In this document: positions 1-35,731 of the stretch, piece after piece | How positions within the stretch are numbered: position 1 is the first letter of the stretch | Layout of the letters: every line of letters begins with the position of its first letter | Assembly: GCA_023257625.1 (NCBI GenBank) | Contig: JALRBW010000020.1 | Span: forward strand, 1 to 35,731 | Direction of reading: 5' to 3' | Source: Flavobacteriaceae bacterium | GTDB lineage: Bacteria > Bacteroidota > Bacteroidia > Flavobacteriales > Flavobacteriaceae | DNA length: 35,731 nucleotides | Program-made: the position numbers and the translations under genes | Notes under the pieces: model-generated | Database searches by the model: none | What the model saw: the letters and a program-made list of their open reading frames with translations, nothing else | What the model was told of the DNA's origin: nothing

Positions 1-46
1 TGGAACACAATTAACAATGAGAACATTCCACAAAGAATAAAAAATA

Positions 47-75
47 AGTCCCGAAAACAGTGGGTTTTCAGGACT
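47..75 (-). terminator. Rho-independent terminator of tRNA-Ser
   Basis: Read on the minus strand, AGTCC-t-GAAAAC, a five-base loop, GTTTTC-g-GGACT forms an 11-bp hairpin with one internal mismatch. It is followed by a T-rich run (complement of 35-46). It lies just downstream of the minus-strand tRNA gene, so it most likely ends that transcript. Confidence 0.75.
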
Positions 76-81
76 ATTCAG

Positions 82-166
82 CGGAGAAAGAGGGATTCGA
101 ACCCCCGGAGGTGTGACCCTCAACAGTTTTCAAGACTGCCGCATTCGACCACTCTGCCATTTCTCC
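82..166 (-). tRNA. tRNA-Ser (anticodon UGA)
   Basis: The reverse complement folds as a class II tRNA. The 7-bp acceptor stem GGAGAAA/TTTCTCC is followed by discriminator G (base 82). The anticodon stem GCAGT/ACTGT encloses the loop CTTGAAA, giving anticodon TGA. A long variable arm (GAGGGTCACACCTC) and the T arm GGGGGTTCGAATCCC follow. The long variable arm together with the anticodon identifies a serine tRNA reading UCA and other UCN codons. No CCA is encoded. Confidence 0.95.
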
Positions 167-265
167 TTTGCGAGTGCAAATATATTCCTTTTTTTATATT
201 GAAAAATAGTATTCTTGCTACTTTTTCAACGTAATAAAAATACTGTTTTGTATTTTTAATGTTCT

Positions 266-1018
266 ATGGAAGATTTATATCAAATGCTACTTCTAATAGG
301 TGTAGGATTTTTAGCAGGTGTAATCAATACACTGGCTGGTGGAGGATCAATTTTTACTTTACCTGTTCTTCTGTTTTTAGGACTTCCACCTGCAATTGCA
401 AATGGAACTAATAGAATACCAATTGTGGTACAATCCCTTAGTGGAGCTTTAGGATATAAAAGTAAAGGTGTTTCTACCTTTCCATTCAATATTTATTTAG
501 GTATAAGTGCGAGTATTGGAGCCTTTTTAGGAGCACAAATTGCGCTAGATATTTCAGGTCTTCTATTTAATCGCATTTTAGCAATTATTATGTTAGTTTT
601 TGGTCTTCTAATTCTAATTCAATCCAAAAAATTTTCGGTAGACTTACCAGAACGACTAACTGGAAAGTATCTTCTTTACGGTATTTTGGGTTTTTTTCTT
701 ATTGGAATTTATGGAGGGTTTATTAATGCAGGTATCGGTATTGTGATTATGATTTTTCTTAACCGGGTAAATCACTTAAGTTTGGTTAAAACAAATGCAA
801 CAAAGGTTGTAGTCGTCTTTATATATTCTACTATTGCCCTTGCTTTATTTACATATTATGATGCTGTTGATTGGAAATTAGGAGGGGGAATGGCAGTAGG
901 AACTAGTTTAGGAGCATGGTTTAGTAGCCGTTGGTCAGTAAAAAAAGGAGACCATGTAATACGATTAGCCATGTTAATTACAATTCTAATTATGGCTTTG
1001 AAGTTGTGGTTTTTTTAA
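266..1018 (+). CDS. TauE/SafE family membrane permease (sulfite exporter-like)
   Basis: This 250-residue, highly hydrophobic protein shows the two-repeat pattern of the TauE/SafE (DUF81) family: an N-terminal glycine-rich stretch GVINTLAGGGSIFTLP (about residues 18-33) and a second-half copy around GIYGGFINAGIGIVIM (about 147-162), with roughly seven or eight membrane segments. Characterised relatives export or import sulfite, sulfoacetate or other small organic anions, but the family is broad and nothing here fixes the substrate. The gene is monocistronic in its direction. Its TAA stop (1016-1018) overlaps the stop of the convergent ribB. Family assignment is secure; substrate unknown. Confidence 0.85.
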   Translation: MEDLYQMLLLIGVGFLAGVINTLAGGGSIFTLPVLLFLGLPPAIANGTNRIPIVVQSLSGALGYKSKGVSTFPFNIYLGISASIGAFLGAQIALDISGLLFNRILAIIMLVFGLLILIQSKKFSVDLPERLTGKYLLYGILGFFLIGIYGGFINAGIGIVIMIFLNRVNHLSLVKTNATKVVVVFIYSTIALALFTYYDAVDWKLGGGMAVGTSLGAWFSSRWSVKKGDHVIRLAMLITILIMALKLWFF

Positions 1019-2151
1019 TAGTGCTGAAACCCAGAAATAGTGATTCCATATCCTGTAAGGCCAATTCTTGGTTCTTGTTTTGAATTACTGATTACCCTAA
1101 GGTTTTTTATGTTTAGGTCATGCAAAATTTGGGCTCCAATACCAAAGTCTTTATGATCCATTTTCATGGGAGGAACTTCATTTACTTCTCCTTTTTCTTG
1201 CATTTGAAGTAATAATTCAATCCGAGCTAAAAGATTTTCCGGCGCCTGTTCTTGATTTATAAATAGCAATGCCCCTTTGCCCACAGTGTTAATTATTCTG
1301 AAAATATCGTCTAAACCCTGATGAACAGATCCGGTCAACATTCCTAAAAGATCATTAGTAATTTTTGTTGAATGAATTCGGGTAAGAACTTCTTCTTCTG
1401 CATTCCAATCTCCTTTGGTTAATGCCAAATGAATATTCCCATTGGTAGTTTGTTCATAAGCACGTAATCGAAACATACCATAACGTGTTTGAATTTCGTG
1501 GTCTACTTTTTTTATTATTAAACTATCATTTTTCATTCGAAAAGATACCAAATCTTCTATAGAAACTATTTTAAGATTAAAACGTTGGGCTACTTCAATC
1601 AGTTGTGGTAGACGTGCCATTGTTCCGTCCTCATTCATTATTTCTACTATCACACCAGCAGGTTTAAATCCAGCTAAACGAGCAAAATCAATAGCTGCTT
1701 CAGTATGTCCGGTGCGACGAAGTACCCCTCCTACTTTTGCAATCAATGGGAAAATGTGCCCAGGTCGAGATAGTTGATGCGGTTGTGTTTTGGGGTCAAC
1801 CAATGCCGCAACCGTTTTTGAACGATCAATGGCAGAAATTCCTGTGGTTACTCCATTACCCTTTAAATCAACAGAAACGGTAAAAGCAGTTTCCATAGGA
1901 TCGGTATTGCTAGATACCATTTTATTAAGTTGTAATTCTTGGCAACGCTTTTCAGTTAGTGGAACACAAATCAAACCTCTACCGTGAGTGGCCATAAAAT
2001 TGATCATCTCAGGCGAAATTTTTTCAGCAGCTGCGATAAAATCTCCTTCATTTTCTCTATTTGCATCATCAACCACAATAATAACCTCTCCTTTTTTAAT
2101 GGCTTCAATAGCAGAAGAAATTGAATCTAATTGTATTTTTTTTGAATCCAT
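1015..2151 (-). CDS. ribB: 3,4-dihydroxy-2-butanone-4-phosphate synthase with degenerate GTP cyclohydrolase II-like domain
   Basis: Residues 1-205 are a complete DHBP synthase, which turns ribulose 5-phosphate into the four-carbon unit of riboflavin. The acidic metal and substrate loop DDANRENEGD (28-37), THGRGLICVPL (55-65) and RTGHTEAAIDFARLAG (146-161) are intact. Residues 210-378 align with GTP cyclohydrolase II but lack the catalytic signature: HSECLTGD...RCDCG is replaced by HSTKITNDLLGMLTGSVHQG from residue 260, so the three zinc-binding cysteines are gone, and the QEGRGIGL loop reads QEQAPENL (300-307). Only DHBP synthase activity is expected; a separate RibA must supply the GTP step. 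It is last in the ftsK-lolA-lpt-ribB cluster, one base after the permease stop. Confidence 0.93.
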   Translation of the reverse strand: MDSKKIQLDSISSAIEAIKKGEVIIVVDDANRENEGDFIAAAEKISPEMINFMATHGRGLICVPLTEKRCQELQLNKMVSSNTDPMETAFTVSVDLKGNGVTTGISAIDRSKTVAALVDPKTQPHQLSRPGHIFPLIAKVGGVLRRTGHTEAAIDFARLAGFKPAGVIVEIMNEDGTMARLPQLIEVAQRFNLKIVSIEDLVSFRMKNDSLIIKKVDHEIQTRYGMFRLRAYEQTTNGNIHLALTKGDWNAEEEVLTRIHSTKITNDLLGMLTGSVHQGLDDIFRIINTVGKGALLFINQEQAPENLLARIELLLQMQEKGEVNEVPPMKMDHKDFGIGAQILHDLNIKNLRVISNSKQEPRIGLTGYGITISGFQHY

Positions 2152-2152
2152 A

Positions 2153-3601
2153 CTATGGTTTCTTTTTGAGAAATTTAAAACTTTTTAATCGCTTCTGTAA
2201 CGGATAAATTAAATTTGAAAGGCTTACAAACCCTTTATCTGAAGAAGCTCTTCTTGTTAATATAATAGAAAAAGGCATAAGAATAAGTGTTGCTAACCAT
2301 GTAGCTAGGAAAGGGGAAATACTATTATCTTCTGCGGCATTTTTACTAAAAAGGCCTATGTAATGGTAGGTTAAAAAGATTAGGACAGACAGAACTAAAG
2401 GCAATCCTATACCCCCTTTCCTTATGATCGCTCCAAGTGATGCACCTATTAAAAAGAGTAATAACGATACAAAAAGTAGCGTGTATTTTTCATGCAACGT
2501 AATTTTATGTAAGTTGATTAACTTTTGAAATGCAAAAAATTGGGTTCTTTTAGCATTTAAATTTCGCATTGCATCTTTTACAGAAGATGAACTTTCTTCT
2601 AAAATACGGTGTTTTTTCCACTGTTCTTCTGTGTCAATAAAATCATAAATTGTAGATGGAAGTTCACTTCCCTCTATTAAAGGTTGGTCTTCTTTAGCCA
2701 TTTTAGTTAGTGTACTTCTACGGCCAAAGTTTTCACTAAATACATTTTGTTCTTCATTGAAAGAAAGTTGTAGGGTATCTATACTCACTTCCAATTGATC
2801 AATTTTTTGCATTTTGTAGGTTGTTAAGTAATTTTCCTCTTCTAAATTGATATTGTTGAATTGTGATAAATCAATATTCATTTCATATTCCTCAAATGCA
2901 ACTTTTGCATGCGGAATACGCTCTCTTTCACTTAGTTTTTCAGGTTTAATTTCTTCGTACCGATTTCCATTGTACAAAACCAATTTAAGATTGGGATCGG
3001 TGGGTTCATTTTTCATTTCCCCACGCTCAGCTTTAATAACAATGTTATTTTCTTCATCAGGGGTGTATTCATGAATAATAACATCTTCTAAAAAACGATC
3101 ATTTTCTCCGTATTTACGTTTTACTTTAATATTTATTTTTCCAATTTCATTGAATACGCCTTCCCGTATGGCTAATGTGGGTTCTAGCTTAGCCAAATTT
3201 TGACGAAGGTTGAATGATTTCATTTCCCCATAGGGAATAACATGGTTTGAAAAATAAAAGGTACCAATACCTAAAAAAATATGAAAAATAGTTAACGACA
3301 TTAGGGCACGTTGTAGTGAAATGCCTGTAGATTTCATTGCGGCAAATTCATAATTTTCAGAAAGCGTTCCATAAGTCATTAAAGAGGATAATAAAACAGA
3401 TAATGGCAGTACAAGAGGGATTAATTTTGGAGAATAATACAACAAGAATTTTCCGATTATAATCATATCCAATCCTTTACCTGCTAAATCATCAATGTAC
3501 AACCAAAAGGTTTGAATGATAAAAACGAACATGCATATTGTAAATACGCTTAACAGTCGTAATAAATAACTAGAAATGATATAGCGATCTATTATCTTCA
3601 A
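2153..3601 (-). CDS. LptF/LptG (YjgP/YjgQ) family permease
   Basis: This 482-residue inner-membrane protein has three membrane segments near the N-terminus (about residues 10-35, 50-75 and 98-120), a long polar periplasmic part, and three more near the C-terminus (about 375-450). That is the layout of LptF/LptG, which with the ATPase LptB pulls lipopolysaccharide from the inner membrane towards the outer-membrane translocon. It opens with MKIIDRYIISSYL, typical of the family. The periplasmic region is larger than in E. coli LptG (about 360 residues in total). It could be the LptF or the LptG partner; the second permease is not in this window. It starts two bases after the lolA-like stop, so translation is probably coupled. 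Confidence 0.88.
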   Translation of the reverse strand: MKIIDRYIISSYLLRLLSVFTICMFVFIIQTFWLYIDDLAGKGLDMIIIGKFLLYYSPKLIPLVLPLSVLLSSLMTYGTLSENYEFAAMKSTGISLQRALMSLTIFHIFLGIGTFYFSNHVIPYGEMKSFNLRQNLAKLEPTLAIREGVFNEIGKINIKVKRKYGENDRFLEDVIIHEYTPDEENNIVIKAERGEMKNEPTDPNLKLVLYNGNRYEEIKPEKLSERERIPHAKVAFEEYEMNIDLSQFNNINLEEENYLTTYKMQKIDQLEVSIDTLQLSFNEEQNVFSENFGRRSTLTKMAKEDQPLIEGSELPSTIYDFIDTEEQWKKHRILEESSSSVKDAMRNLNAKRTQFFAFQKLINLHKITLHEKYTLLFVSLLLFLIGASLGAIIRKGGIGLPLVLSVLIFLTYHYIGLFSKNAAEDNSISPFLATWLATLILMPFSIILTRRASSDKGFVSLSNLIYPLQKRLKSFKFLKKKP

Positions 3602-3603
3602 GC

Positions 3604-4293
3604 CTATTGATTTATATAATAATCTGGATATTTATTGGGGTCAAACGTAAAAAAGCGAGGAGGTAACTCTACATTGGTTTTGATTTTTGAAAGAGTAAGA
3701 GTGGTTCGCGTATCATTCGTTCCAATTTCAATCAAACGATAGATTAATTTTTGTTGTAAATCAATACCTAAAAGAAGGTATTTAATGTCTTTGTTTTCCT
3801 CTATTGGTGTCAATTTAATAAATTGAATAGGTCTACCCAGTACATTTTGTTTGATGTCCCATTGGAAAGTATACCCCTCTTTATAAAATACCAATAATTT
3901 TTGTGGGTTAATTCCAAAATCCTCACCGTCTTCTTTAGTTGTTATGGTAATTTCTTCGTTTTCGGGTACAATTGTGTAGATTTTGGTTCCATCAAAAAGT
4001 TGCGTTGTTTGTTGGAAATTTAGTTTATAGCGTTCTCCAGCTAATGTTACATTTCCTTTGGTTTCTTGACGAATGTTTTCCTGTCTGTTTTCAAGTAAAT
4101 AACTAAAATCAAACTGTATATTATCAAAGGAAGCTATTTTAGATGAAACTTCTTCAAGTAACGCCTTTGATTCTTCAGTTCGTTGCGCTATTCCCTTTCC
4201 ATAGGAAAAAAATATGAGCGCAAAAAAGGGGAATAGTTTTATTTTCAATTCGTAATTTTTAAATATAAATGAATTAAGTGTCATTTTGTTCAT
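3604..4293 (-). CDS. LolA-like outer membrane lipoprotein carrier protein
   Basis: This 229-residue protein begins with a basic stretch and the hydrophobic segment LFPFFALIFFSYGKGIAQ (about residues 20-37), a probable signal peptide. The mature part follows LolA: helix 'ALLEEVSSKIASFDNIQFDFSYLL', then strands with KGNVTLAGERYKLNF, TKIYTIVPENEEITI and PPRFFTFDPNKYPD. LolA ferries lipoproteins across the periplasm to the outer membrane. The first ATG (4291-4293) overlaps the ftsK end by 20 bases; the ATG at 4282-4284 is an equally possible start. Placement between ftsK and an Lpt permease supports an envelope role. Confidence 0.85.
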   Translation of the reverse strand: MNKMTLNSFIFKNYELKIKLFPFFALIFFSYGKGIAQRTEESKALLEEVSSKIASFDNIQFDFSYLLENRQENIRQETKGNVTLAGERYKLNFQQTTQLFDGTKIYTIVPENEEITITTKEDGEDFGINPQKLLVFYKEGYTFQWDIKQNVLGRPIQFIKLTPIEENKDIKYLLLGIDLQQKLIYRLIEIGTNDTRTTLTLSKIKTNVELPPRFFTFDPNKYPDYYINQ

Positions 4294-6580
4294 TTAATAA
4301 ACGGTCCAAACTTGCTAGATCAGAAATTAAGACTTGTCGGGCCTTACTTCCTTCAAAGGGACCGACAACTCCAGCGGCTTCCATTTGATCAATTATTCTG
4401 CCTGCACGATTATAACCTAATTTTAACTTTCGTTGTAATAAAGAAGCAGAACCTTGTTGAGCGGTAACAATTACTTCTGCGGCTTCTCTAAATAAATCAT
4501 CACGTTCACTTGGGTCTATGTCAAGCGAACTACTTCCTTCTTCACCAACATATTCAGGTAAAAGATGTGCATCGATATAGCCGCGTTGGGAACCAATAAA
4601 ACTTGCAACACGCTCAACTTCAGGGGTATCTACAAAAGCACATTGTATACGTGTTAATTCATTTCCTTGAGTATATAACATATCCCCACGACCAATTAAT
4701 TGATCTGCACCTCCGCTATCTAAAATAGTTCGTGAATCAATTTTTGAAGTAACTCGAAACGCGATTCGAGCAGGGAAATTAGCCTTAATAATTCCAGTAA
4801 TTACATTTACTGAAGGACGTTGGGTTGCAATAATTAAATGGATTCCAATGGCACGTGCTAATTGTGCTAATCGAGCAATTGGTGTTTCTACCTCTTTACC
4901 AGCTGTCATAATTAAATCGGCAAACTCATCAATTACCAAAATAATGTAGGGTAAATAGGTATGGCCTTCATTGGGATTTAGTTTTCGCTCTTTAAACTTT
5001 TTATTGTATTCCTTTAGATTTCTACACATAGCATTTTTGAGTAACTCATAGCGATTGTCCATTTCAATGCAAAGTGAATTTAAGGTATTTATAACCTTGG
5101 TGTTGTCTGTAATGATTGCTTCTTCAGTATCGGGGAGTTTAGCAAGGTAGTGCCGTTCAATTTTATTATAAATATTGAGTTCTACCTTTTTTGGATCAAC
5201 CAAAACAAATTTTACTTCAGCAGGATGTTTTTTGTATAAAAGAGATGTTAGAACTGCATTGAGTCCGACAGATTTTCCTTGACCAGTGGCCCCAGCCATT
5301 AACAAATGGGGCATTTTAGTCAGGTCAACAACAAAGGTTTCATTACTAATCGTTTTTCCTAGGGCTATAGGTAATTCCATTTCTGCATTTTGGAAGCGCG
5401 ATGCACTTAATACGGAACGCATAGAAACTACAGTAGGTTTTTGATTTGGAACTTCAATCCCTATCGTTCCTTTTCCGGGAATTGGTGCAATAATACGAAT
5501 ACCAAGTGCAGAAAGGGACAAGGCAATATCATCCTCCAAATTTTTAATTTTAGAAATACGAACACCTGCATCAGGAACAATCTCATAAAGAGTTACTGTT
5601 GGTCCTATTGTAGCTTTAATATTAGCAATACCTATATTATAATTGTTTAATGTTTCTACAATTTTCTTTTTGTTAACCTCAAGCTCTTCTTGGTTAATGG
5701 TTATACCGCCTTCTCCGTAGTCTTTTAATAAATCAATTCGAGGCATTTTAAATTGACTAAGCTCAAGGGTGGGGTCAAAAAAGCCATGCTTTTCAACTAT
5801 TTTTTTTGCCTTGTCTTCTCCTACAGTTTCTTCTTCTAAGGCCTCAATTTCCATTTTAATCTCTGATTCTGATGAGGTTTCAATTTCTTTTATTTCTTCA
5901 CTATCAGGTTTAAGCTCAAATGCAGTAGGTTTTTCCTCTACTGGTTCAGGTATAGAGGAGGTATCATTTGTTAAATCAAGCTCACTTTCTAACGTTTGTT
6001 CGGCCTCCTCTTTAGTTTTAAAAAAACGATGCATTGCAAACCTCATATTTTCAGGAGTCCATCCAAATTCAATCACGATAAAACATAAAAAAAGAAAAAC
6101 TAAAATGCAGAATAATCCTATTTTACCAATAAAAGCAACTAGAAATGAATGCATTTCAAAACCAATTACCCCACTTAAATTAGGATAATTGTTTAAAAAA
6201 CCAAACGCCAAACAACCCCATAAGGCTTGGGCTAAACCCCAAGACCATTTTGATAATAAATTTGATGTTGTACCCTTAAAAAAAAGGGAAACTCCTGTTC
6301 TACCCAAAAGATAAGGAAATATAAAAGCAGAGATTCCAATACCCTGATATATAAAAAGATGACTAACATAGGCACCAATTTTGTTTAAAATATTTTGAAC
6401 AGTAACTTGAGTATCTGAAAAAGCGCTTAAAGCACTAAAGTCTTCTTTCCAATACAACAAATAAGAGAGAAAAGAGAGAGTAAATAATACAGCAAATAGT
6501 ATTAAAGCCCCTCCAAGTAATACTTGTTGCTGGCGCACCTTTTTCGGATCTTTGGGTGTAGATGGCTTTTTTTTGCCCAT
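4274..6580 (-). CDS. ftsK: DNA translocase FtsK/SpoIIIE family
   Basis: This 768-residue protein has an N-terminal membrane domain with about four segments between residues 20 and 170 and an acidic linker (about 190-260). The motor follows: Walker A GATGQGKS near residue 430 and Walker B ILVIDEFADLI near 548. A C-terminal winged-helix gamma domain (about 700-768, with QRKLKLGYNRAGRIIDQME) recognises polar DNA sequences in better-studied relatives. FtsK pumps chromosome ends through the closing septum and activates dimer resolution. It is first of a four-gene minus-strand cluster. The chosen ATG gives the lysine-rich start MGKKKPSTPKDPKK seen in flavobacterial homologues. Confidence 0.96.
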   Translation of the reverse strand: MGKKKPSTPKDPKKVRQQQVLLGGALILFAVLFTLSFLSYLLYWKEDFSALSAFSDTQVTVQNILNKIGAYVSHLFIYQGIGISAFIFPYLLGRTGVSLFFKGTTSNLLSKWSWGLAQALWGCLAFGFLNNYPNLSGVIGFEMHSFLVAFIGKIGLFCILVFLFLCFIVIEFGWTPENMRFAMHRFFKTKEEAEQTLESELDLTNDTSSIPEPVEEKPTAFELKPDSEEIKEIETSSESEIKMEIEALEEETVGEDKAKKIVEKHGFFDPTLELSQFKMPRIDLLKDYGEGGITINQEELEVNKKKIVETLNNYNIGIANIKATIGPTVTLYEIVPDAGVRISKIKNLEDDIALSLSALGIRIIAPIPGKGTIGIEVPNQKPTVVSMRSVLSASRFQNAEMELPIALGKTISNETFVVDLTKMPHLLMAGATGQGKSVGLNAVLTSLLYKKHPAEVKFVLVDPKKVELNIYNKIERHYLAKLPDTEEAIITDNTKVINTLNSLCIEMDNRYELLKNAMCRNLKEYNKKFKERKLNPNEGHTYLPYIILVIDEFADLIMTAGKEVETPIARLAQLARAIGIHLIIATQRPSVNVITGIIKANFPARIAFRVTSKIDSRTILDSGGADQLIGRGDMLYTQGNELTRIQCAFVDTPEVERVASFIGSQRGYIDAHLLPEYVGEEGSSSLDIDPSERDDLFREAAEVIVTAQQGSASLLQRKLKLGYNRAGRIIDQMEAAGVVGPFEGSKARQVLISDLASLDRLLNEQNDT

Positions 6581-6599
6581 TCATTCTAGAAATAGAAAA

Positions 6600-6607
6600 C
6601 AAAAATA
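6600..6607 (-). promoter_or_regulatory. Candidate Bacteroidetes -7 promoter element upstream of ftsK
   Basis: On the minus strand the sequence TATTTTTG matches the Bacteroidetes -7 consensus TAnnTTTG and lies 20 bases upstream of the ftsK start. No TTG sits at the usual distance of about 19 bases further upstream, so this is a half-match only. Confidence 0.35.
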
Positions 6608-6803
6608 AGCATTCATAAGCAATATCCATCGGTTAGAAGAAGAACTATCTAAACTTATTGAGATTCCTTTAAAAGCTCATAACGATAAGATGTTCAACCT
6701 CATTTATTTCTTAAATAATCAAGTTTGATAATGCTATTTAGAAATATTATGTATTCTACGGTAAAACTTAGATTTAGAAAATTACTTTTATAGAAAATTT
6801 TAG

Positions 6804-9011
<2,208 letters not shown>

Positions 9012-9031
9012 ATCAAATTCAATTTTGTTTT

Positions 9032-9064
9032 AAAAGCACTTCAATAATTTTGGAGTGCTTTTTT
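9032..9064. terminator. Bidirectional terminator between katG and nhaC
   Basis: AAAAGCACT (9032-9040) pairs with AGTGCTTTT (9054-9062) around a 13-base loop. T-rich sequence follows on the plus strand, and the matching A-run gives a T tract on the minus strand, so it can end both convergent transcripts. The nhaC stop codon (9063-9065) lies in the T tract. Confidence 0.8.
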
Positions 9065-10499
9065 ATGAGTCAGAACGAAGGCTTTTAACTTTAATATGAA
9101 GTGCCGCATAGAAAAGTGTCATAATTGGGCTTAGCCAATTAAAAATGGCATAGATAAAGTATTCACCCACACCAACGCCAAGAACTCCAGACTGGTAGGC
9201 TCCACAAGTATTCCATGGAATCAAAACAGAGGTAACCGTTCCTGAATCTTCTAAGGTTCGACTTAAATTTTCAGGAGCTAAGTTTCGATCTTTAAATGCT
9301 TTTGCAAACATTTTTCCTGGTATAACAATCGATAAATATTGATCAGAAGCTGTAAGATTTATAGCTAAACATGATGCAACAGTAGAAGAGAAAAGTTGAA
9401 AAGATGTTTTTGCCCAATGGAGTAAAGCTTGACTTATTGCACTCAAAGCACCAATGGCATCCATAATCCCACCAAAAACCATGGCACAAATAATGAGCCA
9501 AATGGTACCAAGCATACCCTCCATTCCGCCAGAACTAAAGAGATCGTTGAGCAAAGGGGTTGAGGTAGAAATTTGGGTTGATACGGTAATCGCATCAATT
9601 ACCGTGCGGTATGCAGCTGAAACCGATAAGGTTTTTGCTCCAGAAAGTTCTAAAAGTATGGGTTGTTGAAAAAGAAGGGCAAAGCTACCTCCAAGAAGTG
9701 TACCAACTAGTAATGCAATTAATGGAGGACTTTTTTTAATAATCATCAATATAACTATGGCTGGAACTATAAACAGGCCTATGTGTATTGTAAACTTTTG
9801 TTGTATTGCTAAAAGTAAGGTTTCTGTTTCGGCTACACCCGAAATATCTTGTGTAAACCCAATAATTAAAAAAACTAAAAGGGTAATCAAAATACTGGGA
9901 ATAGTTGTTAATGTCATGTAGCGAATATGAGTAAATAATTCGCCTCCTGCCATTGCTGGGGCTAAATTAGTGGTGTCTGATAAGGGGGAAAGTTTATCAC
10001 CAAAATAAGCCCCTGAAATTACCGCTCCTGCTGACATACCCATTGGAATGCCTAAAACTTTTCCAATACCAATCAAGGCAATCCCTACAGTAGCCGAGGT
10101 AGTCCAACTACTCCCAGTAGCTAATGAAATAATTGCACAAATTATAATACATGCAGGTAAAAAGAAGGTGGGATGGAGAATTTGTAAACCGTAAAATATC
10201 ATAGCGGGAATAATTCCACTAACTAACCAAGTACCCGCTAAAGCACCTACAAAAAGAAGAATTAATAAAGCTCCTGTAACAGATTGTAAATTTTCTGCAA
10301 CTTTTTCAATCATGGTGTCATACGAAATATGTTGTCGAAAACCAATAATTGCAGCAACAGAAGCTCCAAGTAATAAGATAAATTGATTCGATCCATTAAG
10401 GGCATCATCACCATAAACCGTAACATTTATTGATAATAAAGCCACTAATACAAAAATAGGTAGGATTGCTAAACGGAGTGAAAGAGGTTTTTGTTTCAA
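9063..10499 (-). CDS. nhaC: NhaC family Na+/H+ antiporter
   Basis: A 478-residue protein with about eleven or twelve membrane segments. Family-like stretches include ATGSSWTTSATVGIALIGIG (about residues 127-146), GAVISGAYFGDKLSPLSDTTNLAPA (about 158-182), where the charged and polar residues are typical of the ion path, and the C-terminal LIPWNTCGAYQSGVLGV. NhaC antiporters expel sodium in exchange for protons and are common in marine Bacteroidetes; some relatives are malate/lactate or tyrosine antiporters. Monocistronic, divergent from lpdA across a 216-base gap. Confidence 0.9.
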   Translation of the reverse strand: MKQKPLSLRLAILPIFVLVALLSINVTVYGDDALNGSNQFILLLGASVAAIIGFRQHISYDTMIEKVAENLQSVTGALLILLFVGALAGTWLVSGIIPAMIFYGLQILHPTFFLPACIIICAIISLATGSSWTTSATVGIALIGIGKVLGIPMGMSAGAVISGAYFGDKLSPLSDTTNLAPAMAGGELFTHIRYMTLTTIPSILITLLVFLIIGFTQDISGVAETETLLLAIQQKFTIHIGLFIVPAIVILMIIKKSPPLIALLVGTLLGGSFALLFQQPILLELSGAKTLSVSAAYRTVIDAITVSTQISTSTPLLNDLFSSGGMEGMLGTIWLIICAMVFGGIMDAIGALSAISQALLHWAKTSFQLFSSTVASCLAINLTASDQYLSIVIPGKMFAKAFKDRNLAPENLSRTLEDSGTVTSVLIPWNTCGAYQSGVLGVGVGEYFIYAIFNWLSPIMTLFYAALHIKVKSLRSDS

Positions 10500-10687
10500 A
10501 AAGTTATAATTTCTGTGAATACAATTTTAAGGAATATTATTGACTTTCTTAATCTTGTTATCACTCTAGCTCAATAATCAGTTGTATTTTATTTGTTTGT
10601 AAAAGTTAAAATAGACTTTAAATTCAAAAAGTATAAAAAAGTCACAAATTACCTTTAATAGCATTAGGGAGACCTAAGAAATATTGG

Positions 10688-10695
10688 TAATTTTG
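10688..10695 (+). promoter_or_regulatory. Candidate -7 promoter element upstream of lpdA
   Basis: TAATTTTG fits TAnnTTTG and lies 20 bases before the lpdA ATG. A well-spaced -33 TTG is not evident. The rest of the 10500-10715 gap is AT-rich and shows no other recognisable feature. Confidence 0.4.
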
Positions 10696-10715
10696 AGCAA
10701 TAAAATAATTAACAT

Positions 10716-12116
10716 ATGAGCAGCTATGATGTTGCCGTTATTGGCTCAGGACCTGGTGGATATGTTGCAGCAATTCGTTGTGCACAGCTTGGACTTAAAA
10801 CCGCTTTAATTGAAAAATATGCTACTCTTGGCGGAACTTGTTTGAATGTAGGATGTATACCTTCTAAATCACTTTTGGATTCCTCACATCATTATGAAGA
10901 AGCTCAAAAACACTTTTCTGAACACGGTATTGAAATTGAAGGGGAGATTAAAGTCAATTTAAAACAAATGATTGATCGAAAAGCTTCGGTAGTAGAACAA
11001 ACCACCAAAGGGATCGATTATTTGATGGAAAAAAATAAAATCACTGTTTTGCAAGGTGTAGGTAGTTTTATTGATGCCACCCACATCAAGATCGAAGGAA
11101 AAAATGCCCAAACCATTGAAGCAAAAAACACCATTATTGCAACAGGCTCTAAACCCGCATCCTTGCCATTTATTAAACTTGACAAGGAGCGTGTTATCAC
11201 TTCAACTGAAGCTCTTAAGCTTACAGAAATACCTAAACACCTTTTGGTTATCGGAGGAGGTGTAATAGGATTGGAGTTAGGACAAGTCTATCGCCGATTA
11301 GGTGCTGAGGTTTCTGTTATTGAATATGCAGATCGTATTACGCCTGTAATGGATGCCGCTTTGTCAAAAGAACTAATGAAGGTCTTGAAAAAACAAGGCG
11401 TTCAGTTTTACCTCTCCCATGGCGTAACTAAAGTAGAGCGTAAGGGAAAAATGGTCACCGTTACCGCTTCCGATAAAAATGGATCTGAAGTACAATGGGA
11501 AGGCGATTATTGTTTGGTATCTGTAGGCCGAAAACCATTTACTGATGGATTAAATGCTCAAGCAGCAGGGGTTCAAGTTAATGAAAAAGGACAAATAGAA
11601 GTTAATGACCATTTACAAACATCAGCCCCTGGAATCTTTGCAATTGGTGATGTAGTTCGAGGAGCTATGCTTGCTCACAAGGCTGAAGAAGAAGGAGTTT
11701 TGGTTGCCGAATTTATTGCAGGTCAAAAACCCCACATCAATTACAATCTCATTCCAAATGTTATTTATACTTGGCCTGAAGTGGCAGCTGTAGGAAAAAC
11801 TGAAGAACAACTCAAAGCTGAAGGGATTGCCTATAAAAGCGGACAGTTTCCTATGCGAGCTTTAGGACGTGCCAGAGCCAGTATGGATACTGATGGCTTT
11901 GTTAAAATTTTAGCTGATCTTCAAACGGATGAAGTTCTAGGAGTTCATATGATTGGTGCACGTGCTGCTGATTTAATTGCTGAAGCTGTAACGGCTATGG
12001 AATTTAGAGCTTCTGCTGAAGATATTGCTAGAATGAGCCATTCTCATCCAACCTATGCAGAGGCTATTAAAGAAGCTGCCTTAGCAGCTACTGAAAACCG
12101 AGCGTTACACATCTAA
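10716..12116 (+). CDS. lpdA: Dihydrolipoyl dehydrogenase (E3)
   Basis: A 466-residue flavoprotein that reoxidises lipoamide in the 2-oxoacid dehydrogenase complexes and the glycine cleavage system. The FAD-binding motif GSGPGG is at 10-15 and the redox-active disulfide is Cys42/Cys47 (GGTCLNVGCIPSK). An NAD-binding GGGVIGLELG lies around residue 183, the second FAD motif is GIFAIGDVV, and the catalytic His-Glu region HSHPTYAEA is near the C-terminus. Length is normal. It is not next to E1 or E2 genes, so it may serve several complexes. Its TAA stop overlaps the stop of the convergent Kazal-type gene by three bases within CTAA. Confidence 0.97.
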   Translation: MSSYDVAVIGSGPGGYVAAIRCAQLGLKTALIEKYATLGGTCLNVGCIPSKSLLDSSHHYEEAQKHFSEHGIEIEGEIKVNLKQMIDRKASVVEQTTKGIDYLMEKNKITVLQGVGSFIDATHIKIEGKNAQTIEAKNTIIATGSKPASLPFIKLDKERVITSTEALKLTEIPKHLLVIGGGVIGLELGQVYRRLGAEVSVIEYADRITPVMDAALSKELMKVLKKQGVQFYLSHGVTKVERKGKMVTVTASDKNGSEVQWEGDYCLVSVGRKPFTDGLNAQAAGVQVNEKGQIEVNDHLQTSAPGIFAIGDVVRGAMLAHKAEEEGVLVAEFIAGQKPHINYNLIPNVIYTWPEVAAVGKTEEQLKAEGIAYKSGQFPMRALGRARASMDTDGFVKILADLQTDEVLGVHMIGARAADLIAEAVTAMEFRASAEDIARMSHSHPTYAEAIKEAALAATENRALHI

Positions 12117-12358
12117 TTGCTACAAGCACCTTCAGTCCAAATTAGAATCCCACTAGATTCTGCTAAACAGGTATTGCTGTAAGTTTCCCCATTGCATCCG
12201 CAAACAGGGCGATATTCTTTAGTGCATGGGAGTGTTTTAGGAGTCTGTTGACAGGTATTTTCTTGTTTTGTTGTACAACTTAAAAAAATGAGAAATAGTA
12301 CACTCCAAACCAAAATTAATATTGAAACTTTCAAAGGATTTAAATTAAATTTAATCAA
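12113..12358 (-). CDS. Small Kazal-type domain lipoprotein
   Basis: An 81-residue protein. A hydrophobic signal (about 11-27) ends in LIFLSC, a relaxed lipobox with Cys28 as the likely lipidated residue. The mature part has a Kazal-like domain, PCTKEYRPVCGCNGETYSNTC, with cysteines at 45, 53, 55, 64 and 79 plus Cys36. Kazal domains of eukaryotes inhibit serine proteases. Bacterial CGCNG-type versions, with an extra cysteine after the PVCG, are common in secreted proteins of Bacteroidetes but rarely studied. Probably tethered to a membrane and facing the periplasm or exterior. It is a single gene with its own likely promoter. Confidence 0.8.
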   Translation of the reverse strand: MIKFNLNPLKVSILILVWSVLFLIFLSCTTKQENTCQQTPKTLPCTKEYRPVCGCNGETYSNTCLAESSGILIWTEGACSN

Positions 12359-12394
12359 GTGGAATTGCCTGTTTAGGATAGTTTAATTTAAAAT

Positions 12395-12402
12395 CAAAAA
12401 TA
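12395..12402 (-). promoter_or_regulatory. Candidate -7 promoter element upstream of the Kazal-type gene
   Basis: TATTTTTG on the minus strand fits TAnnTTTG and lies 37 bases upstream of the start codon. The -33 element is not clear. Confidence 0.35.
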
Positions 12403-12465
12403 ACAAATCGGTTTTTTTAACGCTATTTTTATTTACTTTTAAGAAACAAAGAAAACAGAAACCAG

Positions 12466-13755
12466 ATGAAAAGAAGAGATTTTATTCATAAAACGACCGC
12501 AACCGCTGCCGTTTTCAGCATAGTTCCCAGCCATGTATTGGGAAATAAAGGAATTGCTCCTAATGACAAAATTCAATTGGGCTTTATTGGTGTAGGAAAG
12601 CAAGGAAGAGGACTAATGACCAATTTTGTAAAATATGAAGGGGCTTCCGTAGTTGCAGTTAGTGATGTGGATCGAACTAAAATGGCTTATTTTACAGAAA
12701 CTTTTCATCAGGCTTTACAAAAAAATAAAAAACCACATCATACCCTTGCAGAAATAGCTTCATATCGAGACTTACTTAGTCGAAAAGACATTGATGCTGT
12801 AGTCATTGCCTCTCCTGATCATTGGCATGCTCAGATGACTATTGATGCAGCCAAAGCGGGAAAAGATATTTATTGTGAAAAGCCCTTGTCAAGTACAGTT
12901 GCTGAAGGACGCGCCATGGTTGATGCTGCCCGTAAATATGAACGTGTTTTCCAAACAGGGAGTATGCAGCGTTCATGGGAACGGTTTCGTCATGCAGTTG
13001 AACTGATTCGAAATGGCTATATAGGCGAAATAAAAGAAATTAAGGTAGCCATAGGCTCTCCATATAGGTCATGTGATTTACCTACCCAGGATACTCCAGA
13101 CAGTATTGATTGGGACGCATGGGTAGGTCCCGCTCCATACAGAGGATATCATTTTGATTTAGCGTGTCCCTTAGAAGATAAACGTTGGGGAATGTGGCGT
13201 GATTATTATCCCTTTGGCGGCGGTATGGTTACCGATTGGGGAGCACATATGTTTGACATTGTTCAGTGGGCACTTGATCAAGACGATACCGGACCGTTAA
13301 CTTTTACCCCCCCAGCAGAGCATGCCGAACGCGGTTTAGTATATACCTATGCAAACGGCATACGTGTGACTCATACTCAATGGGGTGAGGGGAATAATGA
13401 AATTCAATTTATTGGTTCTGATGGTCGATTGGAAGTAAGTCGAAGTTATTTACGAACGTATCCAAATGAAAGTTTAGCAACCTCTCCTTTAAGAGATACG
13501 GATACCCAACGTGTGTATCGCAGTGAAAACCATCATGAAGATTGGTTGGCGGCTATAAAAAACCGTACACGGCCAATTTGTGATGTGGAAGTGGGTCACC
13601 GAACAGCTTCTGTATGCAATATTGCCAATATTGCCTATGCATTACAGCGCCCCTTAGAATGGAATCCTGTGCTTGAGCAATTTGTAGATGATCCTGGAGC
13701 AGACCTTTTGCTAGATCGTGCTTATCGTGGTCCTTGGGATTATCGAGATTTTTAA
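12466..13755 (+). CDS. Tat-exported Gfo/Idh/MocA family oxidoreductase
   Basis: A 429-residue NAD(P)-dependent oxidoreductase-like protein. It opens with a twin-arginine signal, MKRRDFIHKTTATAAVFSIV, implying folded export to the periplasm. The Rossmann motif GFIGVGKQGRGLM follows (about 39-51), then the family signature YCEKPLSSTVAEG (about 139-151) and a C-terminal substrate domain with GGGMVTDWGAHMFDIVQWA. Exported members in Bacteroidetes usually act on sugars or sugar derivatives, some as glycosidase-like enzymes retaining a bound NAD. The substrate cannot be read from the sequence and no carbohydrate gene is adjacent. Monocistronic, convergent with argH. Confidence 0.9.
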   Translation: MKRRDFIHKTTATAAVFSIVPSHVLGNKGIAPNDKIQLGFIGVGKQGRGLMTNFVKYEGASVVAVSDVDRTKMAYFTETFHQALQKNKKPHHTLAEIASYRDLLSRKDIDAVVIASPDHWHAQMTIDAAKAGKDIYCEKPLSSTVAEGRAMVDAARKYERVFQTGSMQRSWERFRHAVELIRNGYIGEIKEIKVAIGSPYRSCDLPTQDTPDSIDWDAWVGPAPYRGYHFDLACPLEDKRWGMWRDYYPFGGGMVTDWGAHMFDIVQWALDQDDTGPLTFTPPAEHAERGLVYTYANGIRVTHTQWGEGNNEIQFIGSDGRLEVSRSYLRTYPNESLATSPLRDTDTQRVYRSENHHEDWLAAIKNRTRPICDVEVGHRTASVCNIANIAYALQRPLEWNPVLEQFVDDPGADLLLDRAYRGPWDYRDF

Positions 13756-13929
13756 TTGGTAGCAAGTATACTTTCCACTTCTTTTAATTGTTTATTAATC
13801 TTTAGATTTTCACGTTAATATACTTTTGCGGTTCCATAAATTTTTTTAGTTGAAGGGTGTTAATACAGTTTATTTCCTAAAGTAAAGCTTCTTCAGAGAT
13901 TGTATTAATTAGTAAAGCAAAACGAAAAA

Positions 13930-13950
13930 AAATCCTTTTTAGAAGGATTT
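13930..13950 (-). terminator. Terminator of the arginine operon
   Basis: On the minus strand AAATCCTT-ctaaa-AAGGATTT forms an 8-bp hairpin followed directly by a run of eight T (complement of 13925-13932). It lies 48 bases beyond the argH stop and should end the operon. The rest of the 13756-13997 gap shows no gene. Confidence 0.8.
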
Positions 13951-13997
13951 GAATTACGATATTGTCAATACCAAAGAATTGAATTGAATGAAATTGA

Positions 13998-15281
13998 CTA
14001 TTCTCTTAAAGGTTTAATTTTATCTCGAATAAGATCGAGTCTTAGGTTGCCAATACTTCCAATATGAGTATGTTGAACATTTCGATTCGGAATATAATCT
14101 CCTTCTTCTATCGCTTTACCTAATTCCCTGTAAGCCTCTCGAAAAGGCTTTCCATTAAGAACGGATGCATTTAATGTATCAACACTAAACAAGCTATCAT
14201 ATTTTTTTTGATCAGTAATATTAGGTGTTACTTTAAGTTTGGGTAAACTAAATAAAAGAAGATCTATACAGGCCTTAACTTCTTGAATAGCTTCAATGAT
14301 AGGTCCTTTAGTCAACTGCAATTCTCTGTGGTATCCACTTGGTAAATTGGTTGTCAACATTGCCAATTGGTTAGGAAGGGCTTGGAGTAGATTTCCTTTA
14401 CCTCTAATTAATTCAAAAACATCTGGATTTTTTTTGTGTGGCATTATACTTGAACCTGTTGTTAAATCATCAGGGAAGGAAATAAAATTGAAATCTTGTC
14501 CCATATATAAACAAATGTCCATACTTAGCTTTGCTAAACTGCTCCCAATACTTGCTAATGCCATGGCAGTACTTTTTTCAAGTTTTCCACGACTGATTTG
14601 TGCGGCAACAGCATTTACTTTTAGGTCTTTAAAATTCATTAATTTGGTTGTAAAAGCACGATCAATTGGAAAGGCACTGCCATATCCAGCAGCACTTCCT
14701 AAAGGATTTTGATCGGCTATTTTTTGAGCCGCCTCAAGGAAAAAAAGATCGTCAATTAAAATTTCAGCGTAGGCCGACAACCATAATCCAACTGATGATG
14801 GCATTGCCACCTGCAAATGGGTATATCCAGGAAGTAAATCAGATTGGTGTTTTTCAGCTAAAACCATTAAGGTATCAAATAGTGTAATTATTTGATTTTT
14901 TAATTCTTTTATTTCATGTTTGAGGTAAAGGTGAAGAGCTACCAAAACTTGGTCATTTCTTGAGCGAGCGGTATGAATTTTCTTTCCTATATCGCCTAAC
15001 TGTTTTGTAAGTTCATGTTCAATTTTTGAGTGCATGTCTTCAAATTCTTCATCTATACTAAATCTACCTTCAATAGCTTGCTTTTTTAAATCGGTTAACA
15101 CTGCACATAATTGATCTGCTTCTATTTGTGAAAGCAACCCTATTTTACTTAGCATTTGAGCATGAGCTATTGATGCCTCACAATCGTATTGGGCCAAAAC
15201 TAAATCATAATCACGGTCCTTTCCTACCGTAAAAACATCTACTTTTTCGTGTGCAGTTGCTCCTTTTTGCCAAAGTTTCAT
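13998..15281 (-). CDS. argH: Argininosuccinate lyase
   Basis: A 427-residue enzyme splitting argininosuccinate into arginine and fumarate, the final step. The fumarase/lyase superfamily signature GSSIMPHKKNPD is near residue 278, with the mobile-loop serine of the GSS. HTARSRNDQV (about 93-102) and LPGYTHLQVAMPSS (about 145-158, containing the catalytic His-region of the superfamily) are also present. At 427 residues it is slightly shorter than the usual 450-465, mainly at the C-terminus. It is last in the arginine operon, one base after argE, and followed by a strong terminator. Confidence 0.96.
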   Translation of the reverse strand: MKLWQKGATAHEKVDVFTVGKDRDYDLVLAQYDCEASIAHAQMLSKIGLLSQIEADQLCAVLTDLKKQAIEGRFSIDEEFEDMHSKIEHELTKQLGDIGKKIHTARSRNDQVLVALHLYLKHEIKELKNQIITLFDTLMVLAEKHQSDLLPGYTHLQVAMPSSVGLWLSAYAEILIDDLFFLEAAQKIADQNPLGSAAGYGSAFPIDRAFTTKLMNFKDLKVNAVAAQISRGKLEKSTAMALASIGSSLAKLSMDICLYMGQDFNFISFPDDLTTGSSIMPHKKNPDVFELIRGKGNLLQALPNQLAMLTTNLPSGYHRELQLTKGPIIEAIQEVKACIDLLLFSLPKLKVTPNITDQKKYDSLFSVDTLNASVLNGKPFREAYRELGKAIEEGDYIPNRNVQHTHIGSIGNLRLDLIRDKIKPLRE

Positions 15282-15282
15282 G

Positions 15283-16329
15283 TTATAATAGTTTAGTTAA
15301 TAGATTAATATACAACGTAATTCCTTCCTCTATTTCATTTACATAAATAAATTCATCGGCTGTATGTGAACGAGGGGAATCTCCAGGACCCATTTTTAAT
15401 GAGGGGCATGACAGGGCAGCTTGATCAGAAAGGGTAGGCGATCCATAGGTTTTTTTACCCAAAGCAATCCCTGCTTGAACTAACGGATGATTTACTGCAA
15501 TATACGAACTTTCTAATCGTAGCGAGCGCGCTTTAACTTCACAGGGTAAAGCGTTTTGGATAATTGTTTCAATTTCTGTATTGGTATAGCAATCATTTAC
15601 TCGAACATCCAATACGAGTTTCACTTCAGCGGGAATGATGTTGTGTTGACTTCCGGCGTTTACTTGAGTCAAGGTAACCTTTACGGGCCCAAGTAAATCG
15701 GATATTTTTTCAAAGTGTAATTTCTCTAAAGACTCGAAAATTGAATTTATTTTCAAAATAGGATTGTCAAAATTGGGATGTGCTGCATGGCTTGCAGTTC
15801 CCTTTAGTGTAAGATCAAAAACAACAAGTCCTTTTTCAGCAATGGCTAATTCCATTTGAGTAGGCTCTCCAACTATTGCCACATCAATTTTTGGAAGTAA
15901 AGGTAAAAGTCCTCGTAAGCTATTTTCACCGGCTGTTTCTTCTTCACCAGTGGCAGCCATTACTAAATTATATTTAGGATTAGGATGGGCATAAAAATGA
16001 GTAAAAACACTTAGTAAACTTACAAGCGAACCACCAGCATCATTACTCCCCAATCCATATAATTTTCCATTTTCAATATCTGGTGAAAAGGGATTTCGAG
16101 TATAGGCTTGGTTAGGTTTTACTGTATCGTGGTGTGAATTTAGTAAAAGTGTGGGTCGTAAAGGATCAAAGTGTTTATTGGTAGCCCAAACGTTATTGTG
16201 TTGACGTTGAAAGGGTATGTTATGTGTCCCAAACCACGCTTCAATTCGATTGGCGGTTTTGTCTTCATTTCCTGAAAATGATTCTAATCGAATTAAATCT
16301 TGTAAAAGGGTAAGGGCGTTTTGTATCAT
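15283..16329 (-). CDS. argE: M20 family deacylase, N-acetylornithine/N-acylcitrulline deacetylase (ArgE-type)
   Basis: A 348-residue zinc-dependent M20 peptidase-family enzyme. Metal-site features are NSHHDTV (His66, Asp68), GSNDAGGSL (about residue 94), GEEETAGENS (about 128-137) and GEPTQME. In a pathway whose transcarbamylase acts on acylated ornithine, the deacylase removes the acyl group from N-acylcitrulline rather than from acetylornithine. Whether the group is acetyl or succinyl is not fixed here; see the ArgF' entry. Its ATG shares one base with the argB stop. DapE is the main alternative within the family, but context strongly favours ArgE. Confidence 0.88.
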   Translation of the reverse strand: MIQNALTLLQDLIRLESFSGNEDKTANRIEAWFGTHNIPFQRQHNNVWATNKHFDPLRPTLLLNSHHDTVKPNQAYTRNPFSPDIENGKLYGLGSNDAGGSLVSLLSVFTHFYAHPNPKYNLVMAATGEEETAGENSLRGLLPLLPKIDVAIVGEPTQMELAIAEKGLVVFDLTLKGTASHAAHPNFDNPILKINSIFESLEKLHFEKISDLLGPVKVTLTQVNAGSQHNIIPAEVKLVLDVRVNDCYTNTEIETIIQNALPCEVKARSLRLESSYIAVNHPLVQAGIALGKKTYGSPTLSDQAALSCPSLKMGPGDSPRSHTADEFIYVNEIEEGITLYINLLTKLL

Positions 16330-17102
16330 TATATTTCAATTTGGGTGAAGGGAAGTTGGCCTTTAAGCATATCAGCATTACCTATAAAAACTTTAGATAC
16401 TCCTTTTGAAAGGGCATCAAAACAATTTTTTAGTTTGGGAAGCATTCCCGAATGTATTTTTTGTTCTTTAAGGAGTTGCTGGTAGAGAAGAGAATTGATT
16501 TTCAACAGCACAGACTCATCATCTTCAACTTTTTCCAAAACTCCTTTTTTTTCAAAACAATAAAGTAACTCAACCTCAAAATCAGAAGCTAAAGCTTGGG
16601 CTAGTGAAGAAGCTACAGTATCTGCATTGGTATTTAGTAATTGTCCAGATCCATCATGCGTAATAGCACAAAATACGGGAGTAACTCCTGCCTGTAGAAG
16701 TATTTTAATAATATCGGTATTGACTTGGGTAATATCACCTACAAAGCCAAAATCTATGGGTTTAACAGGTCTTTTAGAAGCAACTATAGAATTACCATCT
16801 GCCCCAGTAAAGCCTAAAGCATTGCATCCTAAGTATTGTAATTGAGCAATAATAGATTTATTGATTTTTCCACCGTAAACCATAGTAATTAAATCAAGGG
16901 TTGCGTGATCGGTGATCCTTCGTCCATCAATGATATTAACAGGAATATTCAATTGATTTGCTAACTGGCTGGCTTCTTTACCGCCTCCATGTACTAAAAG
17001 ATTATACCCATTTAAAAGAGAAAAATCCATTAGAAATGACGAAAGCGCAGATTGGTTCTCTATAACATTACCCCCTATTTTAATAATGCGGAGTTTATCC
17101 AT
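16329..17102 (-). CDS. argB: Acetylglutamate kinase
   Basis: A 257-residue amino-acid kinase family member that phosphorylates N-acylglutamate. It starts DKLRIIKIGGNVIEN (phosphate-binding Lys and Gly-Gly, residues 2-16), has LVHGGGKEASQLANQL (about 36-51) and ITHDGSGQLLNTNADTVAS near 168-186, which binds ATP and metal. It lacks the N-terminal helix associated with arginine-inhibited hexameric kinases, so direct feedback inhibition by arginine at this enzyme is not indicated. The ATG lies within the argF' end, overlapping by eight bases. Confidence 0.93.
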   Translation of the reverse strand: MDKLRIIKIGGNVIENQSALSSFLMDFSLLNGYNLLVHGGGKEASQLANQLNIPVNIIDGRRITDHATLDLITMVYGGKINKSIIAQLQYLGCNALGFTGADGNSIVASKRPVKPIDFGFVGDITQVNTDIIKILLQAGVTPVFCAITHDGSGQLLNTNADTVASSLAQALASDFEVELLYCFEKKGVLEKVEDDESVLLKINSLLYQQLLKEQKIHSGMLPKLKNCFDALSKGVSKVFIGNADMLKGQLPFTQIEI

Positions 17103-18042
17103 TTTGCAACAGTTTTTTTAATACCCATTGTGCTGCATAAGTTCGGTTATTAGCTTGCTCAATAACCAAGGAATTTGGATGATCTAACACACCATCAGCT
17201 ACCACTATGTTTCGTCTTACAGGTAAACAGTGCATAAACATTGCATCATTGGTATGTTTCATTTTTTCTGATGTTAGCATCCATTCATCATCTGTTCTCA
17301 ATATTTTCCCGTATTCTGTATAAGAGCACCAATTTTTTGCATAAACAAAGTCAGCTCCTTCCAAGGCCTCTTCTTGATTATATACCAGAGGTGTGTTGCC
17401 AGTGATGGCAGCATTTAATTGATAACCCTCAGGCTGGGCAATAACAAAATCAGCCTCAAGATTTTTTACCATTCGGACAAAAGAATTTGCCACAGCATGA
17501 GGAAGGGCTTTTGGGTGTGGTGCCCAGGTCAACACTATTTTTGGCCGTTTTTTGGTGGAATGCTCTTTAATTGTGATCGCATCTGCAAAGGCTTGTAAAG
17601 GATGTGCAGTTGCACTTTCCATATTAATTACTGGTATAGACGCATACTCAGCAAATTTATTTAGAACTTCTTCACCTTCATCTTTCACTTTATCATTTAA
17701 GGAAGCAAAAGCTCGAATGGCAACCATATCACAATATTTAGAAACCACAGCTGCAGCCTCTTTGATGTGTTCTGATCGTAATCCGTTCATTTTCGTACCA
17801 TTTTCAAATTCTAAAGCCCACGCTTCATTTGAAAAATTCATAACCATTGTATGAATCCCTAAATGTTGCGCAGCTTTTTGAGTACTAAGGCGGGTACGTA
17901 AACTTGGATTAAAAAATAACATACCCAACGTTTTATGACGCCCTAAATTTTCATTTGCAAATGGATTTTTCTTCAAAGCCTGAGCTTCGGCAACGGCATC
18001 TTGAAAATGAGTAATATCGTCTAAGGTAAGAAAATGCTTCAT
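17095..18042 (-). CDS. argF': N-acylornithine carbamoyltransferase (acetyl- or succinyl-ornithine type)
   Basis: A 315-residue transcarbamylase that makes N-acylcitrulline from carbamoyl phosphate and acylated ornithine. The carbamoyl-phosphate loop is NPSLRTR (45-51), then HPLQ (147-150) and HCLPVRRN near the C-terminus. Trp75, Arg110, His147 and Lys236 sit at the numbers I recall for the Bacteroides fragilis succinylornithine enzyme, so alignment is nearly gap-free. It lacks the ordinary ornithine-binding DxxxSMG loop arrangement, hence ArgF' and not ArgF. The residue known to decide acetyl versus succinyl specificity (Pro90 in B. fragilis, Glu92 in Xanthomonas) is Ser90 here. Its ATGA overlaps the argD stop. 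Confidence 0.92.
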   Translation of the reverse strand: MKHFLTLDDITHFQDAVAEAQALKKNPFANENLGRHKTLGMLFFNPSLRTRLSTQKAAQHLGIHTMVMNFSNEAWALEFENGTKMNGLRSEHIKEAAAVVSKYCDMVAIRAFASLNDKVKDEGEEVLNKFAEYASIPVINMESATAHPLQAFADAITIKEHSTKKRPKIVLTWAPHPKALPHAVANSFVRMVKNLEADFVIAQPEGYQLNAAITGNTPLVYNQEEALEGADFVYAKNWCSYTEYGKILRTDDEWMLTSEKMKHTNDAMFMHCLPVRRNIVVADGVLDHPNSLVIEQANNRTYAAQWVLKKLLQNG

Positions 18043-19184
18043 GAAGGTTGAATGTTTTGTTCTAGTGCCTTTTTTAACGCATCAAAAAAGAAATCAATAT
18101 GGTGTTTTTGAACAGTTAAAGGGGGTAAAATTCGAATAAGTTTTTTATTACTACTTCCTCCAGTAAAAATGTGATGATCGTAAATTAAAGATTTTCTCAA
18201 AGTACCAACTTCAAAATCAAATTCAATACCGAGCATTAAGCCTCGCCCTTTTACATTTCTAATTGCAGGTTGCTTTTCAGCCAATTCTCTAAAATAGAAC
18301 TCCATCTTTTTAGCATGTTCTTGAAGATTTTCTTGTTGTAACACATCGAGAACTGCGAGAGACGCGCGGCATGCTAAATGATTACCGCCAAAGGTGGTAC
18401 CCAGCATACCATGTTGTGCATTGATGCTAGGATGAACTAGAATTCCTCCAATAGGGAATCCATTACCCATCCCTTTTGCCATTGTGATAATATGAGGTTG
18501 AATGGGATAATGTTGATATGCAAAAAAAGTACCTGTACGACCAAAACCAGCTTGGACTTCGTCAGCAATTAGGCAAGTGCCTGTGGCATTACATTCTTGT
18601 TCCAAAGCGAGAACAAAAGCTTCATCGGGTTGATCAAGTCCACCCACACCTTGTATGGCTTCAAAAATTACGGAACAATAAGTTTTTGTAGCCAATGCAG
18701 TTTTTAGCGCTTCTGTATCATTAAAAGCGATAAAATCTACCTCGTGTTGAGCATTTAAAGGCGCTGAAATAACTTTATTGTCAGTTACTGCAACTGCGGC
18801 AGAAGTTCTACCATGAAAAGATTTATGAAATGCTAATACCTTTTTACGTTGTGTATGAAAAGAAGCTAATTTCAATGCATTTTCTATAGCTTCTGCTCCA
18901 GAGTTACATAAAAAAAGGGCATAAGAATGTAAACACGATTGTGCACCTATGGCATCGGCTAATTTATTTTGAAGTGGATTTTGAATAGCATTAGAATAAA
19001 ATCCAATTTTATTCAATTGGTCAGATATTGAATTTAAATAGTGAGGATGTGCATGACCAATAGAAATCACAGCATGCCCTCCGTAAAGGTCTAGGTATTC
19101 TGTCCCATGGTCATCATATACATAAACATCTTTCGCGCGAACTGGAGTCACTTCATAAAGAGGATATACATCAAATAGTTTCAT
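18039..19184 (-). CDS. argD: Acetylornithine aminotransferase (class III)
   Basis: A 381-residue PLP enzyme interconverting N-acyl-glutamate semialdehyde and N-acylornithine, with glutamate as amino donor. Visible are the phosphate-binding CNSGAEAIENALKLA (about 94-108), the PLP-ring Asp in LIADEVQAGFGRTG (about 199-212) and the Schiff-base lysine in ITMAKGMGNGFPIGG (near residue 235). It begins immediately after the proC stop with no gap. Being next to proC, an additional ornithine aminotransferase activity feeding pyrroline-5-carboxylate is conceivable, but the arginine context makes ArgD the primary role. Confidence 0.94.
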   Translation of the reverse strand: MKLFDVYPLYEVTPVRAKDVYVYDDHGTEYLDLYGGHAVISIGHAHPHYLNSISDQLNKIGFYSNAIQNPLQNKLADAIGAQSCLHSYALFLCNSGAEAIENALKLASFHTQRKKVLAFHKSFHGRTSAAVAVTDNKVISAPLNAQHEVDFIAFNDTEALKTALATKTYCSVIFEAIQGVGGLDQPDEAFVLALEQECNATGTCLIADEVQAGFGRTGTFFAYQHYPIQPHIITMAKGMGNGFPIGGILVHPSINAQHGMLGTTFGGNHLACRASLAVLDVLQQENLQEHAKKMEFYFRELAEKQPAIRNVKGRGLMLGIEFDFEVGTLRKSLIYDHHIFTGGSSNKKLIRILPPLTVQKHHIDFFFDALKKALEQNIQPS

Positions 19185-19979
19185 TTATTGTTTGGCAATT
19201 TCGTTAATCTTATCAAAAGAAGCGGTAAGTCCTCGTATTAATGAAGAACTAAGTCCTTGATGTTCCATTTCATTGAGCCCTGTAATGGTACACCCTTTGG
19301 GTGTAGTCACACGATCAATTTCTTCTTCAGGATGCGTTCCTGATTCAATGAGTAAACTGGCGGCTCCCATAGCAGTATGCATAGACATTTTAAGTGCAAT
19401 TTCTGCATCAAACCCCATTTGTACTCCTCCTTGGGTGGTAGCTCTAATTAAACGCATCCAAAAAGCAATACCGCTTGCACAGAGTACAGTTGCGGCTCGC
19501 ATATGGGTCTCTCCAATTACTAGGGTAGTTCCTAAACCATTAAAAATCGCTTCAGCAATAGGAAGTCTTTTTGCTCCAACAGTATTATGGCACAAACAAG
19601 TCATTGATTTGCCTACTGAAATAGCTGTATTGGGCATGGCACGAATAATGGGAATATCGGTACCAATACTTTTTTCAATACGCTCAATAAAAAATCCAGT
19701 GATAGTTGAAATGATAACGTGTTTTTCATTTAAATCAGGCTGAATTTCAAATAATATTTTTTCAAATTGACCGGGCTGTACGGCAAAAATTAAAATATCT
19801 GAATTTTGAACCGCCTCCCTGTTATTAGAGGTAATCGTTACTTTTTTATATTCTCCATAAGATGAAATAGAAGCAATGTTTCTCTTTGTTAAATAGAGCG
19901 TTGTATAGGTGTTGTTTATGATCAATCCCTTTGCAATACTTAAACCAAGGTTTCCAGATCCGATTATAGCAATTTTCAT
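19185..19979 (-). CDS. proC: Pyrroline-5-carboxylate reductase
   Basis: A 264-residue NAD(P)H enzyme forming proline from pyrroline-5-carboxylate. The N-terminal Rossmann motif is GSGNLGLSIAKGL (7-19), followed by FAVQPGQFEKIL and RAMPNTAISVGKSMTCL. The C-terminal dimer domain contains TTPKGCTITGLNEME, the proline/P5C-binding stretch. It sits between argC (9-base gap) and argD (no gap), so it is co-transcribed with arginine genes, an arrangement known in flavobacteria. This would tie proline production to the arginine signal. Confidence 0.93.
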   Translation of the reverse strand: MKIAIIGSGNLGLSIAKGLIINNTYTTLYLTKRNIASISSYGEYKKVTITSNNREAVQNSDILIFAVQPGQFEKILFEIQPDLNEKHVIISTITGFFIERIEKSIGTDIPIIRAMPNTAISVGKSMTCLCHNTVGAKRLPIAEAIFNGLGTTLVIGETHMRAATVLCASGIAFWMRLIRATTQGGVQMGFDAEIALKMSMHTAMGAASLLIESGTHPEEEIDRVTTPKGCTITGLNEMEHQGLSSSLIRGLTASFDKINEIAKQ

Positions 19980-19988
19980 AATGTAAGT

Positions 19989-20960
19989 TTAATATATATT
20001 GGCTTTTAATTCAATTCCGAGCGTTTCTTCCCAACCCATAATAATATTAGTGTTTTGTACAGCTTGCCCTGAGGCTCCTTTAATTAAATTATCAATTACA
20101 CTGGTTATTAATATCACATCTTCATGCTTATGAAGATGAAGAAAACATGTATTAGTATTGATTACATTTTTTAAACTAATTTCTTGTTTAGAAATCCATG
20201 TAAATGGATGAGATGCATAATAATCTGTATACATTTCTATGGCATCCTCAAGGGTTCCCTCAAAAGGGGTATAAACAGTTGCAAAAATACCTCGGGTAAA
20301 AGCTCCACGCTGCGGCATAAAATATAATTTTGGAGCAGAATCCAATTGAGATAGGGTTTGTTTAATTTCACCCAAATGTTGATGTGTAAAGGGTTTATAC
20401 CAAGAAAGGTTATTGTTTCGCCAACTGAAGTGCGAAGTTTCACTAAGACCCACTCCTGCCCCTGTGCTTCCTGTTGTGGCATTAATATGTAGATCACCTT
20501 TAATTTTATGAGCAGCTGCCAGCGGAAGTAAAGCCAGTTGAATTGCTGTAGCAAAGCAACCTGGATTAGCTATTGAAGTTGCCTTTTCAATTTTATCCCG
20601 TTGTAATTCAGGAAGTCCATAAATAAATTTTCTTTCATTTGAAGAAGCATCTTCTTGTAATCGAAAGTCGTTGCCTAAATCAATAATCACGGTTTCAGAA
20701 GAAAAGGTATGAGCATCTAAAAACGCACTTGATTTTCCGTGACCTAAACACAAATAAACAACATCGACATCAGTTACAATAGTATCTGTAAAGTTCAAAT
20801 TTACCCTACCCAAGATATCCAAATGTGTTTGTGTTATTGGTTGACCTGCTCTGGTAGTACTGTACACAAATGCCAATTCAAGGGCTGGGTGATTAATGAT
20901 TAGACGAATCAATTCTCCTCCAGTATAGCCTGATCCCCCAATAATTCCTACTTTTTTCAT
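19989..20960 (-). CDS. argC: N-acetyl-gamma-glutamyl-phosphate reductase
   Basis: A 323-residue NADPH-dependent enzyme reducing N-acylglutamyl phosphate to the semialdehyde. The Rossmann start KKVGIIGGSGYTGGELIRLI (2-21) and the active-site cysteine in ANPGCFATAIQLALLPL (near residue 133) are clear. PQRGAFTRGIFATVY (about 216-230) carries the conserved substrate-binding region. Start codon shares ATGA with the argG stop. Confidence 0.96.
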   Translation of the reverse strand: MKKVGIIGGSGYTGGELIRLIINHPALELAFVYSTTRAGQPITQTHLDILGRVNLNFTDTIVTDVDVVYLCLGHGKSSAFLDAHTFSSETVIIDLGNDFRLQEDASSNERKFIYGLPELQRDKIEKATSIANPGCFATAIQLALLPLAAAHKIKGDLHINATTGSTGAGVGLSETSHFSWRNNNLSWYKPFTHQHLGEIKQTLSQLDSAPKLYFMPQRGAFTRGIFATVYTPFEGTLEDAIEMYTDYYASHPFTWISKQEISLKNVINTNTCFLHLHKHEDVILITSVIDNLIKGASGQAVQNTNIIMGWEETLGIELKANIY

Positions 20961-22150
20961 TCAGATGAGTTTAAATGGTGGTAAATTTTTGTAGCATTTC
21001 CTGTCAACTTAATAAAGCCCTTAGCTTCAGTTGCGGTCCATCCTTTGTTCATTTCGCCATAACTTCCAAATTCAACTTTCATTAAATCAAAAGGCGATTC
21101 AATTCCTTGTAATTCAAATCTATAGGGGTGGAGATGAACAAAAACTTTACCGCTTACACGGGTTTGACTGCTATATAAAAAAGCTTCTAAGTCACGCATC
21201 ACTGGATCTAAGTAATGGCCCTCATGAAGAAGCATACCATAAAAGTTAGCTATTTGTTCTTTTTGATACTGTTGCCATTTACTTAAGGTATGCTTTTCTA
21301 ATAAATGATGTGCTTTTAAAATAATTAAAGGAGCCGCTGCTTCAAAACCAACACGTCCTTTAATTCCTATAATGGTATCACCTACATGAATATCTCTACC
21401 TATAGCATATTGTTTGGCTATAGATTGTATTTCTTGAATTAAGGCTACAGGCGTACTTTCAAGTTCATTTACACCTACCAACTCACCTTTTTTGAAGGTT
21501 AGAGTAAGAGTTTCTGAGCCTTTTTTTATTAGAGGGCTAGGATAGGCTGTTTCTGGAAGTGATTTATTTGAGGTCAGAGTTTCGGCACCCCCTACACTAG
21601 TTCCCCAAAGACCTTGATTGATAGAGTATTGTGCCTTAGTCCAAGAAATATCAATGCCTTGCTCTTTCAAATAGGTAATTTCTTGTTCTCTAGAAAGTTG
21701 ATGGTCTCGAATTAAGGTAATAATTTCAATTTCAGGGGCTAAGATTTGAAAAATCATATCGAACCGTACTTGGTCATTTCCTGCCCCAGTACTTCCATGC
21801 GCAATTAATTTTGCACCAATAGATTTTGCATATTGGACAATTTCAATGGCTTGAATCACTCGTTCAGCACTTACTGATAGGGGATAAGTGTTATTTTTTA
21901 GTACGTTTCCAAAAATCAAATACTTCACAATTTTTTGGTAAAATGACTCTAAAGCATTGATATTTTGATAGGTAAAGGCACCCATTTGATAAGCTTTCTC
22001 TTCAATAGTTTTTATTTCTTCATTTGAAAACCCCCCAGTGTTGATACTTACTGCATGAACTTCATATCCTTCTAGCGACAGTCTTTTTAGGGAATAAGAG
22101 GTGTCAAGACCACCGCTGTAAGCCAATACTAATTTTTGTTTTTTCATCAT
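20957..22150 (-). CDS. argG: Argininosuccinate synthase
   Basis: A 397-residue ATP-pyrophosphatase that joins citrulline and aspartate with ATP cleavage to AMP. The P-loop-like AYSGGLDTSYSL is at residues 10-21 and HGSTGAGNDQVRF lies near 118-130. The length is normal. Two ATG codons are adjacent at the start (22148-22150 and 22145-22147); the first forms an ATGA overlap with the preceding acetyltransferase stop, so translation is probably coupled. It is the second gene of the operon. Confidence 0.96.
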   Translation of the reverse strand: MMKKQKLVLAYSGGLDTSYSLKRLSLEGYEVHAVSINTGGFSNEEIKTIEEKAYQMGAFTYQNINALESFYQKIVKYLIFGNVLKNNTYPLSVSAERVIQAIEIVQYAKSIGAKLIAHGSTGAGNDQVRFDMIFQILAPEIEIITLIRDHQLSREQEITYLKEQGIDISWTKAQYSINQGLWGTSVGGAETLTSNKSLPETAYPSPLIKKGSETLTLTFKKGELVGVNELESTPVALIQEIQSIAKQYAIGRDIHVGDTIIGIKGRVGFEAAAPLIILKAHHLLEKHTLSKWQQYQKEQIANFYGMLLHEGHYLDPVMRDLEAFLYSSQTRVSGKVFVHLHPYRFELQGIESPFDLMKVEFGSYGEMNKGWTATEAKGFIKLTGNATKIYHHLNSSE

Positions 22151-22755
22151 TCTTTCTTTTTAAGAAGAATTGCTTCTTTAATTTTTTTCAATCGTTCTTG
22201 AACCTGATGGTTAAATTTCTTTTTTTCTGTTTTTTTATTTGGATCATATAGCATCCCTGTACACAAACACATTTGTCGTTCGGTTCGAGTTAAAATATCA
22301 TAATTCTTACAGGTCTGACAACCTTTCCAAAATTCAGGGTCATCGGTAAGTTCAGAAAAGTGAACTGGTTTATATCCCAACTCATAATTTATTTTCATAA
22401 CGGCCATACCCGTTGTTATTCCAAAGATTTTTGCAGTTGGAAATTTTTCTAAGGAAAGATCAAATACCCCTTTTTTGATTTGTTTTGCTAAACCTTGAGC
22501 TCTGTAATCAGGGGCAACTATTAGACCAGAATGAGCCACATATTTTCCATGCCCCCACACCTCAATGTAGCAAAATCCAGCAAATTTATCCCCATCAATG
22601 GCAATCACAGCATTACCATTAGAAATTTTTGTAGCAATATATTCAGGGGTTCTTCTTGCAATTCCTGTGCCTCTAATTTTTGCCGATTCGTCTATACACT
22701 GACTAATTTCTTTGGCAAAGGTTACATGTTCCGCTTTAGCGCGTAATACTTTCAT
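22147..22755 (-). CDS. GNAT family N-acetyltransferase, probable N-acetylglutamate synthase of the arginine operon
   Basis: A 202-residue GNAT protein. The acetyl-CoA-binding segment is LIVAPDYRAQGLAKQI (78-93), with RAQGLA standing for the R/QxxGxG/A motif. Being the first gene of a complete arginine operon that otherwise has no argA or argJ, it probably acylates glutamate; this is inferred from context and from annotation practice for flavobacterial homologues. Unusually it carries a cysteine cluster after the GNAT core: Cys146-x2-Cys149 and Cys163-x-Cys165, which could bind a metal. The C-terminus is very lysine-rich (174-202). It has no amino-acid-kinase domain, so is unlike classical ArgA. 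Confidence 0.82.
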   Translation of the reverse strand: MKVLRAKAEHVTFAKEISQCIDESAKIRGTGIARRTPEYIATKISNGNAVIAIDGDKFAGFCYIEVWGHGKYVAHSGLIVAPDYRAQGLAKQIKKGVFDLSLEKFPTAKIFGITTGMAVMKINYELGYKPVHFSELTDDPEFWKGCQTCKNYDILTRTERQMCLCTGMLYDPNKKTEKKKFNHQVQERLKKIKEAILLKKKE

Positions 22756-22796
22756 AAATTTTTGAAATAAAGATGAAAAAAAATGAATCTGAAAAG

Positions 22797-22844
22797 GGAG
22801 AAGGGCTCACCATACTCCATACAAAATTACACCCCAAAGGGGCG
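22797..22844 (-). promoter_or_regulatory. Candidate arginine attenuator: two hairpins in the operon leader
   Basis: On the minus strand CGCCCC-TTT-GGGGTG (22844-22830) forms a 6-bp hairpin. Its 5' arm begins exactly at the last Arg codon of the leader peptide. Downstream, GGAGTATGG-tgag-CCCTTCTCC (22818-22797) can form a second, imperfect hairpin, followed by a pyrimidine-rich stretch and a run of eight T. The GGGG of the first hairpin could instead pair with CCC or CTCCC of the second, giving mutually exclusive folds. The geometry fits ribosome-controlled attenuation; the second hairpin is not a textbook terminator because the T8 lies about 13 bases beyond it. Confidence 0.5.
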
Positions 22845-22913
22845 ACGACGTGGACTACGCAAAGGTGTAGATGCGAAGTTGGAAAGAAGATTAAACGTTG
22901 TCGCTTGTAACAT
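22827..22913 (-). CDS. Arg-rich leader peptide of the arginine operon
   Basis: A 28-codon ORF from ATG (22913-22911) to TAA, ending 71 bases before the acetyltransferase start. It begins MLQATTFNLLSNF and ends TPLRSPRRRPFGV, with Arg codons at positions 19, 22, 23 and 24 (CGT, CGT, CGT, CGC). Four arginines in six residues in front of an arginine operon is the hallmark of a leader peptide that senses charged tRNA-Arg. It overlaps the first leader hairpin. A longer ORF exists in another frame here but has no such logic. I do not recall this specific leader from the literature. Confidence 0.65.
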   Translation of the reverse strand: MLQATTFNLLSNFASTPLRSPRRRPFGV

Positions 22914-22920
22914 AATGGCA

Positions 22921-22951
22921 CAAAATTCTATTTTTTTTTTATACTGAACAA
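22921..22951 (-). promoter_or_regulatory. Candidate promoter of the arginine operon
   Basis: On the minus strand a TTG (22951-22949) and, after 18 bases, TAGAATTTTG (22930-22921) resemble the Bacteroidetes TTG / TAnnTTTG promoter with two extra bases inside the -7 box. It lies directly upstream of the leader peptide, at the right place for an operon promoter. The match is imperfect. Confidence 0.4.
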
Positions 22952-23007
22952 AAAAATTAAACAAAAATCTACTTTTTTATTCCGAAACGGGTTGTACAGG
23001 TATTGAT

Positions 23008-23015
23008 TACCTTTG
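23008..23015 (+). promoter_or_regulatory. -7 promoter element of tilS-dsbD
   Basis: TACCTTTG is an exact match to TAnnTTTG and ends only five bases before the GTG start of tilS. Transcription would then begin at or next to the start codon, giving a leaderless or almost leaderless mRNA. No TTG sits at the standard spacing; the nearest is 13 bases upstream. Confidence 0.45.
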
Positions 23016-23019
23016 TGTC

Positions 23020-24321
23020 GTGGATCAACAGTTGATAACTTATTTTAAGCAAAAAGCAAAAGAGTTAAAACACCAGAAGATACTGCTAGCCCACAGTGGT
23101 GGAGTAGACAGTTCCGTTTTGGCGAACTTATTTATTAGCCATAAATTATCCTTTGGAGTAGCCCATTGTAATTTCCAACTTCGTGGAGTTGAAAGTGAAG
23201 ACGGGGCACGTTTTGTTGAAGATTGGTGTAGGCATCATAAGGTCCCATTTTATTCGGTTCGTTTTACTCTTGATGGTTATCCACAGAAAAACACTCAACT
23301 CGCTGCACGTCAATTAAGGTATCAATGGTTTGAAGAATTAAAAAGTGTTTTTGGTTTTACCGTAGTATGTACCGCACACCATTTAAACGATCAATTGGAA
23401 ACTTTTTTAATGCACACTTTTAGAGGTACTGGGCTAGATGGTATGGTAGGGATTCCTGAAATGGATTCTCTTCAGCGTCCACTTTTAGACATAACAAAAG
23501 CGCAACTTTTGAGTTTTGCCCAAAATCGAAAGTTGGAATGGAGAGAAGACAGTTCCAATGCCACCACGCAATACACCCGTAATGCCCTTCGTCACACTGT
23601 TATTCCGCCTCTTTTAGAAGCCATTCCAAACGGACTTGAAGGATTTTCCAAAACGATTAATCACCTTCAAGAGAGTCAAGCATTTCAAGCATCTGCTTTA
23701 TATACATTGCACTCCACACTTTTTGTGAAACATAAGGAAGGTTTTCAAATTGCTATTCAAGAACTGATGACTTTGCCTCATTTGTTGTTTTGTCTTCACC
23801 ATTGGTTTTCCCCTTATGGGTTTAAGGCGACCGAGGTTCTGAAATTATGTAAGACATCGAGTGGTAAAAGATGTGTTTCCACCTCCCATCAGCTTACAAG
23901 AGAGCGAACACATTTGTGGTTATCACCCCTTAAGAAAACTGAAACAAACAGCATCTCAATCACTTTGGAAGCGGGTTTTATTGCCACTCCTATTCAACTT
24001 TCTTGGAAAGCCTTAGACCGTATGCCCAAAAGCCCGTTAAACGCAGATCAAGCCGCTTTAAACAACAAGCTGTTAAATTCTCCTTTGTTTCTTCGTAAAA
24101 TGGAGAAAGGAGACTATTTTTACCCCACCGGAATGACGGGTAAAAAATTGCTAAGTAAATATTTTAAAGATCAAAAATATACTTCATTTGAAAAGGAGCA
24201 ACAGTGGCTGTTATGTACTCAAGAGGCTGTAGTTTGGGTAGTAGGTCAACGTTGTGATCGTCGTTTTGCCGCTGATAAGAAAACTGAGGATATTTTACTC
24301 TTAACGTTAAGTGAAAAATGA
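23020..24321 (+). CDS. tilS: tRNA(Ile)-lysidine synthase
   Basis: A 433-residue N-type ATP-pyrophosphatase that converts C34 of the CAU anticodon of tRNA-Ile to lysidine so that it reads AUA. The PP-loop SGGVDS is at 26-31. Other family features are VAHCNFQLRGVESEDG (about 46-61), TAHHLNDQLETFLMH (about 125-139), RPLLDITKAQL and DSSNATTQYTRNALRH. The C-terminal domain ends with KKLLSKYFKDQK. Translation starts at GTG; no ATG lies upstream in frame close enough and this start puts the PP-loop at the usual distance from the N-terminus. Overlaps dsbD by four bases. Confidence 0.94.
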   Translation: MDQQLITYFKQKAKELKHQKILLAHSGGVDSSVLANLFISHKLSFGVAHCNFQLRGVESEDGARFVEDWCRHHKVPFYSVRFTLDGYPQKNTQLAARQLRYQWFEELKSVFGFTVVCTAHHLNDQLETFLMHTFRGTGLDGMVGIPEMDSLQRPLLDITKAQLLSFAQNRKLEWREDSSNATTQYTRNALRHTVIPPLLEAIPNGLEGFSKTINHLQESQAFQASALYTLHSTLFVKHKEGFQIAIQELMTLPHLLFCLHHWFSPYGFKATEVLKLCKTSSGKRCVSTSHQLTRERTHLWLSPLKKTETNSISITLEAGFIATPIQLSWKALDRMPKSPLNADQAALNNKLLNSPLFLRKMEKGDYFYPTGMTGKKLLSKYFKDQKYTSFEKEQQWLLCTQEAVVWVVGQRCDRRFAADKKTEDILLLTLSEK

Positions 24322-26294
24322 AAAAAATTTTATGGATTTTCGGGATTTTATGGTGTGCATTTTGTTCGGCACAGCTTGAGCCTGTAACCTGGAAAAATAG
24401 CATTGAGTCCCTTGGAGAAGCACGTTATCGTTTACATTTTGAAGCACAAATCGCCACTAAATGGCATTTGTATTCGCAATACTCAAATCCTGAAGGAGCT
24501 ATCCCTACAGAATTTAAATTTACTGAAGAAGGAGTAGGCTACCAACGTATTGGCTTAGTAGAAGAAAGTGAAAGTGTACTCGAATACGATTCAGTATTTG
24601 AAATGGAATTGACCTTTTTTAACGAGAACGCACAATTTTATCAGGAAATTATAATTACAGATTCCTCATTACCCTTTATTTCTGTAGAAATTGAATACCA
24701 AGCGTGTGATGATGAATTGTGTATTTTTCGAACTGAGCCCTTCACCTTTCTTATTTCTGAAGAAGCAGAGTGGGTAGCCCCAGTGGTTGATGAAAAAAGT
24801 CAACAGCTATCAAAAGCACTTCAATTGGATTTAAAAGGGACTGAACTTTTACAATCATCAGTAGCCACATCAGAGTCAAATGCGTTACTTCAATTGTTTT
24901 TTCTTGGATTTTTAGGTGGGTTACTGGCATTGTTAACCCCTTGTGTTTTTCCAATGATTCCTCTTACTGTTTCTTTTTTTCTGAAACAAGCCACCACTTC
25001 TTCACGAGGGGTAACTAATGCCCTGCTCTATACTTTTTTTATCATACTAATCTATGTTGGTTTAAGCGCCCCTTTCCACTTTCTTGACGAACTAAATCCT
25101 GAGATATTAAACAATTTGGCGACTAATGTTGTGCTAAACGTTGTTTTCTTTATCGTTTTTGTAGTATTTGCGCTTTCCTTTTTTGGATATTTTGAACTTA
25201 CCTTACCTAGTGGTTGGGGAAATTCAACAGATGAAGCATCAAGAAGCACTGGGGTAATAGGCATTTTCTTTATGGCCCTAACTTTAGCCATCGTTTCCTT
25301 TTCTTGTACAGGGCCAATTTTAGGTTCTTTGTTAGCAGGCTCATTGAGCGCAGAAAGGGAAGCTACACAACTCACTGCAGGAATGCTCGGCTTTGGCGTA
25401 GCCTTAGGTTTACCCTTTGGACTTTTTGCCTTATTTCCAAATACCTTAAAGGCACTTCCCAAATCAGGCGGATGGATGACTAGAGTAAAAGTAGTTTTGG
25501 GTTTTTTAGAATTGGCCCTAGCCTTAAAATTCCTTTCTAATGCCGATTTGGTAGGACATTGGGGATTGTTAAAACGTGAAGTTTTTATAGCCCTCTGGGC
25601 GTTGCTTTCGATTGCTCTAACCCTCTATTTGTTTGGTATTTATCGTTTTCCCCATGAAACTAAAACGCCCCTATCAAAAGGGCGAAAAGCCATAGCCAGC
25701 TTGGCCTTGTTGGGGTCAGTGTATTTACTATTCGGGTTATTTTCTGAAAAAAATCAACTGCGTTTTTTAAGCGGTTTTCCTCCCCCTGAATTCTACAGCA
25801 TTTTTGAGCAAGAATCAGATTGTCCTTTAGGCTTAGATTGCTATAATGATTTTGAAATGGGTAAACAAGCTGCATTGTCTTCAGGCAAACCTATCTTATT
25901 AGACTTCACCGGTTGGGCTTGCGTTAATTGTAGGCGTATGGAGGAGAATGTATGGGCTGACCCTAGTGTTTATCCTCTTTTACGGGATAAGTATATTTTA
26001 ATTTCTCTTTATGTAGATGACCGGGAGCCCTTGCCAGCAGCTGAATCATTTTCTTTTCAATATGGTGACAGCAAAGTAAAAGCCATTCGTACGGTAGGAA
26101 ATAAATGGGCTACTTTTCAGGCGCTGAATTTTAATACGGCCTCACAACCGTTTTATGTACAACTTACCGCAGAAGGGCAATTACTTACTGCTCCAATACA
26201 ATATACTGACACTAACACCTTTAGGGATTGGCTAACTCAAGGATTAAATAACTTGCCACCCTCAGCACCAAAGGCTAATTATATTTCTTTTTAA
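24318..26294 (+). CDS. dsbD: Thiol:disulfide interchange protein DsbD
   Basis: A 658-residue membrane protein moving reducing power from cytoplasmic thioredoxin to the periplasm. A signal peptide (1-19) is followed by an N-terminal DsbD-alpha-type domain with YQACDDELCIF (two cysteines, near 130-137). A membrane domain of about eight segments (about 190-480) carries one cysteine in LLTPCVFPMIPL and one in SFSCTGPIL. A C-terminal thioredoxin domain has the active site TGWACVNCRRM near residue 535. All six expected redox cysteines are present. The ATG overlaps the tilS stop (ATGA), so the two are co-translated; the functional link is not obvious. Confidence 0.94.
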   Translation: MKKILWIFGILWCAFCSAQLEPVTWKNSIESLGEARYRLHFEAQIATKWHLYSQYSNPEGAIPTEFKFTEEGVGYQRIGLVEESESVLEYDSVFEMELTFFNENAQFYQEIIITDSSLPFISVEIEYQACDDELCIFRTEPFTFLISEEAEWVAPVVDEKSQQLSKALQLDLKGTELLQSSVATSESNALLQLFFLGFLGGLLALLTPCVFPMIPLTVSFFLKQATTSSRGVTNALLYTFFIILIYVGLSAPFHFLDELNPEILNNLATNVVLNVVFFIVFVVFALSFFGYFELTLPSGWGNSTDEASRSTGVIGIFFMALTLAIVSFSCTGPILGSLLAGSLSAEREATQLTAGMLGFGVALGLPFGLFALFPNTLKALPKSGGWMTRVKVVLGFLELALALKFLSNADLVGHWGLLKREVFIALWALLSIALTLYLFGIYRFPHETKTPLSKGRKAIASLALLGSVYLLFGLFSEKNQLRFLSGFPPPEFYSIFEQESDCPLGLDCYNDFEMGKQAALSSGKPILLDFTGWACVNCRRMEENVWADPSVYPLLRDKYILISLYVDDREPLPAAESFSFQYGDSKVKAIRTVGNKWATFQALNFNTASQPFYVQLTAEGQLLTAPIQYTDTNTFRDWLTQGLNNLPPSAPKANYISF

Positions 26295-26386
26295 GATTAA
26301 AGTCAAATTGGGGATACTATTTTTTGAATCGGGAACACTGAAATTTAAGCACACTTTTCTTCTTAATAATTTATTTTCATTTTTAA

Positions 26387-26403
26387 TTTGAGAAGTTCTC
26401 AAA
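26387..26403. repeat. 17-bp palindrome upstream of the YifB/ComM gene
   Basis: TTTGAGAA-G-TTCTCAAA is a perfect inverted repeat with 8-base arms and a single central base, 89 bases before the next gene and 93 bases after dsbD. It could be a regulator site or a weak RNA hairpin; no T tract follows directly. The rest of the 26295-26491 gap has no recognisable feature. Confidence 0.5.
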
Positions 26404-26491
26404 GAATCTAGTTGAGTTAGAATTGATTACTATTCAATCTCTTTTTTCAATTCATTTAAAACCGTATTTTTAGTAAACCAAATCAAAAGCC

Positions 26492-28024
26492 ATGCTTGTA
26501 GCCGTTTACAGCTCCTCTGTTTTTGGAGTAGATGCCAACTTAATCACCTTAGAAGTAAATATTGGACAAGGTATTGGGTACCACTTGGTGGGTTTGCCCG
26601 ACAATGCCATTAAGGAGAGCAATTACCGGATCATGGCGGCCCTTACCAATTTAGGGTATAAAATACCGGGCAAAAAAATTACCATTAATATGGCGCCAGC
26701 AGATATGCGAAAAGAAGGAGCAGCTTATGATCTTCCTCTAGCCTTAGGTATTTTGGCAGCTTCAGGTCAAATTCAAGCAGATTCACTTCAACAGTATATC
26801 GTATTAGGCGAATTGGCGCTTGACGGAACCATTCGTCCTATTAAAGGTGCCTTACCCATTGTGCTTCAAGCTCTTCGAGACGGTTTTACAGGTTTTATTT
26901 TGCCAAAGGAAAATGCAGAGGAGGCTGCAATTGTAAAATCATTAGAAGTGTATGGTGTGTCACACCTTACTGAAGTTATAGCCTTTTTTGAACAAAAGGA
27001 AAAGCCAGCACCCACTAAAGTGGATGTTCGTAAAGAATTTGAGGCACAACTCAACGCATTTGCTTTTGATTTTTCTGATGTAAAAGGGCAAGAAACAATT
27101 AAAAGAGGCATGGAAATTGCCGCAGCAGGAGGACACAATATACTTCTGATTGGCCCACCTGGGGCAGGAAAGACAATGTTAGCCAAAAGGCTTCCTAGTA
27201 TTTTGCCTCCCTTACGGTTGGAAGAAGCCCTCGAAACCACCAAAATCCATTCGGTAGTAGGAAAAGTAAAAACTAGAGGGTTAATTCATCAACGACCCTT
27301 TCGTTCACCCCACCACACCATTAGCGATGTTGCTCTAGTTGGAGGGGGATCTTACCCTCAGCCAGGAGAAATTTCATTGGCACACAATGGGGTATTGTTT
27401 TTAGATGAGCTTCCTGAGTTTAAACGCAGTGTGTTGGAGGTGCTCCGCCAGCCTCTAGAAGACCGAGAAATTACAATATCTAGAGCACGTTTTACAGTAA
27501 CCTATCCTGCCTCGTTTATGTTGGTGGCGAGTATGAACCCTAGCCCTAGTGGACAATTTTATGATCCGAATTCAAAAAGTGGCCCTACTGCATTTGAAAG
27601 GCAACGGTATTTAAATAAACTTTCTGGACCCTTGTTAGATCGGATAGACTTGCATATTGAGGTAGAGCCTGTTCCTTTTGCCCAACTTTCTGAAGAGCGT
27701 TCGGCGGAATCTTCAGCAGCCATTCGCCAGCGGGTAACTGCAGCACGAGCCTTGCAAACAAAACGCTTTCAAGACCTTCCCCTGCATTATAATGCCCAAA
27801 TGACTACCCGCCACTTGCGTACCTTTTGTGTGTTAGATGCCTCCTCAAAAGACTTACTAAAAAAGGCTATGGAACGTTTATCACTCTCGGCTAGAGCTTA
27901 TGATAGAATAATTAAAGTGTCACGAACTTTAGCTGATTTAGATGCAGTTGAACACATTCAATCAGCCCATATTGCTGAAGCTATACAATATCGAAGTTTA
28001 GACCGCGAAGGGTGGTTGGGTTAA
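26492..28024 (+). CDS. yifB: YifB/ComM family Mg-chelatase-like AAA+ ATPase
   Basis: A 510-residue protein with the three family parts. An N-terminal Lon-protease-like S5 domain starts at residue 1 (VAVYSSSVFGVDANLITLEV). A central AAA+ domain has Walker A GPPGAGKT near residue 219 and Walker B LFLDELPEF. A C-terminal Mg-chelatase domain contains LSARAYDRIIKVSRTLADL. ComM of Vibrio and Haemophilus is a branch-migration helicase that helps integrate incoming single-stranded DNA during transformation. The gene is widespread in non-competent bacteria too, so competence is not implied. Stops three bases short of the convergent gene. Confidence 0.94.
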   Translation: MLVAVYSSSVFGVDANLITLEVNIGQGIGYHLVGLPDNAIKESNYRIMAALTNLGYKIPGKKITINMAPADMRKEGAAYDLPLALGILAASGQIQADSLQQYIVLGELALDGTIRPIKGALPIVLQALRDGFTGFILPKENAEEAAIVKSLEVYGVSHLTEVIAFFEQKEKPAPTKVDVRKEFEAQLNAFAFDFSDVKGQETIKRGMEIAAAGGHNILLIGPPGAGKTMLAKRLPSILPPLRLEEALETTKIHSVVGKVKTRGLIHQRPFRSPHHTISDVALVGGGSYPQPGEISLAHNGVLFLDELPEFKRSVLEVLRQPLEDREITISRARFTVTYPASFMLVASMNPSPSGQFYDPNSKSGPTAFERQRYLNKLSGPLLDRIDLHIEVEPVPFAQLSEERSAESSAAIRQRVTAARALQTKRFQDLPLHYNAQMTTRHLRTFCVLDASSKDLLKKAMERLSLSARAYDRIIKVSRTLADLDAVEHIQSAHIAEAIQYRSLDREGWLG

Positions 28025-28027
28025 TTT

Positions 28028-28741
28028 TTAAAGGCTAAGGAGCAATCTACTTGTTGGAAATTCTAACAAGGCTTTCTTTAAAAAAGATTCTGCTATTTGG
28101 TCTTCTCCCTTTTCTCGATAATGTTTCACTAAAAGTTCATACATAGCGTCTCTTCCCCAAGAGGGGGTAGTAGGCAAAGAGTCTACTGGCTGTTCAAGGG
28201 CATTTAAGAGAAGTGCTTCAACTTTTTCGCCTCCCCCAAATATTTTAGGCATATTCGAATCAATTAGGGCGTAGACATAACATGCTCTTGAATTATTAGG
28301 GTCAAGTTCTACCGCTTTTTTTGAAAGTAACAAGGCTTCTTGACCCAATTTCACCACATTTAAATAATTTTCAAATTGTGTGCTAAACCCCAAAGAAAGA
28401 GATAATAAAGCCATACTTTCCACATCGGTGGCTACTGGACGCAGTAACATTATTGTTTTTGCTATGGAGGCTTTTGCTAGCTGTTCGTTTTCCATATAGG
28501 CTAGTGCATACAATGCCTGATGGTAATGCGCATAGGCAAGCCAATAGCTAGCGGATGTGGTTATATTGGGTGGAGATTCAACGGGTAGCACTGAAATTAA
28601 TTCTTCTAAAGGAGCAGAACTACCTTTGGTAATGGCTAATTCATAGGCCGATTCAATATCTTTTTGCCAATTTTTTGCTTCTTGAACAGGCGTAAAATAG
28701 GCACTTACATAACAACTAATCAATAAGAGGAATTGAGGCAT
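28028..28741 (-). CDS. Putative secreted TPR-like protein
   Basis: A 237-residue protein of unknown function. It starts with a short hydrophobic stretch, MPQFLLLISCYVSAYF, likely a signal peptide or lipoprotein signal. The body is helical with tetratricopeptide-like repeats, clearest at 'AVELDPNNSRACYVYALIDS' (about 142-161) and 'EDQIAESFLKKALLEFPTS' near the end. A GGGEKVEALLLNALEQ stretch precedes the last repeat. Such small periplasmic TPR proteins usually mediate protein contacts. It is not obviously in an operon; the next gene upstream is over 200 bases away. Confidence 0.75.
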   Translation of the reverse strand: MPQFLLLISCYVSAYFTPVQEAKNWQKDIESAYELAITKGSSAPLEELISVLPVESPPNITTSASYWLAYAHYHQALYALAYMENEQLAKASIAKTIMLLRPVATDVESMALLSLSLGFSTQFENYLNVVKLGQEALLLSKKAVELDPNNSRACYVYALIDSNMPKIFGGGEKVEALLLNALEQPVDSLPTTPSWGRDAMYELLVKHYREKGEDQIAESFLKKALLEFPTSRLLLSL

Positions 28742-28949
28742 AAAGATTTTAGATTAGCGCAATTTTTCTTTTTCAATGCGAAGATACTTGTCTTTAGGAA
28801 TTTAAAAAAAGTATGTATCATTTTTATGAAATTTTAAAGAAATGAATCAAAGTTTTGTAGGAATGGGGTTAAAAATGAATAACAAGCCTGTCTTTTTGAG
28901 TTCGTATTCTGAAGGTAGTAGTTCACTTTTTTTGTGGGTTTGATTTATT

Positions 28950-29180
28950 TTACAACGCAACGGTGTTATTAAAATTATCGTTCATTCCTTTAGATAGAAA
29001 AATACCAACCGTTACCAGAACAACCGCAAGGCCACCTTCTTTCCATTTGAAACTTCCGGTAGATGTTAAACGTCCTACTTGCCCACCCAAATAGGCACCA
29101 CCCGCAGTAACTAGACTTGTGGCCGCAGTGTATTTTAACGCTCCTTTTTTGAATTGTTTTAGCGCTGAAAATAAACTGAT
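28950..29180 (-). CDS. Small two-helix membrane ORF without a canonical start, overlapping the nitroreductase end
   Basis: In the frame -1 to the nitroreductase an open stretch runs from a TGA just upstream to TAA at 28952-28950. From ATC at 29180 it would give 76 residues. It reads as real protein: basic start ALKQFKKGALK, glycine/alanine-rich helix YTAATSLVTAGGAYLGGQVG, then GGLAVVLVTVGIFLSKG and the tail MNDNFNNTVAL. There is no ATG or GTG in the N-terminal part; ATG occurs only close to the end. It may use a rare start, be reached by frameshift from the nitroreductase, or be broken by mutation or a sequence error. Function unknown. Confidence 0.5.
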   Translation of the reverse strand: MSLFSALKQFKKGALKYTAATSLVTAGGAYLGGQVGRLTSTGSFKWKEGGLAVVLVTVGIFLSKGMNDNFNNTVAL

Positions 29181-29890
29181 GTAAAAGGAATACGGAAACG
29201 GTCACCATAAACTCCTTCTGGTTTTCGAATACCACAACTAATAACCATACTTATTTCAGCTGCAGCTGGGAGTTGTAAAAGGCGTTTGAGTGCTACGGAG
29301 TCAAACCCCTCCATAGGGCAGGTGTCATAACCGTGTGCCGCCATACTCATCATAAAAGTTTGGGCTGCCAAGGCGGTACTTTTATGTCCTACCACGCGTA
29401 AGTCTGAAGCGCTTACTTCTCTGTAGGTAGTTTTCCTCAAGCCTCTTACTCCCATATAAATTTTCATTAAAAATCCAAGTAAGGGGTTACTTCCTTTATA
29501 TAAATGGGGGATTATTTTTTTGTAATAGCTCAGAGCCCTCTCTTGGGTTTTTGGATCTACCACTCCTTTTTGGGCAAATCCCGCTTTAATAAATTCAATA
29601 TTTGCCTCAACGCGTTGGGGCCATAAATCACGACGCACTACTGGAATCACCATTTGCTGGGCGGTTCGGGCTGCAGGTTGGTTAAAGCATGCTGAGGCAA
29701 TTTCCTTTTTTAAAGACTCAGAGGTTATGTGGTAAAATTCCCACAATTGAAGGTTACTACTAGTAGGCGCTAAGGTAGCTTGTTCAATACAGAATTTAAC
29801 CGTTGCAGTATCAAGGGGTTGATTTTCATCATATACTCTTACGGAACGGCGGTGGTTTATGGCTTCGGAAACTGTTTTTTCTGATTTCAT
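29159..29890 (-). CDS. Nitroreductase family protein
   Basis: A 243-residue FMN-dependent oxidoreductase of the nitroreductase fold. The FMN phosphate-binding HRRSVRVYD is at 13-21, TLAPTSSNLQLWEFYHIT (about 38-55) contacts FMN, and the C-terminal half has KSTALAAQTFMMSMAAHGYDTCPMEGFD and ISCGIRKPEGVYGDRFRIP. Members reduce quinones, nitroaromatics or other small molecules with NAD(P)H; the physiological substrate is not evident. It starts four bases after the aldehyde dehydrogenase stop, so the two are co-transcribed, suggesting a shared role in handling reactive carbonyl or quinone compounds (inference). Confidence 0.9.
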   Translation of the reverse strand: MKSEKTVSEAINHRRSVRVYDENQPLDTATVKFCIEQATLAPTSSNLQLWEFYHITSESLKKEIASACFNQPAARTAQQMVIPVVRRDLWPQRVEANIEFIKAGFAQKGVVDPKTQERALSYYKKIIPHLYKGSNPLLGFLMKIYMGVRGLRKTTYREVSASDLRVVGHKSTALAAQTFMMSMAAHGYDTCPMEGFDSVALKRLLQLPAAAEISMVISCGIRKPEGVYGDRFRIPFTSVYFQR

Positions 29891-29894
29891 TTGA

Positions 29895-31286
29895 TTATAT
29901 TTTCTTTACAATCCATTTAAAAAAGGTTAATTTTTTCGGATAAGGGGCATAGCGTTGAGGTAAATCAAACCAAAAAGAGCGCTTTACTACAGGCTTGGCG
30001 TGGGTAAATAAATCAAAACTGTGTTTTCCATGGTAGGCACCCATTCCGCTATTACCAATTCCGCCAAAGGGAAGATTGGGATTTACAAAATGGACGATGG
30101 AATCATTGATAACTGCTCCACCAAAAGCATGGCGTTTCATAAGGGAATGAATAAAGTGTTTTCGATTGCTAAACACATAAAAAGCCAATGGGTTTTTTAA
30201 GGTTTCTAGTAATTGGTTGAGTTCTTCTTCTGAACTGTAGCTTTTTATCGGTAAAATAGGACCAAAAATTTCGTCTTGCATCAATCGACTTGAAAGGTCT
30301 GGCTCGTCAACCAATGTAGGCTCAAAATAAAGCTGATCTCGATTGAAGGTTCCTCCATAAAGCACTTGTTCTCCCTTAAGATCTTCAACCAATTTATCAA
30401 AGTGTTTGTAGTGTATTATACGTCCGTAATCTGTTGAAGTTTCTGCAGAAGGCCCAAAGGTCTTTTTAAGCTCACGAATCATTGCTTCTATTAAGGCGTC
30501 TTTCACCTCTTTTTTAACCACCACATAATCAGGAGCAATACAGGTTTGCCCACAGTTTAAAAACTTTCCAAATAGAATTCGTTTAGCTGTTTTGTCTATT
30601 GGCGTTGTTCCGTCTACCACGCAAGGGCTTTTTCCACCCAATTCTAAAGTGATTGGGGTAAGGTGTTCTGCAGCACTTTTTGCAATAATTTTGCCTATAT
30701 GGGTGCTTCCAGTAAAGAAAATATAATCCCATTGAAAGGTAAGTAGTGTTTGGGCTACTGAAGCATCACCTTCTACAACAGTTACCCATTCACGAGGAAA
30801 AACCTCAGCTAATAACTCTTTTAAAAGCGATGAAGTATGGGGCGCAGATTCTGAAGGTTTTAACACTACGGTATTACCAGCTGCAATAGCACCTATGAGG
30901 GGAATTAATGCCAATTGAAAAGGATAATTCCATGGTGAAATCAAGAGAACCGTTCCATAGGGTTCAGCCAAAATAAAATCTTGTGAAGGAAAGTTTAACA
31001 GGCTTCCTGATACGCGTTTCGGTGCTGACCAACTTTTAAGATGTTTGATAAAGCTTTGAATTTCTTTGCGCACCATTACAAACTCACTGGTGTAAGATTC
31101 AAATTCAGGTTTTTTTAAATCACTTTGTAAGGCCTCAAGAATTTTAGCCTCTTGATAATCGATTACTTTTGCTAAACTTTTTAACTTTCTTAAGCGAATA
31201 GTAATTGAGTCCATCTTATGCTGTTTAAAAAACATGCGGTGTTCCTCTCTAAGCTCTTGGACTACTTTAGTTGATAGATTTTCCAA
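29895..31286 (-). CDS. Aldehyde dehydrogenase, ALDH3-like
   Basis: A 463-residue NAD(P)-dependent enzyme oxidising aldehydes to acids. NAD-binding SPWNYPFQLALIPLIGAIAAG (about 115-135), FFTGSTHIGKIIAKSAAEH (about 190-208), the general base in LELGGKSPCVVD, and the catalytic cysteine in NCGQTCIAPDYV near residue 247 are all intact. The short length and the motif FGGIGNSGMGAYHGKHSFDLFTH at the C-terminus place it in the ALDH3 / fatty- or coniferyl-aldehyde group. A hydrophobic/basic tail (KKLTFFKWIVKKI) may touch the membrane. First gene of a two-gene unit with the nitroreductase. Confidence 0.93.
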   Translation of the reverse strand: MENLSTKVVQELREEHRMFFKQHKMDSITIRLRKLKSLAKVIDYQEAKILEALQSDLKKPEFESYTSEFVMVRKEIQSFIKHLKSWSAPKRVSGSLLNFPSQDFILAEPYGTVLLISPWNYPFQLALIPLIGAIAAGNTVVLKPSESAPHTSSLLKELLAEVFPREWVTVVEGDASVAQTLLTFQWDYIFFTGSTHIGKIIAKSAAEHLTPITLELGGKSPCVVDGTTPIDKTAKRILFGKFLNCGQTCIAPDYVVVKKEVKDALIEAMIRELKKTFGPSAETSTDYGRIIHYKHFDKLVEDLKGEQVLYGGTFNRDQLYFEPTLVDEPDLSSRLMQDEIFGPILPIKSYSSEEELNQLLETLKNPLAFYVFSNRKHFIHSLMKRHAFGGAVINDSIVHFVNPNLPFGGIGNSGMGAYHGKHSFDLFTHAKPVVKRSFWFDLPQRYAPYPKKLTFFKWIVKKI

Positions 31287-31370
31287 AGCGGAATTTTTTG
31301 GGGATAAAGATAAAGTAAAAAGTATTGTTCTTTTTTAAGGAACTGAATGTATTAAAAAATAGATAAAAAA

Positions 31371-31412
31371 ATGTTGATTATCAATAACTTAAGTCTGTCA
31401 AGTTCACTTTGA
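31371..31412 (+). CDS. Candidate branched-chain leader peptide upstream of ilvD
   Basis: A 13-codon ORF, MLIINNLSLSSSL, stopping at TGA 74 bases before ilvD. Four leucine and two consecutive isoleucine codons in 13 suit a peptide that senses leucine and isoleucine supply in front of an ilv operon. The length and position are right for a leader, but so short an ORF could arise by chance in AT-rich DNA. Confidence 0.45.
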   Translation: MLIINNLSLSSSL

Positions 31413-31421
31413 GTATAAGAG

Positions 31422-31446
31422 AGTTTTTTAGGTTAGAAACTTTTTT
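31422..31446 (+). terminator. Weak hairpin plus T tract between leader ORF and ilvD
   Basis: AGTTT (31422-31426) can pair with AAACT (31437-31441), followed by a run of T (31441-31446). The stem is only five or six AT-rich pairs, so stability is low. Its position after the leader ORF and before ilvD would suit an attenuator terminator. Confidence 0.3.
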
Positions 31447-31485
31447 ATAGTGAAGTAAAGTAATTTCGTTAAACAAAATATAGCC

Positions 31486-33159
31486 ATGGCATTGAACAAG
31501 TATAGTAAAGCAGTAACTCAAGATCCCACTCAACCGGCAGCTCAAGCCATGTTACATGCTATTGGAATGACAGATGAGGATTTTAAAAAACCTCTAGTAG
31601 GAATTGCCTCAACAGGGTATGAAGGCAACCCTTGTAATATGCACCTAAACGCATTGGCTCAAGAAATAAAAACAGGGGTAAATGAACAAGATTTAGTTGG
31701 ATTAGTGTTTAACACCATTGGGGTAAGTGATGGTATTTCAATGGGCACCCCTGGAATGCGTTTTTCACTACCCTCAAGAGATATTATTGCAGATTCAGTA
31801 GAAACAGTGGTACAGGCTATGTCTTACGACGGTGTCATTACCGTTGTGGGTTGCGATAAGAATATGCCTGGTGCATTAATGGCAATGCTACGTCTAAACC
31901 GTCCGAGTATTCTAGTATACGGAGGAACCATAGCTGCTGGATGTCATAATGATAAAGAGTTAGATGTAGTCTCTGCATTTGAAGCCTGGGGAGAAAAAGT
32001 TGCTGGTAAAATTGACGAAACTGAATTTAAAAATGTTATTCGAAAAGCATGTCCAGGAGCAGGAGCATGCGGAGGAATGTACACAGCAAATACAATGGCC
32101 TCTGCAATTGAAGCCTGTGGCATGGCACTACCCTACAATGCTTCAAATCCTGCTGTGAGTAAAGACAAAAAAGATGAGTGTGCGAAAGTAGGAGTGTATC
32201 TTAAAGCATTATTAGAAAAAGACCTTAAACCTCGAGATATTGTCACTAAAAAGGCTCTTGAAAATGCCTTACGATTAATTGCCGTTCTTGGGGGCTCTAC
32301 TAATGCCGTACTCCACTTTTTGGCAATTGCCAAAGCGGCCCAATTAGATTTAACCATTGATGATTTTCAACGTATTAGTGATTCCACTCCATTTTTAGCA
32401 GATCTGAAACCCAGTGGAAAATATTTAATGAAAGATTTACATGCCGTAGGGGGGGTTCCTGCAGTACTAAAATACATGCTTAAAGAAGGAATGTTGCATG
32501 GCGATTGTATCACAGTGACTGGAAAAACATTAGCTGAAAATCTGGCTAATATTCCTGATTTAGCTCCCAACCAAGACATTATTCGTCCATTAACCAACCC
32601 TATAAAAGCAACGGGTCATATCCGAATTTTAAAAGGAAATTTAGCTACACATGGAGCAGTAGCAAAAATTACTGGAAAAGAAGGATTGATTTTTACTGGC
32701 CCTGCACGTGTTTTTGACGGTGAATTTGCAGCCAATGATGGTATTAAAAATGGAAAAGTAAAAGCAGGCGATGTTGTGGTAATCCGTTATGAAGGTCCAA
32801 AGGGAGGGCCCGGTATGCCTGAAATGCTGAAGCCCACATCTGCGATTATGGGGGCAGGTTTAGGTAAAAGCGTTGCTTTAATTACAGATGGACGTTTTTC
32901 TGGAGGTACCCATGGTTTTGTAGTTGGGCACATTGTTCCTGAAGCCCAAGAGGGTGGAACTATTGCACTAGTAAAAGATGGGGATTCTATTACTATTGAT
33001 GCAGAACAGAATACGTTAACTGTTGCTGTATCAGAAAAAGAATTAGCAAAACGCAAAGCCCTTTGGGTTCAACCACCTTATAAATTTTCACAAGGAATAC
33101 TTTACAAATACATTAAAAGCGTATCCACAGCATCTGAAGGTTGTGTGACTGATGTTTAA
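31486..33159 (+). CDS. ilvD: Dihydroxy-acid dehydratase
   Basis: A 557-residue iron-sulfur enzyme producing the 2-oxoacids that precede valine, leucine and isoleucine. Cluster cysteines are Cys50 (GNPCNMH), Cys123 (GCDKNMPG) and Cys195 ([16 protein letters not shown]). The C-terminal region carries [19 protein letters not shown]. Length and motifs are complete. First gene of the ilvDBNC operon; ilvB begins inside or just after its end. Confidence 0.97.
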
Positions 33160-34885
33160 AACTATGAGTACAAGTTCACAAGAAAAATCAAAAGTGATTT
33201 CTAATATCTCTGGAGCAGAGGCTGTTATTCGGTGTTTGCTTGAAGAAGGTGTAGAAACTTTGTATGGGTATCCTGGGGGAGCCATTATGCCTATTTACGA
33301 TGAATTGTATAAATTTCAAGACATACTACATCATGTGTTGACACGACATGAACAAGGCGCTACTCATGCGGCTCAGGGTTATGCAAGAACTTCAGGAAAA
33401 GTAGGTGTTGCAATGGCAACTTCAGGGCCAGGAGCTACAAACCTTGTTACTGGAATTGCAGATGCCCAGATTGATTCTACCCCAATGGTTTGTATTACGG
33501 GTCAAGTGGCTTCACATTTGTTGGGTTCTGATGCTTTTCAAGAAACTGATATAATTGGAATTTCGACGCCTGTAACTAAGTGGAATTATCAAATTACAAA
33601 AGCCTCAGAGATTCCAGAAATTATGGCTCGTGCTTTTTATATTGCACGTTCAGGTCGTCCAGGACCTGTCTTGATAGATATAACTAAAGATGCTCAATTT
33701 GAACATTTTGATTTCGGTTATAAAAAATGCACTGGCATACGGAGTTATCAGCCCTATCCTATATTGGACCAAGTTAAAGTAGATGAAGCTATAGCTTTAA
33801 TTAACCAAGCAAAAAAACCTTTCATTGTTTGGGGTCAAGGGGTTATTTTAGGTCAAGCTGAATCGGAATTTAAAACGTTTGTGGAAATATCAGGAATTCC
33901 TGCTGCATGGACTATTTTAGGCTTATCAGCATTACCAACAGACCACCCTTCAAATAGAGGAATGGTAGGGATGCATGGAAATTACGCTCCCAATTTATTA
34001 ACCAATGAATGTGATCTATTAATTGCTATAGGAATGCGTTTTGACGATCGGGTTACAGGTGATTTAAATACTTATGCCAAACAAGCAAAAATTATACATT
34101 TAGAGTTGGATCCTGCTGAGGTGAATAAAAATGTAACTGCTGACATTACTTTGCTTGCTGATTGTAAAATTAGTTTACAACGGCTTAATGAAAAAATTAC
34201 ACCGAAATCTTATCCTGAATGGATCCAACGTTTTGATGAATTAGATGCAATTGAATATAAAAAGGTTATTCACCATGATTTACATCCTACTAAACCAGGA
34301 TTAACCATGGGAGAAACTATTGAAATGATCAATAGGTTTTCTAAGGGAAATGCAGTTATTGTTACAGATGTAGGACAGCATCAAATGGTTGCCTGTCGTT
34401 ATGCAAAATTTAATCAATCCAAAAGCAATGTCACCTCTGGTGGTTTAGGTACAATGGGCTTTGCATTGCCTGCCGCCATAGGAGCAAAAATGGGTGCTCC
34501 AGAACGTGAGGTTGTGGCAGTTATAGGTGATGGTGGGTACCAAATGACTATTCAAGAATTAGGTACCATTTTCCAACAACGATTAGCGGTTAAAATTGTG
34601 GTTCTTAATAATGATTTTTTAGGTATGGTACGTCAGTGGCAACAACTCTTTTTTGATAAACGATATGCTTCCACTGAAATGGTTAATCCTGATTTTGTGA
34701 AGATTGCGGAGGGGTATTATATCCAAGCAAAACGTATTAATCAAAGAGATGAACTTGAAAATGCGGTGAAAGAAATGATTGCCTCAGATCAGCCTTATTT
34801 TTTAGAAGTTTGTGTTGAAAAAGAAGATAATGTTTTTCCAATGATTCCCTCAGGGGCAAGTGTTTCAGCAATTAGATTAGAATAA
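33152..34885 (+). CDS. ilvB: Acetolactate synthase large subunit
   Basis: A 577-residue thiamine-diphosphate enzyme condensing two pyruvates, or pyruvate with 2-oxobutyrate. The N-terminal domain has [14 protein letters not shown] and the catalytic glutamate Glu67 in [16 protein letters not shown] central FAD-binding domain follows. The C-terminal ThDP/Mg site starts at [16 protein letters not shown] and ends near NND. Two starts are possible: ATG at 33152 overlapping ilvD by eight bases, or ATG at 33164, four bases after the ilvD stop, which removes MFKT and is more typical; I cannot decide between them. Confidence 0.97.
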
Positions 34886-34886
34886 C

Positions 34887-35420
34887 ATGGAAACAAAAAC
34901 CTATACCATATCTGTTTATTCCGAAAACAACGTAGGATTGCTAAACCGTATTTCTGCTATTTTCTTAAAACGGCACATCAATCTTGAAAGCTTTTCTACT
35001 TCTGCATCAGAAATTCCAGACGTTTACCGTTTTGTTATTGTAATCCACGTAACACCTGATACAGTTAGACGATTAGTTCAACAAATTGAAAAACAAGTTG
35101 ACGTTATCAAAGCCTTTTACCATACCGACGAAGAAACTATTTTTCAAGAAAACGCTCTATACAAAGTCAAATCTAGTGCACTTTTTGAAGAACGTCATAT
35201 TCAAAATATAATTAAAAATAGCCATGCCAATATAGTCACAGTTTCTCCAGAGTTTTTTGTGATTGAAAAAACAGGCTTTAGGGAAGAAACTGAACAACTG
35301 CGAAAAGACTTAGAACCTTATGGATTATTGCAATTTGTTCGTTCTGGAAGAATTTCAGTAACAAAAGCCAAAATGGGAATCTCAGAAATATTGAATACTT
35401 TTAAAAACAATAACAATTAA
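34887..35420 (+). CDS. ilvN: Acetolactate synthase small (regulatory) subunit
   Basis: A 177-residue protein with an N-terminal ACT domain (about 5-80: [21 protein letters not shown], the glycine-rich turn contacting the ligand in relatives) and a C-terminal second ACT-like domain. It activates IlvB and confers feedback inhibition by branched-chain amino acids. The start is one base after the ilvB stop, which fits stoichiometric coupled translation. Confidence 0.94.
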
Positions 35421-35428
35421 AAACAATC

Positions 35429-35731
35429 ATGTCGAATTATTTCAATCAACTATCACTACGTGAACAATTACATCAACTTGGTCAATGTCGCTTTATGGAA
35501 TCCCATGAGTTTGAAAATGGTATTGACGCCCTTGTAGGAAAAAAAATTGTCATTGTAGGCTGTGGTGCTCAAGGGCTCAACCAAGGGTTAAATATGCGTG
35601 ATTTAAATGCGGCTGCGTTGCATGGCGGCGCGGCGAGACTTTCGAAGCTAGACCTAGAAAGGCTTCTTGTTCTTCTTGACGAGCTTCAGACTCATACTCG
35701 CACCCAGTCGGGCCTATTCCTTGGCTGCGGC
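35429..35731 (+). CDS. ilvC: Ketol-acid reductoisomerase, N-terminal fragment, disrupted after residue 58
   Basis: Starts at ATG 35429, eight bases after ilvN. Residues 1-58 match the long (class II, E. coli-type) IlvC closely: [20 protein letters not shown], then the NADPH-binding [19 protein letters not shown]. In the family this continues with a stretch like SGLDISYALRKEAI. Here it continues [19 protein letters not shown] and never returns to the family. The frame is open to the window edge. So only bases 35429-35602 are supported as ilvC; the remainder is probably foreign sequence joined to it. Confidence 0.85.
35603..35731. other. Compositionally distinct terminal segment, probable chimeric junction
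   Basis: From 35603 the sequence becomes clearly richer in G and C (GCGGCTGCG, GGCGGCGCGGCG) than the AT-rich window, and IlvC homology ends exactly there. The frame continuing from ilvC is open and reads amphipathic ([18 protein letters not shown]), so it may itself be coding in the source DNA. I do not recognise the protein. A clone-end or assembly chimera is the simplest explanation. Confidence 0.6.

What the first reader, a model, noticed from the sequence alone, without database searches (positions are those of the whole stretch)
22797..22913. Arg-rich leader peptide and overlapping hairpins in front of the arginine operon
A 28-codon minus-strand ORF ends in RSPRRRPFGV with Arg codons at 19 and 22-24. 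A 6-bp GC hairpin (22830-22844) starts exactly at codon 24, and its GGGG arm could pair alternatively with the CCC/CTCCC arm of a second hairpin (22797-22818) that precedes T-rich sequence. A ribosome waiting for Arg-tRNA at codons 22-24 would block the first hairpin. This is the logic of transcription attenuation known from his/trp/leu operons of Proteobacteria, here for arginine in a Bacteroidetes, where ArgR-type repression would be the default expectation. Sequence features are seen; the mechanism is inferred.
Basis: partly seen in the sequence, partly recalled or inferred. Interest (0 to 1): 0.78.

Follow-up and report, generated by a model that had tools for sequence, protein, structure and literature searches.

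The report
Arginine leader peptide before arginine operon
A tiny arginine-rich peptide gene with conserved RNA hairpins sits before the arginine-making genes of many Bacteroidia bacteria that lack the usual arginine repressor, and it probably lets the ribosome itself report whether arginine is running out.

Summary
In 79 of 79 Flavobacteriaceae loci an in-frame ATG opens a short ORF ending in Arg-Pro codons (other frames 3 and 0). A two-hairpin element follows; its covariance model hits one place per genome and is found in 33 of 35 family genomes that have the first gene (argA2) outside one large genus. All 30 hit loci examined lie before argA2-argG. Arg-rich leaders continue across the class: 39 of 62 loci against 4.5 in shuffles, and 0 of 6 where an ArgR gene sits there instead. 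ArgR is nearly absent from the order (1 of 346, borderline). H2 carries a UNNGY pentaloop (73 of 79; 11 of 33 class leaders). Best reading: ribosome stalling at Arg codons gates H1 and controls the operon; whether the output is transcription or translation is undetermined. New variant of a known kind.

The parts
22921..22930 (-). promoter-like TAgaatTTTG just upstream of the leader ATG (resembles the Bacteroidetes -7 element TAnnTTTG, recalled)
   Evidence: sequence; TTTG lies 4-17 nt before the leader ATG in 77 of 79 loci, exact TAnnTTTG in 16 of these 77, not in the window; no sigma-70 type promoter found; transcription start not measured
22827..22913 (-). leader ORF, 28 codons, MLQATTFNLLSNFASTPLRSPRRRPFGV*
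   Evidence: in-frame ATG ORF in 79 of 79 family loci; other frames 3 and 0
22854..22879 (-). H0: hairpin inside the ORF, upstream of the Arg run
   Evidence: z -2.85 for the window copy; structure peak at -24 relative to the last Arg codon, arm matching across 41 diverged loci z -4.4 with one choice of limits and -2.4 with another
22842..22850 (-). control codons CGT CGT CGC (Arg 22-24); Arg 19 is at 22857-22859
22830..22844 (-). H1: CGCCCC-TTT-GGGGTG, spans Arg24-Pro25 up to the stop codon
   Evidence: four of five pairs invariant in 54 aligned sequences; arms at this place match across the class z -4.66
22797..22818 (-). H2: GGAGTATGG-TGAGC-CCTTCTCC with UNNGY pentaloop (loop 22805-22809)
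   Evidence: (covariation); UNNGY loop in 73 of 79 family loci and in other orders
22147..22755 (-). first gene of the operon: GNAT acetyltransferase, candidate N-acetylglutamate synthase ArgA2
   Evidence: one Pfam GNAT model over its cut-off, another under; ArgA2 naming from a passage of PMC9026213
20957..22150 (-). argG, argininosuccinate synthase
13998..20960 (-). rest of the operon: argC, proC-like, argD, argF, argB, argE, argH
   Evidence: ORFs; argC, argF (carbamoyltransferase) and the argE-like peptidase checked by Pfam, the other names from my reading of the sequences

Best explanation
This is the 5' leader of the argA2-argG-argC... operon and works as a ribosome-based arginine gauge. 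A short leader ORF is translated. Its last codons are Arg (usually two or three in a row), and the final Arg-Pro codons and the stop lie in or at the edge of a small hairpin, H1. When charged Arg-tRNA is scarce, the ribosome waits on the Arg codons and keeps H1 from folding; when arginine is plentiful it finishes, leaves, and H1 folds beside the constitutive hairpin H2, and operon expression falls. Shown by comparison: a conserved ORF kept in frame, Arg codons, three hairpins, association with this operon, near-absence of ArgR from the order. Inferred: stalling, the direction of control, and the output. Because no exchange of pairing partners is detectable and no intrinsic terminator is present in this family, the output is probably not the his/trp switch. 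I think premature transcription stop (pausing or Rho) somewhat more likely than control of translation, with H2 and its UNNGY loop as a recognition or pause signal.
For: In-frame ATG ORF in 79 of 79 loci against 3 and 0 in the other frames. Arg at the last codon 79 of 79, previous codons 68 and 58 of 79, with synonymous CGT/CGC variation. Element found upstream of argA2, by a loose pattern, in 107 of 107 loci with enough upstream sequence, 3 short ones dropped, many of the 107 close relatives or duplicates. Model R1: one hit per genome in 33 of 346 order genomes; 30 of 30 fetched loci lie before argA2-argG; 33 of 35 argA2-bearing family genomes outside genus g21. Genus g21 lacks R1 but has Arg-bearing short ORFs; 18 of 25 loci contain SPEVR near the end (no shuffle control). 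Class-wide Arg-rich leaders 39 of 62 against shuffle mean 4.5 (maximum 8 in 30 sets), reverse strand 5. ArgR gene in place of a leader in 6 of 6 loci. Structure peaks at the stop codon and at about +33 over 39 hand-picked class leaders.
Against: No expression data. The stall and the direction of control are not tested. H1 does not covary inside the family. Of eight loci from other families of the order, two (L143, L144) show no leader, and 23 of 62 class loci had fewer than 3 Arg in the last 12 residues (a few of these still look like leaders, others do not). In genus g21 the best-scoring ORF of L159 is not at the usual place. C-over-G excess in the H2-to-start spacer is reached by 39% of control upstream regions, so nothing points to a Rho site by composition.
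Confidence: 0.7

Rival explanations
1. Classical his/trp-type attenuator: ribosome position chooses between an antiterminator (H1 arm with H2 arm) and an intrinsic terminator.
For: Leader peptide with control codons. In the window's clade H1 is followed by a T-rich stretch and scores as terminator-like (25 of 79 family loci by a loose rule against 9.1 in shuffles, 24 of the 25 being H1). Two class loci, L220 and L222, have 11-12 bp terminators with T-tracts, and 17 of 39 class leaders have a loosely terminator-like site against 4.8 in shuffles, so some lineages may work this way.
Against: No H1-H2 co-matching across the class (z 0.01) while hairpin controls score -4.66 and -3.66. Inside the family z 0.79, but the H2-arm control failed there. 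Strong terminators in 1 of 79 family arg leaders and 6 of 39 class arg leaders against 21 of 30 class his leaders by the same rule.
Confidence: 0.12
2. Translational control: ribosome stalling changes access to the argA2 start region or re-initiation, or mRNA stability, not transcription.
For: Strong intrinsic terminator in only 1 of 79. Short distance from leader stop to argA2 start, 64-95 nt in 79 loci. Two known arginine-sensing leader peptides act at least partly this way: Salmonella speF orf34 (abstract of PMC6386406) and S. aureus rbfL (passages of PMC13009471).
Against: No conserved pairing of H1 or H2 with the start region (z 1.62 and -1.24); no clear structure peak in the start region (strongest combined z there -2.1).
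Confidence: 0.25
3. Arrest peptide: the nascent chain ending RRRP senses free arginine in the exit tunnel (like TnaC or the fungal arginine attenuator peptide, both recalled) instead of codon starvation.
For: Pro after the last Arg in 79 of 79 family loci; C-termini such as SRRRPYMPRA* and FRRPILPRA* recur in other orders.
Against: The Pro codon is also forced by the H1 stem. C-termini differ widely (RRP*, PFFPRR*, RRRRYFFRV*, SPEVRML..*), and what they share is Arg codons, not one peptide.
Confidence: 0.12
4. A small functional protein or a structured RNA with a chance ORF.
For: The middle of the peptide varies freely while the RNA hairpins stay, so most of the peptide looks unimportant.
Against: Frame strictly kept, synonymous Arg codon changes, Arg enrichment class-wide with unrelated peptide sequences.
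Confidence: 0.03

Closest known systems
His operon leader attenuators (checked here in the same class and the same genome)
   Same: Short ORF with a run of codons for the end product, hairpins between it and the first biosynthetic gene
   Different: A strong GC hairpin plus T-tract lies before hisG in 21 of 30 class loci and in all three family genomes looked at, the window's own included (ACCCGTTTGA-ATAA-TCAAACGGGT then T's); the arg leader of the window's family lacks it, and no alternative pairing is detectable
Staphylococcus aureus rbfL (PMC13009471, passages only)
   Same: A leader peptide with Arg codons that senses arginine limitation by ribosome pausing
   Different: Other phylum and gene (biofilm regulator rbf, not arginine synthesis); pausing blocks the next ribosome-binding site and lowers expression at low arginine; two Arg codons, AGA and AGG, rather than a terminal CGY run; no hairpin element described in the passages
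Salmonella speF leader orf34 (PMC6386406, abstract and outline seen)
   Same: Upstream ORF with two consecutive Arg codons; ribosome pausing at low arginine changes leader RNA folding
   Different: Controls ornithine decarboxylase, not arginine synthesis; acts through Rho, RBS unfolding and RNase G; other phylum; orf34 not compared by sequence here
Leader-peptide attenuation reported in Flavobacterium psychrophilum (PMC9723704, passages and section 19 read)
   Same: Same family; leader-peptide attenuation proposed upstream of amino-acid operons; structured 5' elements before pheA and hisG named
Pseudomonas aeruginosa carAB leader (passages of PMC4997734)
   Same: A leader peptide before an arginine-related operon, with possible attenuation
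   Different: The passages tie the possible attenuation to pyrimidines and describe arginine control as transcriptional; other phylum; no relation tested
Fungal arginine attenuator peptide (recalled)
   Same: Upstream peptide controls an arginine gene in response to arginine
   Different: Eukaryotic, peptide-sequence-specific arrest by free arginine

Membership tests
Classical leader-peptide transcription attenuator (his/trp type) | leader ORF, conserved in frame, with clustered codons of the pathway's amino acid | tested here: met
Classical leader-peptide transcription attenuator (his/trp type) | intrinsic terminator between leader ORF and first gene | tested here: not met
   strong one in 1 of 79 family loci; his control 21 of 30; weak terminator-like H1 in 24 of 79
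Classical leader-peptide transcription attenuator (his/trp type) | mutually exclusive antiterminator pairing | tested here: not met
   H1 vs H2 z 0.01 over 39 class and family leaders with hairpin controls detected; family-only test z 0.79 but with a failed H2 control
Classical leader-peptide transcription attenuator (his/trp type) | premature transcript ends that respond to the amino acid | not testable with these tools
   needs RNA data
Leader-peptide (ribosome-mediated) cis-regulation, broad sense | leader ORF conserved in frame and tied to one pathway | tested here: met
   79 of 79 in frame; 30 of 30 R1 loci before argA2-argG
Leader-peptide (ribosome-mediated) cis-regulation, broad sense | ribosome stalls at control codons on starvation | not testable with these tools
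   needs ribosome profiling or toeprinting
ArgR-controlled operon | ArgR encoded in the genome | tested here: not met
   0 in own genome (91% complete); 1 of 346 in the order, borderline
Rfam families (riboswitches, T-box, known leaders, Flavo-1) | match to a covariance model | tested here: not met
   only a tRNA in the window at gathering score; no match at E up to 1 in 7 loci

The most novel reading that the evidence does not exclude
The arg leader is a class-wide device of Bacteroidia that pairs a ribosome-stalling Arg peptide with a terminator-free output: a stop-codon hairpin (H1) that the ribosome opens or frees, next to a hairpin with a UNNGY pentaloop (mostly GG-UGNGY-CC in Flavobacteriaceae, mostly CC-UNYGY-GG elsewhere) read by RNA polymerase, Rho or an unknown RNA-binding factor, without alternative base pairing. 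It takes the place of the ArgR gene that other members of the class carry at the same spot.
Probability: 0.35. Interest if true: 0.8.

Novelty: new variant of a known kind. Interest (0 to 1): 0.62.

Why it matters
Arginine synthesis is the textbook case of control by the ArgR repressor (general knowledge). Here an order of bacteria appears to do almost without ArgR and, in many members, to use ribosome-based sensing; at the same chromosomal spot six class genomes carry ArgR and others the leader, a possible exchange of a protein regulator for a leader peptide that can be followed in sequence. The UNNGY hairpin without a terminator gives a concrete handle on how these bacteria turn ribosome stalling into a change in expression. 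The natural control in the same cell is the his leader, which has an ordinary terminator.

Tried and rejected
Alternative pairing between H1 and H2, between H0 and H1 or H2, between the early ORF and H1, and between H1 or H2 and the argA2 start region: duplex energies of own pairs against swapped pairs gave no signal, although the minimum-energy fold of the window alone pairs early ORF with the Arg codons. In the family-only test the H2-arm control also gave nothing (z 0.23), so the class test carries the weight. A pairing CGCC (H1) with GGUG (H2 loop), which I first liked, falls with the same test.

Rho site by composition: spacer C minus G 0.13 against 0.08 in 211 control upstream regions, 39% of which are as high; no support.

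H2 as intrinsic terminator: rejected for the family (1 of 79, L089). H1 as a weak terminator stays possible, chiefly in the window's clade (15 of the 24 H1 hits have the 6-pair stem of that clade).

T-box or known riboswitch: no Rfam match. A second ORF (ATGGAGTATGGTGAG...) over H2: dropped, because its GNG codon varies at the middle base and its ATG is often missing.

UNNGY motif: I saw it in the same leaders on which I then counted it, so its enrichment is post hoc. The same strict scan also found UNNGY-type pentaloops in 8 of 26 His-bearing leader candidates from 30 his loci; in 7 of the 8 it is a stretch of the terminator's own 3' arm. The loop is therefore not exclusive to arg leaders.

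Genus g21: its leaders were scored without a shuffle control.

Papers: the listings showed no title or abstract start on an arginine leader peptide in Bacteroidetes; I opened eight papers in all, as passages, one section, or abstract with outline (PMC9723704, PMC4833913, PMC7366714, PMC4997734, PMC2965389, PMC6386406, PMC9026213, PMC13009471), not the rest of the lists. Only openly licensed PMC papers are held; the attenuation survey of Lopatovskaya et al. 2010 (seen only as a reference) and that of Vitreschak et al. (recalled) were not readable.

Full report
WHAT IS THERE. On the minus strand, its stop 71 nt upstream of the first of nine arginine-operon ORFs, lies a 28-codon ORF, MLQATTFNLLSNFASTPLRSPRRRPFGV*, at 22913-22827. 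The first gene is a GNAT acetyltransferase. A paper on gut bacteria names such a gene in the arginine operon of Bacteroidetes ArgA2, a candidate N-acetylglutamate synthase (passage of PMC9026213); I use that name by position and family, without a test of function. Then follow argG, argC and the rest. H1 (22844-22830) covers the last Arg codon, the Pro codon and everything up to the stop; H2 (22818-22797) follows after 11 nt.

IS IT MORE THAN CHANCE. In the window alone, H1 and a further hairpin, H0, stand out from shuffles (both z -2.85); H2 does not (z -0.55), nor does the leader as a whole (z -0.75). Comparison decides it. I fetched 80 named relatives with the acetyltransferase and 30 unnamed loci, the window's own included. 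Of these 110, three had too little upstream sequence and were dropped; the other 107 of 107 match a loose pattern for H1 plus H2, many of them close relatives or duplicates. On 79 loci (window copy plus the named set), a reading frame with an ATG at least 15 codons upstream is open through the Arg codons in 79, against 3 and 0 in the other two frames. The last Arg codon is CGC in 79 of 79 and the next is Pro in 79 of 79; the preceding two codons are Arg in 68 and 58, mixing CGT and CGC. TTTG stands 4-17 nt before the ATG in 77 of 79, and an exact TAnnTTTG, the Bacteroidetes -7 element as I recall it, in 16 of these 77, so the transcript may begin almost at the leader ATG; this is inference.

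THE RNA ELEMENT. An alignment of 54 diverse sequences gives H2 strong covariation: 69 cells with a change on both sides against 25.6 in shuffles, and 95.3% of cells paired against at most 62% for slid versions. H1 (CGCCC/GGGUG) has four invariant pairs and one that is only kept or lost, so it says nothing there. H0, inside the ORF just before the Arg run, shows a structure peak and arm matching over 41 diverged loci (z -4.4 with one choice of limits, -2.4 with another). The H2 loop is UNNGY in 73 of 79 family loci. The covariance model R1 finds 33 of 346 genomes of the order, each once (with stricter filters and 15 candidates scored per genome, so weak cases may be missed); all 30 loci fetched, the window's own among them, sit directly before acetyltransferase and argG. 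Cross-tabulated with a search for the acetyltransferase in the 346 genomes drawn the same way: 33 of 35 bearers in the window's family outside genus g21 have R1 (G074 and G215 do not), 0 of 34 bearers of g21, 0 of 125 in other families. Genus g21 (unnamed; I think Flavobacterium, not verified) has a different leader: 18 of 25 loci have an ORF with SPEVR near its end, such as MNKTSLHITSLSRTNRPSTSPEVRILSL*, and 25 of 25 have some ATG ORF with at least 2 Arg in the last 20 residues, a weak criterion without a control. Of eight loci from other families of the order, six show an Arg-bearing short ORF (for example RRRPVRV*, RRRRPVRR*, RFFRRPLWVLN*) and two, L143 and L144, show none. The stretch is not in Rfam.

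CLASS-WIDE. In 197 genomes of the class, 75 match the acetyltransferase, two of them weakly; I fetched the upstream region of 68 of the 75. Nine genomes have a clear ArgR and three more a borderline match; six of the nine also have the acetyltransferase, with ArgR just upstream on the same strand. Of the other 62 loci, 39 have an ATG ORF with 3 or more Arg in its last 12 residues, against a mean of 4.5 and a maximum of 8 in 30 sets of shuffles, and 5 on the reverse strand; 0 of the 6 ArgR loci do. The other 23 of 62 do not reach that mark; some still look like leaders (SRQNFTPRI*, KVPFFPRR*), others show nothing. The peptides differ (SRRRPYMPRA*, RRRRYFFRV*, SRVPFFPRR*, RRPHGGIC*, ARRPFSRRPARV*); what they share is Arg near the end. 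Over 39 leaders that I picked by hand from these, near-duplicates included, local folding is stronger than shuffles around the stop codon (combined z -6.2), again at +30 to +36 (-6.9 and -8.2) and near +72 to +84 (-5.7 to -3.2). So a hairpin at the stop codon and a second about 33 nt on are a common plan. Among 27 pentaloops closed by two G-C pairs in that region of 33 non-redundant leaders, 12 are UNNGY (next commonest pattern 3), in 11 of the 33 leaders. I had noticed the motif in the same sequences, so this count is post hoc, and 8 of 26 his leader candidates also hold such a loop, 7 of them within the terminator arm. The UNNGY loop, closed the other way round (GG-UGNGY-CC), is the core of H2 in the window's family.

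NOT A CLASSICAL ATTENUATOR. If H1 and H2 exchanged partners, own H1-H2 pairs should match better than swapped ones. They do not: z 0.01 over 39 diverse leaders (33 class, 6 family), while the H1 arms (-4.66), H2 arms (-3.66) and the third hairpin (-4.26) are detected by the same test. Inside the family z is 0.79, but there the H2-arm control also failed (z 0.23), so the class test carries the weight. By one rule (stem of 7 or more pairs plus T-rich tail), 1 of 79 family arg leaders has a strong terminator, 6 of 39 class leaders, and 21 of 30 class his leaders. The window's own genome has a textbook his leader, MKFKTTHQHHFYSDSNEL with ACCCGTTTGAATAATCAAACGGGT and a long T-run, and so do the two other family genomes looked at. 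So these bacteria do use intrinsic terminators in leaders, just not here. A looser rule finds terminator-like sites in 17 of 39 class leaders (shuffles 4.8) and 25 of 79 family loci (9.1), 24 of the 25 being H1 itself; L220 and L222 have 11-12 bp terminators, so some lineages may have the classical form.

HOW IT LIKELY WORKS. A ribosome waiting on Arg codons 22-24 covers the 5' arm of H1 and probably most of it (ribosome footprint from general knowledge). When it can finish, it leaves at the stop within or at the end of H1, and H1 folds beside H2. Low arginine means H1 open and operon on; high arginine means H1 closed and operon off. The direction follows from pathway logic and is not shown. 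Output candidates: transcription pausing or Rho, or translation or stability. Composition gives no hint of a Rho site, and no pairing with the start region is conserved. I lean to transcription without proof.

ArgR. PF01316 was not found in the window's genome (91% complete) and in 1 of 346 genomes of the order, at 26.9 bits in a 312-codon frame, probably not an ArgR.

PRIOR ART. A transcriptome paper on F. psychrophilum reports clues of leader-peptide attenuation before amino-acid operons and names structured elements before pheA and hisG (PMC9723704, section 19); its supplements could not be read. A B. thetaiotaomicron map mentions sORFs reminiscent of leader peptides, none for arginine in the passages (PMC7366714). 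A survey of leader genes covers Bacteroidetes without the word arginine in its main text (PMC4833913, passages). The premature-terminator survey PMC2965389 has neither Bacteroid nor arginine in its main text. Arginine-sensing leader peptides are known elsewhere: Salmonella speF orf34 (abstract) and S. aureus rbfL, which acts on translation (passages). No arginine leader in Bacteroidetes showed in the listings; the library holds only part of the literature and most listed papers were not opened.

VERDICT. New variant of a known kind; interest 0.62.

Noticed in passing
G000:C72:31927-32469 and upstream (L272): The same genome has a textbook his attenuator: leader MKFKTTHQHHFYSDSNEL and a 10-bp terminator with a long T-run before hisG; short ORFs with 3 or more His precede hisG in 26 of 30 class loci, a few of them doubtful.
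   Followed up: partly
0.6-Mb genomes of family f16, genus g51: In these small genomes the acetyltransferase matches listed lie in open frames of about 590-650 codons, as if ArgA2 were fused to another gene (argG would be the obvious one; not checked).
   Followed up: no
window 19185-19979: A pyrroline-5-carboxylate-reductase-like gene (proC, named from my reading) sits inside the arginine operon between argC and argD.
   Followed up: no
window 23020-24321: A divergent ORF that looks like tilS (my reading) begins about 107 nt from the leader ATG, so the arg promoter region is shared with a divergent gene.
   Followed up: no
L220 and L222: Two class-level arg leaders carry clear intrinsic terminators (11-12 bp stem plus T-tract), suggesting that output modules differ between lineages.
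   Followed up: partly
L149-L173 (genus g21): A separate arg leader family with a conserved peptide (..SR.N.P.TSPEVR.L.., SPEVR in 18 of 25) and apparently its own hairpins; structure not worked out.
   Followed up: partly
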